DNA of 64,000 bases, taken from assembly GCA_022825725.1 (NCBI GenBank), contig JAJDWE010000033.1, forward strand, positions 23,926 through 87,925, given 5' to 3'. Source of the DNA: Gemmatimonadota bacterium. Its GTDB lineage: Bacteria; Gemmatimonadota; Gemmatimonadetes; Palauibacterales; Palauibacteraceae. The notes beneath the pieces were generated by a model, which did not search any database, was not told where the DNA came from, and saw nothing but the letters and a program-made list of their open reading frames with translations. The position numbers and the translations under genes were made by a program. Below, piece after piece: positions 1 to 64,000 of the stretch. How positions within the stretch are numbered: position 1 is the stretch's first letter; every line of letters begins with the position of its first letter.

Positions 1-135
1 TATCCGGACTCCGACGCCTCGCTCGGGCGGGTCAATCTTGTCATCCGATCGTCCGATGGACGGATGGCGACGGACGCCGAACCGGTATCGGAGCCGCCGG
101 CCGAACTGAGGCAGCTCATCGAGGAAGGGGTGTAG
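1..135 (+). CDS. sdhA: C-terminal fragment, probably succinate dehydrogenase/fumarate reductase flavoprotein subunit (truncated by window edge)
   Basis: Open frame 1 from base 1 to TAG at 133-135 (…AELRQLIEEGV*), directly upstream of sdhB; identity inferred from operon context. Confidence 0.5.
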   Translation, partial: YPDSDASLGRVNLVIRSSDGRMATDAEPVSEPPAELRQLIEEGV

Positions 136-139
136 CGAG

Positions 140-880
140 GTGGCGGAACGAACTTTCCAGGTCTACCGCGGGTCCGACGACGAGGGACGGCTCGAGTCCT
201 ACACGGTGGAGACCGACCAGGGCATGGTCGTGCTGGACGCGATCCACCGCATCCAGGCGGAACACGCGCCGGATCTCGCGGTGCGCTGGAACTGCAAGGC
301 CGGCAAGTGCGGATCCTGCAGCTGCGAGGTCAACGGGCGGCCTCGCCTGACGTGCATGACCCGACTTTCCGACTACGGCGAGGACGAACCGATCACGGTC
401 ACGCCCATGAAGGCCTTCCCCGTCATCAAGGACCTCGTCACCGACGTCTCACAGGCGTACCGAAACAACGCCTCCATCCCGCGTTTCAAGCCGCGCCCCC
501 GCGATGCGGACGACGGCTGGCGCATGCAGCAGTACGAGATCGACCGGGCGCAGGAAATGAGGAAGTGCATCGAGTGTTTCCTCTGCCAGGACGTCTGCCA
601 CGTCCTCCGGTCGCACGGGAAGCACGAGGAATTCATCGGCCCCACCTACCTCGTGAGAACGGCCGGATACAGCCTCAATCCGATCGATGTGGAGGACCGG
701 AGCGAGTTCCTCCGGGACGCGGGAGGACTCGGCTACTGCAACATCACGAAGTGCTGCACGGAAGTGTGCCCCGAGCACATCACGATCACGGACAACGCGA
801 TCATCCCCCTCAAGGAGCGGGTCGTCGACCGCTTCTACGACCCGCTGAAGGCGCTCGTGAGACTCGTGCGGCGGCGCTAG
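140..880 (+). CDS. sdhB: Succinate dehydrogenase/fumarate reductase iron-sulfur subunit
   Basis: 2Fe-2S motif CKAGKCGSCSC and two C-terminal Cys clusters (CIECFLCQDVC, CNITKCCTEVCP). Confidence 0.9.
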   Translation: MAERTFQVYRGSDDEGRLESYTVETDQGMVVLDAIHRIQAEHAPDLAVRWNCKAGKCGSCSCEVNGRPRLTCMTRLSDYGEDEPITVTPMKAFPVIKDLVTDVSQAYRNNASIPRFKPRPRDADDGWRMQQYEIDRAQEMRKCIECFLCQDVCHVLRSHGKHEEFIGPTYLVRTAGYSLNPIDVEDRSEFLRDAGGLGYCNITKCCTEVCPEHITITDNAIIPLKERVVDRFYDPLKALVRLVRRR

Positions 881-920
881 CAGTCCGTGGCAACACCCGG
901 CACCGCCGCCGGGACCGGGC

Positions 921-1382
921 TCAGCCGAAGTCTTCGACGTTCAACACGTGCATGCCGGCAATCCGCCGAAGTCCCGAGCCCGACGTGAGATACACCTCGG
1001 CGCCCGAAACGAGCGCCGTTGCAATCTGCAGGGCCCGTTCCGGCCGACCTCCAAGCTGCGCTCGTACTTCGGCGGCCTGGATGGCGATCTCGGGGCCGGC
1101 CGACACGATCTCCAGCCGAGGATAGAGGCGCATGTTCCGCGCCACATCGCGCGCCGACGCCGGCTTTCCCTGCCGATACACCTCGGCGAGGATCTGGTAC
1201 AGAGTCAGACTCGACGTCTGGGCCCTGATGCCGCCGCTCGCAATGCCCGAGAAGACGACATCCGTTTGTCTCGTTGGGCTCCTGCCGATCAGGTGAAGAG
1301 CGAACACGCGAGCGTCGACGTGAACGAGTTCGGCCGCGGTCAGGTGTTCCTCGAGACCCGCGGGGTTCGCCGCCTCCACCAA
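921..1382 (-). CDS. PIN-domain (VapC-like) protein, possibly catalytically degenerate
   Basis: PIN-like layout HVDARVFALH … ILAEVYR … RALQIATALVSGAEVYLTS; directly downstream of an AbrB-type antitoxin. Confidence 0.7.
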   Translation of the reverse strand: MVEAANPAGLEEHLTAAELVHVDARVFALHLIGRSPTRQTDVVFSGIASGGIRAQTSSLTLYQILAEVYRQGKPASARDVARNMRLYPRLEIVSAGPEIAIQAAEVRAQLGGRPERALQIATALVSGAEVYLTSGSGLRRIAGMHVLNVEDFG

Positions 1383-1604
1383 TCAGGCTTCCTCGAGTTC
1401 GGGCCAGAGACCGCCGGCGTCGACTACGTCCCGAAGCAGGCCCCTTAGTCGATCGTCGTCGTCCGGCGGCAGCCTTTCCATCCTCACGGTCTCGCCGTCG
1501 ACGGACACCGCGAGCCGGTCCCCGGGTGCGAGGCCGAGCGCCTCCCGGGCGGCTTTTGGAACCACGATCTGGTTCTTGGTGCTCATCTTTACCGAAACGA
1601 CCAT
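1383..1604 (-). CDS. AbrB/SpoVT-type antitoxin (VapB-like)
   Basis: MVVSVKMSTKNQIVVPKAAREALGLAPGDRLAV, swapped-hairpin AbrB signature; abuts the PIN gene. Confidence 0.8.
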   Translation of the reverse strand: MVVSVKMSTKNQIVVPKAAREALGLAPGDRLAVSVDGETVRMERLPPDDDDRLRGLLRDVVDAGGLWPELEEA

Positions 1605-1676
1605 ACGTCGAACTCTAACCCTTTACCATGTCGCTTGGCAATGGGACAGCCAAAGCGGGATGGGCGGACGGTCCGG

Positions 1677-2663
1677 TCAGTTGAACAGCCAGACGAGCAC
1701 GATGTAGGCGATATAGAGCAGCAGGAGCAGCCCGCCCTCCCACCTCTGCACCGTGCCCCGGTGCAGCGCGAGCGGGATGAGGATCACGGAGAAGGCCAGG
1801 GCCGGAAGCACATACCCGACGACGATGGTTGGATGGAGGACGAGCGGACGAACGAGGGCGGCGGTGCCGAGTACAAGGCCGAGATTGAACACGTTCGAGC
1901 CGATCACGTTTCCGATCGCGATGTCCCCCATTCGCCGGAAGGCGGCCACGAGCGTGGAAGCCAACTCCGGAAGCGAGGTGCCGACCGCAATCATGGTGGC
2001 GGCGATCACCGCTTCCGGGACGGCGAGCGACCTGGCGATCCCCTCCGCGCCCTCCAGCAGCCACTTCGCGCCGTACGCGAGACAGGGCAGGCCGAGACCG
2101 ATCCGTACGAGCGACCACCAGACGCCCGGCGCTGCGGCCGCGGACTCCCCGGCGTCGGTCCCGGCATCCGGCCGATGCCCGTCAGGAGCGGGAGCGGCAG
2201 CCGCCTTCCCGAACAGGCCCACTCGTTCCCACTTCAGGAGGAAGAGCAGGTAGAGGGCCCAGCCGGATACGAGCACGAATCCGTCCAGGCGGCCGACGGC
2301 GTCGTTGAGCGACAGCACCATCACCAGGGAGAGTACGATGATGACGAGGGGCGTCTCGCGCACGATGACCCGGCGGTGGACCTGGATCGGCCGAATCAGG
2401 GCGCCGACGCCCACGATCAGGCCTACGTTCGCGGCCGTGGAGCCCATGACGTTGCCGACGGCTACGCCCGGCTGGCCCTCCAGGGACGCAAGCGCGCTTA
2501 CGACCAGTTCCGGGGCCGAAGTGCCGAAAGCGACCACCGTCAGGCCGACGACGAGCGGGCTGACGCCGAATCTCTGCGCCAGACCGGCGGCGCCGCGAAC
2601 GAGCCAGTCTGCGCCGAGCGTCAGGGGCACGAACGCGAAGGCGAAGAGGAGGGTGTCCCTCAT
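1677..2663 (-). CDS. Calcium/sodium antiporter (CaCA family, YrbG-like)
   Basis: Two repeated GTSAPELVVSALAS / GTSLPELASTLVAA alpha-repeats in a multi-TM protein. Confidence 0.88.
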   Translation of the reverse strand: MRDTLLFAFAFVPLTLGADWLVRGAAGLAQRFGVSPLVVGLTVVAFGTSAPELVVSALASLEGQPGVAVGNVMGSTAANVGLIVGVGALIRPIQVHRRVIVRETPLVIIVLSLVMVLSLNDAVGRLDGFVLVSGWALYLLFLLKWERVGLFGKAAAAPAPDGHRPDAGTDAGESAAAAPGVWWSLVRIGLGLPCLAYGAKWLLEGAEGIARSLAVPEAVIAATMIAVGTSLPELASTLVAAFRRMGDIAIGNVIGSNVFNLGLVLGTAALVRPLVLHPTIVVGYVLPALAFSVILIPLALHRGTVQRWEGGLLLLLYIAYIVLVWLFN

Positions 2664-2753
2664 CCGCGGTTACGGGATTCCGTCAAGCGGATCGCCCGCC
2701 CCGGCACGGTGCGACCGCTGCGGTCGGGAGACCGGGCGGGCGAAACCCTCTCT

Positions 2754-3206
2754 TCAGTTGCGCCCGGCCGCGCGCTGAGGCTTCGGCGGCTGGATCGACG
2801 GGGACGCACCCTTGTGCGGGGAGCCGGTCGGCTTTTCGTCCGCGGCCTTTGCCGTCATGTGCAGACGACCCTCGATCTGGCCACCCTCCTCGAGTTTCAC
2901 CCGGCGGCTCCGAATATCGCCCTCGATCTTGCAGGTTTCCTGCAACTCCACGCGGCTGGCTCCCGCGACGGTCCCTATGACGGTACCGGCCACGACGACA
3001 TCCTGTGTCTCGATATCGCCCGTAATGCGACCGTCCTTGCCGACGACAACGGATTTCGTTGCCTTGATCGAGCCTTCAACCTTGCCTTCGACCCGGACCG
3101 TCCCATCGCACATCACATCCCCGAGGATCGTCATTCCGGGCGCGACGACCGAAACGACGTCGCTCAGCTCGCGGGTGGGTCCGCCATGTCGAGAATCTCT
3201 AGCCAT
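2754..3206 (-). CDS. Bactofilin (polymer-forming cytoskeletal protein)
   Basis: Beta-helical repeats GDVMCDGTVRVEGKVEGSI…GRITGDIETQDVVVAGTVIG…CKIEGDI. Confidence 0.88.
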   Translation of the reverse strand: MARDSRHGGPTRELSDVVSVVAPGMTILGDVMCDGTVRVEGKVEGSIKATKSVVVGKDGRITGDIETQDVVVAGTVIGTVAGASRVELQETCKIEGDIRSRRVKLEEGGQIEGRLHMTAKAADEKPTGSPHKGASPSIQPPKPQRAAGRN

Positions 3207-3218
3207 TTGCTCCTATCC

Positions 3219-4031
3219 TTACTCCGGTTGTCTCTCCGCCGGGGCCGCGGTGTTGTCCCGACCGCTGAGGTCCGCCACCAGCGACAGAGGGTCCAATAGT
3301 GCGCCGTTCCGGGCGAGTTCCAGGTGGAGGTGGGGAGCCGAGGATCTTCCCGTGTTCCCTGTGAGGGCGATGACCTCGAGTCGCTCCACCGCGTCGCCGG
3401 CCGCGGCGAACAGCCAGGCGTTGTGGCCATACAATGACGTTAGCCCATCGGCGTGCGCAATCCGCAGGAATTTTCCGTAGATCGGGTCTTCCCCCGCCTC
3501 CTCGACCCGTCCCGCCTGGATGGCCCGGACGTACGACCCCGTCGGTACCGCGATGTCCAACCCGGTATGCCCGTCTCGCGAATAGTCCGGCCGTGAGCCG
3601 AAGTGACGGGTGACGAAGCCACGCTGCGTCAGGGGCCAGGCCGGCGTCGCCGTCTCTGCCGAGGTCCGTGCCCGAACCTCCATGTCTCCCCTCGGGACGA
3701 CGTTCACCGGCAGGGACTCGGCCGGCCGTCCCGCGGTCACTGCATCCTGCAGAAGACCGAACTCCTGCTCGAGTTCGTTCAGTCGGCCCGCCAACTGGCT
3801 CATCCGTTCGCGCTCGCTCTCGAGCGTCGCGAGTTCCGCTTCCAGCTCGAGTATGCGATTGGACTCGACCCGGGAAGCCGTCAGGAAGCCCCCCAGAAAC
3901 CCCAGGCCGCACAGGCCGACGATCGTGCCCGCCACCGAAAGAAGCACCCGCGGACGACCAAGTGGCAGGGATCGTACGTGCCGCCCGTCCCGTCGGACCA
4001 GCTGCACCGTCCATTGCCGGAGGGCCGTCAT
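3219..4031 (-). CDS. M23 family metallopeptidase with N-terminal TM and coiled coil
   Basis: HTGLDIAVPTGSYVRAIQAGRV … HLHLEL LytM motifs. Confidence 0.88.
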   Translation of the reverse strand: MTALRQWTVQLVRRDGRHVRSLPLGRPRVLLSVAGTIVGLCGLGFLGGFLTASRVESNRILELEAELATLESERERMSQLAGRLNELEQEFGLLQDAVTAGRPAESLPVNVVPRGDMEVRARTSAETATPAWPLTQRGFVTRHFGSRPDYSRDGHTGLDIAVPTGSYVRAIQAGRVEEAGEDPIYGKFLRIAHADGLTSLYGHNAWLFAAAGDAVERLEVIALTGNTGRSSAPHLHLELARNGALLDPLSLVADLSGRDNTAAPAERQPE

Positions 4032-4924
4032 TCGCGAAGCTCCGCCGCGAGTTCGTCGCCACCCATCAAGGCCAGGAGCCGAAGAAAATCATCCGTGTCG
4101 TGGAAACGCACGACGACCTCGCCCGCTCCATCCGACCGCGTCCGGATCCGCACCTGGGTTCCGAACCCTCGCTCAAGCCCGAGTTCGGCCCGTCTCACAA
4201 TGGGGTCGCCCGACCCTGTCGGCTTTCTCCGCCTGGTCTTCCGCCCCCGGCGTTGCGCCGGGCGGCCTCGGCGGACGCGACGTTCCGTCTCCCGCACGGA
4301 CCACCCCCCCTCCACCGCTTCCAGAGCGGCGCGGGTTTGCTCTTCAGGTGTGGACAACGTCAGGAGGGCCCGGCCGTGACCCGCGGACAGTTTCCCTTTC
4401 GCGAGCAGACCCAGCACCGCTTCCGGCAGGGCGAGCAGTCGCAGAGCGTTTGCCACGGTTGACCTGTCCCGCCCCACATGCCGCCCCACTTCTTCCTGCG
4501 TCAGATCGAAGTCCTCCATAAGTCGACGATACCCTCGAGCTTCTTCAAGTGCTGACAGGTCATGGCGTTGGAGATTTTCGACGAGAGCCACGACCAGCAT
4601 CTGTTCGTCGTCCAGCTCCCGAACCAGCGCCGGAACCGATGTCCATCCAAGACTCTGAATCGCCCGGAATCGTCGCTCGCCCACGACGATCTCGAACGTC
4701 TCCCCTACGGGTCTGACGACGACAGGTTGCAGCAGGCCGTTCTCGCGGATGGAGGCCGCGAGTTCCGCGAGGCGGTCCGGATCGAAGTCGCCACGTGGCT
4801 GAAACGGGTTCGCCTGGATGGCTTCGACCGGAATCTCCGCTTCCGCCGAAACCCCTTCCGTTCCGAGGTTTTCGCTCAGCAGGGCCCCAAGCCCCTTCCC
4901 GAGACGGCGGTCGCTCCGGGGCAC
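4028..4924 (-). CDS. parB: Chromosome partitioning protein ParB
   Basis: IQANPFQPRGDFD, GERRFRA, HTH and adjacent ParA. Confidence 0.93.
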   Translation of the reverse strand: MPRSDRRLGKGLGALLSENLGTEGVSAEAEIPVEAIQANPFQPRGDFDPDRLAELAASIRENGLLQPVVVRPVGETFEIVVGERRFRAIQSLGWTSVPALVRELDDEQMLVVALVENLQRHDLSALEEARGYRRLMEDFDLTQEEVGRHVGRDRSTVANALRLLALPEAVLGLLAKGKLSAGHGRALLTLSTPEEQTRAALEAVEGGWSVRETERRVRRGRPAQRRGRKTRRRKPTGSGDPIVRRAELGLERGFGTQVRIRTRSDGAGEVVVRFHDTDDFLRLLALMGGDELAAELRE

Positions 4925-4926
4925 GC

Positions 4927-5700
4927 CTACGGACTCCTGTGCCGATCAATCAGTTCCCGGGCCAGGCTCAGGTATCCGCGGGCTCCGCTCGACAGGACAT
5001 CGTACAGGGCGATCGGTTCTCCGAAGCTGGGGGCCTCGGCCAGTCGGATGTTCCTCGGGATCATGGTGTCGAAGACCTTGCCTCCGAAGTACTCACGCGC
5101 CTCGGCGGCCACCTGTTTGGCCAGGTTGAGGCGTGAATCGTACATCGTCAACAGCACCCCCTCGATCTCGAGTTCCGGGTTGATGCTGCGTTGCACCAGC
5201 CGCACGGTGTTCAGGAGCTGGCTCAGCCCCTCCAACGCATAGAACTCACACTGAATCGGGATGAGCACGGCGTTCGCCGCGGCCAGTGCGTTCAGCGTGA
5301 GGAGCCCGAGGGACGGCGGTGAGTCGATCAGGATGTACTCGAAGTCATCCTGCAGCGCCTCGATCTTCCGGCCGAGGATGCGCTGGCGGTCCGACCGATC
5401 GATCAGTTCCACCTCCGCACCGGTCAGGTCTCGGCTCGCGGACACCACGGACAGACAGGGGAAGTGGACTTCCGGCCGCACGGCGGCCTGAAGCGGTTGT
5501 CCGTTTACGAGACAGTCGTAGACGCTGGGGACGTCTCCATCCTTGCGCAGTCCGAACCCGGATGTCGCGTTGCCCTGCGGGTCGCAATCGATGACGAGCG
5601 TGTTGCGCTCCGCGATCGCCAGCGAGGCACCGAGGTTGATCGCCGTGGTGGTCTTGCCGACCCCGCCCTTCTGATTTGCAATCGCGATCACCCGGCCCAA
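4927..5700 (-). CDS. parA: Chromosome partitioning ATPase ParA (TTG start at 5700 preferred over the long ORF)
   Basis: Deviant Walker A KGGVGKTTTAINLGASLA; TTG-GGC-CGG-GTG gives MGRVIAIANQKGG, the usual ParA N-terminus. Confidence 0.92.
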   Translation of the reverse strand: MGRVIAIANQKGGVGKTTTAINLGASLAIAERNTLVIDCDPQGNATSGFGLRKDGDVPSVYDCLVNGQPLQAAVRPEVHFPCLSVVSASRDLTGAEVELIDRSDRQRILGRKIEALQDDFEYILIDSPPSLGLLTLNALAAANAVLIPIQCEFYALEGLSQLLNTVRLVQRSINPELEIEGVLLTMYDSRLNLAKQVAAEAREYFGGKVFDTMIPRNIRLAEAPSFGEPIALYDVLSSGARGYLSLARELIDRHRSP

Positions 5701-5910
5701 ATCGATCCGCCCCTCGCTGATCGCCGCACCTGGCGACGTGAACCGACACGCACTGTAAGCGTATGACTCGTAACGAAATAATGTCATGACGCCCGAGCGC
5801 GACAAAAGGGTCTTCGCGCAGCGGAGCGTCATCTCACGTGAGGTGGTCCAATATACGCCGCTCTCGTGACCCGGGCGAACCTGGTGTACTGCCGCAAAAA
5901 CCGGTGGACC

Positions 5911-5926
5911 CGTTTCACGTGAAACA
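5911..5926. promoter_or_regulatory. parS: parS site 1 (CGTTTCACGTGAAACA)
   Basis: 15/16 match to TGTTTCACGTGAAACA; adjacent to parAB. Confidence 0.95.
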
Positions 5927-5978
5927 TGCGAGGGAGGTCGTGACGACAGGCCAATGCGGCTCCCGGCGAAGGAACGAG

Positions 5979-6821
5979 ATGTTTCACGTGAAACCATCGC
6001 TCGCCGTCGACGCGCCCCTTGCAGGTGGGTACGCCGGGAAAGAGCTTCGTCCTCCACTCGCCGCAGTTCAGCTCCGATCCACCCGTTTTCGGGAGGCCGA
6101 TATCTCCACAACGATCCCCGCGACCGACCGACTGATCCTCGCGCTGGATGTACCGACCGCTTCAGAGGCGCGAGAGATCGTCGACTCGCTGGCCGATGCC
6201 GTTTCCTTCTACAAGATCGGCCTGGAGCTCTTCCTGTCGGGCGGCTACTTCGAGCTCGCCGACTGGCTTCGCTCGAGGGACAAGAAGGTCTTTGCCGACC
6301 TCAAACTCTTCGACGTTCCACAGACCGTTCGCTCCGCCGTCCGCCAACTCCGGACCCGGGACGTCGATTTCGTCACGGTACACGGCAACGATGCGATCCT
6401 CCGTGCGGCGTGCGACGCGGCTGCGGGGGACCTCGGCATCCTCGCGGTCACCGTTCTCACGAGTCTCGACCGGGCCGACATGGACGACCTCGGCTTTGAC
6501 GCCGACATCGGAGCTGTCGTCCTGTCGCGAGCCCGTCGGGCGGAGAGCATCGGGTGCGCCGGCGTCATCAGCTCCGGTCACGAGGCCGCTCGAATTCGCT
6601 CCGCGGTGTCTCAACGGTTTCGCGTCGTCGTCCCCGGCATCCGCGCGGCGACGGATGCCGGGACCGATGACCAGAAACGGACCGTCGATGTGGAGACGGC
6701 GTTCGAAGCCGGGGCGGATTACATCGTGATGGGACGACCTATCCGAAACGCTCCGGATCCCGCACGGGCGGCGGCGGCCGTTCAGGAGAGAATAGCCGCC
6801 TGGTTTGGAGCGGCCGGCTAA
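5979..6821 (+). CDS. pyrF: Orotidine 5'-phosphate decarboxylase (start uncertain; homology begins near 6102)
   Basis: LILALDVPTASEA, DLKLFDVP, VTVHG, VVPGIR, YIVMGRPI. Confidence 0.9.
   Translation: MFHVKPSLAVDAPLAGGYAGKELRPPLAAVQLRSTRFREADISTTIPATDRLILALDVPTASEAREIVDSLADAVSFYKIGLELFLSGGYFELADWLRSRDKKVFADLKLFDVPQTVRSAVRQLRTRDVDFVTVHGNDAILRAACDAAAGDLGILAVTVLTSLDRADMDDLGFDADIGAVVLSRARRAESIGCAGVISSGHEAARIRSAVSQRFRVVVPGIRAATDAGTDDQKRTVDVETAFEAGADYIVMGRPIRNAPDPARAAAAVQERIAAWFGAAG
5980..5995. promoter_or_regulatory. parS: parS site 2 (TGTTTCACGTGAAACC)
   Basis: 15/16 match to TGTTTCACGTGAAACA. Confidence 0.95.
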
Positions 6822-7039
6822 CCGACACCCTGCCGGATACACCGTAACTCATTATCACACATAGTATTACGGTCATTGCCGACACACAGCCCCCCCGTGG
6901 CCTCCCTACGGCTTGACGCGGCGTTGAGACCGGGTGGCGATTCTTGTCCCGCCACGTCCCCATGAAGCACGGGGCACCTTTCCTTCGTACGGGTGTACGT
7001 CCACGTGCACCCAGTCTTGCCCACCGGAGCCGTGATGCA

Positions 7040-7837
7040 ATGATAGAGCTTCCCGATGTTGAGCGAATGATCGAGCGCATTGCCGGTTACACGACCGGCA
7101 AAACGATCTCCATCATCCGGATCGACGACCCGGATGTCGCATCAATCGAGCGCGACATCGTCGAGAATCACCTTGAGAACCACGCAGTGGATTCCGTTGA
7201 ACGCCACGGTCGCTACGTCGTTCTCCGCTTCCGTTCCGACTACAGCCTCATGTTCGACATGGGCGATGACGGTCTCCTGCGCCTCGAGTCCCAGACCGCG
7301 CCTCCGACCGACCGGACGCGGATCCGGTTCCAGTTCGCGGCCGGCCGGGAACTCCGTTTCTCGTCGTCCGGATCCCAGGGGACGGTCCAGGCCGTGGCCG
7401 GAAGCGAGTTCAACGAGAAGGGATCGCTCCAGAGTCTGGGGGTCGACCCGCTGAGCGACGACCTGACGCTGGCGCGCTTCGAAGCGCTTGCGGAGGGGAA
7501 TGCCCGCTCCTCCATCAAGGGTTTTCTCCTGAACCAGAAAGCGATCGCGGGGATCGGCAACGACTATGCCGATGAGATCTGCTTCCAGGCCGGCGTACGC
7601 CCGGACCGTCGCGTCGGCCAACTGGAGCCCGAGCAGCTCGACCGGCTTCACCGTTACCTGAAGCGGGTCCTGAGGCGGGCCACGCTTCACTGGAGCGCCG
7701 CGCATTCCGATCCGGGGTGGCTGATCAACTCACGCTCGTCAGGCGGCCCCTGTCCGCGATGCCGACATGCGTTGACGTCCCTCCGCGTGACCGGCCGGAA
7801 GACCGTGCTCTGCCCGAGGTGTCAGGCAGCCGCCTGA
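7040..7837 (+). CDS. Fpg/Nei-family DNA glycosylase-like protein with Ile at position 2
   Basis: MIELPDVE N-terminus, FLLNQKAIAGIGNDYADEICFQAGVRPDR, C-terminal zinc finger CPRC…CPRC. Confidence 0.82.
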   Translation: MIELPDVERMIERIAGYTTGKTISIIRIDDPDVASIERDIVENHLENHAVDSVERHGRYVVLRFRSDYSLMFDMGDDGLLRLESQTAPPTDRTRIRFQFAAGRELRFSSSGSQGTVQAVAGSEFNEKGSLQSLGVDPLSDDLTLARFEALAEGNARSSIKGFLLNQKAIAGIGNDYADEICFQAGVRPDRRVGQLEPEQLDRLHRYLKRVLRRATLHWSAAHSDPGWLINSRSSGGPCPRCRHALTSLRVTGRKTVLCPRCQAAA

Positions 7838-7920
7838 AGCTCCAGCGCATCTCGGCCGGCGGCCCGGCCGGCCACGGCCTGCCGGGCCGCTTCCGGGCGG
7901 TGCGTGCCCGGACTGTCGAC

Positions 7921-8745
7921 GTGCGCGCCCTCGTGGTCTGCTTCCTCATGGCGGCACCCTTCGTTGCGGCTGGTCCCCTCGCCGCCCAGGCGAGGAGCAG
8001 CCCCGAACCCGGAATCCGGGACCCGAACGGCCATCCTTTCCGCACGCCCTCAAGCTCCCCCCTCGAGCCCGTACATCGTCTTGCGCTGCTGAGCGCGACG
8101 CGCGACTCCCTCCGTGACGGCATTGCCCTCGCGGACATCGGCGACCGCTTCGGGTTCTGGATCCGGCGCGATCCGGACGGGGAGGTCGAAGTCGCAGGAG
8201 CCATTCACGGAGGGGCGTTCTCCCGCTTCGACCTCGAAGGTCCGGATCAGGCCCTCATCGAAGTGCACTACCGGATCGGCGTCCTCCTCCGCGCGCGTTT
8301 CGGCGAGGTCGCGGCTCGGGCCGAACTCTATCACGTGAGTTCGCATCTCGGGGACGAATTTCTCCTGGACACCGGCATCCGTCCCATCAGCACGAGCCGC
8401 GAGGGAATGGAACTCATGCTCCAGGGATCTCCGGCGTCGGGCCTCACCGTCTACGGAGGCCCGGGCGTGCTGCTGCGCGCCACGCCGGACTTCGAGCCTC
8501 TTTCGCTGCGGGCGGGCGCCGCCTGGGAGTCCGCGCCGGGCGGGCGGGCGCGGTTCCATGCCTCGGTCGACTACTTCGGCTGGGCGGAACTCGACTGGAA
8601 GCCTGCCGTTGCGGCGGAACTCGGGGCTGCGCTGGCTCGGGGGACGCGGGTCGGATTGCTCCTGGGCTTCGGTCCTTCCCGCGCGGAGCAGTTCCTCCGG
8701 CAATCCGAGCGCCTGGTCGGGCTTTCCATCTCCCACGTGCGGTGA
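7921..8745 (+). CDS. DUF1207-like exported protein (GTG start)
   Basis: Signal peptide MRALVVCFLMAAPFVAAGPLAAQ; ADIGDRFGFWI, AELYHVSSHLGDEFLL. Confidence 0.65.
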   Translation: MRALVVCFLMAAPFVAAGPLAAQARSSPEPGIRDPNGHPFRTPSSSPLEPVHRLALLSATRDSLRDGIALADIGDRFGFWIRRDPDGEVEVAGAIHGGAFSRFDLEGPDQALIEVHYRIGVLLRARFGEVAARAELYHVSSHLGDEFLLDTGIRPISTSREGMELMLQGSPASGLTVYGGPGVLLRATPDFEPLSLRAGAAWESAPGGRARFHASVDYFGWAELDWKPAVAAELGAALARGTRVGLLLGFGPSRAEQFLRQSERLVGLSISHVR

Positions 8746-8783
8746 CCGAGGCGGCGCCGACGCCCCTCTCGCGTGTCCCGACG

Positions 8784-10505
8784 CTACTCTTTCTTCCGGG
8801 AGGCCGGCGGCTGTGCCTTCCTTCGTGCCCGGGAGAGGTACATCTGCTGCGGCAGCGACATGATGTTCGAGGCGGTGTAGTACAGGTTCAGCCCGGCCGC
8901 GAAGTTCGCAAAGAAGAAGGTGAAGACGACGGGCAGCACGTAGGAGATCATCTTCATCTGCGCGTTCGTCTGGATGCCTCGCTGCGTGATCCAGTTCAGT
9001 CCGAGCATTGAACCGCCCATCAGGACGGGGACGATGAAGAGCGGATCTCTCAGCGACAGGTCCGGCAGCCACAGGAACGGCACGCCGCGGAACTCGATCG
9101 TGTTCTGGAACACGAAGAACAGCGTGATCAGGATCGGGAGAGGCAGGAACATGGGCAGACAGCCGCCCAGCGGGTTGACCCCGTGTTCCCGGAAGAGCTT
9201 CATGTGCTCCTGCTGCAGGCGCTGCGGGTCGTCCTTGTAACGCTGCTTCAGCTTCTCGATCTCCGGCTGCAGCGCCATCTGCTTCATCTGCGCGCGTCCC
9301 GAGATGTGGAAGAGCGGTGACAGCACGATCCGCGACCCGACCCCGAACAGGATCAAGACCCAGCCGTACGCCAGGGTGAACGACTCGTGCATCCAGATCA
9401 GGATCGCGACGATCAGGTTCCCGAAGGGCCGCGTGAACCACCGGAGCCACCGCCAGCCGACGGGGTTCACGTTGTGGAGTTCCTGCCCCATGGCCTGCAG
9501 GCGCGAGAAGTCCTGTGGTCCGACGTACGCCGCGTACTCGAACCCGGGGGTGCCCGCGGGTACGGGCAGCGCGGCCTGCATTTCCGCAGCGTCCTCCTCG
9601 AGCACACCGCGCAGCATCACCCCTCCGATGCCCGGCCCCTCCGGCGGCGCCACAACGGCGGCGAGCCAGTACTTCGACTTGGATGCAACCCAGCTGAAAG
9701 GAGCGCCGGAGGCCGGTCTTGTCTCGTCGATGTCCACGCGGTCCAGTCGCTCCGCCGCGATCTGTCCGGAGCGGCTCCGGGTGACGAGCGCCATCGCGGC
9801 CCTGTCCTCCCGCGGCACGGCTTCGTTTCGTTCGATCCCGCGGCCGAGACTCACGAGGACGACGTGTCCCACATCTCCCAGTCCGCGGAGCCCGCCGCTC
9901 ACCTCGATCCGGTAGTCGTCCGGCTGGAAGCGGTAGGAGACATCGAAGGTGACCTCGCCGATCGCGGCCTCGAAACGCAGCTCCGCGGGCCCATCTCTCA
10001 CCTCGAGCGTGGGCGTCGACGCGGTGAACGCAATCGAGCCGAGGGATACCGTATCGCCACGAAGCGTCAGCGCGTACGCCAGGATCGAGTCGTCCGGCCG
10101 CACCAACTCGACGTTGCGACCGCCGTGTCCACCCTCGGCGAAGTTCTCGTGCGCGAGCATCGTCGCGCCCACGAGGCGTGCGCCCCGCGTGTCGAACCGG
10201 TACTCGTACAGCTCCGACCGAACCGTGACGATCGAGCCTTCCCCGGCTGTGGCCGCGGTCTCCTCCACCTCCTCCGCAACCGCCGGCGTCTCCTCCGCTT
10301 CGGCCAGAACCGCCGCCACCTCCCGGGCCGCTCTCTCCTCGGCGGAGAGCCGGTCCAGCTCGTCCGCCGCCGTCGTGGTTTCCTGCGTCTCCACGCTGTC
10401 GGGCGACACCGGTTCCAGCGGCCTTTCGGTCGGCGGGAAGAACACGTTCGAGAGGATCATCACGCCGACCATCAGCGCGATGGCGAGAAGCAGACGGCGT
10501 TCCAT
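8784..10505 (-). CDS. yidC: Membrane protein insertase YidC
   Basis: MERRLLLAIALMVGVMILSNVFF, long periplasmic domain, C-terminal TM insertase core; next to yidD/rnpA/rpmH. Confidence 0.93.
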   Translation of the reverse strand: MERRLLLAIALMVGVMILSNVFFPPTERPLEPVSPDSVETQETTTAADELDRLSAEERAAREVAAVLAEAEETPAVAEEVEETAATAGEGSIVTVRSELYEYRFDTRGARLVGATMLAHENFAEGGHGGRNVELVRPDDSILAYALTLRGDTVSLGSIAFTASTPTLEVRDGPAELRFEAAIGEVTFDVSYRFQPDDYRIEVSGGLRGLGDVGHVVLVSLGRGIERNEAVPREDRAAMALVTRSRSGQIAAERLDRVDIDETRPASGAPFSWVASKSKYWLAAVVAPPEGPGIGGVMLRGVLEEDAAEMQAALPVPAGTPGFEYAAYVGPQDFSRLQAMGQELHNVNPVGWRWLRWFTRPFGNLIVAILIWMHESFTLAYGWVLILFGVGSRIVLSPLFHISGRAQMKQMALQPEIEKLKQRYKDDPQRLQQEHMKLFREHGVNPLGGCLPMFLPLPILITLFFVFQNTIEFRGVPFLWLPDLSLRDPLFIVPVLMGGSMLGLNWITQRGIQTNAQMKMISYVLPVVFTFFFANFAAGLNLYYTASNIMSLPQQMYLSRARRKAQPPASRKKE

Positions 10506-10726
10506 CAGCGCTCCCGGGCGGGAACCGGGTCGTAGCCGCACGACCCGAGGGGGTGACACCGAAGAAGGCGCCGAACGCACAGCCAGACGCCTCGGACCGC
10601 GCCGAATCGCCGCACCGCGGTCAACGCGTATTCCGAACAGCTCGGCTCGTACCTGCAGGAGGCCGGCAGCCAGGGAGAGACCACCAGCTGGTAGCCGCGA
10701 ATCGCTCCGATGATCACCCGGCGCAT
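10505..10726 (-). CDS. yidD: Membrane protein insertion efficiency factor YidD
   Basis: YQLVVSPWLPASCRYEPSCSEYALTAV…CHPLGSCGYDPVP. Confidence 0.93.
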   Translation of the reverse strand: MRRVIIGAIRGYQLVVSPWLPASCRYEPSCSEYALTAVRRFGAVRGVWLCVRRLLRCHPLGSCGYDPVPARER

Positions 10727-11118
10727 ACCGTCTCCAGCGAATCCATCAACGTCGTCCGAAGCCTCTCGTACGAGGCGTCGTAGGCGGCCGGTTTCGCTCT
10801 CACGACCAGATCCAGATCGAGCCGGCGGGTTTCAAGGGCGGGCAATACGTGAAGGCGGGCGATCTCGGTCAGGCGCCGCCGTACGAGGTTTCGCGCGACC
10901 GCGCCGCGGCCGTGGCGAGGCGTCACAACCCCGATCCTGGAGCGGCCGGCGGTCGACGGAGCGAAGAAGACGTCCACGATGCGGCCACGGCTGGAGCGGC
11001 CCGCACGGATGGTTCGGCGAATCTCCCGTGCTGTGCGCAGCCGAGCCGCGCGAGGCCGTCGATAGCCTTTGGGCCGACGCCCGCTAGCGGCTTCGTCGCT
11101 TGCGACGGAACGCGTCAC
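10714..11118 (-). CDS. rnpA: Ribonuclease P protein component
   Basis: [26 protein letters not shown] core and rpmH-rnpA-yidD-yidC order. Confidence 0.9.
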
Positions 11119-11257
11119 TGACGGTGAGCCGACGTCGACCCTTCCTTCGGCGGCGCGACAGCGTGCGGCGGCCCGCCTTCGTCTTCATGCGCGCCCGGAA
11201 CCCATGATCCCGAACGCGCTTCCTGTTGGTCGGCTTGCTGTATGTGGGCTTCCCCAT
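11084..11257 (-). CDS. rpmH: 50S ribosomal protein L34 (57 aa; absent from supplied ORF track)
   Basis: Manual translation [57 protein letters not shown]. Confidence 0.95.
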
Positions 11258-11314
11258 GTCACATCACCCGAGGCTTTCCGGTCATCTTCTTCAGGTCTTC
11301 GAGGCCAGCCCGGA

Positions 11315-11343
11315 AGTCTAGACCTGGCGCGGGATAGTGTCAA
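11315..11343 (-). promoter_or_regulatory. Predicted sigma70-like promoter for rpmH operon (TTGACA-N17-TAGACT)
   Basis: Consensus -35 and near-consensus -10 upstream of rpmH on the minus strand. Confidence 0.65.
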
Positions 11344-11421
11344 TTCGGCGCGCCCGGCGCCGACTCCGGCGCCCGCTGCCGTCCGCCATCCGTGCGCCAC
11401 CCCGCGAGGCGTGTCCGTTCG

Positions 11422-11451
11422 TTGACACTCGCCGGCGGATTCGCCTAAGAT
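11422..11451 (+). promoter_or_regulatory. Predicted sigma70-like promoter for dnaA (TTGACA-N18-TAAGAT)
   Basis: Consensus -35, near-consensus -10, about 50 nt upstream of dnaA. Confidence 0.65.
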
Positions 11452-11497
11452 CAGAACCCCTATCCCACCGTCTTCTTCTCATGCCAGCGCGTCACGG

Positions 11498-12880
11498 ATG
11501 GAGCTGACTGCACACGAGGCCTGGATCAAGATTCGCGCGTCGGCGAAGCTCGTGCTCCCGGAGCAGACCTATCGCACCTGGCTCGGATCGACCGAGGCCG
11601 TCTCGCTTTCCGACGACACGCTCGTCGTCTCCGCGCCTACCAGGTTCGCGGTCGAATGGGTCGAGGATAAGTACGGGACGCTTCTTCGTGACATCTCCGA
11701 ACGTGAACTCGGCGCGAGGCTTCGACTCCGCTTCGAGCACAAGGGAGCCGAGGAGCGTCTCGACTTCCCGGAGATCGCGGAACCCTACCCCGGCGACCCC
11801 GGTCACGCACTGGCTTCGCAGACGCCGAATCGCGGAGGCCTTCCCGCGGCGGCGGCGCTGAACGAACGCTACACCTTCGCACGATTCGTCATTGGTGGCA
11901 GCAACGAACTCGCCGCGGCGGCGTCGGATCGCGTCGCCGCCGCACCGGCCACGACCTACAACCCGCTCTTCATCTGGGGTGGCACCGGTCTCGGCAAGAC
12001 ACACCTGATGCATGCGATCGGCAACACGATTCTCGACCGCCTCCCGGACTGCCAGGTCGCCTACGTCCCGTCCGAGCAATTCACGAACGAGATGATCGAT
12101 GCGATCCGGACCGGGCAGACCGCGCTCTTTCGCGAGCGGTACCGCCGGATCGACGTCCTGCTCATCGACGACGTGCACTTCATCGCCAACAAGGAAGGGA
12201 CGCAGGAAGAGTTTTTCCACACCTTCAACGCGCTCTACGACGCCAAGAAACAGATCGTCATCACGAGCGACCGGCCGCCGCAGGACATCCCCGGGCTCCA
12301 GGAACGCCTCGTCTCCCGGTTCGAGTGGGGTCTCGTCACCGACATCCAGCCCCCCGACCTGGAGACGCGTTCCGCGATCCTGCGGAAGAAGGCCGACGAG
12401 GACGGGATTGAAATCGACGACGACGTCATCGAGTACGTCGCACGGAGTCGGCGTACCTCCGTCCGCCAGCTCGAGGGGGCCCTGATCAAGCTCCTCGCCT
12501 TCAGCTCTCTCACGCGACGCGAGATTTCACTCGACATGGCGCGCGACGCGCTGGGGCCCGAGGGCAGTGAGGCCGATGAGCAGGTGATCGAAGTATCCGC
12601 GGAAGAAGTCCGCGCCCGCATCGCCGCTTCCTGGGGCGTCTCCGTCGAGGCGCTCATCTCGAAGCGGCGGAACCGGACCGTAACCGTTCCCCGGCAGGTC
12701 GCGATGTACCTCATCAAGACGCATCTCGACCTGCCCTATTCCGATATCGGCCACCTCTTCGGCGGCAGGAATCACTCCACCGTCATTCACTCCGTCAACA
12801 AGGTCGAGGCGGACATGGCGTCCGATGCCTCGCTTCGCGGCCGCGTCGGCCAGCTGCAGCAAGAGCTGTTCCGAACCTGA
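11498..12880 (+). CDS. dnaA: Chromosomal replication initiator DnaA
   Basis: GGTGLGKTHLMHAIG, LLIDDVHFIANKEGTQEEFFHTFN, GGRNHSTVIHSV. Confidence 0.97.
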   Translation: MELTAHEAWIKIRASAKLVLPEQTYRTWLGSTEAVSLSDDTLVVSAPTRFAVEWVEDKYGTLLRDISERELGARLRLRFEHKGAEERLDFPEIAEPYPGDPGHALASQTPNRGGLPAAAALNERYTFARFVIGGSNELAAAASDRVAAAPATTYNPLFIWGGTGLGKTHLMHAIGNTILDRLPDCQVAYVPSEQFTNEMIDAIRTGQTALFRERYRRIDVLLIDDVHFIANKEGTQEEFFHTFNALYDAKKQIVITSDRPPQDIPGLQERLVSRFEWGLVTDIQPPDLETRSAILRKKADEDGIEIDDDVIEYVARSRRTSVRQLEGALIKLLAFSSLTRREISLDMARDALGPEGSEADEQVIEVSAEEVRARIAASWGVSVEALISKRRNRTVTVPRQVAMYLIKTHLDLPYSDIGHLFGGRNHSTVIHSVNKVEADMASDASLRGRVGQLQQELFRT

Positions 12881-13174
12881 TGTCCCGTCCGTCCACGGCC
12901 GTGTGCAAAATCGGACGAAGACCTGCGCGTCACGCACACGATACGCACACCATCGGGCGCATCGTCTCCGCGGCGGCACCGACGTTTCGCCGGAGCTTCG
13001 ACAACCGTGTCGGCGTGTCGACAGCGGACGCACCTCTCCCAAGCCGCGAGAAACATGGGGAACGCCGAATTTTCGACACTTCGACAGGCTCTACTACTAC
13101 TCCGTTGATACATATATCATACGCAACCGTAGAACCCACGGTGGAAAACCCGAACCGATACTGCCGGAGCTGAA
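12881..13174. other. oriC: Probable replication origin (oriC) between dnaA and dnaN, with DnaA-trio and AT-rich unwinding element
   Basis: CTACTACTACT at 13091-13101 followed by GATACATATATCATAC; repeated TCGACA-containing 9-mers upstream. Confidence 0.75.
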
Positions 13175-14302
13175 ATGAGATTCTCGATCACCCGAGAGGC
13201 ACTCCAGGAGGGTCTGGCGGCAAGTGCCGCCGCCGTCCCGACCCGAGCTGCGCTCCCGGTTCTCTCGAACATCCTGATCCATGCGGAGGACGATGCGGTG
13301 CGGCTGAGCGGTACGGACATGTCGATCTTCGTCTCGTTGTCCGTGCCCGCAGAGGTCTCCGAGGCGGGCGTCGTCGCGCTGCCCGCGAGACAGCTCCTCG
13401 AGATCTCCCGCGTGCTCGACGATGCGCCGGTAAGGTTCACCACGGCGGACGGAAGTGACGACGGAGCCTCTGCCGGAGTGGACATCGAGTGTGGCCGGAG
13501 CAAGTTCCGGCTTTACGGGCAGGCGCCCGACGAGTTCCCGGACTTCCCGGAAATCGACTTCGCCGGGGGTTGGGAGATGTCCGCCGGCGAGCTGCAGACG
13601 CTGATCGAGCGGACGAGTTTCGCCGTTTCCACCGAGGACAGCCGGCCGATCCTGAACGGGATCCTGTGGCAGTTGCGTGAGGCGGGAACCGTCATGGTTG
13701 CCACGAACGGCCACCGCCTCGCGAAGATGTCGCGCGAACTGGACGTCACCGGCTCGCCCGCCGACGCAGACCTCATCATTCCTCCGAAAGCGCTGAGCCA
13801 GGTGCAGAAGCTGTACCCCGCGGACACGGTGCTTCAGATCGCGCGTTCCGAGAACCACCTGGCGTTCCGGTCCGCCGACCGGGAGGTCTTCACGTCGCTG
13901 ATCGAGGGACCGTATCCGAACTACGAGCAGGTCATTCCGAAGGACAACGACAAGGTCGCGACCGTGAACCGGGCGGGCCTCGAGACAGCAGTGCGGCGCG
14001 TCGCGGTGATGGCGGATGACTCGACGAGGCGCGTACGCCTCTCCTTCCGGTCCGGCGACCTCGGGTTCAAGGTTCAGACGCCGGATCTCGGAGAGGCGGA
14101 GGACGCGCTGTCGCTGGATTACGAGGGCGAAGACATTCAGATCGGCTTCAATGCGACGTACCTCCTCGAGGTGCTGCGGCACATGCCGGAGGAAGACGTT
14201 CGAATGACGTTCAAGGCGCCGGAACGGGCGGCGACCTTCTCTCCCGCGAGCGGCGAACCCGATTACCTCTGCCTCGTCATGCCGCTGCGCATCCTCGACT
14301 GA
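13175..14302 (+). CDS. dnaN: DNA polymerase III beta sliding clamp
   Basis: MRFSITREALQEGLAASAAAVPTRAALPVLSNILI … YLCLVMPLRI. Confidence 0.96.
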   Translation: MRFSITREALQEGLAASAAAVPTRAALPVLSNILIHAEDDAVRLSGTDMSIFVSLSVPAEVSEAGVVALPARQLLEISRVLDDAPVRFTTADGSDDGASAGVDIECGRSKFRLYGQAPDEFPDFPEIDFAGGWEMSAGELQTLIERTSFAVSTEDSRPILNGILWQLREAGTVMVATNGHRLAKMSRELDVTGSPADADLIIPPKALSQVQKLYPADTVLQIARSENHLAFRSADREVFTSLIEGPYPNYEQVIPKDNDKVATVNRAGLETAVRRVAVMADDSTRRVRLSFRSGDLGFKVQTPDLGEAEDALSLDYEGEDIQIGFNATYLLEVLRHMPEEDVRMTFKAPERAATFSPASGEPDYLCLVMPLRILD

Positions 14303-14315
14303 GTCGCGGGACACA

Positions 14316-14999
14316 ATGACGACGAGCGAGTGGCGCGAGCACGAGGGCGCAGAAGACGTCAACCTGCCCGCGTGGGAGGATCCGGCGGTACCCTTCCCGG
14401 GAAACGTGATCGAAACGTGGCGCCGGAGCGTGTTGGAACCGGGAGCGTTTTTTGCCGGTGGGCCCTTCGATCGCGCAGCGGTGCGCCCGATCCTCTACTA
14501 CCTCCTGATCAGCATCCTCTCGGCGGGGCTCTCGCTGACCTGGGGCGCGTTGCTGCCGACGGCGCAGCCAGGTTTCGTGGAGACGCTCGCCGGGATCATG
14601 AACGTCGCGCTGCCGGACGCGGCGGACGCGGTCGGCTCCGCCGGCCGGCTCGCGGATTTCTTCCTCACCCCGTTCTGGGCCGTGCTGTCCCTCGTCATTA
14701 CGAGCCTGCTCCTCCATCTGTTCGTACTCCTGCTGGTCCCCGGGCGTCGAAGCCTCACGGCCACCGTCCGCACAGTCTGTTACGCGTGCGGGCCCGCCGT
14801 CTTCGCCATCATCCCGTTCGTCGGCGGATTGGTGGCCTGGATCTGGGGAGCCGTGCTGACAGTGATCGGTCTGCGAGAGGCACACAGGACCACGACCGGA
14901 AGAGCCATTGCGGCGTGGCTGTTGGCGACCACCCTCCCGGTCGCCTTCGTGCTGCTGGGGGTCGTGCTGGTCATCGCCCGCGTGGCAAGCGGAGTTTGA
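14316..14999 (+). CDS. YIP1-family multi-TM protein
   Basis: YIP1-like TM topology; VCYACGPAVFAIIPFVGGLVAWIWGAVLTVIGLREAH. Confidence 0.7.
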   Translation: MTTSEWREHEGAEDVNLPAWEDPAVPFPGNVIETWRRSVLEPGAFFAGGPFDRAAVRPILYYLLISILSAGLSLTWGALLPTAQPGFVETLAGIMNVALPDAADAVGSAGRLADFFLTPFWAVLSLVITSLLLHLFVLLLVPGRRSLTATVRTVCYACGPAVFAIIPFVGGLVAWIWGAVLTVIGLREAHRTTTGRAIAAWLLATTLPVAFVLLGVVLVIARVASGV

Positions 15000-15016
15000 G
15001 CGCCCCTTCGGAACGC

Positions 15017-15757
15017 ATGAATCCCGGGTCGGCCGCTGCGAGTCCACGGCCCGCCGCCACCGTTGTCGTCGCCACGCCGGCGACGTCCGGGCTGGAGTTC
15101 CTCCTGCTTCAGCGCCCCGCCGACGCCAGGTTCGGAGCCGGGGCGTGGGCCTTTCCGGGCGGTGCGATCGACGAGGATGACGCCTGCGCGACGTGGGCGG
15201 ACCGACTTCCGGGCACGGGCGAAGCCGCGGCGTGCGTGGCGGCGCTGCGTGAACTGTTCGAGGAGACGGCAATCATGCCGGCGCCGGTGCGCGGCAGCGG
15301 ACCGGAGGCGCTGGTCGAGGCTCGGCGGGCGTTGCTCTCGGAGCGGGTCCGCTTCTCGCGAGTGGCGGAGCGTCTCGAACTCGACTTCTCGTCCACACGC
15401 ATCGTGTACTTCGCGCGCTGGATCACGCCGCGCGGTGCGGCGCTGCGGTTCGACACCCGTTTCTTCCTCCTCTCGCTGGAGGAGCGGCCGCGCCGCGTGA
15501 GTCTGACGCCGGAACACGAGGCGGCCATCTGGACCACGCCGGCCTCGGCGCTCCGGCGCTTCTCCGCCGGTCAGCTGCCCATGATGTTCCCGACCGCGAG
15601 AACGATCGAGCGCCTCGCCGGCTTCCCGTCGGTCGAGGACGCCATCGCGGCACTCAGCGGGGTCCCCGTGGAACCGGCACTCGTCAGGCTGGGCGTCGGC
15701 GAAGACGGGGTGACGCCGCTCGCTCCGGGAGATCCCGGGTACGACGACATCCAGTGA
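15017..15757 (+). CDS. NUDIX hydrolase
   Basis: GAWAFPGGAIDEDD…AALRELFEETAI Nudix-like box. Confidence 0.85.
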   Translation: MNPGSAAASPRPAATVVVATPATSGLEFLLLQRPADARFGAGAWAFPGGAIDEDDACATWADRLPGTGEAAACVAALRELFEETAIMPAPVRGSGPEALVEARRALLSERVRFSRVAERLELDFSSTRIVYFARWITPRGAALRFDTRFFLLSLEERPRRVSLTPEHEAAIWTTPASALRRFSAGQLPMMFPTARTIERLAGFPSVEDAIAALSGVPVEPALVRLGVGEDGVTPLAPGDPGYDDIQ

Positions 15758-16560
15758 CGTCGAGCGTGGGACCGGTTCACGTCGTCCGGCACGGATCCGG
15801 CATCACGGCGGTTCGGGCCGACAATCCGGGCCCTCTCACGCTGACCGGGACGCAGACGTACGTGATCGGGACCGGGCCGCTGATCGTCCTGGACCCCGGA
15901 CCGCAGGATGAAGCGCACTTCGGCCGTGTCGACGATGTGATCGCCGGAAGACCGGTGGCGGCGGTCTGTCTGACGCACGCGCACTCCGACCACGCGGCGT
16001 CCGCGGCGACGGCCGCCGGCCGCTGGGGAGAACTCCGCGCCTCGGCCGCCACCCTCGACCTCGTGGGGTTGACGGGCCGGGCGCTGGCGGAGGACGAGGC
16101 CATGGCGCCGGGGAAGGGACTCCGCCTGCGGGCGATCCCGACGCCCGGTCATTCCGCGGACCACCTCTGCTACCTGCTCGAACCCTCGCGCACCCTCTTC
16201 ACGGGGGATCTCGTGCTCGGAGAAGGGAGCACCATGATCGCCCACCCGGATGGGTCCGTGGAGGCCTACCTGGCGAGTCTCGCGCGCCTCGCGGCCCTCC
16301 GTCCCGAACGTCTGCTCCCCGGACACGGCGCACCCGTCGAGGACGCGCTCGCACGCCTCGAGGAATGCCGCGCGCACCGGCTGGAGCGCGTGGCGTCCGT
16401 CCGGCGGGCGCTGCAAGCCGGCGCCCGAGCCCCGGAACGGATCCGGGCCGCGGTCTACGGGGACCTTCCCGCCTCCCACCACGCGGCGGCCGACCTTACG
16501 ATCCGCGCCTACCTCGCATTCCTCGGGGAGATCTCCTCGTCGACCAGCCGTCGGAGATAG
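15754..16560 (+). CDS. MBL-fold metallo-hydrolase (LACTB2-like)
   Basis: LTHAHSDHAA, TPGHSADHLCYLL, LLPGHGAPV. Confidence 0.87.
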   Translation: MTSSVGPVHVVRHGSGITAVRADNPGPLTLTGTQTYVIGTGPLIVLDPGPQDEAHFGRVDDVIAGRPVAAVCLTHAHSDHAASAATAAGRWGELRASAATLDLVGLTGRALAEDEAMAPGKGLRLRAIPTPGHSADHLCYLLEPSRTLFTGDLVLGEGSTMIAHPDGSVEAYLASLARLAALRPERLLPGHGAPVEDALARLEECRAHRLERVASVRRALQAGARAPERIRAAVYGDLPASHHAAADLTIRAYLAFLGEISSSTSRRR

Positions 16561-17603
16561 GCGGGAAAGGCGAGGTCGCCGAATTCCCCGCGGCCGATCC
16601 AGCGGTGCGGCCGCGGGTTCGTGACCTCACCCGACCGCCACCGGGCCTGGTGCACGGTGAGCCGCAGGCGGAAGTGACTGAACGCATGCCGCAGCACGCG
16701 AATCTCCTCACCCACGCTGCAGTCGAGGCCGAACCCTTCTCGAAGAACTCTTGTGAGCGCCGGCGCCGGCGGGGTCGGAGAGGGCAGCCGGACGGAGGGA
16801 AAATCCCACAGACCGCCCAGGAGTCCGTCCGACGGCCGCCGCAGTACGAGCACCCGTCTGCCGCGCCGGACGACGGCCGCCGCCTCGACCCGCTCGGGGG
16901 ACCGGGCGCGCCTACTCCTCGGGGGCCGCTCCCCGATCGTTCCCCGCCGCAGCGCCAGGCATCGACTCGACAGCGGGCACGCTCCGCACCTCGGCCGGCG
17001 CGGCGTACAGACCGCGCTCCCGAGGTCCATCAGCGCCTGGTTGACATCTCCCGGCCGCTCCGGGACCGTGGCGAGGAGGGCTCGCGCGGCCCGATCGAGG
17101 TCGGAAGGAGAGGCCGTCTCGAGATCGCCCAGGCGCGACAGAACTCGGCGCGCGTTCCCGTCGACCGCGGGTTCCGGCAACCCGAACGCCACGCTGGCAA
17201 CGGCGCCCGCCGTATAGGGGCCCACGCCCGGGAGCGTCCGCAGCTCCGACACCGCCCGCGGGATCCGGCCGCCGTATTCCGAAACCACGCGCCGCGCCGC
17301 CCGGCGCAGGTTGCGGGCCCGCGCGTAGTACCCCAGACCCTCCCAGAGACCGAGGACCTCGTCCTCCTCCGCATCCGCGAGGGTCCATACGTCGGGGAAG
17401 CGACCCATGAACCGCCGATGGTACGGCGCGGCGGTCTCCACCCGCGTCTGCTGCGCCATGACCTCGGCCACGAGGATCGCGTAGGGGTCCCGCTCTCCAC
17501 GCCACGCGATGTCGTCCCGCTGCCGCGTGTCGAACCACTTCAGCAGCGCCACCGCCACCGCGGACGCCTCCGGGTCAGCGCGTGGCTTCGGGGAAGACGC
17601 CAT
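16509..17603 (-). CDS. mutY: A/G-specific adenine glycosylase
   Basis: VAEVMAQQTRVETAAPYHRRFM, LPGVGPYTAGAVASVAF, Cys cluster CTPRRPRCGACPLSSRC. Confidence 0.93.
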   Translation of the reverse strand: MASSPKPRADPEASAVAVALLKWFDTRQRDDIAWRGERDPYAILVAEVMAQQTRVETAAPYHRRFMGRFPDVWTLADAEEDEVLGLWEGLGYYARARNLRRAARRVVSEYGGRIPRAVSELRTLPGVGPYTAGAVASVAFGLPEPAVDGNARRVLSRLGDLETASPSDLDRAARALLATVPERPGDVNQALMDLGSAVCTPRRPRCGACPLSSRCLALRRGTIGERPPRSRRARSPERVEAAAVVRRGRRVLVLRRPSDGLLGGLWDFPSVRLPSPTPPAPALTRVLREGFGLDCSVGEEIRVLRHAFSHFRLRLTVHQARWRSGEVTNPRPHRWIGRGEFGDLAFPAYLRRLVDEEISPRNAR

Positions 17604-18378
17604 CGAAGATGAACACCGCCGGTCCGGTGAGGCGGATCCGCCCCGCCTCGAGGAATTCTACCGTCAGCGGGGCCCCGGATCGGACCATGAACTCGACCCG
17701 GTCCCCCGCCTCGCCCGCGGCACGGAGCGCGAACGCCGCCGCCATGCAGCCGCTGCCGCAGGCGAGCGTCTCGCCCTCCACGCCCCGTTCGAAGGTGCGG
17801 ATAACCACCGTTCCTCCGTCGCGGGCGACGAGGTGCACGTTCGCCCCTCCCGGGCCGACATCCTCCCGCCACCGAAGGGGCCGGCAGAGATCGTCGAAAT
17901 TCTCCACATCCACCGACGGGACGGGGACCACGAGGTGCGCGGTCCCCATCCGCACGAGCCAGGCGTCACGTTCCTGCGGATTTCCGGTTCCGGCGCGCGC
18001 GCGCAACTCGCGTTCCACGCGGGCTTCGAGCGCGTATTCCAGGGCCACGCCGTCCTCCCGCACCCGCGCCAGGATCTCACCGTCGTCCGTCACGAGGATG
18101 TGATCGGGGGGCACGAGCCCCCGCTCCAGCGCGTAGCGCGCCGCGCAGCGCGAACCGTTCCCGCAGGTGGAAAACTCGGAGCCGTCGCAGTTGAAGAACC
18201 GGAGGCGGACGACTTCTTCGCTGAGGCTTCGGACGGTGATCAGCCCGTCCACGCCGACGCCCGTCGCGCGGGGGCACAGCGCGGCGGCCAGGGCCCCCGC
18301 ATCCCGGAGCCCCAGTTCTTCGCCGCGCACGATCACGAAGTCGTTGCCGGCTCCGGTGTATTTGCTGAATAACGACAT
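17575..18378 (-). CDS. dapF: Diaminopimelate epimerase
   Basis: MSLFSKYTGAGNDFV, STCGNGSRCAARYA, LACGSGCMAAAFA. Confidence 0.93.
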   Translation of the reverse strand: MSLFSKYTGAGNDFVIVRGEELGLRDAGALAAALCPRATGVGVDGLITVRSLSEEVVRLRFFNCDGSEFSTCGNGSRCAARYALERGLVPPDHILVTDDGEILARVREDGVALEYALEARVERELRARAGTGNPQERDAWLVRMGTAHLVVPVPSVDVENFDDLCRPLRWREDVGPGGANVHLVARDGGTVVIRTFERGVEGETLACGSGCMAAAFALRAAGEAGDRVEFMVRSGAPLTVEFLEAGRIRLTGPAVFIFDGVFPEATR

Positions 18379-18400
18379 ATTCTCAGAGGAAGGGCAGGGC

Positions 18401-18440
18401 GAAAAGGAAGCCGGCCGCAAGCATGAAGCCCACGGCCGGC
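18401..18440 (-). terminator. Intrinsic terminator upstream of dapF
   Basis: Minus strand GCCGGCC…GGCCGGC stem followed by TTCCTTTTC. Confidence 0.7.
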
Positions 18441-18536
18441 TCTTGTCTCAACCGAAACCTGACTCGACGCGACGCCGGCAAGGCACCGCAGCTTTCAGGT
18501 CGGCGCATGTCTCGGGCGCCACCGGTTCAAGACCGG

Positions 18537-18602
18537 TTACGCTGCCTCGAGGCGATCGCTTGCCCGTGCCGAGTCAGACCCGGTTCTACATCCTGCAGAC
18601 AC
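18537..18602 (-). CDS. Candidate 21-aa leader peptide (VSAGCRTGSDSARASDRLEAA)
   Basis: GTG start 7 nt after AAGGAGG within a 12-nt exact 16S-tail complement AAGGAGGTGATC (18605-18616). Confidence 0.4.
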   Translation of the reverse strand: MSAGCRTGSDSARASDRLEAA

Positions 18603-18755
18603 TAGATCACCTCCTTCCAAAGAGTTTACGGATAGGGCACGAAAGCACCTGTTGTGCGCCATGATGCCGTGCACTCGCCCGCGCTGCAAGTTTTTTTGCC
18701 TTGCTGGCTCCGCCACCTTGCGTGAGAATCAGGCCGGCCAGACGGCGAGGAGGAG

Positions 18756-19433
18756 ATGACGGACAGCCCGGAAAAGGCGTTGTCGCCGGAGGAGCGGCAG
18801 GCGACGGTGGACCGTCTCTGCGCACATTTCGCGCGCGACGCCATGAACACGACGGAACTGGAACGCCGCCTGGACATCGCGTACGCCGCGCGCACCCGGG
18901 CCGAACTCGTTGCGCTCGAGCGAGACCTCCCCGCACTACGGAGCGAAGCCCGCCCCGCTGGGCCCGCCCCCGTGGCGACGGCCTCCGTGCCGGTGGATCC
19001 GGCCCGGCCCGTCCAGGAGAGCGACCTCATCGTCTCCATCTGGGGGGCGACGGAGCGCAAGGGCAGCTGGATCCCGCCCCGCCGGCTCAACGCCGTTACG
19101 GTGATGGGGGGTACGGATCTCGATTTTCGGCAGGCGACGTTCGCGACGGAGACGGTTTCGGTCCGGCTCCTTGCGCTCATGGGAGGCGTGGACATCGTTG
19201 TCCCTCCGGGGGTCCGCGTCGAGTGGGGCGGCATCGCGCTGATGGGGGGCGTGAGCACGCCGGAGCCGGACACGCCGCCCGCCCCGGACGCTCCCGTCAT
19301 CCGGATCAGCGGCCTCGTCTGCATGGGAGGTGTCGACGTCGTCGAGCGACACCCGGGCGAGAGCGCGAGGGACGCACGGAAGCGGATCAAAAGGGACCGC
19401 AGAGCCCGGCGAAGACTCGCCTCGGGCGACTAG
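18756..19433 (+). CDS. DUF1707 and LiaF-like domain protein
   Basis: N-terminal short helical DUF1707-like region and repeated VMGGTDLDFR / LMGGVDIVVP / LMGGV / CMGGVDV strands. Confidence 0.75.
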   Translation: MTDSPEKALSPEERQATVDRLCAHFARDAMNTTELERRLDIAYAARTRAELVALERDLPALRSEARPAGPAPVATASVPVDPARPVQESDLIVSIWGATERKGSWIPPRRLNAVTVMGGTDLDFRQATFATETVSVRLLALMGGVDIVVPPGVRVEWGGIALMGGVSTPEPDTPPAPDAPVIRISGLVCMGGVDVVERHPGESARDARKRIKRDRRARRRLASGD

Positions 19434-19528
19434 CAGCGGCGTTGCTTGACGCCCGGCTCGCGGCTCGGGTATAGTCCCCACGCCGCCAACCCAGAGACGC
19501 TCGATCCGAAGCAAGGCAGAGGGTACGC

Positions 19529-19930
19529 ATGTCGGACATTCCGGAAGATCTCAGATACACGCCCGAGCACGAATACGTGCGGGAAACCGACGTCGACGGC
19601 GAGGTCTTGATCGGGATCACGGACTACGCCCAAGGCGAACTGGGCGATGTCGTCTACGTCGAACTTCCCGCGCCCGGCGAAGAGTTCGGACAGATGGAAG
19701 CGTTCGGAACCGTCGAGGCCGTGAAGACCGTCTCCGAACTCTTTTGCCCGGCAGCGGGAGCGATCGTAGCGGTGAATGACGCGCTGGAGACCGACCCCGG
19801 TCTCGTCAACAGCGATCCCTACGGAGAAGGATGGATGATCCGGCTCGCGCTGGAAGCGCCCGACGACCTCAACGATCTCCTCACCGCCGAACAGTACGCC
19901 GCCCTCGTCGCCGACGGGGACGAGATCTGA
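19529..19930 (+). CDS. gcvH: Glycine cleavage system H protein
   Basis: [10 protein letters not shown] … [10 protein letters not shown] … ESVKTVSEL-like lipoyl site ([10 protein letters not shown]). Confidence 0.95.
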
Positions 19931-19946
19931 CGGCCCGCCCCTGAAC

Positions 19947-22859
19947 ATGCGGTTTGAGATGGAGCCGTTCGGCGAGTTCGCCGGGCGCCACATAGGACTG
20001 GCGCCCTCGGACGTGGAGCCGATGCTGGAGGTGGTCGGCGCGAAGAGCTTGAGCGAGCTCGTCGAGGAGACCGTTCCTGAACCGATCCGCCTGGGTCGCG
20101 ACCTCGACCTGCCCGAAGCGATCACCGAGAGAAGGCTTCTCGATCACGCGGCGGAGCTCGCGCGTACCAACCGCCCCTTCCGTTCCTATCTCGGCCTGGG
20201 GTATCACGGGACGCTGACACCTGGCGTCATCCTCCGCAACATCCTTGAGAACCCCGGCTGGTATACACAGTATACGCCCTATCAGGCCGAGATCTCGCAG
20301 GGGCGCCTCGAGGCGCTGCTCAACTTCCAGACGATGGTCATCGACCTCACCGGGCTTCCGATCGCGAACGCCTCGCTCCTGGACGAAGGAACCGCCGCGG
20401 CGGAGGCGATGCTCATGCTCTGGGGCAGCAGGGGGAGCGACGACCGGAACGTCTTCCTCGTGTCCGAGGCCTGCCATCCCCAGACCGTCGCCGTCGTCCG
20501 CGGCCGGGCGCGGCCACTCGGAATCCAGGTCCGGCTCTTCCAGCACGGTGACATCGCGGCCCACGATCCGGACGACGCCTTCGGCGCGCTTCTGCAGTAC
20601 CCGACCACGGAGGGCGCGGTCGTCGACTATCGAGGTCTCTGCGACGCCCTTCACGAGCACGGGGCCGGGGTTGTGGTTGCTGCCGACCTCCTCGCCCTCG
20701 CGCTGCTCGTGCCGCCGGGCGAGTTCGGCGCGGACATCGCCGTCGGCAACTCTCAGCGGTTCGGCGTACCCATGGGTTACGGCGGGCCGCACGCCGCCTA
20801 CCTCGCGGCCACGGACGCGTTCAAGCGGAAGCTGCCGGGCCGGATCATCGGAGTCTCGGTCGACGCGGACGGGAACCCGGCGCTCCGGATGGCCCTGCAG
20901 ACGCGCGAGCAACACATTCGGCGGGAGAAGGCGACCTCGAACATCTGCACCGCACAGGTGCTGCTCGCGATCATGGCCGGCATGTACGCCGTGTATCACG
21001 GACCGGAGGGCATCCGCGCCATCGCGACCCGCGTCCGAAAGTTGACGTGGACCCTCGCCCGCGGACTCGAGCGGCTCGGGCACACGATCGTTCACGAGCA
21101 GTTCTTCGACACCCTGCAGGTCATCCCCTCGGGCTTCACGTCCGCCGAGATCCTCGCCAGGGCTCGCGAACGCGGCATCAACCTGCGGGACTTCGAGGAT
21201 GGGACCGTCGGAATCGCGCTCGACGAGACGGTGCGGGGCGGGGACCTGGAAGACCTGTTCGCGGTTTTCGGGGGCGAAGGGGAACGGGAACTCGGCGCCG
21301 GAGACGTCGTCAAGGACATTTCGGAGCCCGTCTATCCCGCAGAGCTCGCGCGCGCCTCGGGCTACCTCGAGCACCCGGTCTTCAACCGGTACCATTCCGA
21401 GACCGAGATGCTGCGGTACATCCATCGGCTCGAAACCCGGGACCTGTCGCTGAACACGAGCATGATCCCGCTCGGGTCCTGCACGATGAAGCTCAACGCG
21501 ACATCCGAGATGATCCCCGTCACCTGGCCGGAGTTCGGGGCTCTGCACCCGTTCGCCCCCGTGGACCAGGCCAAGGGGTATGGACGTCTGTTCGACGATC
21601 TGGAGCGGTGGCTCTGCGAGATGAGCGGGCTGCCCGCCTGCTCGCTGCAGCCGAACTCGGGGGCGCAGGGCGAGTACACCGGCCTGCTCGTCATCGCGGC
21701 CCGACACGAGGACCGGGGCGAGGGAGCCCGGGACGTGTGCCTCATCCCGTCGTCGGCGCACGGGACGAACCCCGCGAGCGCGGTGATGGCCGGGATGAAG
21801 GTCGTCGTCGTCCGCTGCGACGAGAACGGGAACATCGACGTCGACGACCTGCGCGCGAAGGCGGAGAAACACTCCGACCGGCTCGCGGCGACGATGATCA
21901 CGTATCCGTCCACCCACGGCGTGTTCGAGTCGGCGATCCGGGAGGTCACGGACATCGTCCACGAGCACGGCGGACTCGTGTACCTCGACGGTGCCAACCT
22001 CAACGCCCAGGTCGGCCTCTGCCGGCCCGGCGATTACGGCGCCGACGTCATCCACATCAACCTCCACAAGACGTTCGCCATTCCGCACGGCGGCGGAGGC
22101 CCGGGGATGGGTCCGATCTGCGTGACGGACGAACTCGCGCCGTACCTGCCGGGACACCCACTCGTCGATGTCGGCGGCGAAGCCGCGATTCCGCCGGTCT
22201 CCGCGGCGCCGTGGGGGAGCGCTTCGATTCTGCTCATCTCGTGGGCCTACGTCGCCATGCTCGGCCGGGACGGCGTGCGAGCGGCGACCGAGGCGGCCGT
22301 TCTCAACGCGAACTACATGGCGAGTCGTCTGGGCGAGCACTTCGACGTCCTCTACCGGGGCGAGCACGGGCGGGTCGCGCACGAGTTCATCCTCGACCTG
22401 CGTCCGCTGCGGCGGGGGACGGGAGTGACGGATGAGGATGTCGCGAAGCGACTCATGGACTACGGATTCCACGCGCCCACGATGTCCTTTCCGGTCGCGG
22501 GTACGATCATGATCGAGCCCACGGAGAGCGAGTCGAAGCGGGAACTGGACCGGCTCGTCGACGCCCTGATCTCGATTCGCGCGGAAATTCGGAGGATCGC
22601 GGACGGGACGCTGGATGCGAAGGACAATCCGCTGAAGAACGCGCCCCACACCGCGGAGATGGTGACGTCGGATACATGGGACCACGCGTACACGCGGCGG
22701 GAAGCGGCGTGGCCGGCGCCCTCGACCCGGGAGTGGAAGTTCTGGCCGCCCGTGCGCCGCGTGAACAACGCGTACGGAGACCGGAACCTCGTCTGTGCGT
22801 GTCCGCCGATCGAGAGCTACGAAACCGAGACCGCCGGCTCAGGCCGGGCGGGCGCATAG
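19947..22859 (+). CDS. gcvP: Glycine dehydrogenase (decarboxylating), fused P1/P2
   Basis: [57 protein letters not shown]. Confidence 0.97.
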
Positions 22860-22875
22860 ACCCGGAGGCAAGCGG

Positions 22876-23568
22876 ATGGCTCGACTCATCTTTCACGGCC
22901 AGAGCTGCTACGAAATCGAGACCGCGGACGGAACGCGGATCCTCATCGACCCGTTTCTGACCGGGAACCCCGTGGCCGATGTGGGACCCGAGCACTTCAC
23001 CGACCGCCTCGACTACCTCCTCCTCTCGCACGGGCACGGCGACCACATCGCGGACACCTGGGACATCCTCGAGGCGACGAACGCGAAGCTCATCGCCACC
23101 TACGAGATCGTGGCGTACGCCGGGGAGGTACAGGGCCACGAGAACGCCCACCCGATGCACATCGGCGGCGCCCACGAGTTCCCCTTCGGACGCGTCAAGC
23201 TCACCGTGGCGCTCCACGGCGGGAAGATCGACGCGCCGGGTGCGGAGGCCTATACGACGACGGCCGCCGGCATCCTCCTCACCGTGGACGGCACGCGCGT
23301 CTACCACGCCGGAGATACGGGGCTCACGCGCGACATGGAGCTTCTGAACGGGGAAGTGGACGTGGCGCTGGTGCCGATCGGCGACAACTTCACGATGGGT
23401 CCGGAGGACGCGGCGCGCGCGATAGAGATGATCGAGCCCCGAATCGCCGTTCCGAACCACTACGGCACATGGGAGTTGATCGACGTCGATCCGGGCCGCT
23501 TCGTGGACGCCGTGGGCGACACCGCCGAGGTCGTGATCCTCGAGCCCGGAGAGGCTCTGGAGTTGTGA
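22876..23568 (+). CDS. Metal-dependent hydrolase, UPF0173-like MBL fold
   Basis: HGQSCYEIETADGTRILIDPFLTGNP, LLSHGHGDHIADT, HAGDTGL, PNHYGTW. Confidence 0.88.
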   Translation: MARLIFHGQSCYEIETADGTRILIDPFLTGNPVADVGPEHFTDRLDYLLLSHGHGDHIADTWDILEATNAKLIATYEIVAYAGEVQGHENAHPMHIGGAHEFPFGRVKLTVALHGGKIDAPGAEAYTTTAAGILLTVDGTRVYHAGDTGLTRDMELLNGEVDVALVPIGDNFTMGPEDAARAIEMIEPRIAVPNHYGTWELIDVDPGRFVDAVGDTAEVVILEPGEALEL

Positions 23569-24476
23569 CCGCGCGGCGCGCGCGTGCCCGGCCCGGGGGA
23601 CTGCTGGTCCTCCCCTACGCCGTGGCGGACGGCGCCCGCAACATGGCCGTGGACGAGGCGATGCTCGAACTCGCCGCGGGGGGGTCGACGCTGCTCCGGT
23701 TCTACGGCTGGGCGCCCTGGTGCCTGTCGCTCGGGCGGCATCAGACGGCGCCCGACCGGCTGCTCGGGCGTTCCCCCGACGACCTCCGTCCCGGCGTCGA
23801 CGCCGTTCGGCGGCCGACGGGCGGCCGATCCGTCTTCCATGGACCCGAGATCACGTACGCCTTTGCCTGTCCCGCGCGGGCGTGGGGCGGACCCCGTGCG
23901 GTCCTGCACACCGTGCACGGCGCGCTGGCCGAGGCGTTGCGTGCCATGGGTGTCCCGCTCGACACCGCTCGGAGCGACGACGCCGAGGCGAGTGGCACGG
24001 CGGCCTCCCGGATCTCCGCCGCGAGTTGCTTTCGCGATCCTGCCCCGGGAGAACTCACCGCGCGCGGCCGCAAGCTCGTAGGCAGCGCCCAGTGCCGTCG
24101 CCGCGGTGGCGTGCTTCAGCACGGGTCCATCCTCCTCGACGACAGACAGCGTCTCGGCGACCTGGATCGACGCGACGTCGGGCCGGAGGAGAGCGCCGCA
24201 GCGGGGGTCTCCGGGAAGGGACCCGCGATCGGCCTGAACGAGTTGCTCGACCCCCTGCCCGACCCTCGCCTCATCGTCGAGCGTCTCTCGGCCAGCGTGG
24301 CCAGCGCGTTCGGAGCGCCCGTCACGGCCGCGACGAAGGCTCCCGCGGGGATCGCGACCTCCGCGGCTCTGACCCGCCTTGCCGCCGGCTACGAGCGCCT
24401 CCACCGCGCCGGTGCCTGGCTCTGGTTCCGGGAACGGCCTCTCCCGCCGCTTGACGGTCCCGCAGGCCGCTTCTAG
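23565..24476 (+). CDS. Lipoate--protein ligase family (BPL/LplA/LipB-like), GTG start
   Basis: RRPTGGRSVFHGPEITYAFA, GRKLVGSAQCRRRGGVLQHGSILL. Confidence 0.85.
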   Translation: MTARRARARPGGLLVLPYAVADGARNMAVDEAMLELAAGGSTLLRFYGWAPWCLSLGRHQTAPDRLLGRSPDDLRPGVDAVRRPTGGRSVFHGPEITYAFACPARAWGGPRAVLHTVHGALAEALRAMGVPLDTARSDDAEASGTAASRISAASCFRDPAPGELTARGRKLVGSAQCRRRGGVLQHGSILLDDRQRLGDLDRRDVGPEESAAAGVSGKGPAIGLNELLDPLPDPRLIVERLSASVASAFGAPVTAATKAPAGIATSAALTRLAAGYERLHRAGAWLWFRERPLPPLDGPAGRF

Positions 24477-24557
24477 CTTGGTTCCGCTCGTGCTCAAGCG
24501 CATCCGCGCCGGACGTTGCGAGTCAGTCAATCGATCAACCTTACGGGGAGGCCCACC

Positions 24558-25232
24558 TTGATCGCGTCCACACTCTGGTTGCAGGAGACACTGACGCTGG
24601 GCGAAGGACAGACGCTCAACCTCGCGGAGATCTGGGAGGCCGGGGGGTGGATGATGTGGCCGCTCGGCGCCGCGCTGGCCATCGGGGTCCTCATCATCCT
24701 CTGGAAGCTCGTCGACCTCCAGTTGAAGGGCGGCAAGAACAAGAACGTCCTCCGGGAAGCCGATGAACAGATCGCCGCCGGCCACCTCGATGAGGCGCTC
24801 GAACTCTGCACCGAGTCCGGCGCGCCGGCGGGGAACGTCCTCAGCGCGGGGCTCTCGCGGTACAACGAGGGGACCGACCGCGCGACGCAGGCGGTGGAGA
24901 ATGCCGGCGCCATCGAAGTCGCGGGCCTCGAGAAGGGTCTGGTGTGGCTGGCGACGCTGTCGAACGTCGCTCCGCTCCTCGGCTTCCTCGGGACCGTGAT
25001 CGGGATGATCATGGCCTTCCAGGCCATCGAGATCGCGGGCGAAGTGGAAGCCACCCTGGTCGCCGGCGGGATCAAGGTCGCGCTCATCACCACCGCCACC
25101 GGCCTCACGATCGCGATTCCGATCAACATCTTCCACAACTACTTCGTGACGAAGATCGATCGCCTCGTCATCGACATGGAAGAGAGTGCACAGCGTCTCA
25201 TCGACGCGCTGCACGAGCGGGTGGCCGCCTAG
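24558..25232 (+). CDS. MotA/TolQ/ExbB proton channel family protein (TTG start likely)
   Basis: LATLSNVAPLLGFLGTVIGMIMAFQAI…LITTATGLTIAIPINIFHNYF. Confidence 0.88.
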   Translation: MIASTLWLQETLTLGEGQTLNLAEIWEAGGWMMWPLGAALAIGVLIILWKLVDLQLKGGKNKNVLREADEQIAAGHLDEALELCTESGAPAGNVLSAGLSRYNEGTDRATQAVENAGAIEVAGLEKGLVWLATLSNVAPLLGFLGTVIGMIMAFQAIEIAGEVEATLVAGGIKVALITTATGLTIAIPINIFHNYFVTKIDRLVIDMEESAQRLIDALHERVAA

Positions 25233-25290
25233 AAGAGAAGAGACGGTTCGCCGGGGCGTTTCCCGGTGCAGGCGAAGGGGTTCGAAACGA

Positions 25291-25322
25291 GCGGCCCGCC
25301 ATCCCGGCGGGCCGCTTTTTTT
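25291..25322 (+). terminator. Intrinsic terminator
   Basis: GCGGCCCGCC-atccc-GGCGGGCCGC followed by T7. Confidence 0.92.
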
Positions 25323-25442
25323 CGGATCCGGGGAGGCCTCCGCTTGCATCGAGGGCACCGGAACATTGAAGTTCGGTGTCGGGCCGCAGGCCGGGGCCCC
25401 GGCGTGAGTGGGGTGGGGACGACGTGGGAAGGAGGCCTTCCT

Positions 25443-27809
25443 GTGCATGTTCAGCGGCAAATCCGGCGCCTTCAGCGCATCCATCGCGTACGCGATCTCT
25501 GGTTGGCGTCGCTACTGATGCTCGTCCTGGCATCCGCCCTCGGCGCGCAGACCGGGAACGCGGCACGCCCATCCAACCCCGCCGAGGTCACGCCGACGAC
25601 GGCAAGCGCGCAGCGCCTTCTCGATGCCCGGATGCCGGTCTCGGCATCGGCTCTGCTGGCGCGCGAGCTCGCCGCGGGCGAGGTGCGAGGGGACGAGATC
25701 GTGCTCCTGGCGGCGCAGGCCTTCGCGGATCAGCGGGCATGGGCTTCCGTGCTGGGCCTCCTCTCGGGGAGGGAAGGTCCACCCACGGCCACGCAGTCGC
25801 ACGCGGCGCTCCTCCTCGCTCGAGCGTACGCGGGCCTCGACAGCCTCACCCGGTCCGCGGCGCACTACCGCGCGTATCTGGATGCGGTCGACGGGACGCC
25901 TCCGCTCCGCGCGCGGGTGGAGTTCGCCCGCGTCTCCTACCGGCGGTATCACTGGTTCGAAGCGCGGGACCAGCTCGTCCTCGCGGAGCGCGAGCACCCC
26001 GAGTTCGCTCCGTGGTTGCGGCTCTCGCGCCTCTACGCCCTGGCGGAGGCCGAGGACCGGGATGCCTTCGCCCTCGCCGACTCGATCGTACGCGAGGCCC
26101 GCGTACCGGCCGATTCCGCACTCCTCCCGGCGGCGCGCCTGGCCTTCGAACTCGGGGATCCCGAACGCGGGGCCGCGCTCGCAAGCCGCGCCGGACGGGG
26201 CGTCCGGAACATCCTCGCCGCCCGGCACCTCGGACCGCACTACCTGGCGACCGGGGACTCCGCCGCCGCGGAGTCGGCCTTCGCGGCCGCGATCGCGAGA
26301 GGCCTTCAGACCCCGGAGACGGGGCCGGCCCTCCTCGCGCTCACGCGATCGTGGCGGACCCTGCGAGATGTCGGGCGCTCCGACACCCGCGCCGGTCGTC
26401 GCTCCCGTGGCGCCGGCTACCTGTCGGAGGCGCTTGAGCTCGCGCCCGCGGCCGAGCGCCCCGGCATCGCCGAGTCGCTCGCTTCGACCTACATGGCGCT
26501 GGGCAACCCCGGACGGGCGGCGGAGACGCTCGCCCCGTGGACAGGGGATCCCGCTTCCGTCACCGCGCCCCGGGCGTCGCTATGGATGCTCGCCTCCAGC
26601 ATCTACCGTGCGCTCGGACGCCCCGGCGACGCCGCGACCGCGCACGAGACCGCCGCCCGCGGCTCCGGGGATGTCGCCGCCCGCGCGGCCTACCTGCTCG
26701 CGGACCTCGCACACGACGACGGCCACCCGGACATCGCTGCCGAGGGCTTCGAACGCTCCTACCGCGCCTTCCCGGAAGCGAGCTACGGGTCGCGGTCGCT
26801 GGAACGGCTCGCCCTCCTCGCGTACCACGAGGGTCGCTACCCGGAGGCGCGCGCGCTCCTGGCCGAATACCGCGAGCGCTACCCCGAGGGCGGATGGATC
26901 CAGGGAGCCATCTACTGGAGCGGCAAGGTCGCGGAGGCGCTGGGGGACACCCAGGCCGCGAGCGCGTTCTACGCCCGCGCCCTCCGGTACAACCCGCTGG
27001 ACTACTACGCCATCCTCGCGGAGCCCCGCACCGGCACGGACCGTCTGGCCACGATCGGGCTCGGGGAAGCGGAACCGCTGCCCGACCTCGCTCCCGTCCA
27101 CGCGACCGCGCTCCGGCGCATGAACGTGCTGCGGGAAGTGGGGTGGCCCGAGCGGGCGCGCCGGGAATACCGCCGGGCGAGCGAGCGCGGACCGTCGACC
27201 TACGGCGCGATCCTCGCGTTCGCGCACGCGCTGAATGCCGCGGAATGGACGCGGGAGGGGATTCGCGAAGGGTGGCGCGCGCAGGCCATTCGCGGGCGCT
27301 GGACCCGGCCCCTTCTCGAAGCGATCTATCCGCTGCCCTTTCGCGAGGCCCTCGTCGCCGCCGCGGAGCGGAACGGATTGCCGCCCCACTTCGTCGCCGG
27401 ACTCTCGCGTCGCGAGTCGATGTTCGACCCCGAGATCCGCTCCGTCGCGAACGCCATCGGCCTCATGCAGCTCCTGCCGGAGACGGCCCGCAACGTCTCC
27501 TCCCGCGCCGGACTCGCCGGCTATCGCCGCCACCAGCTCACGGTCCCGCAGGTCAACCTGATGCTCGGGACCCGGTACCTGTCGGAAGTCCTCCGCCGCT
27601 TCGACGACTTCGATATCGCGGGGATGATCTCCTACAACGCCGGCCCCCACCGCTACACGCGCTGGCGCGACTTTCCCGAGTTCTCCGATGAGGAAGAGCT
27701 GGTCGAGCGAATCCCCTACAGGGAAACGCGCGAGTATGTTCGGGCGGTCACGGAACTCGCCGAGATCTATCGCTTTCTGTACCCGGATCTGGCCTCCGCG
27801 AAGCCCTGA
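25443..27809 (+). CDS. Lytic murein transglycosylase (Slt70-like), GTG start likely
   Basis: Signal-like N-terminus, TPR-type helices, C-terminal SLT: ESMFDPEIRSVANAIGLMQLLPETA…MISYNAGPHRYTRW. Confidence 0.88.
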   Translation: MHVQRQIRRLQRIHRVRDLWLASLLMLVLASALGAQTGNAARPSNPAEVTPTTASAQRLLDARMPVSASALLARELAAGEVRGDEIVLLAAQAFADQRAWASVLGLLSGREGPPTATQSHAALLLARAYAGLDSLTRSAAHYRAYLDAVDGTPPLRARVEFARVSYRRYHWFEARDQLVLAEREHPEFAPWLRLSRLYALAEAEDRDAFALADSIVREARVPADSALLPAARLAFELGDPERGAALASRAGRGVRNILAARHLGPHYLATGDSAAAESAFAAAIARGLQTPETGPALLALTRSWRTLRDVGRSDTRAGRRSRGAGYLSEALELAPAAERPGIAESLASTYMALGNPGRAAETLAPWTGDPASVTAPRASLWMLASSIYRALGRPGDAATAHETAARGSGDVAARAAYLLADLAHDDGHPDIAAEGFERSYRAFPEASYGSRSLERLALLAYHEGRYPEARALLAEYRERYPEGGWIQGAIYWSGKVAEALGDTQAASAFYARALRYNPLDYYAILAEPRTGTDRLATIGLGEAEPLPDLAPVHATALRRMNVLREVGWPERARREYRRASERGPSTYGAILAFAHALNAAEWTREGIREGWRAQAIRGRWTRPLLEAIYPLPFREALVAAAERNGLPPHFVAGLSRRESMFDPEIRSVANAIGLMQLLPETARNVSSRAGLAGYRRHQLTVPQVNLMLGTRYLSEVLRRFDDFDIAGMISYNAGPHRYTRWRDFPEFSDEEELVERIPYRETREYVRAVTELAEIYRFLYPDLASAKP

Positions 27810-27989
27810 ACCGGCCGTTTTTGACGGCCCCGCGACGATCCCGTATCGACCTGTTGACGGCTCCAAATCGCCCGCATAGCATAGGTGCGTCTCGAGTCCG
27901 GCGGCGCGCAAAAATCACGCGAAAAAAGATGCACGGCCAGCCGCGCGACGCGTCCGCAACACCCATCACCGAGGTTCGCAGGAGGCAGG

Positions 27990-28196
27990 ATGCCATCAGG
28001 TACGGTAAAGTGGTTCAACGACTCCAAGGGGTACGGTTTCATCGAGCAGCCCGACGGCGGCGATGACGTCTTCGTCCACTATTCGTCCATCGACATGGAC
28101 GGGTACAAGACGCTCGCCGAAGGGATGGAAGTGGACTACGAGTTCACGCAGGGCGACAAGGGCCTGCACGCGACCCGCGTCGTGCGCACCGCCTGA
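27990..28196 (+). CDS. Cold-shock protein
   Basis: GTVKWFNDSKGYGFIEQPDGGDDVFVHYS. Confidence 0.96.
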   Translation: MPSGTVKWFNDSKGYGFIEQPDGGDDVFVHYSSIDMDGYKTLAEGMEVDYEFTQGDKGLHATRVVRTA

Positions 28197-28221
28197 CCGG
28201 ACGCCGCCGCCGGAGCTTCAC

Positions 28222-28254
28222 GCGCCCCGCCCCACGCGGCGGGGCGCTTTTTTT
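28222..28254 (+). terminator. Intrinsic terminator after cold-shock gene
   Basis: GCGCCCCGCC…GGCGGGGCGC followed by T7. Confidence 0.9.
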
Positions 28255-28352
28255 GTCCCCGGCTTTGCCACGGACGGCCCCCCCGCCATACATAGATGCC
28301 ATGCCGACCCTCTCAGACAGCCCGTGAACGCCGTGTGGCGGCGCCAGGCGTC

Positions 28353-31142
28353 GTGAAGGCCGCACGGGCCGCTCGTCCGTCGCTCTTCCTGCTCGATGGC
28401 TACGCGCTCATCTACCGCGCGTTCTTCGCCATGATCAACCGGCCGCTCACGACCTCCAGCGGCGAGAACACGTCGGCCCCCTATGGAATCGCCCGCTTCC
28501 TCATGCGGCTGATCGCCGATCACGCGCCCGACTATCTCGGCGTCGCGTTCGATGCCGGCGACAGCTTCCGCACCGACATCTACCCGGAGTACAAGGCCAC
28601 GCGAGAGAAGATGCCCGACGAACTCCGGGCGTCCCTCCCCAGGTGTCGGGAGATCTTCGATGCCTTCCGGGTGCCCGTCATCGAGGCGGAAGGGTGGGAG
28701 GCGGACGACGTGATCGGGACCCTCGCGCAGAAGGCCGCGCGCCGTGATCTGCGCACCGTCATCGTCTCCGGAGACAAGGACTTCCACCAGCTTGTGGACG
28801 ACCGCACGGCGTTGCTCAATCCGGGCCGCGGCGGACCCGCCGGAGTGGAACAGGTGTGGGTGACGCCGGATAACGCCGAGGAGCGGTTCGGCGTGCCGCC
28901 GGAGCGCGTGACGGACTTCCTCGCGCTGCTCGGCGACGCGTCCGACAACGTCCCCGGCGTGCCCGGCATCGGGAAGAAGACCGCGCCAGCACTCATCCGC
29001 CAGTTCGGCGACCTGGAGTCCATCCTCGCGCGGGCGGACGAAGTCAAGGCCGCCCGGGCCCGCAACGCGCTTCTAAGGCATGCCGACGATGCCCGGCGCT
29101 CCAGGCAGCTGGTGACGATCCGCACCGATGCGCCCGTGAGCCTCGATCTCGAAAGCCTCCGGTCACGGACGCTGGATGCCGAAAAGGCGGCGGCCGTCTT
29201 CCGCGACCTGGAGTTCCACAATCTGCTGAGGGAGCTGGAGGCTCCGGCGACCGAGGCCGAGCGCTTCGCCCCGGAGGTGGACGTCGTGGCCGACGCGGAT
29301 GGGCTGGGCGCTCTGCTGGCCGAGTGCTCGGAAGCCCCGCGCATCGGACTATTCGTCGCGGGCAGCTCCGACGATCCGCTCGGCGCCGATCTCGTCGGCC
29401 TCGCGGTCGCCGCCTCCGACGCCCACGCCTTCTACCTGCCCCTCGGGCACCGGGCCCCGGAGATCCAGCACGATGCGGCGGGAAACCCGACGCTCGCCTT
29501 CGATGCGGGCGAACCGGTCGGCTTGCCGGGGATGACGTCGTCCGACATGCGAGGACTGCGGGAACTGCTCGCCTCCGACACACCGAAACTCGGGCACGAC
29601 CTCAAGTACGCCGCCCAGCTCCTGCGCCGGCACGGCGTCGAGCTGGGGGGCCTCGAGGACGACGACGCGTTCGATACGCAGATCTCCTCCTACTGCCTGG
29701 ATCCGGCCCGCCGCGACCGCGCCCTCGCCACCCTCGGTCCCGACCGCCTGGGCGTCGCGCTCGAGACGGACGACGCCATTACGGGCACCGGCCGGAACCG
29801 TCTTCCGCTCGCGTCGGTCGAGCCTGAGCGCGTCGCCGAATGGGCCGGCGCCCGCGCCGCTCTCCTGCACCGCCTCGCGAAGGTCGACGAAGCCGACCTC
29901 GTGCGCACGGGCATGGGCCGCCTCTTCCGCGAGGTCGAGATGCCGCTCGTCACCGTCCTCGCGAGCATGGAACGGGCGGGCATCGCGATCGATCTCGACT
30001 TCTTCGGCGAGCTGCGCGCCCGCCTGCGCCGCGATCTCGACGCCGTGCGCTCGGAGATCCACAAGATCGCCGGGACCGACGTGAACCTCCGCTCCGTGCC
30101 GCAGATGCGGGCGCTTCTCTTCGACCAGCTCGGGTTGCCCGTCCTCAAGAAGACGAAGACGGGCCCCTCGACGGACGAGTCCGTGCTCGAACAACTCGCG
30201 GCCATGGGCCACGAACTTCCGCGCCTCATCCTCGAACACCGGGAACTCGACAAGCTGGACGGCACGTACGTGAGCGTGCTCCCCCGCCTCATCGACGGCC
30301 GGGGGCGCATCCACACCCGCTTCAACCAGACCGTCGCCGCGACGGGCCGACTCTCTTCCTCGGACCCGAACCTCCAGAACATCCCGATCCGGCGGGCGCT
30401 GGGGCGCGAGATCCGGAGGGGGTTCGTCGCCGCGCCCGGCCACCTGTTCACGGGGGCGGACTACTCCCAGATCGAACTCCGCGTGATGGCCCATCTCTCG
30501 GGGGACGAGGCGTTCGTGGAAGCGTTCCGGGCGGAGCGCGACATCCACCGGGAGACCGCGGCCCGCATCTTCGGGGTCGAGCCGGACGATGTTACGCCGA
30601 CCATGCGCGAGCAGGCGAAGACGATCAACTTCGCGACCATCTACGGCCAGGGGCCCTTCGCGCTCGCCCAGCAGCTCGGCATCTCGCGGACGCAGGCGAG
30701 CGAGTTCATCGACGGATACTTCGAAAGGTTCGCGGGCGTCGCGGCCTACCTCGAGGAGATGAAGGAACAGGCGCGCGACCGGAACTACGTCGAGACGCTG
30801 TTCGGACGCCGGCGGTACATCCCCGAGATCCGGTCCAGGAACCCCGGCATCCGCGGCTACGGCGAACGCACCGCGACGAACTCCCCCATCCAGGGATCCG
30901 CGGCGGACCTCATCAAGGTGTCGATGATCCGGCTGCACGAACGTCTGGCGGAGACCGAGGCCCGCATGCTGCTGCAGGTGCACGACGAGTTGCTCATCGA
31001 GGCCCCGGAGTCCGAGGTTGAAGCCATCGGCCGGATCGTGCGCGAGGAGATGGAGGGGGCCATCGAGCTCACCGTTCCCCTTCGCGTCGATCTCGGGATC
31101 GGCCGCAGCTGGTACGACTGCAAGTTCGGGAAGGGATCGTGA
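28353..31142 (+). CDS. polA: DNA polymerase I (start 28353 GTG or 28296 ATG)
   Basis: 5' nuclease FLLDGYALIYRAFFA, GDASDNVPGVPGIGKKTA; polymerase motifs DYSQIELRVMAHLS, QAKTINFATIYGQG, LLQVHDELLIEAP. Confidence 0.95.
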   Translation: MKAARAARPSLFLLDGYALIYRAFFAMINRPLTTSSGENTSAPYGIARFLMRLIADHAPDYLGVAFDAGDSFRTDIYPEYKATREKMPDELRASLPRCREIFDAFRVPVIEAEGWEADDVIGTLAQKAARRDLRTVIVSGDKDFHQLVDDRTALLNPGRGGPAGVEQVWVTPDNAEERFGVPPERVTDFLALLGDASDNVPGVPGIGKKTAPALIRQFGDLESILARADEVKAARARNALLRHADDARRSRQLVTIRTDAPVSLDLESLRSRTLDAEKAAAVFRDLEFHNLLRELEAPATEAERFAPEVDVVADADGLGALLAECSEAPRIGLFVAGSSDDPLGADLVGLAVAASDAHAFYLPLGHRAPEIQHDAAGNPTLAFDAGEPVGLPGMTSSDMRGLRELLASDTPKLGHDLKYAAQLLRRHGVELGGLEDDDAFDTQISSYCLDPARRDRALATLGPDRLGVALETDDAITGTGRNRLPLASVEPERVAEWAGARAALLHRLAKVDEADLVRTGMGRLFREVEMPLVTVLASMERAGIAIDLDFFGELRARLRRDLDAVRSEIHKIAGTDVNLRSVPQMRALLFDQLGLPVLKKTKTGPSTDESVLEQLAAMGHELPRLILEHRELDKLDGTYVSVLPRLIDGRGRIHTRFNQTVAATGRLSSSDPNLQNIPIRRALGREIRRGFVAAPGHLFTGADYSQIELRVMAHLSGDEAFVEAFRAERDIHRETAARIFGVEPDDVTPTMREQAKTINFATIYGQGPFALAQQLGISRTQASEFIDGYFERFAGVAAYLEEMKEQARDRNYVETLFGRRRYIPEIRSRNPGIRGYGERTATNSPIQGSAADLIKVSMIRLHERLAETEARMLLQVHDELLIEAPESEVEAIGRIVREEMEGAIELTVPLRVDLGIGRSWYDCKFGKGS

Positions 31143-32257
31143 ACGCAACCCGGATCGCCCTCATCGCCTGGACCGCGGCCGCGCTCGCGTGCGCGCCGCC
31201 TTCCACGCCGGACCGGCCCGCGTTGGACGGGATCTCGCTGGACGGGGTCGCGGACCGCATGGCCGAACTGGGCGTGCCGGGCGTCAGCGTCGCGGTCCTG
31301 GTCGACGGCGAGATCGCCTGGGCGCGCGGCTACGGCCTGGCCGACGTCGAATCGGGCCGGCCGGTGACGCCGAACACGCTCTTCCAGGCAGCCTCCATCT
31401 CCAAGCCCGTGGCGGCCCTCGCCGCCCTCCGCCTCGTCGAATCGGGCCGGGTGGACCTCGACGGGGACGTCAACGCCTATCTCACGAGTTGGCGGGTGCC
31501 GGACAACGCCTTCACGGAGCAGGGGCCCGTCACCCTGCGGGGGCTCCTCACGCACCGGGCCGGCCTCACGGTGTGGGGCTTCCCCGGGTACGGCCCGGAC
31601 GAGGGGGCGCCCGACGGGCCGGGCGTCCTCGACGGCCTCGGCAACACGGACCCGGTGCGCGTCTACAAGGCGCCCGGGGAGAGCTGGCAATACTCCGGAG
31701 GCGGCTACACGGTGATGCAGCAACTCGTGGCCGACATGGCCGGCAAACCGTTCGCCGAGGTCATGCGCGAGGAGGTCCTCGACCCGATCGGCATGTCGCG
31801 CTCGACCTACGAACAGCCGATCCCGCCCGAGCGGCAGGACGACGTCGCGACAGGCTACCGGTCGGACGGCGAACGCGTCCCCGGCGGGTGGCATACCTAT
31901 CCCGAACAGGCGGCCGCCGGCCTGTGGACGACGCCGAGCGAACTCGCGCTCTACGCCCGCGAGGTGCAGCGGGCCTGGAAGGGCGAGTCGACCCGCGTGC
32001 TGGGAGAAGCGCTCGCACGCGAGATGCTGACGCCCGACGCGGACGACTGGGGGCTGGGCCCGGCGATCTCCGAGGACGGCGAACGCTTCCGGCACGGCGG
32101 CTCGAACCAGGGCTTCCGCTGCACGTTCGCGGCCTACATCGATGGAGACGACGGGGTCTTCGTGATGACGAACTCGGACTCCGGGAGCGAGCTCGCGGCC
32201 GAGATCGCGATCATGGTCGCCCACGCATACGGCTGGTCCGGACCCCGCGCCGAATAG
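31139..32257 (+). CDS. Serine hydrolase, class C beta-lactamase-like, lipoprotein signal
   Basis: QAASISKPVAALAA (SxxK), YSGGGYT, RHGGSNQGF. Confidence 0.88.
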   Translation: MNATRIALIAWTAAALACAPPSTPDRPALDGISLDGVADRMAELGVPGVSVAVLVDGEIAWARGYGLADVESGRPVTPNTLFQAASISKPVAALAALRLVESGRVDLDGDVNAYLTSWRVPDNAFTEQGPVTLRGLLTHRAGLTVWGFPGYGPDEGAPDGPGVLDGLGNTDPVRVYKAPGESWQYSGGGYTVMQQLVADMAGKPFAEVMREEVLDPIGMSRSTYEQPIPPERQDDVATGYRSDGERVPGGWHTYPEQAAAGLWTTPSELALYAREVQRAWKGESTRVLGEALAREMLTPDADDWGLGPAISEDGERFRHGGSNQGFRCTFAAYIDGDDGVFVMTNSDSGSELAAEIAIMVAHAYGWSGPRAE

Positions 32258-32271
32258 AAAGGGACAAACCG

Positions 32272-33396
32272 ATGACGAAGTGGAACCAGACCCGACGAGA
32301 GTTCGTGAAGACGTCCGCGCGCGCCGGCGGCGCCCTGGGCGTCATGGGCGCCTTCGGCTCCGCAGCCTGCGCCGGGGGTTCCGGAGGACCTCTCCGCATC
32401 CTCATCCTCGGCGGGACGCGCTTCATCGGCCCCCACCAGGTCAAGTACGCGCTCGACCGGGGCCACGAGGTCTCGACCTTCACGCGCGGGCAGACCGAAC
32501 CGCCCTTCTTCCACGATTATTTCGAGCGCGTCGAGCAACTCATCGGCGATCGCACGAGCGATCTGTCGGCGCTCGAGGGGCGGGAGTGGGACGCCGTGAT
32601 CGACAACTCCGCCTCCTACCCGAGCTGGGTTGCGGCCACGGCCGACCTCCTCCGAGACCAGGTCGACCGCTACCTCTTCGTCTCGTCCATCTCGGCCTAC
32701 GCGGACTTCGCCACGGTCGGGATCGACGAGGACTATCACGTCGGCCAGTTGTCGCCGGACGAGGCCGAAGACGACGGAGGATACGGACCACGGAAGGCGC
32801 GCTGCGAGGAGTACGCGCGCGACGCCTTCGGCGAGAACGCGATCATCGTGCGCCCCGGGCTGATCATCGGGCCCGGCGACAACACGGACCGCTGGACGTA
32901 CTGGCCGGTGCGGGTCGACCGCGGCGGGGAGGTGCTCGCCCCCAACACCCCCGCCGATCCCGTGCAGAACGTCGACGCCCGCGACCTCTCCGAGTGGATC
33001 GTGCGTCTCGTCGAGGGCCCCGGGCACGGCGGCACGTACAACGCCACGGGCGAGGTGCAGCCGTTTGGCGAAATGCTGGAAGAGATCCGGGGCGCGCTCG
33101 GCTCCGACGCGTCGTTCACCTGGGTGCCGACGGCGTTCATGCAGGAGCAGGAGGTCGCGCCGTGGATGCACATGACGAACTGGACGCCGCCGGAGGGGCC
33201 GACGGTGGGGATGAACCAGGTCTCGGTGGCGGCCGCCGTGCAGGCCGGGCTCACCTTCCGGCCGCTCGCGGACACCGCCCGCGACACCGTCGAATGGTGG
33301 AACTCGCTCCCCGACGAGCGCCGCGCGGAACCACGGGCCGGTCTCCCCGCCGACAGGGAGGCCGAAGTCCTCGCCGCATGGCACGCCAGCGCATGA
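32272..33396 (+). CDS. NAD-dependent epimerase/reductase with twin-arginine signal
   Basis: TRREFVKTSARAGGALG then ILILGGTRFIGPHQVKYALDRGHEV. Confidence 0.85.
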   Translation: MTKWNQTRREFVKTSARAGGALGVMGAFGSAACAGGSGGPLRILILGGTRFIGPHQVKYALDRGHEVSTFTRGQTEPPFFHDYFERVEQLIGDRTSDLSALEGREWDAVIDNSASYPSWVAATADLLRDQVDRYLFVSSISAYADFATVGIDEDYHVGQLSPDEAEDDGGYGPRKARCEEYARDAFGENAIIVRPGLIIGPGDNTDRWTYWPVRVDRGGEVLAPNTPADPVQNVDARDLSEWIVRLVEGPGHGGTYNATGEVQPFGEMLEEIRGALGSDASFTWVPTAFMQEQEVAPWMHMTNWTPPEGPTVGMNQVSVAAAVQAGLTFRPLADTARDTVEWWNSLPDERRAEPRAGLPADREAEVLAAWHASA

Positions 33397-33444
33397 GTTG
33401 CCGCTGACTCCTCACCGGGAGCCCGGAACCTTCAGCGGACGCGG

Positions 33445-34188
33445 GTGGTTAAATCCACCATGATTCCCACGGTTTCGAAGTGTCGAAATGCGTGGCTTCG
33501 GCCACTGGTGTTCGCGATCGCCCTCGCCGCGGCGGCTGGGTGCGGCGGTATTGAGACCGGCCGCCTCGTGATTCCGGAGTCTGAACCGCCGCCGGCCCCG
33601 GTCGCGTCGACCACGGCGACGTATCGGGTGGTCTTCGAGTCGACGTGGAGCGCCTCGACACACCCCACGAACTTCCCGGGTGGCGCACACCTGTCGCCGC
33701 TGATCGGCGCGGTGCACAACGGCGGAGTTACCTTCTGGGAGCCGGACGGCACCTCGACGCCGGGTATCGAGAGCATGGCCGAGACGGGCGGCACGGGTAC
33801 GCTGTCCGCGGAGATCCAGGCCGAAATCCCGGGGAACGCGCTTGCGGTCATCAACGGTTCCGGGATCCGCAGCCCCGGCAGCACGACGATTCAGGCGATC
33901 ATCCTTCGGGAGGACTTCCCGCTCGTCACCCTCGTCACGATGATCGCCCCGAGCCCGGACTGGTTCGTGGGCGTGTCCGGCCTGTCGCTGCGCGACGCCG
34001 ATGGGAACTGGATCGGGGAACTCGAGGTCGTCCTCTACCCGTACGACGCGGGAACGGACAGCGGGCCGAACTACACCTCCGCCAACGACGACACGCAGCC
34101 GAGGGAGTCCATCCACAGCCTGCGGGGCGAGCGCCCCTTCTCCGACGAACCCATCGGCACCTTCACCTTCACGCGCTCGGACGCGTAG
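33445..34188 (+). CDS. Spondin-domain-like lipoprotein
   Basis: Lipobox-like AAAGCGG; YRVVFESTWSASTHPTNFPGGAHLSPLIGAVHN … SPDWFVGVSGLSL. Confidence 0.82.
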   Translation: MVKSTMIPTVSKCRNAWLRPLVFAIALAAAAGCGGIETGRLVIPESEPPPAPVASTTATYRVVFESTWSASTHPTNFPGGAHLSPLIGAVHNGGVTFWEPDGTSTPGIESMAETGGTGTLSAEIQAEIPGNALAVINGSGIRSPGSTTIQAIILREDFPLVTLVTMIAPSPDWFVGVSGLSLRDADGNWIGELEVVLYPYDAGTDSGPNYTSANDDTQPRESIHSLRGERPFSDEPIGTFTFTRSDA

Positions 34189-34225
34189 CGAGGGGCAGAT
34201 TTGTAGTCGGGCGCACGGCCCTTCG

Positions 34226-34612
34226 TCAGACGATGTCGTCGAGGAGGAAGAGGTCGGTGAGGAGCGCCCGCAGGTGGGATGAGGCGTTGAGATTGTCGAT
34301 CAGCTGCGAACTGATCGTCTCCTGGGCGAGGACGACCCGCACGGCCGCTCCGGCGCGCGCGGCATCGGCCGACGTGACGTCGATCATGTCACGGTAGGCG
34401 CCCGCCGGTTCCAGCCCCTCCGCCGCGACAAGGCCGCCGAGGTCGTTCGCCAGCGCCCGGAGCGCCGCATCCGTCCGGCTCAGGTACTCCCGCAACTGGC
34501 CGCCGACTTTCGAGGCTTCCTCCCGCTCGGCGCCGAGCGCGGCGTAGGAGAGGAAGAACTCGTACGCCTTTTCGAGGGCCTCAATGTGAGCCTTCAGCTC
34601 CTCGCGGCTCAA
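34226..34612 (-). CDS. Small helical protein of unknown function (TTG start)
   Basis: Starts LSREELKAHIEALEKAYEFFLSYAAL; start overlaps stop of the cytochrome b gene by 4 nt (TTGA). Confidence 0.6.
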   Translation of the reverse strand: MSREELKAHIEALEKAYEFFLSYAALGAEREEASKVGGQLREYLSRTDAALRALANDLGGLVAAEGLEPAGAYRDMIDVTSADAARAGAAVRVVLAQETISSQLIDNLNASSHLRALLTDLFLLDDIV

Positions 34613-35484
34613 GCGGGCACGACCCCGTCGGGATCCGCGGACGACGCGCTCCCTCCGGCCAATTCGGTCCCGGCGGGCTCCGTCTCCACCTTCCAGAGGT
34701 CGGGGTCGTAGTGTTCGAGGTATTCCTCGCGCGTGATCCAGCCCTTGATCATCGAGCGGGTCATCCAGCGCTTCTCGGGCCGGATCGCGAAATAGATGTG
34801 GGCGATGACCATCGTGACGAGCCCGACCCCGCACAGCCCGTGCAGGACGAACACGAGCCCCCACGTAGAGTCGGACAGGAAATACGGGTTGCTCGCCCAG
34901 AACCAGGTGTCGACCCCGAACATCATGAGGAGCCCCGTGACGATGACCCCCACCGAGACGAGCGTGACCGCGTTGTGGTAGGCCCGCTGGTCGAGGGGAT
35001 ACTTCCCGGACCGCTCCTCCTTGGCCGGCTGGCGACGCAGGAACTTCCCGATCGCCTGGAACGCCTGCCCGATCTCCTTCGTCCCGGTCCACACGGACCA
35101 GAGGTCCTGCTTCGTCGACGCGTGGATGATGTGGTAGATGATGAGGAGCGTGAGCACGACACCGGCGATCCAGTGAATGGTGACCCAGGCGAACTGGACG
35201 CCGATCACGGGGAAGAACGCGGTGACGAGCAGCGTGAGCATCGTGGCGGCCATCAGCCAGTGGAAGGTCCGCGATGCCGACGAATGGCGTTCGACGCGCT
35301 CGGGGATGTCAGGTGCGGGGCCGGCCGCGCTCTTCTCGGCTTTGGGCGCCATGATCCAGACGTACAGGTGGTGCCCGACCACGAAGAGAAAACCGGCAAT
35401 TGCGGCGGCCCAGAGCAGATCCCAGGCGACGCCGACGAGTACCTCCTGGCCCCAGGGATTCGGAGCAGTGCGGAGAATCTCCAT
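34609..35484 (-). CDS. Cytochrome b/b6-type membrane subunit (formate dehydrogenase gamma/cyt b561-like)
   Basis: Multi-TM with spaced His: HHLYVW, RTFHWLMAATM, IHWIAGVVLTLLIIYHIIHA, LHGLCGVGLVTMVIAHIYFAIRPEKRWM. Confidence 0.8.
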   Translation of the reverse strand: MEILRTAPNPWGQEVLVGVAWDLLWAAAIAGFLFVVGHHLYVWIMAPKAEKSAAGPAPDIPERVERHSSASRTFHWLMAATMLTLLVTAFFPVIGVQFAWVTIHWIAGVVLTLLIIYHIIHASTKQDLWSVWTGTKEIGQAFQAIGKFLRRQPAKEERSGKYPLDQRAYHNAVTLVSVGVIVTGLLMMFGVDTWFWASNPYFLSDSTWGLVFVLHGLCGVGLVTMVIAHIYFAIRPEKRWMTRSMIKGWITREEYLEHYDPDLWKVETEPAGTELAGGSASSADPDGVVPA

Positions 35485-35511
35485 CCAGGAGCTATCCTTT
35501 CCGGGACGCTG

Positions 35512-36510
35512 CTAGGCTGCGTCTCCTCGCACCGCGCGCCGGACGAGATTCCGCGCGAGCGGTACCTTGTAGTCGTTGTGGCGCAGCGGCTTGAAGCCGC
35601 GCGTGGCGAGTTCGCCGGCCGCCATGCCGGTGTCGTCGTTCGCCGGCATCCCCTGAATCAGGTCCTCGACATCGGTCAGCCGCACCGGCGTCGGGGCCAC
35701 GCCGTTGACGGCGATCCGGGCGCGCTCGATCATGCCGTTCGACTCCACGATCGCCGCGGCCACGCTGGCCAGCGCCCAGTCCCACGACTTCCGGTCGCGG
35801 ACCTTCTCCCAGTAGAAGCGCGCCCCCGCCCAGTCGCCGGGGATGCGCACGTGCGTCAGAAGGTCTCCCGGCTCCAGCACGGTCATGCGCTGGATGTCGA
35901 TCTCCGGGCCGACGAAGAAGTCCTCGGCCTCGTAGACGCGCTCGCCGCCTGGGTTTCGCACCATCATCTGCGCGCCGAGGGCGACCAGCGCCCCGGCCGT
36001 GTCCGCGCCGTTCACGGCCACGCAGCGGCTCTGTCCGGTCACGGCGTGCTCACGGTTCATGGAGCGGGGCGTCCCGGCGTAGCAGATGTTCCCGCCCGCG
36101 CGATAGCACGGCCACCCGCCCCGGTAGTACCAGCAGCGGGTGTCCTGGATGAGGTTGCCGCCCAGCGTCCCCTGGTTCCGGATCTGCGGCGTCGCCACCT
36201 CGGCTGCGGCCTGGGCGAGGATTCCGAAGCGCGACCGCACCTCTTCGCTCGCCGCCACGTCGCGCAGCGAGGTCATGGCGCCGATCTCGAGCCCGTCTCC
36301 GCTCGCGCGGATCCCGGTCAACTCGCTCACGGAGCCCAGCTCGACGACGACGTCGGGCCGCTTGATGCGGTCCTTGAACCAGTCCATCGAGTCGAGGCCG
36401 CCGGCCAGGACCCAGGTGTTGTCGTGGCGCTCGAGCACGTCCAGCGCCTCGTCCACGCTCGTCGGCTGGAAGAGCTCGAACGCGGGCATCATGTCGCGAA
36501 TCACGGCCAT
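35512..36510 (-). CDS. Molybdenum hydroxylase FAD-binding subunit (XdhB/CoxM-like)
   Basis: PAFELFQPTSVDEALDVL, AGGLD, ATPQIRNQGTLGGNLIQDTRCWYYR. Confidence 0.88.
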   Translation of the reverse strand: MAVIRDMMPAFELFQPTSVDEALDVLERHDNTWVLAGGLDSMDWFKDRIKRPDVVVELGSVSELTGIRASGDGLEIGAMTSLRDVAASEEVRSRFGILAQAAAEVATPQIRNQGTLGGNLIQDTRCWYYRGGWPCYRAGGNICYAGTPRSMNREHAVTGQSRCVAVNGADTAGALVALGAQMMVRNPGGERVYEAEDFFVGPEIDIQRMTVLEPGDLLTHVRIPGDWAGARFYWEKVRDRKSWDWALASVAAAIVESNGMIERARIAVNGVAPTPVRLTDVEDLIQGMPANDDTGMAAGELATRGFKPLRHNDYKVPLARNLVRRAVRGDAA

Positions 36511-36523
36511 CGTCCTATCTCCC

Positions 36524-38920
36524 CTAGCTGTGGATCTCGGTGAGTGCGTGCGGCTGCGCCCGGCCCTCGAGTTCGGCCAGGATCACGTCCGTCGTCAGCG
36601 GGATCCGGCACAGGCAGCGCCCGCCGAGTGCGTCCGCGATCGCGGAGGTGACCGCCGCGGATCCGGCCCCGACCGGGGGCTCTCCGATCCCCTTGGCGCC
36701 GATCGGCGTCTGCGGATCCGGCTCGCCCGCCGCCGCCCAGTCCATGCTGAGCGGCACATCGAGGATGCCGGGCGGTCTCGCGGTATAGAGCCGGTGGGCG
36801 AAGGGCACGCCCCACTTCGGGTCGAACACCCACTTCTGGCTGCGCGCCTGGCCGAAGCCCTGCACGCTGCCGCCGTGGATCTGCGCTGCGAGGCTGCGCG
36901 GGTGCACGACGACCCCGCAATCGGCGGAGCCCGTATAGTCGACGAGTTTCACGTCGCCCGTCTCCGTGTCGAGTTCGACGACCGCGAAGCCCACGACCCA
37001 CGACCACGTCGAGCCCTCGTGCGAGAAGTTGTCCCGCGCCACGCCCATCAGGCCTTGGCCCGCCAGCTGCGTCGCGGAAGCCCGCGTGTAGTCGTTGATG
37101 TCCTCCGGCAACTCCTGGCCGGAGTATTCGCCGCCCATGTCGATGGCGCGCTCCGCGGCCTGCGCGAAGCTCAAGGAGCCTCCGGGGCCGCTTACGCGCG
37201 CGCCCCCGACCTGGTAGGCGCTCGCCGAGCCGCCCAGCGCGGCGGCCGCGACCTCCTGCAGCTTCCGCTTCAAGTCGAGCGCGGCGGCGTAGTTCGCGCG
37301 CGTGTGCGCGTGGATCGTCTGGCTTCCCGCCTGCACCGAACTGTACGGGTGGTGCTGGGAACTGTCGCCCCAGATGACCGCGCAGTCGTCCCACTCGAGG
37401 CCGAGTTCATCCGCGGCGGCCCGCGCCGTGTCCGCCATGGAGTGCGTGCCGAGGTTCCCGATCCCCTGGTGGATGTAGAGCTTCCCGTCCGGGCGGATGA
37501 GGAGGAGCCCGTCGAAGCCCGACGAGCCGCCGACGTACGGACTCAGGCCGACGCCGATGCCCGTGACCTTCGTCCCGTTCCGCTGCCCGCTGAGCGCCTG
37601 CTTCCCGGCCCAGTCGAACTGCTCCGCGCCCGCGTCGATCGCCTCGCGCACGAAGGCGCTCGTCGTCGTCGCCCGCTGCGGCCCGAACTCCGAGTCGTGC
37701 GATGGGGCGTTGATCTTGCGGATCTCCACCCGGTCGATCCCCAGTTCGCGCGCCGCCTTGTCGACGAGCGGCTCGAGCATTGCGACGATCTGCGCCCCGC
37801 CGGGCCCCCGCTGCGCCGCCCGCGGCGGGGTGTTCGTGTAAAGGGTGAGGCCGCGGAAGCGCATCGCGTCGGGCTGGTACATGAGATCCGTCACCGCGCC
37901 CGCGGTGTTGTAATCGCCGGACCGCCCGTAGGGCCCGTGGTCCTGGATGATGTAGAGGTCGATCCCGGTGATCTTCCCGTCGCTCCGGAAGCCCATCTTC
38001 GTCCACGCCTGGAAGCCCGGGCGCGCGCGACCGATGTAGTTCTCCTCGTAGCGGTTGATCCGCATCATCACCGGCCGCTGGATCTTCTTCGCAAGAAGCG
38101 CGGTGACCTGGTAGATGGTGACGCCGGCGATCTTCGAACCGAAACCACCGCCGCAATACTGGCCCACGAAGACGAGCTCGTCCGGCTCCAGATCGAGCTG
38201 TCCCGCCATCGCCTGGTGAGCGCGCTGCGTGCTCTGGGTCGAACCGTACAGGTAGCAGCGCCCGTCCTCCCAGTACGCCATGGAGCTTCGCGGCTCCATC
38301 GGGTGGTGGGTCAGCGACTGGTGTACGATCGTGTCCTCGAGGACGTAGTCCGCGTCGGCGAACGCCGCGTCGAGGTCGCCGTGCGACCACTCGTCCGTCG
38401 GCTCGCCCATCGGCAGCCGGCCCTCGGCCTCGGCCGCGTCGAACTCCGCCTGCGGCCACTTCAGGGGCACGAGTTCGCGCCCGTCCTCCCCGAAGCGCAT
38501 GACGTTGCCCTCGAGCCGCGCGTTCGGGCCGCCGGGCCGCAGGCTGTCGAGCGGATCGATTGCGAAGGGGAGCGGCTCGAAGTCGATGTCGATCGCCTCG
38601 ATCGCGTCCGCCGCCGTCGTCTCGTCCACCGCCGCCAGCGCCAGGATGGGCTCGCCCACGTACTTCGGCTCATCCGTGAGCGCCGGCTCGCCGGGGGCTT
38701 CGGGCTGGTTGACTTCACTCGCCCGCAGGATCCCGAGCACGCCGGGCATCGCGAGCGCGCGGCTCGCGTCCACGCTGCGCACGCGGGCGTGCGGCATCGG
38801 GCTCAGGAGGAGCTTGGCGAAGACCATCCCCTCCGCCCGGAAGTCCTCCGCGTACTTCGCACGTCCCGTGACTTTCGCGCGCAGATCCGGCGGCGAAATG
38901 TCCTGTCCGATTAGCGCCAT
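36524..38920 (-). CDS. Molybdenum hydroxylase molybdopterin-binding subunit (XdhA/CoxL-like)
   Basis: VTGRAKYAEDFRAEGM, QYCGGGFGSKIAG, GAKGIGEPPVGAGSAAVTSAIADAL. Confidence 0.92.
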   Translation of the reverse strand: MALIGQDISPPDLRAKVTGRAKYAEDFRAEGMVFAKLLLSPMPHARVRSVDASRALAMPGVLGILRASEVNQPEAPGEPALTDEPKYVGEPILALAAVDETTAADAIEAIDIDFEPLPFAIDPLDSLRPGGPNARLEGNVMRFGEDGRELVPLKWPQAEFDAAEAEGRLPMGEPTDEWSHGDLDAAFADADYVLEDTIVHQSLTHHPMEPRSSMAYWEDGRCYLYGSTQSTQRAHQAMAGQLDLEPDELVFVGQYCGGGFGSKIAGVTIYQVTALLAKKIQRPVMMRINRYEENYIGRARPGFQAWTKMGFRSDGKITGIDLYIIQDHGPYGRSGDYNTAGAVTDLMYQPDAMRFRGLTLYTNTPPRAAQRGPGGAQIVAMLEPLVDKAARELGIDRVEIRKINAPSHDSEFGPQRATTTSAFVREAIDAGAEQFDWAGKQALSGQRNGTKVTGIGVGLSPYVGGSSGFDGLLLIRPDGKLYIHQGIGNLGTHSMADTARAAADELGLEWDDCAVIWGDSSQHHPYSSVQAGSQTIHAHTRANYAAALDLKRKLQEVAAAALGGSASAYQVGGARVSGPGGSLSFAQAAERAIDMGGEYSGQELPEDINDYTRASATQLAGQGLMGVARDNFSHEGSTWSWVVGFAVVELDTETGDVKLVDYTGSADCGVVVHPRSLAAQIHGGSVQGFGQARSQKWVFDPKWGVPFAHRLYTARPPGILDVPLSMDWAAAGEPDPQTPIGAKGIGEPPVGAGSAAVTSAIADALGGRCLCRIPLTTDVILAELEGRAQPHALTEIHS

Positions 38921-38933
38921 GACCGTCCTCCCC

Positions 38934-39566
38934 TCACACCATGCGCCGCGCGTACTCGGCGGCACGCATGGCGGAGTTCAGGATTTTGTTGTAATCCCCG
39001 CAGCGGCAGAGATTGCCGGAGAGAGCCTCGGCCGTCTCCTCGCGCGTGGGCTCGGGGTTCTCGTTCGTGAGCGCGACCATGCTCATGATGAAGCCGGGCG
39101 CGCAGAAGGCGCACTGGAACCCGCCCTCGTCGATCACCGCCTGCTGCACCGGGTGCAGCGTCCCGTCCGCGCTCTCGAGCCCTTCGATCGTCGTCACCGA
39201 CCGGTCGCGCACCGCGTTCGTCAGCATCGAGCACGCGTAGTGCGAAACCCCGTCGATGAGCACCGTACAGGCGCCGCACTCCGCGCGGTCGCAACCGAGC
39301 TTCGTGCCGGTGAGGCCCAGCTTGTAGCGGAGCGTCATCGCCAGCGTCTCCTGCGGCATGACATCCACCGAACGCGACACTCCGTTCACGTCCAGCGAGA
39401 TCATGCGGGGCATCGACGCGCGCACCGCCGCGCTCGCCGACAGGCTCCGGGCCCGGAAGAGGTGGCTGGAGGAGGAGACCACCGCGCCGGTCGCGATGAC
39501 CCCCTTGATGAACGTCCTGCGGGAATGACCGGTTGGCGTCTCGGTCGTGATCTCGGCGTCACTCAT
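38934..39566 (-). CDS. Molybdenum hydroxylase 2Fe-2S subunit with Tat signal
   Basis: SRRTFIKGVIATG; CDRAECGACTVLIDG; CAFCAPGFIMSM…LSGNLCRCGDY. Confidence 0.92.
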   Translation of the reverse strand: MSDAEITTETPTGHSRRTFIKGVIATGAVVSSSSHLFRARSLSASAAVRASMPRMISLDVNGVSRSVDVMPQETLAMTLRYKLGLTGTKLGCDRAECGACTVLIDGVSHYACSMLTNAVRDRSVTTIEGLESADGTLHPVQQAVIDEGGFQCAFCAPGFIMSMVALTNENPEPTREETAEALSGNLCRCGDYNKILNSAMRAAEYARRMV

Positions 39567-39708
39567 GGGCGAACCTCAAGCGGGAGACCTCTTTGCGCGT
39601 TTGCGTCGCGCCTGCCGCGTTTCCGCGGGAGACACAACGATCCACGGTGAATCCTTACATCGCCCGCCCCCGGAAACAAGACTGCGGGCCGCGCTCCCGG
39701 CGGGGCCG

Positions 39709-41838
39709 TTACAGGATCCTTAGGAATCGGGGGTCGATGGAAAGGAGGAGGACCCAGTGCCCGCCGCTGTCGCCGGGCGATGGATCGCCGCGCAGACCGC
39801 GCATGACGTCGAGGCGAAGGATGTCGTAGACGAGTCCGAGGCCGAGTCCGGCGGACGCACGCAGACCCTCGCTGCCGCTCACGCCGAAGCGGCGGGCCGC
39901 GTCCTCGCCGGCGCGGCCGATTCCGGCCCAGCCGGCGGCTCCGATGGCGCGCAGCCGCATCCACGGGGACGCGACGGTTCGCGACACCTCGGCTCGCCAC
40001 AGCGCCATGCGGTCCCCGCCCCAGCCGCGAAACTCATAGCCGGGCAGCGAACCGCGCCCCCCGAGCAGGAAGAGCCGCTGGACCGGCAGCTCCCCGCCGG
40101 CAAGACCGAACTCCACGCCACTCGCCCAGTTCCAAGCGCCGCCCGGACTCCCCCGGGCCCGCAGCGCGACCGTGGCGCGCGTGTAGCCGAAGTTCCCGAC
40201 GCCGTTCGCCGCCGCTTCGCCCGCGAGATCCACCATCCACCGCCCGCCCGATCCGCTTCGGAGTCGCACCGTCACACCCGCATCGAGCCGTGCGAGTTCC
40301 CCCTCGTCGACCGGGCGCACGGGGCGAAGCGGCCGGTCACCGAGCGGCACGGTGCCGACGACGAGCCCGGCGCTCCGGTGGCGCTCGAGCGAGGCGCCCA
40401 CTCGCCAGCGAACCGGACCGGCGTGACGGGTGATCCCGATGCGTCCCCCGGTGGTGAGATAGGGGTCCTCGTAGTCCTCTCCGCGGGCGAGGAGGGCGAG
40501 CGTCCGCAACGCCCCCACTCCGGCGGACGGCCCCACGTCGCGGTGGATCCGAAGCCAGCCGTCGACCGCCACCTCGACCTCCCCCAGCCGCCGCCCCAGT
40601 CCGAGGCTCGCCTGCGGTCGCGCCTCCCCCATCGCCAGGCCGCCCCCGAACGATACCCGCGCGAGATCGTTCGGCCGCCAGGCGCCTCCCGCCCCGATGA
40701 ACAGCCCCTCGGAACGCCGCGCCCGGATGCCCCCCGACGCGTTCGGAAGCGCGAGTTGCCAGCGTCCGCCCCCGAGCAGCGCCTGCCGCCGAAGGAGTCC
40801 GCGGGCGTCCGCGACGGCCCTCGCCGGATCGCCGTCCGCGCTTCCCTCCTCGATGGGTCCACCGTAGAGCGCGTCTTCCCAGCCGTCGAAGCGGACCAGC
40901 TCTTCGTCGCGATAGCTGTAGATGATCTGCCCCGGCCCGAGGCTGAAGAGCGCCTCCTCGTCGAATTCGTAGTCGAGCACGCGGAAGCGGGTCCGGATCA
41001 GCGTCGCGAGCGGGAAGTCGAACCAGGGAAGGGAGCGCGCGATCTCGATTTCCTGCTCGTCGGGCAGCCAGTAACGCCCCTCCTGCAGGGCCGAGCGCAG
41101 GTCGACGACGAGCCGCACGACCTGCGGATCCCGATAGGCGGCGGAGGTGAACGTGATCCGCATCCGGGCGATGGCCCCCGTCTCCCGTTCGACGAACAGC
41201 GATCCGACGACACCGGCGGCCGTCGCTTCCCGCGGGCGGACCTCCAGTTCGAAGACCCGGGCGGTCCGCTCGCGGAGCCGGATCTCGAGCGAGTCCGCGA
41301 GCCGGTATTCGTAGAATTCACGCGCGCCCGCCGCCGCCGGATGAAGCACGTCCCGGACCTCGTGGCCCTCTCCGATCCCGATCCGGTCCCGGAAATTGTC
41401 GAGGACGAGAAAGAGGTGGTCGATGTGATAATCGATGGTCGTCGGCAGCCGGCGTTCGTGCCGGCGTCCGATGATCGTCTGCATCGAGCGGTCGGGGCTC
41501 TGCCAGCGGACATCCAGCGCGAGCTGGTCCGCCCGGATGACATGCCGTTCCCCGAGGATGTCGCCCAGGTAGTAGATGTGCCCCTGCGCGTGGGCCCGAA
41601 ATCGTTCGAGGGAACTGTCGGCCCACGCGTGCCGCCGCGCTTCGATCGCGCGCTCGATGAGGAGAAGCGCCGCCTCGGAGTTCCAGCCATCGGAGACCCC
41701 GGCCTGCGGAGCCGCGGCCGGCGAAGCGGGGATGGCCTGGGCTTCGACCCCGGACGTGAAGCAGAGCGCCGCCGCGACGGCCACCGCGGCGGTCGCCACC
41801 CGTCGCCCGTCAGCCGAAGAGGTCCTCCTGCCCGTCAT
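39709..41838 (-). CDS. Outer-membrane beta-barrel protein (surface-antigen/BamA-like C-terminus)
   Basis: Signal peptide; C-terminal strands with RLFLLGGRGSLPGYEFRGWGGDRMAL. Confidence 0.65.
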   Translation of the reverse strand: MTGRRTSSADGRRVATAAVAVAAALCFTSGVEAQAIPASPAAAPQAGVSDGWNSEAALLLIERAIEARRHAWADSSLERFRAHAQGHIYYLGDILGERHVIRADQLALDVRWQSPDRSMQTIIGRRHERRLPTTIDYHIDHLFLVLDNFRDRIGIGEGHEVRDVLHPAAAGAREFYEYRLADSLEIRLRERTARVFELEVRPREATAAGVVGSLFVERETGAIARMRITFTSAAYRDPQVVRLVVDLRSALQEGRYWLPDEQEIEIARSLPWFDFPLATLIRTRFRVLDYEFDEEALFSLGPGQIIYSYRDEELVRFDGWEDALYGGPIEEGSADGDPARAVADARGLLRRQALLGGGRWQLALPNASGGIRARRSEGLFIGAGGAWRPNDLARVSFGGGLAMGEARPQASLGLGRRLGEVEVAVDGWLRIHRDVGPSAGVGALRTLALLARGEDYEDPYLTTGGRIGITRHAGPVRWRVGASLERHRSAGLVVGTVPLGDRPLRPVRPVDEGELARLDAGVTVRLRSGSGGRWMVDLAGEAAANGVGNFGYTRATVALRARGSPGGAWNWASGVEFGLAGGELPVQRLFLLGGRGSLPGYEFRGWGGDRMALWRAEVSRTVASPWMRLRAIGAAGWAGIGRAGEDAARRFGVSGSEGLRASAGLGLGLVYDILRLDVMRGLRGDPSPGDSGGHWVLLLSIDPRFLRIL

Positions 41839-42217
41839 CGTCCGGCTCCATGACCCGCCGCAGTCTGCCGGCCCAGTACTCGACGTCGAAACCCTCTTCG
41901 TTCTTCAGCATCCGCTTGAGCACCGGCGACAGGTCGCGCAGCGCGCCGACGAGGTCCTCGGCGATGGAGCCGGCCTCGGCGACCCGGGCTTCGTCCGGGA
42001 GCGACGCCATGTCCCGGAGGATCGAAGCCTCGGATCGCGACGCCGTGACGGGCTCGGACCTGGTCGCGACGAAGACCTCCGTCCGCCGGCCGGGTCCCCG
42101 ATCTTCCTCGATCGGGAGCAGTCCCACGATCTGCTCGGAGCGCCAGTACTTCGCGTACCCGAGGTGGACCATCCGGTCGCGTTTGATCTCCACGCCGCCT
42201 CCGTTCCGCCTGCTCAT
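41810..42217 (-). CDS. RemA/DUF370-like small protein with C-terminal extension
   Basis: VEIKRDRMVHLGYAKYWRSEQIVGLLPIEEDRGPGRRTEVFVATRSEPVTASRSEASIL. Confidence 0.45.
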   Translation of the reverse strand: MSRRNGGGVEIKRDRMVHLGYAKYWRSEQIVGLLPIEEDRGPGRRTEVFVATRSEPVTASRSEASILRDMASLPDEARVAEAGSIAEDLVGALRDLSPVLKRMLKNEEGFDVEYWAGRLRRVMEPDDDGQEDLFG

Positions 42218-42357
42218 GCTCCGACCCCGCTGCCGGGCTCCAAGCTCGCAAGGGCCCCGTCCGCGCCGCAACACCGCCACCGCTCCAGACTGGCGGCATA
42301 CCGCCGCCCCGGTTGATTGCCCGTTGACCGCGCGGCGGAGCATGTTCAGCGACGCCC

Positions 42358-43710
42358 ATGGCCAGAATACGCACCATCCGTGATCCCCTGTGGGGGAACG
42401 TCCGCGTGGACCAGGACGCGGCCGAGATTCTCGACACGCCCCAGTTCCAGCGACTGCGGCGCGTCAAGCAACTCGGCTTCGCCCACCTCGTGTATCCCGG
42501 CGGCGTCCACAACCGCTTCCTGCACGCCCTCGGCGTCTACCATCTCGTGTCGCGGGCCATCTCCTGTCTCAAGCGCGACGGACACCTCGAGGTGCTGGAT
42601 GCGGAAGACATGGGTGAACTACCGGTGGTTCGCCTCGGCGCGCTCCTCCACGACGTCGGGCACTACGCCTTCTCCCACGCGCTGGAGGAACTCGGTCCGG
42701 GAGCGATCCCCGGAGATCACGAGGAGATCGCGGCGCACTTCATGGCTGCGGACCCCATCCGGCGCATCCTCGAGCGGCACGGCGCGGATGCCGCGGCGCG
42801 CATCGGCGCCCTCATCCGCGGGCAGTCGAGCCACCCGTTGCAGGGGCTGATCTCGGGATCGCTGGACCTCGACAAGATCGACTACCTCCGGCGCGACTCC
42901 CTCTTCTGCGGCGTGCCGTACGGGTCTGTGGACGTCGACCGCCTCCTCCCCGCGCTCACGGTCGCCCGCGAAGGGGCCGGACGTCGGCTCGAACTCGCGG
43001 TCAGCGAGAAGGGGCTCAGCGCGCTGGAGACGCTCCTCTTCTCGAAGTACCAGATGTTCCGCAACGTCTACTGGCACCATGCCGTGCGCGCCGCGACGCT
43101 GACCTTCGTGCGCCTCGTCCAGACGGCGCTCGAGAGCGGTCTGCTCTCACCGGAAGACCTGGCGGGCCCGACGGACGAGGAGCTGCTCTCGCTCATCGAT
43201 CAGCGGATCGCGCGGTCGTCGGCGGGCGGGGGGCACGATCCCGACTCGGCGCTCGGCCGCGCGGCGAAGCTCCTCCGCACGCTCGTGGACCGGCGTCTCC
43301 CGAAGCGGCTCGTGGAGTTGACGGGCGACCAGCTACCGAACGCGTTGTCGTCGTGGCCGTCGCGGCGCGCGGACCTCGTTGCCGCGCTCGAGCGGCGCAT
43401 GGCCCTTGAGTGGGGTCTCTCCGAGGGAGCGGTGATGCTCGATTATCCGAGTTACCCCGGCATGCTCGAACTCAACCTGCTCCTCGTGCGGAACGACGGC
43501 GAAGTCCGCCGGCTGACCACGCTGGGCGAGCGAGGCCTCATCGACATCCCCCGGCTCGGACGTTCCCTGCACCACTCGGCGCGGGTGCTGCGCATCTTCT
43601 CCTTCGAACCGTCCGCTCCGCGCGATCCGAAGCCGGTGCTGGCGCTGATCGAAGCTTCCGAAGAGGAGGTGGAGGCACGGCTCGACTCGGGGGTCCCGCT
43701 CCTGGCCTGA
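42358..43710 (+). CDS. HD-domain phosphohydrolase
   Basis: RLRRVKQLGFAHLVYPGGVHNRFLHALG, LLHDVGHYAFSHALE, SSHPLQGLISGSLDLDKIDYLRRDS. Confidence 0.9.
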   Translation: MARIRTIRDPLWGNVRVDQDAAEILDTPQFQRLRRVKQLGFAHLVYPGGVHNRFLHALGVYHLVSRAISCLKRDGHLEVLDAEDMGELPVVRLGALLHDVGHYAFSHALEELGPGAIPGDHEEIAAHFMAADPIRRILERHGADAAARIGALIRGQSSHPLQGLISGSLDLDKIDYLRRDSLFCGVPYGSVDVDRLLPALTVAREGAGRRLELAVSEKGLSALETLLFSKYQMFRNVYWHHAVRAATLTFVRLVQTALESGLLSPEDLAGPTDEELLSLIDQRIARSSAGGGHDPDSALGRAAKLLRTLVDRRLPKRLVELTGDQLPNALSSWPSRRADLVAALERRMALEWGLSEGAVMLDYPSYPGMLELNLLLVRNDGEVRRLTTLGERGLIDIPRLGRSLHHSARVLRIFSFEPSAPRDPKPVLALIEASEEEVEARLDSGVPLLA

Positions 43711-43794
43711 AAAGCAGTTGCCTCGACGCTCGGTCGCGCGCGCCCCGGCGCTTGCGGTAGGATCAACGGCAGACCACCCGCAAAGGTTCATCCC

Positions 43795-44781
43795 ATGCAT
43801 GGATCGGCGCCGCCGATCGAACCACGGCAAGACAGCGCGCGACCGCGACGAATCCACTCGTCGCAGTCCTCGGCGAACGACGCCGGGTCGGCCGGTGCCG
43901 CACCCCTCGTGCGCCTCGACCACCTGGATACGCTCTGGTTCCAGGTGACCGGGACGATCTGCAACCTGCGCTGCGTCCACTGCTTCATCAGCTGTGCCCC
44001 CGACAACGACAGCTTCGGGTTCCTCTCGCTCGCCGAGGTCGAGGACTGGCTCCGGCGCTCGGAGAAGTGGGGCGTCAAGGAGTACTACTTCACCGGCGGC
44101 GAACCCTTCATGCACCCCGACCTCGCCGCCATGCTGGAACGGACCCTGGAGCGGGGACCGGCTTCCGTGCTGACGAACGGGACTCTGCTCCCCGCGCGGG
44201 CCCTGAAGCCCATCGCCCGGACCGCCCGCGCGGCGAGCTACTCGCTCGAAATGCGCGTCTCCCTCGATGGACCGTCGCCCGAGACGAACGACCCCATCCG
44301 GGGCGAGGGCACCTTCGACCGCGCGATGGACGGCGTCCGGAAGCTGCTCGCCGAGGGATTCCTTCCGATCATCACCGCCACGCAGGTATGGGAACCGGAA
44401 CGGGATGAAGAGGTGCGTCAGGCCTTCGTCGCGCGGCTGCGGTCGCTCGGGTACGAGAACCCGCGGCTCAAGATTCTCCCGTCCCTCCGCATCGGGCGCG
44501 AGGCGGCGCGCATCCGCCCGTACACGGACGAGGAGCGCGTGACGGAGGCGATGATGGAGGGATACGAGGAGAACCAGTTGCTCTGCGCGTCGAGCCGGGT
44601 GGTGACGAACCGCGGCATCTACGCCTGTCCCATCCTCATCGAGAAGCCGGCGGCCCGCATGGGTTCGACGCTGGAGGAAGCGTCCCGACCGGTGCGGCTC
44701 GACGAGTCCGCGTGCTACACGTGTTGGCTGCACGGCGCGATCTGCTCCAACTACGGGGGCATCGGGCAGGATGTCTCCTGA
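43795..44781 (+). CDS. Radical SAM protein with C-terminal Cys-rich region
   Basis: CNLRCVHCF (CX3CX2C), YFTGGEPFMHPD, RVSLDGPSPETND; C-terminal CPILIEKP…CYTCWLHGAIC. Confidence 0.9.
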   Translation: MHGSAPPIEPRQDSARPRRIHSSQSSANDAGSAGAAPLVRLDHLDTLWFQVTGTICNLRCVHCFISCAPDNDSFGFLSLAEVEDWLRRSEKWGVKEYYFTGGEPFMHPDLAAMLERTLERGPASVLTNGTLLPARALKPIARTARAASYSLEMRVSLDGPSPETNDPIRGEGTFDRAMDGVRKLLAEGFLPIITATQVWEPERDEEVRQAFVARLRSLGYENPRLKILPSLRIGREAARIRPYTDEERVTEAMMEGYEENQLLCASSRVVTNRGIYACPILIEKPAARMGSTLEEASRPVRLDESACYTCWLHGAICSNYGGIGQDVS

Positions 44782-45574
44782 ACCGCGCCGGATCGCGGTC
44801 TTCGGCGGCGTCTACAGCAACCACCTCGCGCTGGCGGCCGCGATCGAGGACGCCACGGCCCGGGGGGCGGAAGCGCTCTATTGCCTCGGCGACCTGGGGG
44901 CGTTCGGCCCCCACCCCGACCGGGTCTTTCCGCTCCTCGTCGACCAGGAGGTCCGGGTTCTGCGGGGGAACTACGACGATTCGATCGCACGTGGCCTCGA
45001 GGATTGCCAGTGCGGCTACACCGACCCGCGCGACAACCATTTCGCACGGCTCTCGTACCGCTACACGTTCCGGAACACCCACGAGCGGTGGCGCCGCTGG
45101 ATGGCCCGCCTCCCCGGCGAGATCCGCCTCGATGTGGACGGCGCGCGGGTGCTCATGTGCCACGGCAGCCCCCGGCGCATGAACGAATTCCTCTGGGAGT
45201 CGGCGACCTCGACGCAGTTCCTGACCTGGCTCGCCCGCGAGCACGAGGCGGACATCGTGCTCGCGACCCATACCGGGATCCCGTGGCAGCGCTCGCTGCC
45301 CGGCGGCGGGCTCTTCGCGAACGTCGGCGTCCTGGGCCGGCCCGCGAACGACGGGCGGACGGAGGTGTGGTACGCGCTCCTCGATTTCGGCGACGCCACG
45401 GAGGCGCCGGCGGTTCTCGAGTTCGTGCCCGTGAGCTACGATCACGAACGCCTCGCGGGCGAGATGCGCGCTGAAGAGCTGCCCGAGGAGTTCGTGGAGA
45501 CGATCCTCACGGGCTGGTGGACGACCTGCATCGAAGTCCTCCCGGCGCGCGAACGCGCCCTCGGCCGGTTCTGA
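44771..45574 (+). CDS. Calcineurin-like metallophosphoesterase family protein with degenerate motif I
   Basis: VFGGVYSNHLAL (cf. DxHxN), CLGDLGAFGPHPD, LRGNYDDS, MCHGSPR, LATHTGIPW; overlaps radical SAM gene by 11 nt. Confidence 0.8.
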   Translation: MSPEPRRIAVFGGVYSNHLALAAAIEDATARGAEALYCLGDLGAFGPHPDRVFPLLVDQEVRVLRGNYDDSIARGLEDCQCGYTDPRDNHFARLSYRYTFRNTHERWRRWMARLPGEIRLDVDGARVLMCHGSPRRMNEFLWESATSTQFLTWLAREHEADIVLATHTGIPWQRSLPGGGLFANVGVLGRPANDGRTEVWYALLDFGDATEAPAVLEFVPVSYDHERLAGEMRAEELPEEFVETILTGWWTTCIEVLPARERALGRF

Positions 45575-45730
45575 CGCCCGCACGGCCGTAACTCCGCCCG
45601 ATTTTGCGGGGTGACCGGTCCGCGTTTAGCTTCATGGCAGCGTCGGATGGTCCGAGCGCGACGGAGCCGGAATCGACAGATCGGCCCGCCAGCCTGGCCG
45701 GGTCGACGTCGGCAAGGAGAGGAAGTTGCG

Positions 45731-46570
45731 ATGGATCGCGAGGGTTTGTCGCCCAACATCCTCGAACGCTACCTCGAGGAACTGGGTCGTTATCCGCTTC
45801 TGAGCCCCACCGAGGAACGTGAGACCGCCCGCTCTGCCCAGAGCGGCGACACGTCCGCCCTCGACCGCCTCATCCGCGCGAATCTGCGCTTCGTCATCTC
45901 CATCGCCCGAAGATACCGCAACAAGGGGCTGAGCTTCCTCGACCTCATTCAGGAGGGGAACGTGGGGCTCGTCATCGCCGCCCGGAAGTTCGATCCGGAC
46001 CACGGGGTGAAGTTCATCAGCTACGCCGTGTGGTGGATTCGCCAGGCGATCCTGTCCGCGATCGCGAAGCAGGGCAGACCCGTGCGGGTGCCGCTCAATC
46101 GGGCGACCGAGTTGGCGCGCATGATCCGCGCGCGGGGCGAACTGCGTCAGACCCTCGACCGTGAGCCCAACGATCGGGAGATCGCGGCCGAGACGGGGTT
46201 GACGGTACCCACGGTCGGGCTGCTGCGGAGACTGAACGCGCGCGAGGTGCGACTCGACGCGCGGGTCGGGGCCGACGACGACAGCGACCTCGCGGAGCGG
46301 TTCCTCGCGGACGAGACGGATGTCGAGGAAGTCGTCGAACGGCGCCTGCTGAAGCGGCACATCGCCGACGGCCTGCGGCGCCTGCGTCCGCGGGACGCGC
46401 GCGTCGTCCGGCTGTACTACGGACTGCAGGGCGAAGACCCCCACACTCTGGAGCAGATCGGTCGCCTGCTGGGCGTTACGCGCGAACGCGTCCGGCAGCT
46501 CCGGGATCGAGCGCTCCGTGAGTTGCGGGAAGGCCCCGAGGGACAGAGCCTCGCGACTTTCGCGACCTGA
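45731..46570 (+). CDS. RNA polymerase sigma factor, RpoD/group 2-like
   Basis: ANLRFVISIARRYRNKGLSFLDLIQEGNVGLVIAARKFDPDHGVKFISYAVWWIRQAI; region 4.2 TLEQIGRLLGVTRERVRQLRDRALREL. Confidence 0.93.
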   Translation: MDREGLSPNILERYLEELGRYPLLSPTEERETARSAQSGDTSALDRLIRANLRFVISIARRYRNKGLSFLDLIQEGNVGLVIAARKFDPDHGVKFISYAVWWIRQAILSAIAKQGRPVRVPLNRATELARMIRARGELRQTLDREPNDREIAAETGLTVPTVGLLRRLNAREVRLDARVGADDDSDLAERFLADETDVEEVVERRLLKRHIADGLRRLRPRDARVVRLYYGLQGEDPHTLEQIGRLLGVTRERVRQLRDRALRELREGPEGQSLATFAT

Positions 46571-46597
46571 CGTGACGCACGGCCCGAGGCGGCGGCG

Positions 46598-47566
46598 CTG
46601 AAGCGTCTGGGCCTGTTTCAGCATCCCGACTGCAGCCGGCACGACACGGGCTGGGGTCACCCGGAGCACCAGGGACGGCTCCGCGCCGTGATGGGCGCGC
46701 TCGAACGGGCGCTGCCCGAGCTTCACGAGGACGTCCTCCCCGTCATGCCGCCCGCGGCCGAAATCGCCCAACTGGCACGGGCCCACACGCCGGGACACGT
46801 GGAACGGGTACGGGCGATCTGCGACCGGTCCGTCGAGAGCGGAGGGATCGTGCGGGTCGATCCCGATACGCCGGTCTCGCCGGGAAGCTGGGACGCCGCC
46901 GTCGCCGCGTCCGGGTGCGGCGTCGCGGCGGTGGACGCGGTCCTCGATGGAACGTGCCGCGCCGCTTTCTGCGCCGTGCGCCCGCCGGGACACCACGCGA
47001 CGGCGGACCGGGCCATGGGCTTCTGCCTCTTCAACAACATCGCCGTGGCCGCCCGCCACGCCCTGGCCCGGCCGGAAGTCGAGCGGGTCATGATCGTGGA
47101 CTGGGACGTGCACCACGGAAACGGGACCCAGGACATCTTCTACGACGATCCCTCGGTCTTCTTCCTCTCGATGCACGAGTACCCTCTCTTCCCCGGCACC
47201 GGGTCCGCGGATCAACGCGGCCGGGGAGCGGGGGAGGGAACGACGCTGAATCTCCCCATGCCCGGGGGGCTTCCGCCCGAGCGTTACGTGGAGACGCTGC
47301 TCGAGGGCCTGGACCGGGCACTGACCCGCTTCGAGCCCGACATCACGCTCATCTCCGCCGGGTTCGACGCGGGGGCGGAGGATCCGCTGGGGGGCTTCAC
47401 CCTCACGCCGGCGCACTTCGACACGCTGACGCACGAGGTCGTCGGACGGACGCGGGCCACGGCCCGAAACCGCGTGGTCTCCTTCCTCGAGGGCGGTTAC
47501 AATCCCGACGAACTGGGACGCAACGTCGTCTCGCACCTGACGGCCCTGCGCGACGCCACGGGCTGA
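46598..47566 (+). CDS. Histone deacetylase-family hydrolase (probable CTG start)
   Basis: HPEHQGRLRAV, RPPGHHATADRAMGFCLFNNIAVAARHAL, DWDVHHGNGTQDIFYDDPSVFFLSMHEYPLFPGTG; homology begins before first ATG/GTG. Confidence 0.88.
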   Translation: MKRLGLFQHPDCSRHDTGWGHPEHQGRLRAVMGALERALPELHEDVLPVMPPAAEIAQLARAHTPGHVERVRAICDRSVESGGIVRVDPDTPVSPGSWDAAVAASGCGVAAVDAVLDGTCRAAFCAVRPPGHHATADRAMGFCLFNNIAVAARHALARPEVERVMIVDWDVHHGNGTQDIFYDDPSVFFLSMHEYPLFPGTGSADQRGRGAGEGTTLNLPMPGGLPPERYVETLLEGLDRALTRFEPDITLISAGFDAGAEDPLGGFTLTPAHFDTLTHEVVGRTRATARNRVVSFLEGGYNPDELGRNVVSHLTALRDATG

Positions 47567-47603
47567 CCGCCCGGGAGCGCGCCCCGCAGAAGAGGAGCCC
47601 CCC

Positions 47604-48839
47604 TTGCCCGACCTTGACGCCACCTTCCTGGAGACTGCTTCCCGGGAGCTCGAACGACAGAAAATCGACGCCTGGCTGCTGTATGACTTCCGGGCCCTCA
47701 ATCCGCTGGCGGCGCACCTTGTCGGCCTGCCCGAAGGCCAGAAGCGCCGGTACTTCGTCCTCATCGAGCCGGGGCGGACGCCGCACGCGCTCGTCCAGAA
47801 GATCGAAGTGTCGGGATGGGACGGGTGGCCGCACCGGCTCACGAGCTACGTCGGCTGGGACGAGATGGAGGCCGCGCTGCGCGAGATGCTGCAGGGCACG
47901 GGTACCGTCGCGATGGAGGTGAGCCCCCGGGACTCGATCCCGTACGTGGACCACGTCCCCGCCGGCGTCGTCGAACTCGTCGAATCGCTCGGGCCCCGGG
48001 TCGTCAGTTCGGTGGAGCTGATCTCCGGGACGGCGGCGCAGTGGGGCGCGCGCGGGCACGCGCTGCACCACGAGGCAGCCGAGATCCTGGCGCGGACCGC
48101 GCGGACCGCGTTCGAGCTGGCCGTGCGCGCGGCGGGGCTCACGCCCGAGGCGGATCCCGAAACGGCCGCCGCCTTCGACGCCTCCGCGGAGCCGACCCCG
48201 GTCACGGAGCACGACCTCGCCGAGTGGATCCGGGAGCGCCTCCGCGCCGAAGGCCTGACCGAGACCGACACGATCGTCGCGGTAGGCCCCAACGCCGCCA
48301 AGCCGCACTACGAACCCCGGGCCGAGGGATCGTCCGCCCTGACGGCTAACCAGGTGTTCATGGTGGATCTGTGGGGGCGCGTGGCCGGGGAACCCGATGC
48401 GGTCTTCGCCGACCAGACGTGGATGGGCTTCCTCGGTCCGGAGCCGCCCGCCGAGGTGGTCGCCGCGTGGGACGCGGTCGTCGCGGCGCGCGATGCGGCG
48501 GTCGACGTCATCCGGGCGGACCCCGGCGCCACCGGTGCGGACGCGGACCGGGCGGCCCGGGAGGCGCTGATCGCGCGCGGTTACGGGGACGCCATCTTCC
48601 ATCGCACGGGGCACGGGATCGACCGCGAAATCCACGGCGTCGGTCCCACGCTGGACAGCATCGAGATGCGGGACGACCGGCGGCTCGTGGCGGGCGTCGG
48701 CTTCTCCGTCGAGCCCGGCGTCTACCTGGAGGGACGTTTCGGCCACCGGACGGAAATCGATGTCTACATGCGCGAGGATGGGCCCGAAGTCACTCCGTCC
48801 CGGATCCAGTACAACCTATGGCGGACGACCGGAACATGA
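47604..48839 (+). CDS. M24 family metallopeptidase (Xaa-Pro peptidase-like)
   Basis: FMVDLWGRVAG, FHRTGHGIDREIHGVGPT, VGFSVEPGVYLEGRFGHRTEIDV. Confidence 0.92.
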   Translation: MPDLDATFLETASRELERQKIDAWLLYDFRALNPLAAHLVGLPEGQKRRYFVLIEPGRTPHALVQKIEVSGWDGWPHRLTSYVGWDEMEAALREMLQGTGTVAMEVSPRDSIPYVDHVPAGVVELVESLGPRVVSSVELISGTAAQWGARGHALHHEAAEILARTARTAFELAVRAAGLTPEADPETAAAFDASAEPTPVTEHDLAEWIRERLRAEGLTETDTIVAVGPNAAKPHYEPRAEGSSALTANQVFMVDLWGRVAGEPDAVFADQTWMGFLGPEPPAEVVAAWDAVVAARDAAVDVIRADPGATGADADRAAREALIARGYGDAIFHRTGHGIDREIHGVGPTLDSIEMRDDRRLVAGVGFSVEPGVYLEGRFGHRTEIDVYMREDGPEVTPSRIQYNLWRTTGT

Positions 48840-49867
48840 GAATCTCGTGGGAACCGTTCCACGTCGAAACGGCGCACCCCTTCGGCATCAGCCGCGGCGT
48901 GAAGACCGGCGACGATCTGGTGTGGGTGCGACTGGAGCACGAGGGGATCGAAGGCTGGGGCGAGGCGGATCCGTCCGGGTACTACGGGGAGACGGCGGAT
49001 ACGGTGGAGGCGGCGCTGAGAAAGCTGGCCCCCCGCATCGAGGAGGTGGAAGACCCGTTCCAGCTCGAGAACATCGAGCGGGACCTTGCGAGCCTCCTCG
49101 GCCGGAACGGGTCGGCCCGCTGCGCGATCTCGTCGGCGCTCCACGACTGGGTCGGAAAGCGCGCGGGGCTTCCGCTCTGGAAGCTCTGGGGCCTGAATCC
49201 GGCCGACGCGCCGCTCAGTTCGTTCACGATCGGAATCGACGCGCCGGAGGTCATGGCCCGGAAGACGCGCGAGGCCGAAGCGTGGCCGATCCTCAAGATC
49301 AAGCTCGGAAGCGACGATGATGAAGCGCGGCTGAGCGCGGTCCGCGGCGCGGCGCCGGACAAGGTCCTGCGCGTGGACGCGAACGCGGCCTGGACTCCCG
49401 CCGAAGCCATCGAGGGGATCGCGATGTGCGCCGAATACGGCGTGGAGTTCGTGGAACAGCCGCTCCCGCCGACGGAGAACGACGAGCTGGCCTTCGTCCG
49501 CTCACGCGCGGTGCTCCCCATCGTCGTGGACGAGTCGAGCATCGTGGCGAGCGACATCCCGCGACTCGACGGCCTCGTCGACGGCATCAACATCAAGCTC
49601 GCGAAGTGCGGAGGTCCGAGGGAGGCGCTCCGCATGGTCCACACCGCGCGCGCCTGCGGCCTCTCGGTCATGCTCGGGTGCATGCTCGAGACGAGCCTCG
49701 GGATCGCGCCCGCGGCGCACCTCGCCTCGCTCGTGGACTACGCGGACCTGGACGGCGCCGCGCTCCTCCGTTCCGATCCGTTCACCGGCCCGCATCTCGA
49801 GGAGGGTCGAATCGTCCTGCCCGACCGTCCCGGGCTCGGCGTCGAGGCCACGGAGGCGTCCGCCTGA
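48836..49867 (+). CDS. Enolase-superfamily dipeptide epimerase-like (muconate-lactonizing group)
   Basis: ILKIKLGSDDD, LRVDANAAWTPAEA, VEFVEQPLPP, VVDESS, GINIKLAKCGGPREAL, GCMLETSLG. Confidence 0.88.
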   Translation: MRISWEPFHVETAHPFGISRGVKTGDDLVWVRLEHEGIEGWGEADPSGYYGETADTVEAALRKLAPRIEEVEDPFQLENIERDLASLLGRNGSARCAISSALHDWVGKRAGLPLWKLWGLNPADAPLSSFTIGIDAPEVMARKTREAEAWPILKIKLGSDDDEARLSAVRGAAPDKVLRVDANAAWTPAEAIEGIAMCAEYGVEFVEQPLPPTENDELAFVRSRAVLPIVVDESSIVASDIPRLDGLVDGINIKLAKCGGPREALRMVHTARACGLSVMLGCMLETSLGIAPAAHLASLVDYADLDGAALLRSDPFTGPHLEEGRIVLPDRPGLGVEATEASA

Positions 49868-50535
49868 GCCAGCGGAAGCCCGCGGTCAAGATCTGCTGCA
49901 TCGGGAGCCCGGAGGAGGCCGCGCTCGCCGCCCGCCACGGGGCGACGGCGATCGGGCTCGTCTCCGCGATGCCGAGCGGACCGGGGGTTATCGATGACGC
50001 CGCGATCCGCCGCATCGCGGTTGCGGCCCCGCGCGGCGTCGCGACCTTCCTGCTCACGTCGCGGACGGACCCGGAGGAGATCGCGGCCCACCAGCGCCAC
50101 GCCCGGGCGGACACGCTCCAGCTCGTGGACCGGCTGGCGCACGACGCGCTCCGCAGCCTGCGCCGCCTGTTGCCTGGCGTCTCGCTCGTTCAGGTCGTCC
50201 ACGTCCGGGGAGAGCACTCGGTGGAGGAGGCGGTCGCGGTGGCGCCGCTGGTCGACGCCGTCCTGCTCGACTCGGGCGACCCGGACCTCGCCGTGCGGCA
50301 ACTCGGCGGCACGGGTCGGGTTCACGACTGGAGGCACAGCCGCAGGATCGTCGAGCGGGCCGGCTGCCCGGTCTACCTTGCGGGAGGCCTCCGGCCGACG
50401 AACGTGGCCGCGGCTCTGCAGGCGGTCCGTCCCTTCGGCCTGGACGTCTGCTCGGGAGTGAGGACGAACGGGCGGCTCGACGAGAGGCTGCTGCGCAGCT
50501 TCATGCGCGAAGCGAGAGGCGGCGGGAACGGCTAG
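49864..50535 (+). CDS. TrpF-like (phosphoribosylanthranilate isomerase-type) protein, possible CTG start
   Basis: KICCIGSPEEAALAARHGATAIGLVSAMPSGPGVI … DAVLLDSG … PVYLAGGLRPTNVAAALQAVRPFGLDVCSGVRT. Confidence 0.75.
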   Translation: MSQRKPAVKICCIGSPEEAALAARHGATAIGLVSAMPSGPGVIDDAAIRRIAVAAPRGVATFLLTSRTDPEEIAAHQRHARADTLQLVDRLAHDALRSLRRLLPGVSLVQVVHVRGEHSVEEAVAVAPLVDAVLLDSGDPDLAVRQLGGTGRVHDWRHSRRIVERAGCPVYLAGGLRPTNVAAALQAVRPFGLDVCSGVRTNGRLDERLLRSFMREARGGGNG

Positions 50536-50567
50536 CAGCCACGGGCTGCCGGCCAGTTCGGGTCCGG

Positions 50568-51884
50568 CTAGTCCGCGCGCACGCGGGCGCCGCGCCGGCA
50601 ATCCAGCGCGAGTTCCTCCGTCTCCGACCCCTCGCACGCCTCGCGCCGCGCGGCTTCGTCCGCGTAGAGCGAGTACAGCGACTCTCCCATGGCTTCGTGA
50701 CACCGCGGCTTGGCCGAGTCTTCGATGATGCGGCAGAACGAGAATCCGGCCCCGGTCGTCGCGGTCACGTCCACGAAGTTCTTGACGACCCCCACGTAGC
50801 ACCACTCGCGGTGGTCCGCCGGCGATTTCCGACATTCGCTGTGCGCTTCGTCCTCGTCCTGCAGCGTGCGGCCGCTGATGTCGCGGCCGAGACTCACGAA
50901 GCAGTCGTCCCGCCAGCCGTCCGGCGCATCGAGACAGGAGGTGGCCGCGTCCGCGATGTCCCAGTCGTTGTGCCAGAGCATGGCGGACGTCTGCATCTGG
51001 TAACAGGAGGTCAGGTACCGCTCGTCCAGGATCGAGCAGGGATAGTGCGGGTCGTCGGCACGCAGCGGCTCGAAGGGTTCGACGCCCTCGGCCATCGCCA
51101 TCGTCCCGTGGCCGTGCGCGCCCGCGCCGTGGTCCGAGGCTTCGGCCGCCTCGCCTGCCCCGCCCTCCATGGCGGTCCCGCCGGACACGAGTGCGGCGGC
51201 CGGATGATGAGGGGCGATCGCGTTGACAACGTTCTCCATGAACGCCCCGCCGTAGCACGAGTTCCGGTTCCATCCGGTCGTCAGCAGGTCGCAGCCCTCG
51301 AGGGCCATGAGAAGGTGGTGGCCGTAGTACATCGTCAGACCGTGTCCGAGACCGTGCAGGCACTGAAAGAGCAGCCAGCGGTCGGCGGGATCCGCCTCGT
51401 AGGGCTCGCAGAGCCCGGCGACCTTCTCCGCGTTCGGTTCGCCCGTGGCGATGAAATAGGCCTGGACGACGCCATGGTAGCATCCCGACTGGAAGACCTC
51501 CGTGCACTCCTCGAAGGCGTCGGTGAAGGTCTCTCCGGGCGAGTAGGCGTTGATGCCGATCGCGTGCGTGAGGACATGGGACTCCGCCCGGACCGCCCGG
51601 TCGGCGACGGCCAGCGACTCGAGCATGTCCAGCGCCGCAACCGTCCCGGCCGCGTCGAGTTCGTCGAGGAGCCGTGCTTCATAGCATCCCCGCCTCTCCT
51701 CCCACGCCAACTCATGGCACGCCTCGAACGCGGCCGCGGCCTCGGCCGAAGCGATGGGTGGCATCGACGGCCCCCCGCAGGCCGCCGCCGCGCTCCCGAT
51801 CGCCATGACAAGCCCGAGGCCGCGAGCGTGACGGCGCCGGTGAACTCCCGTGGACACGACGGTGCGCGATCCTGATCCGCTCAT
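50568..51884 (-). CDS. Cys-rich exported lipoprotein-like protein of unknown function
   Basis: Lipobox-like SAAAACGG; repeated C…HG motifs CYHGVVQAYF, CLHGLGHGLTMYYG, CYGGAFMENV; His/Met-rich insert DHGAGAHGHGTMAMAEG. Confidence 0.7.
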   Translation of the reverse strand: MSGSGSRTVVSTGVHRRRHARGLGLVMAIGSAAAACGGPSMPPIASAEAAAAFEACHELAWEERRGCYEARLLDELDAAGTVAALDMLESLAVADRAVRAESHVLTHAIGINAYSPGETFTDAFEECTEVFQSGCYHGVVQAYFIATGEPNAEKVAGLCEPYEADPADRWLLFQCLHGLGHGLTMYYGHHLLMALEGCDLLTTGWNRNSCYGGAFMENVVNAIAPHHPAAALVSGGTAMEGGAGEAAEASDHGAGAHGHGTMAMAEGVEPFEPLRADDPHYPCSILDERYLTSCYQMQTSAMLWHNDWDIADAATSCLDAPDGWRDDCFVSLGRDISGRTLQDEDEAHSECRKSPADHREWCYVGVVKNFVDVTATTGAGFSFCRIIEDSAKPRCHEAMGESLYSLYADEAARREACEGSETEELALDCRRGARVRAD

Positions 51885-51990
51885 TCCCTCTCCCTCGTTT
51901 TGCACCCGCGACAGCGCGCGGAACCAGCGGCACAACTTGACGGAGCGTGGTCCTCGCAACAAGCGAAACCGGCTGCGCCAGTCGGCGCGA

Positions 51991-54375
51991 TCACAGGAGC
52001 GCCTCGGGATCGCGGTCGATCTCGAGCCGTAGGCCGGAGCCGGGCTGGCCCCGCTGCTCTCCGAGGAACCGGAGAACGCCGCCGAGCGTCGCGGCGCGAT
52101 CCGCCTTGACCAGGAAGTGCCACCTCCACCGCTCCCGGAGTCGATCGATGGGGCAGGGGGCCGGACCGATGACCTCGACTCCGGCGAGCCGGCGATCCCG
52201 AATCAGCCGCCGCGTCCATTCGGACAGTTCCTCCGCGACGTCGATCACCCGGGACTCCGTCTTCCCGGAGACGACGAGGTTCGCGAGCCGGCGGTGCGGC
52301 GGATAGCCGGGTTCCTCCCGGTCCCCGAGTTCGCGTTCCGCGAAGCCGACGTAGTCGTGCTCCGCAGCCGCGGCGAGCGCGTAGTGCCCCGGGCGCGAGG
52401 TCTGGACGAGGACCTCCCCCGGTTCCTCGCCCCGTCCGGCCCGTCCGGCGACCTGTTCCAGGAGTTGGAAGGTGCGTTCGCTGGCCCGGAAGTCCGGCAG
52501 ATGGAGACCGACATCCGCGTTGATGACTCCCACGAGTGTGACCTGCGGGAAGTCGAGGCCCTTGGCGATCATCTGCGTTCCGAGCAGGATGTCCACCTCC
52601 CGCCTCCGGAACGCGTCCAGAATCTCGACGTGCGCCCACTTGGAGCCCGTGGTGTCGAGGTCCATGCGCGCGATGCCGGCTTCCGGAAAGAGCTCGCCCA
52701 CGCGGCGTTCGACCTGTTCGGTGCCGACCCCGGCGTAGCGCGGCGCGGGGCCCCCGCACTCGTCGCACCCGGAGGGAAGCGGGCTCGTCGAGCCGCAGTG
52801 ATGACACACGAGCTGCCTGCGTCGGCGATGATAGGTGAGGGTCACGGAGCAGGCGTCACAGCTCCACACGTGACCGCAGGCCGCGCACTCGGCGAAGGAG
52901 GCGTATCCGCGGCGGTTGAGAAAGAGAATCGTCTGCTCGCCCCGTTCCAGGCGCAGGGCGATCGCCTCCCGCAGCCGCCTGGAGAAGACCCGCGGACCGC
53001 CGCCCGGAGCGGGCTCCTCCGCGTCCTGGCCCGGGTCCTCGCCGGCATCGGCCCGTAAATTGACGAGTTCCACCGAGGGGAGCCCGTGGCCCGTCACCCG
53101 CTTCTCGAGTTCGAGCAGGTGGTAGCGTCCCGTGCGCGCATTCTCCCAGCTCTCGAGGGCAGGCGTCGCGGAGCCGAGTACGCACAGGCCCCCTTCCAGC
53201 CGCGCGCGCATGATCGCAACGGAACGGGCGTGGTATCGCGGTACGTCGGACTGCTTGTAGCTGCTCTCGTGCTCCTCGTCGACGATGATCGCCCCAAGGT
53301 TCCGGACCGGCGCGAACACCGCCGAGCGCGGACCGATCGCGATCCGCTTCCTCCCCTCGCGCAGGCTGCGCCAGGCGTCGAAACGTTCCCCGTCCGAGAG
53401 CCCCGAGTGCAACACGGTGACCTCATCGCCGAAGCGGGCCCGGAAGCGCTGCACCGTCTGGGGCGTGAGGGAGATCTCCGGCACGAGGAAGATGCCGGAG
53501 CGGCCCAACGCGAGTTGACGCTCCAGCACCTCCAGGTAGACGGCCGTCTTGCCCGAGCCCGTCACGCCGCGCAGGAGTGCGACGCGTCCCGGAGCGTCGA
53601 GGCGCTCGAGGTCGCCCACGACCCGCGTCTGGTCCGGAGTGAGGGTGAACCGCGGCTCCGGCTCCACCGGGCCGGCGAACGGATCCCGCTCTACCTCGCG
53701 CTCCACGATTTCGGCGAGGCGCCGCTCCACGAGCCCGTCGAGCACGCCCCGGCTGAAGCCGAGTTGCTTCACCAGGTGCCCGACGCCCGCCTGCCCTCCG
53801 ACCGACTCGAGCGTCTCATACAACTCGCGCTGCCGTTTCGCCCGCCCGAAGGCGCGGTCCCGTTCGCTCAGCGTTCGCAGTTCGCGCGCAAGCCGGAGCA
53901 CACGCTCGGTGCGCGGTCGTCCCGGGCTCCCTCCGCGGGCGGCCCGTGACCCGAGCGCGCCCGGAGGGAGGGCCGCCCTCAACACAACGCCGAGAGGCGC
54001 GACGTAGTAGTCCGAGATCCAGCGGCAGAGATCGAGGAGACGCGCGTCGACCACCGGCGCTTCGTCGAGGACGCCCCGCAATTCGCGCAATCGGGGTTTC
54101 CGTCCCCGGTCCGTCCGCAGCCCGAGGCGGTCCACGACCCCGACCGCCGTCCCGCCGCCGAGCGGCACGCGGACCCGGACGCCCGGCCCCACGGCCCCGA
54201 CGAGCGAGGCGGGGATCGCGTAGGCGAGCGTGCCGAGGAAGGTCCGCGCGACCGCCACCTCGCACACGCCGGCGGAGCCCGCCTCCCGCGCCGCCTCCCC
54301 GGGGGGGCCTTCGCTTGACACGTCGCAGCCGGATTGCTTGTTTTCCGCCACCGAATCCAATGGGGGGTCGCTCAT
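51991..54375 (-). CDS. priA: Primosomal protein N' (PriA helicase); true start may be GTG near 54275
   Basis: LLRGVTGSGKTAVYLEVLE, VDEEHESSYKQ, GSATPALES, zinc-binding CAACGHVWSCDACSVTL…CHHCG…CDECGG. Confidence 0.95.
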   Translation of the reverse strand: MSDPPLDSVAENKQSGCDVSSEGPPGEAAREAGSAGVCEVAVARTFLGTLAYAIPASLVGAVGPGVRVRVPLGGGTAVGVVDRLGLRTDRGRKPRLRELRGVLDEAPVVDARLLDLCRWISDYYVAPLGVVLRAALPPGALGSRAARGGSPGRPRTERVLRLARELRTLSERDRAFGRAKRQRELYETLESVGGQAGVGHLVKQLGFSRGVLDGLVERRLAEIVEREVERDPFAGPVEPEPRFTLTPDQTRVVGDLERLDAPGRVALLRGVTGSGKTAVYLEVLERQLALGRSGIFLVPEISLTPQTVQRFRARFGDEVTVLHSGLSDGERFDAWRSLREGRKRIAIGPRSAVFAPVRNLGAIIVDEEHESSYKQSDVPRYHARSVAIMRARLEGGLCVLGSATPALESWENARTGRYHLLELEKRVTGHGLPSVELVNLRADAGEDPGQDAEEPAPGGGPRVFSRRLREAIALRLERGEQTILFLNRRGYASFAECAACGHVWSCDACSVTLTYHRRRRQLVCHHCGSTSPLPSGCDECGGPAPRYAGVGTEQVERRVGELFPEAGIARMDLDTTGSKWAHVEILDAFRRREVDILLGTQMIAKGLDFPQVTLVGVINADVGLHLPDFRASERTFQLLEQVAGRAGRGEEPGEVLVQTSRPGHYALAAAAEHDYVGFAERELGDREEPGYPPHRRLANLVVSGKTESRVIDVAEELSEWTRRLIRDRRLAGVEVIGPAPCPIDRLRERWRWHFLVKADRAATLGGVLRFLGEQRGQPGSGLRLEIDRDPEALL

Positions 54376-54922
54376 GGGCTGTCTGGCCCTGAACGCTTCA
54401 TATGAGCCGTTGACGATCATTCCGGTCCGGCGCGCCGTTCGCCTGCTCATCGACCGGAAGGCCGACGCGCTGGAGGTGGATTCGGAACGTCCCATCCGAT
54501 CCGAGCGCGTGCGGATGGATACGCCCGTCGTCATCCGCCTCGTCCGGTTTATCCAGATCCCCCGCCGCTTCCGCCGCCAGGTCACGAACACGTTCCTGTT
54601 CGCGCGCGACGCGTATCGCTGTCAGTACTGCGGCCGTCACCGGCGGGAACTGGGGTATCGCGAGTCGCTGACCCGCGATCACGTGATTCCGATTTCGCGT
54701 GGCGGAGACAACGGATGGTCGAACGTGGTCACGGCCTGCAGCAAGTGCAACCTGAAGAAGGCGGACCGTCTGCTGGCCGAATGCGGGTTCTCGCTCCCGG
54801 CGGAGCCTCGCGAACCCAACCACGTCGAACTGATCTGGGCCGTCCGCACGGTCACGCCGGTGCAGGCCAGGTATATCGGCATGTTCTACGGCGAGGACGT
54901 GCTGCGGGCGCTGACCCCCTGA
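54374..54922 (+). CDS. HNH endonuclease
   Basis: FARDAYRCQYCGRHRRELGYRESLTRDHVIPISRGGDNGWSNVVTACSKCNLKKADR. Confidence 0.92.
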   Translation: MGCLALNASYEPLTIIPVRRAVRLLIDRKADALEVDSERPIRSERVRMDTPVVIRLVRFIQIPRRFRRQVTNTFLFARDAYRCQYCGRHRRELGYRESLTRDHVIPISRGGDNGWSNVVTACSKCNLKKADRLLAECGFSLPAEPREPNHVELIWAVRTVTPVQARYIGMFYGEDVLRALTP

Positions 54923-54952
54923 GTTCGGCCCGGGCCGGCTGATCGCACTGTC

Positions 54953-55516
54953 ATGAATATGACCGGGTTCGGAATCGGCGAGATCCTCCTCATCGCGATG
55001 CTCGTGCTCATCGTGTTCGGGCCCCGCCGCCTGCCGGAGATCACCCGCACCATCGGCAAGGGGATCCGCGAGTTTCGGAAGGGGATGAACGAGATCCAGC
55101 GCGAACTCGAAGCCGCCGGCCGGGAGACGCAGTGGAAGTCGCCGCCCACGCCCCCGAAACCGGCGACTGCGAGCAATGCGACGATCGCCGGAACCGCCAC
55201 CGCCGCCGGAACCGCCGCGGCCGCCGGGGCGTCCACCGCCTCCGCGGACGAGACGGAGGACGAAGAGGACGCCCCCGAAGCGACGGCGGGGCCGGTCGTG
55301 GAGGAACAGGAACCGCCCACGCCGCGCGATGAGGTGGATCCGGCTCAGGAGTTCATCGATCCCTGGTCCACGGATTCCTCGCGTCCGACGTTCGGCCCGA
55401 AGTCGTCCTCGGAGCCCGTCTCGGAGCCCGTGATCGCCCCGCCTACGACCGACCCCGCACCGCCGGAGCCGCCGGAGCCGTCTGAGGGGGAGGATCCGGC
55501 GACGGCCCCCCAATGA
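54953..55516 (+). CDS. tatB: Sec-independent translocase subunit TatA/TatB with long low-complexity tail
   Basis: GFGIGEILLIAMLVLIVFGPRRLPEITRTIGKGIREFRKGM. Confidence 0.88.
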   Translation: MNMTGFGIGEILLIAMLVLIVFGPRRLPEITRTIGKGIREFRKGMNEIQRELEAAGRETQWKSPPTPPKPATASNATIAGTATAAGTAAAAGASTASADETEDEEDAPEATAGPVVEEQEPPTPRDEVDPAQEFIDPWSTDSSRPTFGPKSSSEPVSEPVIAPPTTDPAPPEPPEPSEGEDPATAPQ

Positions 55517-57014
55517 GAGCGCGGTAGCGGCGGTTATCCCCCTCCAGCGCCCTCAGCAACTCGATCGCCGATGGCGCGCCGGTCTCGGATAGATCCGGGA
55601 AACCGGGCCCCGCGATACGCGCGCGCGGCGGCTCCGCACCGGCGCCGACACTTCCACGGAACTCGATTTCCAGCCGCCGGCCGCGCTCACACGGGCTGCA
55701 CAGGAGGCCGTCCTCCGCCGCGGATCCGTCGACGGCCCACGATCCCTCCGTGCCTCGGAGCGTGAAGCCGGCCAGCGCGTCCGGAACCCGTAACGTGCCG
55801 CGCCACGCGCCGTCCGTCCCGGCATCGAGCGCCAGGTCGATCACGCCGTAGAGCGCTCTCAACACCGGCGCCGCGGACATGCGCCCCTCGCCCTCGCCGT
55901 CTCCGCCCTCCCAGCGGAATTCGGCCTTCATGCCGTCGTCGCGCAACGCGGCCTCACGGAGCTTGCGGAACGGGAGCACGCCGTCGAAGGAGACAGGTAC
56001 CCCCGGTTTGAGTTCACCGGAGGCGGCGACGAACGACTCGCCCGCCAGACGCAACTCTGCGGAGCCCTCTCTCGGCGCCGGGGCACGGGCTTCCGACTGG
56101 CGCAGCAGGAACGCGACCATCCGCGCCCGCTGTCCATCCGGATCCGTGGGCCCGGTCTCGTCATCGCCCTCGCCCGCTTCGCCCGGAGAGCCCGGGACGC
56201 CTGGGGGGCCGCCGCCCCGGCGGGGGAGATCGAGAGGGTTTCGGAATCCGACTTCGGGACGCTGGATCCCCGGGGCACCGGCACCGTCCATGCCGGCCCT
56301 GAACTCGCGACCCCAGCTCGCGAGGTCATAGCTGATGGCGGCCTCGAGATCGTCGTCGTCCGGGTGCCAGGCGAGCCCGGTGATGCGAGGGGCCGAGACC
56401 GTCACGACGCCTTCGGGCCAGGTCGGCCGCACGCCGGGCGGGCGGGAGGCCTGCACGGTCAACCGGTCGCCCGAGGGATCGTCGTGCTCCGTCCGCACAT
56501 TCGGACCCGTGCCCGGAGAGAGCCGCGCAGAGAGCGAGCGCCCACACCCGGGTTCGCCGTCGAGCACGACGAGGAGCGTGTTCCAACCCGCCGCCAGCCG
56601 CACTTCGCGCGCGGTTCCGGCGTCCTCGATGTACTGGGTGTTCACCCATGCCTCGAGGCGCGCGCAGGACTCGACGCCCAGTTCGAGCCGCACGCTCGCG
56701 TCCGCGCGTGACTTCAGATACGCGTGGGCGAGCGTCGCCTGCCCGGCTTCCGAGACGTCCGAAAAATCCAGCGGCGCCTCTCCGTCGCGGCGAAAGAGCG
56801 TCCACGTGCCCGTGGCGGTTTCGAGGTTCCGGTCCGGAAATCGGTCCCGCCCCGCAACGGGGAGCGGGTGGTCCCCCGCCGCGTGTTCCGCGTTAGTGAC
56901 CAGCCAGCGGTCGACCGGGATCTCCTGGGCCCACGCGGCTTCGGGGGCGAGCGCGCACACTCCCGAAGCGGAGAGCAGGAGCGAAAGCAGGGTTCGTCGA
57001 GCCAGGCGATGCAT
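55443..57014 (-). CDS. Exported protein of unknown function
   Basis: Signal peptide MHRLARRTLLSLLLSASGVCALAPEAAWA; no family recognised. Confidence 0.6.
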   Translation of the reverse strand: MHRLARRTLLSLLLSASGVCALAPEAAWAQEIPVDRWLVTNAEHAAGDHPLPVAGRDRFPDRNLETATGTWTLFRRDGEAPLDFSDVSEAGQATLAHAYLKSRADASVRLELGVESCARLEAWVNTQYIEDAGTAREVRLAAGWNTLLVVLDGEPGCGRSLSARLSPGTGPNVRTEHDDPSGDRLTVQASRPPGVRPTWPEGVVTVSAPRITGLAWHPDDDDLEAAISYDLASWGREFRAGMDGAGAPGIQRPEVGFRNPLDLPRRGGGPPGVPGSPGEAGEGDDETGPTDPDGQRARMVAFLLRQSEARAPAPREGSAELRLAGESFVAASGELKPGVPVSFDGVLPFRKLREAALRDDGMKAEFRWEGGDGEGEGRMSAAPVLRALYGVIDLALDAGTDGAWRGTLRVPDALAGFTLRGTEGSWAVDGSAAEDGLLCSPCERGRRLEIEFRGSVGAGAEPPRARIAGPGFPDLSETGAPSAIELLRALEGDNRRYRALIGGPSPDPPPQTAPAAPAVRGRS

Positions 57015-57173
57015 CGTGTTTTCCCTCGGTTGGCCGTCATCCACGGGCGGACTCTCTCCAGACGGTTGAACATGGGGCTTTCGTCACACGATGCGCACCC
57101 GGCGCGCACCCGGACCGTGCCCGCCACCCGATTCCGGTTGCCGCCCGGGAGACCCCCGGACAACTTGATTCTC

Positions 57174-57698
57174 ATGCACAGCGTGGTTGAACTGAGGGTG
57201 AACGGAGACCGGCGCCGGGTGGGAGTGCCGTCCCACTACACCCTCCTCGAGACCCTCCGCTACGGGCTCGGCCTCACGGGATCGAAGCAGGGGTGCGACA
57301 AGGGGGACTGCGGGGCGTGCACGGTGCTCCGCGATGGCGAGGCCGTACTCTCCTGCATCATGCCGGTGCAAGAGGCCACGGGTCACGAGATCACGACCGT
57401 CGAAGGTCTCGCGGACGCGTCCGGGCCCCATCCGCTCCAGGACGCCTTCGATCTCACGGGAGGGGCGCAATGCGGCTTCTGCACACCGGGCATTCTCTGC
57501 TCGGCCCATGGACTGCTGACCCGCGATCCGGACCCCGCCCGCGAGGACGTCGCGCGGGCGCTCTCCGGCAATCTCTGCCGCTGCACCGGCTATACGAAGA
57601 TCTTCGAGGCCGTGGACATCGCGGCCGAGGCGATCCGTACGGGCGAGACCCCCGAGGAGATCGCCTCCCGGCGGCGCGATCCGGGGGGGACGGCATGA
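57174..57698 (+). CDS. 2Fe-2S molybdenum-hydroxylase small subunit (CoxS-like), without adjacent large subunits
   Basis: GSKQGCDKGDCGACTVLRDG, GGAQCGFCTPGILCSAHGLL, LSGNLCRCTGYTKI. Confidence 0.92.
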   Translation: MHSVVELRVNGDRRRVGVPSHYTLLETLRYGLGLTGSKQGCDKGDCGACTVLRDGEAVLSCIMPVQEATGHEITTVEGLADASGPHPLQDAFDLTGGAQCGFCTPGILCSAHGLLTRDPDPAREDVARALSGNLCRCTGYTKIFEAVDIAAEAIRTGETPEEIASRRRDPGGTA

Positions 57699-58264
57699 TC
57701 TCGCCCTCCCCGCGGCACGGGCGCGCGCCGCGCACCCTCGCCGGCGCGCTCGCGGGACTCTTCGTCCTCCTGCCGCTGGCCACGGAGGCCGCGGCGCAGA
57801 CCCCGGAAGAGCGACTCGCCGAACTGGGTATCGAACTCCCGACTCCGGACGCACCGACTGCGAACTTCGTGAAGGCGGTGACGACCGGGAATCTCGTCTT
57901 CCTCGCCGGGCACGGCCCGTGCGGCGGCCTCGACGAGAGCAACACCGGGAAGGTCGGCCTCGACCACACGGTCGAGGAAGGCTACGAGATCGCCCGCTGG
58001 GTCGGCGTCTGCCTCCTCGCATCGCTCGCCCGCGAGATCGGCGACCTTTCCCGGGTGAAGCGGATCGTGCGCGTATTCGGAATGGTGAACACGCCTCCGG
58101 ACTTCACGCAGCACTCGCAGGTCATCAACGGCTGCTCCGACCTCATGGAACAGGTGTTCGGCCCCGCGATCTCGAAGCACGCCCGGGCGGCCGTGGGCAT
58201 GGCCTCGCTCCCCCGGGACCAGTCGGTCGAGATCGAGATGCTGGTCGAACTAAACGATCCGTGA
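57695..58264 (+). CDS. RidA/YjgF-family protein with signal peptide
   Basis: Signal peptide ending AAAQ; GNLVFLAGHGP, VKRIVRVFGMVNTPPDF, ARAAVGMASLPRDQSVEIEMLVEL. Confidence 0.85.
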   Translation: MISPSPRHGRAPRTLAGALAGLFVLLPLATEAAAQTPEERLAELGIELPTPDAPTANFVKAVTTGNLVFLAGHGPCGGLDESNTGKVGLDHTVEEGYEIARWVGVCLLASLAREIGDLSRVKRIVRVFGMVNTPPDFTQHSQVINGCSDLMEQVFGPAISKHARAAVGMASLPRDQSVEIEMLVELNDP

Positions 58265-59748
58265 TCGCTCGAACGGGCGCGTGCATCGCCGTCGTCCTGC
58301 TCGCCGGGTGCGGAGGCGCCGGAAGTCCAGCCGCGTCTTCCGACCTCGCGCGCGGGATCGACGCCGTGTTCGCCGACATGGACCGCCCGGGCTCGCCGGG
58401 CGCCGCTGTGTCCGTCATCCGCGACGGCGAGATCATTCACTCCCGTGGCTACGGCTACGCCCAGATCGAGCACGGCGTCCCCGTCACCCCGCGCACGGTC
58501 TTCCACGTCGCCTCCGTGTCGAAGCAGTTCACGGCGATGGCCGTGACGATGCTGGCGGCAGAGGGGGCCCTCTCGCTGGACGATCCCGTGCAGGCGCACC
58601 TCGAATTCGTCCCCGGGTTCGAACATCCGGTCACCGTCCGCCAGATGATCCACCACACGAGCGGGATCCGGGACCAGTGGCAGCTCCTCGGCATCTCCGG
58701 CTGGCGCCTCGACGACGTGATCACGACCGAACAGATCCTCGGTCTCATGTCGCGCCAGCGGGAACTCAACTTCGTGCCCGGCTCCGAGTACCTCTACTCC
58801 AACATGGGCTACACCCTCCTCGCCCGGACGGCAGCGGCGGTCAGCGGCATGTCCTTCCCGGAGTTCACGGCCGCCAGGATCTTTCGGCCGCTCGGAATGG
58901 ACCGAACGCACTTTCACGATGACCACGAGCACATCGTCCCCGACCGCGCCTATTCCTACCGTCCGGTCCCGACCGGCGACGATGAGAGCGGCGAAGGAAG
59001 CGGTGCGGGGCCGCAGCCGGAGTACACCAAGGCGGTGCTCAGCTACGCGAACGCGGGAGCTACGAGCCTGTTCACGACGGCGGACGACCTCGCGCGCTGG
59101 CTCGACAACTTCCGCCACGAAACGGTCGGCGGTCCGCAGGTGATGGAGATGATGACGACGCGCGGCGTCCTGAACAGCGGAGATACGATCCCCTACGCGC
59201 ACGGCCTGAGCATCGGCGACCACCGGGGGCTGCGCACGATCGGGCACGGGGGCGCCGACGCGGGGTTCCGGACGCAGGCGATCTGGTATCCCGAGGCGAA
59301 CGTGGGAGTCGTGGTGCTTACCAACGTGGCGAACGGGAACCCGGGCGGGCGGGCACGGCAGGTGGCCGAGATCGTCCTCGCCGACGTCTTTCCCGAGGGC
59401 GCGCCGGAGGAGGGGGAGGATGAATCGTCCGCGGATGCCGATTCGGAGGCGCCTCCGACGCCCGACCGGGCGACGCTGGCCGGATACGCGGGCAGCTACT
59501 ACAGCCCGGAACTCGACGCTCTGTACCACCTCGATGTAACGAACGGCGGACTCGTCGCGCGCCACATACGCCACGGCGACATCCCCCTCGAACCGCGGGC
59601 CGCCGACGAATTCGCTACGGACCGCTGGTTCATGCGCGAGATCCGCTTCGAGCGCGCGCCGGACGGCGCCGTCACGGAAATGCGGGTCGGCGGCGGCAGG
59701 GTCCGGAACCTGCTCTTCGTCAAGCTGACCCGTCCGCTTCCCCGGTAG
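58261..59748 (+). CDS. Serine hydrolase, beta-lactamase-like lipoprotein (GTG start)
   Basis: Lipobox VVLLAGCGG; FHVASVSKQFTAMAV (SxxK), YSNMGYTLL, GHGGADAGF. Confidence 0.9.
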   Translation: MIARTGACIAVVLLAGCGGAGSPAASSDLARGIDAVFADMDRPGSPGAAVSVIRDGEIIHSRGYGYAQIEHGVPVTPRTVFHVASVSKQFTAMAVTMLAAEGALSLDDPVQAHLEFVPGFEHPVTVRQMIHHTSGIRDQWQLLGISGWRLDDVITTEQILGLMSRQRELNFVPGSEYLYSNMGYTLLARTAAAVSGMSFPEFTAARIFRPLGMDRTHFHDDHEHIVPDRAYSYRPVPTGDDESGEGSGAGPQPEYTKAVLSYANAGATSLFTTADDLARWLDNFRHETVGGPQVMEMMTTRGVLNSGDTIPYAHGLSIGDHRGLRTIGHGGADAGFRTQAIWYPEANVGVVVLTNVANGNPGGRARQVAEIVLADVFPEGAPEEGEDESSADADSEAPPTPDRATLAGYAGSYYSPELDALYHLDVTNGGLVARHIRHGDIPLEPRAADEFATDRWFMREIRFERAPDGAVTEMRVGGGRVRNLLFVKLTRPLPR

Positions 59749-59782
59749 GGACTCGGCGTCTTTCCCCTTCCATGCAGCTCGT

Positions 59783-59812
59783 CGGCAAGCATTTCATTGC
59801 GTGTACTTGCCG
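59783..59812. promoter_or_regulatory. Inverted repeat CGGCAAG-N16-CTTGCCG upstream of AbiEi-like gene (putative autoregulatory operator)
   Basis: Perfect 7-bp inverted repeat immediately upstream of the gene pair. Confidence 0.5.
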
Positions 59813-59831
59813 GTTATGGCATCTTGTCTGC

Positions 59832-60479
59832 ATGAAATTTATGGAGTTGCTCGAGATCGTCGCGGACGAGCCGGTGTTCGAGACCGGCTTCCTCCGCAGC
59901 GGTCGGGGCTCGGAGCCGGGTCTGGAGGCGCAGCTCAGCCGCTGGTGCGCAGCAGGCAAGCTGCTGCGGCTCCGGCGCGGGTTGTTCGCGCTCGCACCGC
60001 CGTACCGGAAGGTGGTTCCGCATCCCTTTCTCGTCGCCAACCGGCTCTCGCCCGCGTCCTACGTGAGCGGGCTGTCGGCGCTCGCCTTCGCGAACGCGAT
60101 CCCGGAATACGTCCCGGAGGTCACCAGTTGCGGCCCCGCGCGTCCTCACGTGAGAGAGACGCCGCTGGGCCGGTTCTCCTTCCGTTACGTCAAGCCGGCG
60201 CTGAGAACCGGCTATCGGCTCGTGGGCCTCATTGACGGGCAGAGTGCGTTCGTGGCCTGCCCCGAGAAGGCTTTTCTCGACCTGGCGCACCTGCAGCCGG
60301 GCGGCGACACGCCGGCGTGGATCGACGAGTTGCGCATGGATTTCAAGCAACTCTCGCCGTCGCGCCTTCGAGCCATGGCGGCGGCCACCGAGCGTCCGAA
60401 GCTGGCCCGTGCCGCGGCCCACGTCATCCGCCGCGCGAGCGATCCGGCGTCGCCATTCGAACCCCTGCCCGTCACGTGA
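59832..60479 (+). CDS. abiEi: AbiEi-like antitoxin / transcriptional regulator
   Basis: N-terminal winged-helix-like region followed by YVSGLSALAFANAIPEYVPEVTSC…FVACPEKAFLDLAHL; paired with AbiEii-type nucleotidyltransferase. Confidence 0.78.
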   Translation: MKFMELLEIVADEPVFETGFLRSGRGSEPGLEAQLSRWCAAGKLLRLRRGLFALAPPYRKVVPHPFLVANRLSPASYVSGLSALAFANAIPEYVPEVTSCGPARPHVRETPLGRFSFRYVKPALRTGYRLVGLIDGQSAFVACPEKAFLDLAHLQPGGDTPAWIDELRMDFKQLSPSRLRAMAAATERPKLARAAAHVIRRASDPASPFEPLPVT

Positions 60480-61270
60480 AGGACCATCTCGGGGAGTTGA
60501 TCGGGGGCCTCGATCCGCACGCCGGGCGCAACGCGATGCGGGAGTACCTGCAGGCTCGGATCCTGGAGGGGCTGCAAAGGGTCGGAGCCATGTCGCCGCT
60601 GGCGTTTCAGGGCGGCACCGCTCTGCGTTTCCTCTACAGGCTCCCGCGATACTCCGAGGATCTCGATTTCGCCCTCGAAGGGCCCCGCGAGAGCTACGAT
60701 CCGCGGCGCTGGCTGACGTCCATCGCCACGCAGTTCCAGCGGGAGGGTTACGACGCGAGGGCTTCGCTGCGCGACGCGGAGACCGTCCACGCCGGGTGGT
60801 TCCGTTTCAGGGGACTCCCCCACGAGTTCGGTCTGTCGAGCCACCGCGACGAGACGCTCCGGATCAAGCTCGAGGTGGACACCCGCCCTCCCGCAGGCGC
60901 GGTAACGGAGACGCGCCTCATACGGCGGCACGTGTCGCTACGGATCCATCACCACGACGCGGCGTCGCTGCTGGCCGGCAAACTGCACGCGGTGCTCCAC
61001 CGGCCTTGGCTGAAGGGCAGGGATGTCTACGATCTCGTCTGGTATCTGAGCGATCCCGCATGGCCGGCCCCGAACCTCGATCTGCTGAACGCCGCGCGCC
61101 GCCAGACGGAGCCGACCGCGGCGGCGCTCATGGAGGACACGTGGCGGGAGACGGTCGCGGCGAGGGTCGCAGGCGTGGAGTGGACGGCGGTCGAGGCCGA
61201 TGTCCGCCCCTTCCTGGAGAGGGAAGAAGACGCGCCCGCCCGGAACGATGTGTTGAATCTGTTGACCTGA
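60476..61270 (+). CDS. abiEii: AbiEii-like nucleotidyltransferase toxin (GTG start overlapping upstream stop)
   Basis: AFQGGTALRFLYRLPRYSEDLDFAL (GG-TALR … SEDLDF), LLAGKLHAVLHRPWLKGRDVYDLVWYL. Confidence 0.88.
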   Translation: MKDHLGELIGGLDPHAGRNAMREYLQARILEGLQRVGAMSPLAFQGGTALRFLYRLPRYSEDLDFALEGPRESYDPRRWLTSIATQFQREGYDARASLRDAETVHAGWFRFRGLPHEFGLSSHRDETLRIKLEVDTRPPAGAVTETRLIRRHVSLRIHHHDAASLLAGKLHAVLHRPWLKGRDVYDLVWYLSDPAWPAPNLDLLNAARRQTEPTAAALMEDTWRETVAARVAGVEWTAVEADVRPFLEREEDAPARNDVLNLLT

Positions 61271-61321
61271 GACGGACCCGGTCCGCCTCCCCGAACTGAC
61301 GGGCGTAGCCTCCGAGGAGGC

Positions 61322-61867
61322 CTACGAACCGCCAGGAGTCTCCGAAGCGAGGCGGTCGATGACGAGTTGCGTGATGTCGACGCGTTCGCTGAACAGGATG
61401 ATGATGGGGCTCGTCGCGTTCAGGATCAGGTCGTAATCCAGCTCCGCCTGGATCGCTTCGATCACCGGCGCGAGTTCCGCGCGGATCCGCTCCCGTCCGT
61501 CGTTCTGCAGCGCGGTTGCTTCCTCCTGCTTGTCCTGCTGGTAGCGCTGGAAGGCCGTGAGGGCGTCCTGGTACTCGCGTTCGAGCACCCGTTGCTCGTC
61601 GACGGTCAGGCTGTCCGCTTCGGCGACGCGTAGCTCGACCGCGCGCACCGCTTCCTGCCGCGCCTGCAGTTCGGCGGCGAGATCCTGCTGGAAGTCCGTC
61701 AGTTGCTGCGCGAGTTCCTGTCCCGCCGGCGACCCGAACGCGGCGGCGTCCAGGTCGATGACGCCGATCCTGAGCGGTGCCTCGTCCGCCTGACCCGCCA
61801 GCGTCGTGGGCGCCAGCGCCAGGAGCAGCGCGGCGAACGAAAGCACGAGACGTGCGTACCTTTCCAT
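61322..61867 (-). CDS. OmpH/Skp-family periplasmic chaperone-like protein
   Basis: Signal peptide; IGVIDLDAAAFGSPAGQELAQQLTDFQQDLAAELQARQEAV coiled coil; YDLILNATSPIIILFSERVDITQLVIDRL. Confidence 0.85.
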   Translation of the reverse strand: MERYARLVLSFAALLLALAPTTLAGQADEAPLRIGVIDLDAAAFGSPAGQELAQQLTDFQQDLAAELQARQEAVRAVELRVAEADSLTVDEQRVLEREYQDALTAFQRYQQDKQEEATALQNDGRERIRAELAPVIEAIQAELDYDLILNATSPIIILFSERVDITQLVIDRLASETPGGS

Positions 61868-61959
61868 CGTTCTCCCTCTATTGGAACCTGCCGGAACGGG
61901 TCTACCCTTGAAGGGGCCGCACCGGCTTCATCGTCACGGAAACATGAAAGTAACGCGAT

Positions 61960-63528
61960 ATGTCTGAAGGAACGAAACGCCCCCGCGGCGGCGGGCGCAG
62001 CCTCCACCTCCTCTCGGGGCTCATCCTGGGAGTCGCGGGAGGCGCCGGCGCTCCGGAAGGGGTCGTCGCGCAGGCGGCCACGGGTGTGGCGGAAGAACCG
62101 GCCACGGTCCTGTTCACGAATGCGACGCTCGTCGACGGGACGGGCGCGCCCGGCTACGTGGGCGACCTGCTCATCGAGGGGGGACGCATTGCGGCGCTCG
62201 GCGCCCCGGGCTCCGTCGAGGCTCCGCCCGACGCGGAACGGCGGAACCTCACGGGTCTCGTCCTCGCTCCGGGCTTCATCGACATCCACAACCACTCCAC
62301 GGACCGCCTGTTCGACTTCCCGCTGGCCACGACCCAGCTCGCGCAGGGCATCACGACGATCGTCGTCGGGGCCGACGGCTCCTCTCCGTGGCCCATCTCG
62401 GACTACCTGGCGCGCATCGACGCACTCCGTCCCACCGTGAACGTCGCGACGCTCGTCGGACACGGGACCGTGCGCAGACTCGCGCTGGGGGAGGACTACC
62501 GGCGCAGCGCGACGGACGCCGAGATCGCGGACATGACGGTGCGCGTCGAGCGCGGGATGACGGCGGGCGCGTTCGGCCTCTCGAGCGGACTCGAGTACGA
62601 TCCCGGTTTCTACTCCACGACGGGCGAGCTGATCGCCGTCGCGCGGGCGGCGGCGGGCCACGGCGGCTTCTACATGACCCACATGCGCGACGAGGAAGAA
62701 GGGCTGATGGAGGCCGTGGACGAGGCGATCCGCATCGGGCGCGAGGCGGGGCTTCCCGTACAGATCTCGCACATCAAGGCGGGGAACGCCTCGGTCTGGG
62801 GCCGGGCTCCGGACGTGCTGGAGAGAATCCGGCGGGCGAACGACGAGGGGCTGGACGTGACGGCCGACCAGTACCCGTACGCGGCGTGGCAGTCCGGGCT
62901 CGCGATCGTGGTGCGGTCGAGGATGTTCTCGAACCCGGACTCCGTGGCGAAGGGGATCGCGGCGGCGGGCGGCGCGAACCGGCTGCAGATCGTCGCCTTC
63001 TGGGACGAGCCCGAACTGAACGGGCTGCGGCTCGACGAGATCGCCCGGCGCAGGGGGATGACGGACGTCGAGGCGTACATCTGGATCATGGAGAACGGGG
63101 GCTCCGGGCTCATCGGCCACACGATGAACGAGGACGACGTCGATACGTTCATGGCCTCGCCGTGGGTGATGACGTCGAGCGACGGCGGGGTGCGGAGCGC
63201 GCACCCGCGCGGCGCCGGGACCTTCCCGCGCGTGCTGGGCCACTACGTACGGGAGCGCGGCATCCTGACGCTGGAGCGGGCGGTGCAGCGCGGCACCTCG
63301 ATGCCGGCGCGGCGGCTGGGACTGAACGACCGCGGGGAGCTGCGCGCCGGGGCCCGGGCTGACCTCGTGATCTTCGACCCTGCGCGCGTGGTGGACCGGT
63401 CGACCTTCGACAACGGGACCCGGAAGGCGGAAGGTGTGGAGAGCGTGTGGCTCGGCGGCGTGGAGACCTGGTCCGCCGGGGAGCCGACCGGCGCCCGCCC
63501 CGGCCGCGCCATCCGCCGCGCACCCTGA
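61960..63528 (+). CDS. N-acyl-D-amino-acid deacylase-like amidohydrolase, exported
   Basis: LVLAPGFIDIHNHSTDRLFDFP, GAFGLSSGLEYDPGFYSTTGEL, THMRDEEEGLMEAVDEAIRIG, ISHIKAGN, TSSDGG. Confidence 0.9.
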   Translation: MSEGTKRPRGGGRSLHLLSGLILGVAGGAGAPEGVVAQAATGVAEEPATVLFTNATLVDGTGAPGYVGDLLIEGGRIAALGAPGSVEAPPDAERRNLTGLVLAPGFIDIHNHSTDRLFDFPLATTQLAQGITTIVVGADGSSPWPISDYLARIDALRPTVNVATLVGHGTVRRLALGEDYRRSATDAEIADMTVRVERGMTAGAFGLSSGLEYDPGFYSTTGELIAVARAAAGHGGFYMTHMRDEEEGLMEAVDEAIRIGREAGLPVQISHIKAGNASVWGRAPDVLERIRRANDEGLDVTADQYPYAAWQSGLAIVVRSRMFSNPDSVAKGIAAAGGANRLQIVAFWDEPELNGLRLDEIARRRGMTDVEAYIWIMENGGSGLIGHTMNEDDVDTFMASPWVMTSSDGGVRSAHPRGAGTFPRVLGHYVRERGILTLERAVQRGTSMPARRLGLNDRGELRAGARADLVIFDPARVVDRSTFDNGTRKAEGVESVWLGGVETWSAGEPTGARPGRAIRRAP

Positions 63529-63574
63529 CCGGGCGGTCGAACGCGCGGCTCGCCTGCGGGGCGGGGTGGGCGCC

Positions 63575-63979
63575 TCAGTCGGAGGCAGTCTCCCCGCGCT
63601 CGGCGGTCGCGACGATCTCGATGCCGCCGCGGACGTTCTGTTCCACCTCGACGCGCACCCGGCGCGGCGCCACGGCGTAGACCACGTCGTCGGCGATCCG
63701 GGCCGCGAGCGTCTCGCAGAACTCCCCCTCGTCCCGGAAGGACCACAGGTAGAACTTGAGCGACTTCGACTCCAGGCAGCGGTCGCGCGGCTCATAGTCG
63801 ATCGTCACCCGCCCGAAGTCCGGCTGTCCCGTCTTCGGGCAGAGCGACGTGAACTCCAGCGCCCTAAGGCGGACGCGCTGGACGTCGGCCGCCGGAATCG
63901 CCTCTGTGCGGAGCGTCTCGCGCCCCTCCTCCGGATCCCGGGGCCGCGGCAGGGGACCGGACGCGGGGAGTCTCGTCAT
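63575..63979 (-). CDS. queF: NADPH-dependent 7-cyano-7-deazaguanine reductase
   Basis: EFTSLCPKTGQPDFGRVTIDYEPRDRCLESKSLKFYLWSFRDEGEFCE. Confidence 0.95.
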   Translation of the reverse strand: MTRLPASGPLPRPRDPEEGRETLRTEAIPAADVQRVRLRALEFTSLCPKTGQPDFGRVTIDYEPRDRCLESKSLKFYLWSFRDEGEFCETLAARIADDVVYAVAPRRVRVEVEQNVRGGIEIVATAERGETASD

Positions 63980-64000
63980 CCGTCCTCCGTCCCTTCGTTC

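Follow-up and report, generated by a model that had tools for sequence, protein, structure and literature searches.

A central question raised by the DNA in front of dapF in a Gemmatimonadota genome is whether the RNA encoded there is a leader that controls diaminopimelate and lysine synthesis, as the original prediction proposed, or the product of a gene of its own. The window analyzed here is a 64,000-nt stretch of that genome. It carries dapF (diaminopimelate epimerase; DAP_epimerase, Pfam 1.3e-37) on the minus strand at 17575..18378, as a neighbor that lies outside the RNA. Our best explanation, which as a whole we hold with a probability of about 0.5, is that this DNA holds a stand-alone small RNA gene of ~250 nt that has a terminator, and probably also a promoter, of its own, in which a Shine-Dalgarno (SD) sequence and an internal mimic of the 16S rRNA tail may form a switch that reports or buffers ribosome supply.

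The element upstream of dapF

All parts of the element lie on the minus strand. The extended SD, AAGGAGGTGATC (18616-18605), is the exact 12-nt complement of the 16S 3' tail that had been claimed, as checked on the 16S 3' ends of relatives. The possibility that this 12-mer is a piece of a 16S gene was rejected, as it sits in unrelated intergenic DNA and the real 16S tails of relatives continue CCAGCCGCAGG. The sequence AAGGAGGTGATCNAG occurs a single time in the 3.5-Mb genome, and no tRNA or tmRNA was found in the window. Seven nucleotides after AAGGAGG, a GTG codon (18602-18600) opens the predicted small ORF (18537..18602), which has 21 codons, encodes MSAGCRTGSDSARASDRLEAA and ends with TAA at 18537; its frame is kept in relatives. 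Within the ORF lie the P1 5' strand (TCTGACTCGGC, 18568..18578), a bulge (ACGGGCAA, 18560..18567) and the P2 5' strand (GCGATCGCC, 18551..18559), and these are followed by the P2 3' strand (GGCGTCGC, 18469..18476) and the P1 3' strand (GTCGAGTCAGG, 18458..18468), all assigned from the alignment and covariation described below.

The long-range arms AACCG/CGGTT (18450-18454 with 18581-18585) and CTGACTCG/CGAGTCAG (18459-18466 with 18570-18577) of the original prediction are both present. Its GGCAAG/CTTGCC helix did not stand as a conserved feature, since its bases are accounted for by the invariant bulge and by the edge of P2, and CTTGCC becomes CTCGCC in congeners. The GCAGC/GCTGC helix and the two inner hairpins fared no better, given that the region that contains them differs in length and sequence even among members of the window's family. 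The terminator predicted before dapF corresponds to a G+C-rich, terminator-like hairpin (18442-18407) that ends ~23 nt from the dapF ATG at 18378 and was recognized by sequence and folding. Together with its short U-rich tail the hairpin spans 18402..18442, and it has the same relative place in relatives. The U-run 3' of the hairpin is short in the window (CTTCCTTTTC), which explains why an automatic scan missed this terminator, and longer runs are present in relatives.

Upstream of the SD, a candidate promoter was picked out by eye at 18661..18689 (TTGCAG at 18689-18684, a 17-nt spacer and CATCAT at 18666-18661), and promoter-like TTGC-N17-TAnnnT arrangements also occur upstream of the RNA in relatives. 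The promoter is putative because a strict consensus scan of the window found none. The minus strand of the element folds better than shuffled sequences (z -2.5). The divergent neighbor (18756-19433, plus strand) encodes a DUF1707 domain with a sub-threshold LiaF-like C-terminus, and several genera of the window's family retain this neighbor next to the RNA.

A structured RNA family of the Gemmatimonadota

A search by DNA similarity recovered the element from almost every member of the genus and from most of the other genera in the window's family, and a Gemmatimonadetes MAG (L159) has a copy nearly identical to that of the window. A pattern search that allowed up to two mismatches detected the element or look-alikes in 75 of 301 Gemmatimonadota genomes, mostly as GGAGGTGATCnn-TTG-TCT. 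A covariance model, R1, built on 36 diverse copies yielded matches, the best with an E-value of 1e-27, in 169 of the 301 genomes, which represent 70 of 121 genera. There is almost always one match per genome; genomes G165, G250 and G269 have two each. No common riboswitch core had been recognized in the element, and an Rfam search of 15 Gemmatimonadota loci, the window's among them, agreed in returning no family at threshold, so that identity with a known riboswitch or RNA family was rejected. In the literature, no functional study was found.

Members of the family share a conserved order of parts, namely the 16S-tail complement, the start, the short ORF, P1, the GGGC bulge, P2 and the terminator. 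In a MAFFT alignment of the 36 copies, the 3' ends of which were trimmed by P1 complementarity with a resulting bias towards structure, P1 (11 pairs) and P2 (9 pairs) were formed in 93% of cells, while slid versions of the helices were paired in at most 42%. Changes on both sides occurred at 11 of 11 P1 pairs and at four P2 pairs, and cells with double changes numbered 127 versus 30 in shuffles, a count that none of 500 shuffles reached. RNAalifold recovered the same P1/P2 region from an untrimmed, structure-blind alignment. Conserved pairing in homologues, the check that the original prediction had put forward, is thus found across 36 relatives, and the strong covariation and the absent Rfam match at threshold bear out its claim of an undescribed structured RNA. 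It is near certain that the element represents a real, new, phylum-wide RNA family with the P1/P2 fold.

The GGGC between P1 and P2 (18565-18562 in the window) is invariant in the alignment (A1). GCCC is found 21-38 nt upstream of GGAGG in 47 of 49 nonredundant copies that bear the bulge, against a background of 24%, and is absent from three of four bulge-less copies; GCCY is present in 40 of 40 model-found loci examined. This pattern, which is one of co-occurrence and not covariation, suggests that the GCCC of the 5'UTR (18635..18638 in the window) forms a pseudoknot with the GGGC bulge. Alternatively, the GCCC motif could be part of the promoter. Four copies (L203, L218, L224 and L225) are shortened, with ORFs of 11-14 codons and no bulge motif, and keep the 16S-tail mimic; three of them also lack the GCCC in the 5'UTR.

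A short ORF with a conserved frame

The ORF ranges from 14 to 23 codons across the family. In 52 of 53 nonredundant copies, its start is separated from the bulge by 31, 34 or 37 nt, i.e., by a distance of 1 mod 3 (one of the 52 owes its place to a chance GGGC at 58 nt), and it is also 1 mod 3 in all 40 model-found loci, 20 of which were newly fetched. In the first 42 nt there are 4 in-frame stops where 22 would be expected. Starts in the model-found loci are TTG in 38 cases, GTG in one and ATG in one. The lack of ATG starts and the constant TCT second codon among the copies from the pattern search are products of the search pattern, and several second codons other than TCT occur in the model-found copies.

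Variation at codon position 3 does not exceed that at positions 1 and 2, and single-nucleotide differences between codons comprise 301 nonsynonymous versus 131 synonymous changes. A functional peptide was rejected on the grounds that there is no codon-position signal. Comparison of the copies shows that the frame is conserved and the peptide is not, and that weak starts are preferred. The short in-frame ORF overlaps the conserved helices, as in leader-peptide attenuators, which upholds the earlier view that translation of this ORF would remodel the fold.

Predicted masking and release of the Shine-Dalgarno sequence

Within the 5' strand of P2 lies a mimic of the 16S tail GATCACC, namely GATCGCC (GATCGCC(TC), 18557-18549 in the window). 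This mimic could pair with the SD, and in 98% of cells it is able to pair with the GGTGATC there. When growing transcripts were folded with a partition function, the probability of SD:mimic pairing dropped from 0.58 to 0.15 once the 3' strands were present, and for the window RNA it dropped from 0.93 to 0.00. The window estimate depends on the 5' end that is assumed, because the RNA with 34 instead of 24 nt upstream had less SD:mimic pairing at intermediate lengths. The SD was more accessible than in a control with shuffled 3' strands (Wilcoxon p 6e-9, with relatedness ignored), and 23 copies gained more than 0.1 while none lost. The folding calculations lend moderate support to a model in which the nascent RNA hides the SD and the finished RNA frees it.

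Replacement of the nascent masking by a long-range helix, as in RNAs of the aapA/hok type, is predicted in many but not all copies. In the folding model, L045, L047 and L214 have no nascent masking and L048 and L250 remain masked; L368 has an altered SD with no compensating mimic. Shortened copies that lack the bulge and P2 motif retain the mimic (GGATCGCC, GGATCACC and GGGTCGCC). Family f2 has the SD GGTGGTC (A to G) with the mimic GACTGCC (U to C), a compensatory pair, and a double change of this kind is seen at just one pair and is probably one event. The bases of the SD and mimic are nearly invariant and are also required for P2, and the energy of the SD:mimic duplex alone shows a modest gain that 21% of shuffles equal.

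Proposed mechanism and alternative explanations

The near-maximal SD, weak start and ORF of 14-23 codons would make the act of translation matter, and not the peptide. While transcription is under way, the SD would be hidden by base pairing with the GATCGCC mimic within the ORF. Just before the terminator, the 3' strands of both helices would emerge, whereupon P1 and P2, perhaps aided by the GCCC:GGGC pseudoknot, would sequester the mimic and so uncover the SD. A 30S subunit could then dock on the SD through the 16S tail, and the translating ribosome would reopen P1 and P2. The RNA would therefore have three states: ribosome-free, ribosome-loaded and translated. We infer that the RNA signals or buffers how many initiating ribosomes are available, and that its output may run through its own stability or through strands exposed by translation, and not through the next gene. 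The presence of a unique locus with a full 16S-tail complement, together with the weak starts, points at ribosome supply or the state of the 16S 3' end as the signal, and sensing or buffering of initiating ribosomes is our best guess for the physiological role. A broader proposal, which is tentative, is that the RNA is a phylum-wide sensor of initiating ribosomes that combines a near-perfect bait for the 16S tail with an internal copy of that tail, is toggled by the order of transcription and by translation, acts on itself or in trans and not on an adjacent gene, and arose or was retained in two phyla or more, Gemmatimonadota and Alphaproteobacteria among them.

A different explanation is that the RNA is a cis-acting attenuator of dapF and of lysine/diaminopimelate synthesis, in which the leader ORF sets read-through of the terminator. 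In the window's genus, dapF is on the same strand ~23 nt past the terminator-like hairpin, and it is also the next gene in genus g5. The association is not constant, however. Within the window's family dapF adjoins the RNA only in genera g1 and g5, while genera g2, g6 and g7 have the RNA without dapF, as does every other family examined; among the fetched copies from outside the window's family, none has dapF beside the RNA. Nor is a same-strand gene reliably there to be regulated, as 29 of 45 loci have a downstream gene in the same orientation as the RNA and 16 have one in the opposite orientation. In addition, the ORF of the window has no lysine codons and no conserved antiterminator was found. 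Attenuation of dapF is thus largely refuted as the function of the family, and we regard it as very improbable. The suggested regulator of dapF and lysine synthesis gives way, on account of the restriction of dapF to two genera, the opposite orientation of a third of the next genes and the RNA's own terminator, to the alternative that had been raised beside it, a free-standing ncRNA, which the comparative evidence favors. Gene context across the family indicates that the RNA is a stand-alone gene and not a dapF leader.

Three other explanations accept such a gene and differ on what it does. The RNA might be a ribosome sponge, or decoy, that holds 30S subunits through its SD, with translation incidental, much as 6S RNA holds RNA polymerase. 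This fits with the near-maximal complementarity to 16S rRNA, with the occurrence of that complement once per genome outside 16S, and with the weak starts and a P1 located ~20 nt past the start, both of which would delay the entry of a bound ribosome into elongation. Yet a pure decoy would have no need for an ORF that is kept open and in frame to its stop, and it would require very high abundance of the RNA, which makes this explanation unlikely. If the RNA instead acts in trans as an sRNA, strands of P1 and P2 opened by translation (the mimic or the P1 3' strand) would base-pair with target mRNAs, at the SD or elsewhere, under on/off control by the ORF. The resemblance of the mimic to an anti-SD and the stand-alone gene with its terminator agree with this, but covariation lets the sequence of the P1 3' strand change freely from family to family, so that it can have no fixed phylum-wide targets; we consider such a role quite unlikely. 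A functional micro-peptide (e.g., MSSPSTLSSLARASDRRSGS), with RNA structure merely tuning its expression, is harder still to credit. Its frame is conserved and a core, (A/T)(R/W)AS(D/G)R, recurs, but the core encodes the bulge and P2 and so is conserved at the level of nucleotides, the codon figures given above run against selection on the peptide, and shortened copies lack the core altogether.

Counterparts in Alphaproteobacteria

Against Rfam RF01867 (CC2171, an sRNA of Caulobacter), the window RNA gave a match that is full-length but weak and below threshold (23.1 bits versus a gathering threshold of 75; E 0.039 in a 3-kb search). CC2171 has the 5' block GAAAGGAGGUGAUCCAGUGUCU, from which the GGAAGGAGGTGATCTAGTGTCT of the window has two differences. 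A scan of the collection for GGAGGTGATCYAGTGTCY returned at least 120 loci, and among the matches listed nearly all were from Alphaproteobacteria and almost all had an ORF of 14-26 codons. The CC2171 threshold was passed by 4 of 18 sampled loci, with the Rhodobacteraceae, Bradyrhizobium and Devosia types failing. In 12 genomes, a perfect AAAGGAGGTGATC occurs only at this gene and in the 16S genes. A relative in Mesorhizobium huakuii, MH_s33, was reported as a 215-nt region in RNA-seq (PMC5596092).

Like the window RNA, CC2171 and its unclassified Alphaproteobacterial relatives have the GAAAGGAGGUGAUCCAGUGUCU 5' block, a 16S-tail complement, a GTG start and a short ORF, and the Rfam structure of CC2171 similarly has a helix that joins the early ORF to a strand just before the terminator. 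These features suggest that CC2171, which Rfam lists as an sRNA, is a small mRNA. The P1 sequence, bulge and P2, however, are not common to both groups. The alignment of R1 to the Alphaproteobacterial loci is essentially confined to the SD/start block, and common descent is not demonstrable past that block. Several viral contigs (L277, L280, L290, L315 and others) have genes of ~65-135 codons that open with AAGGAGGTGATCNN-TTG/GTG-TCT, in which the block is apparently a convergent strong start. Since phage genes with ordinary, longer ORFs have reached the same arrangement of SD, TTG/GTG and TCT, convergence is possible for the Alphaproteobacterial genes as well.

The predicted masking of the SD also differs between clades. 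CC2171-type RNAs weakly resemble the Gemmatimonadota order, whereas Rhodobacteraceae reverse it, with the finished RNA predicted to hide the SD, and a single SD switch for all clades was rejected for this reason. In the consensus fold of the Rhodobacteraceae type (L084-L195), a 3' sequence (CATCTCC, CACCTCC or similar) that precedes the terminator pairs with the SD, so that the finished RNA looks translationally closed. In Bradyrhizobium (L098, L099 and L104), the 14-codon ORF MSYLKRCHLAGIAR contains TCACCTC, which in the consensus fold pairs locally with the SD and start codon to make a hairpin. Context varies by clade and no conserved neighbor gene was found in Alphaproteobacteria, where neighbors were named by reading of their sequences and not by family search. 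The counterpart in L082, L084, L090, L110, L123, L150 and other Rhodobacteraceae is mostly located between an upstream, same-strand gene resembling queuosine precursor transporters and an arfB-like ribosome-rescue gene. An RNase R-like gene follows it in Bosea and Methylobacterium, and its neighbor in Microvirga is an RF3-like gene in divergent orientation.

Significance and comparison with known systems

The discovery is solid in its own right, since a structured RNA with a covarying core and no Rfam entry is present, once per genome, in more than half of the Gemmatimonadota genomes that were sampled. If the proposed role in reporting or buffering ribosome supply is true, the RNA would make the way in which bacteria measure their free ribosomes accessible to genetics. 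Two kinds of known systems share parts of its arrangement. Leader-peptide attenuators, such as the ilvB and trp leaders, likewise have a short ORF that runs over helices and is followed by a terminator, but they differ from the window family in having a conserved downstream gene, a regulatory run of codons and a conserved antiterminator.

The other kind is represented by aapA3 of Helicobacter pylori, a type I toxin mRNA with metastable hairpins that mask the SD (PMC6733600). In RNAs of the aapA3 type, as is predicted for the window RNA, the nascent SD is hidden by an anti-SD located in the 5'UTR or ORF that is later displaced by a long-distance helix. RNAs of the aapA/hok type have a toxic peptide and an antisense antitoxin RNA, whereas the peptide of the window family is not conserved. 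Moreover, the finished aapA3-type RNA is inert until it is processed, while the finished fold of the window type is predicted to free the SD.
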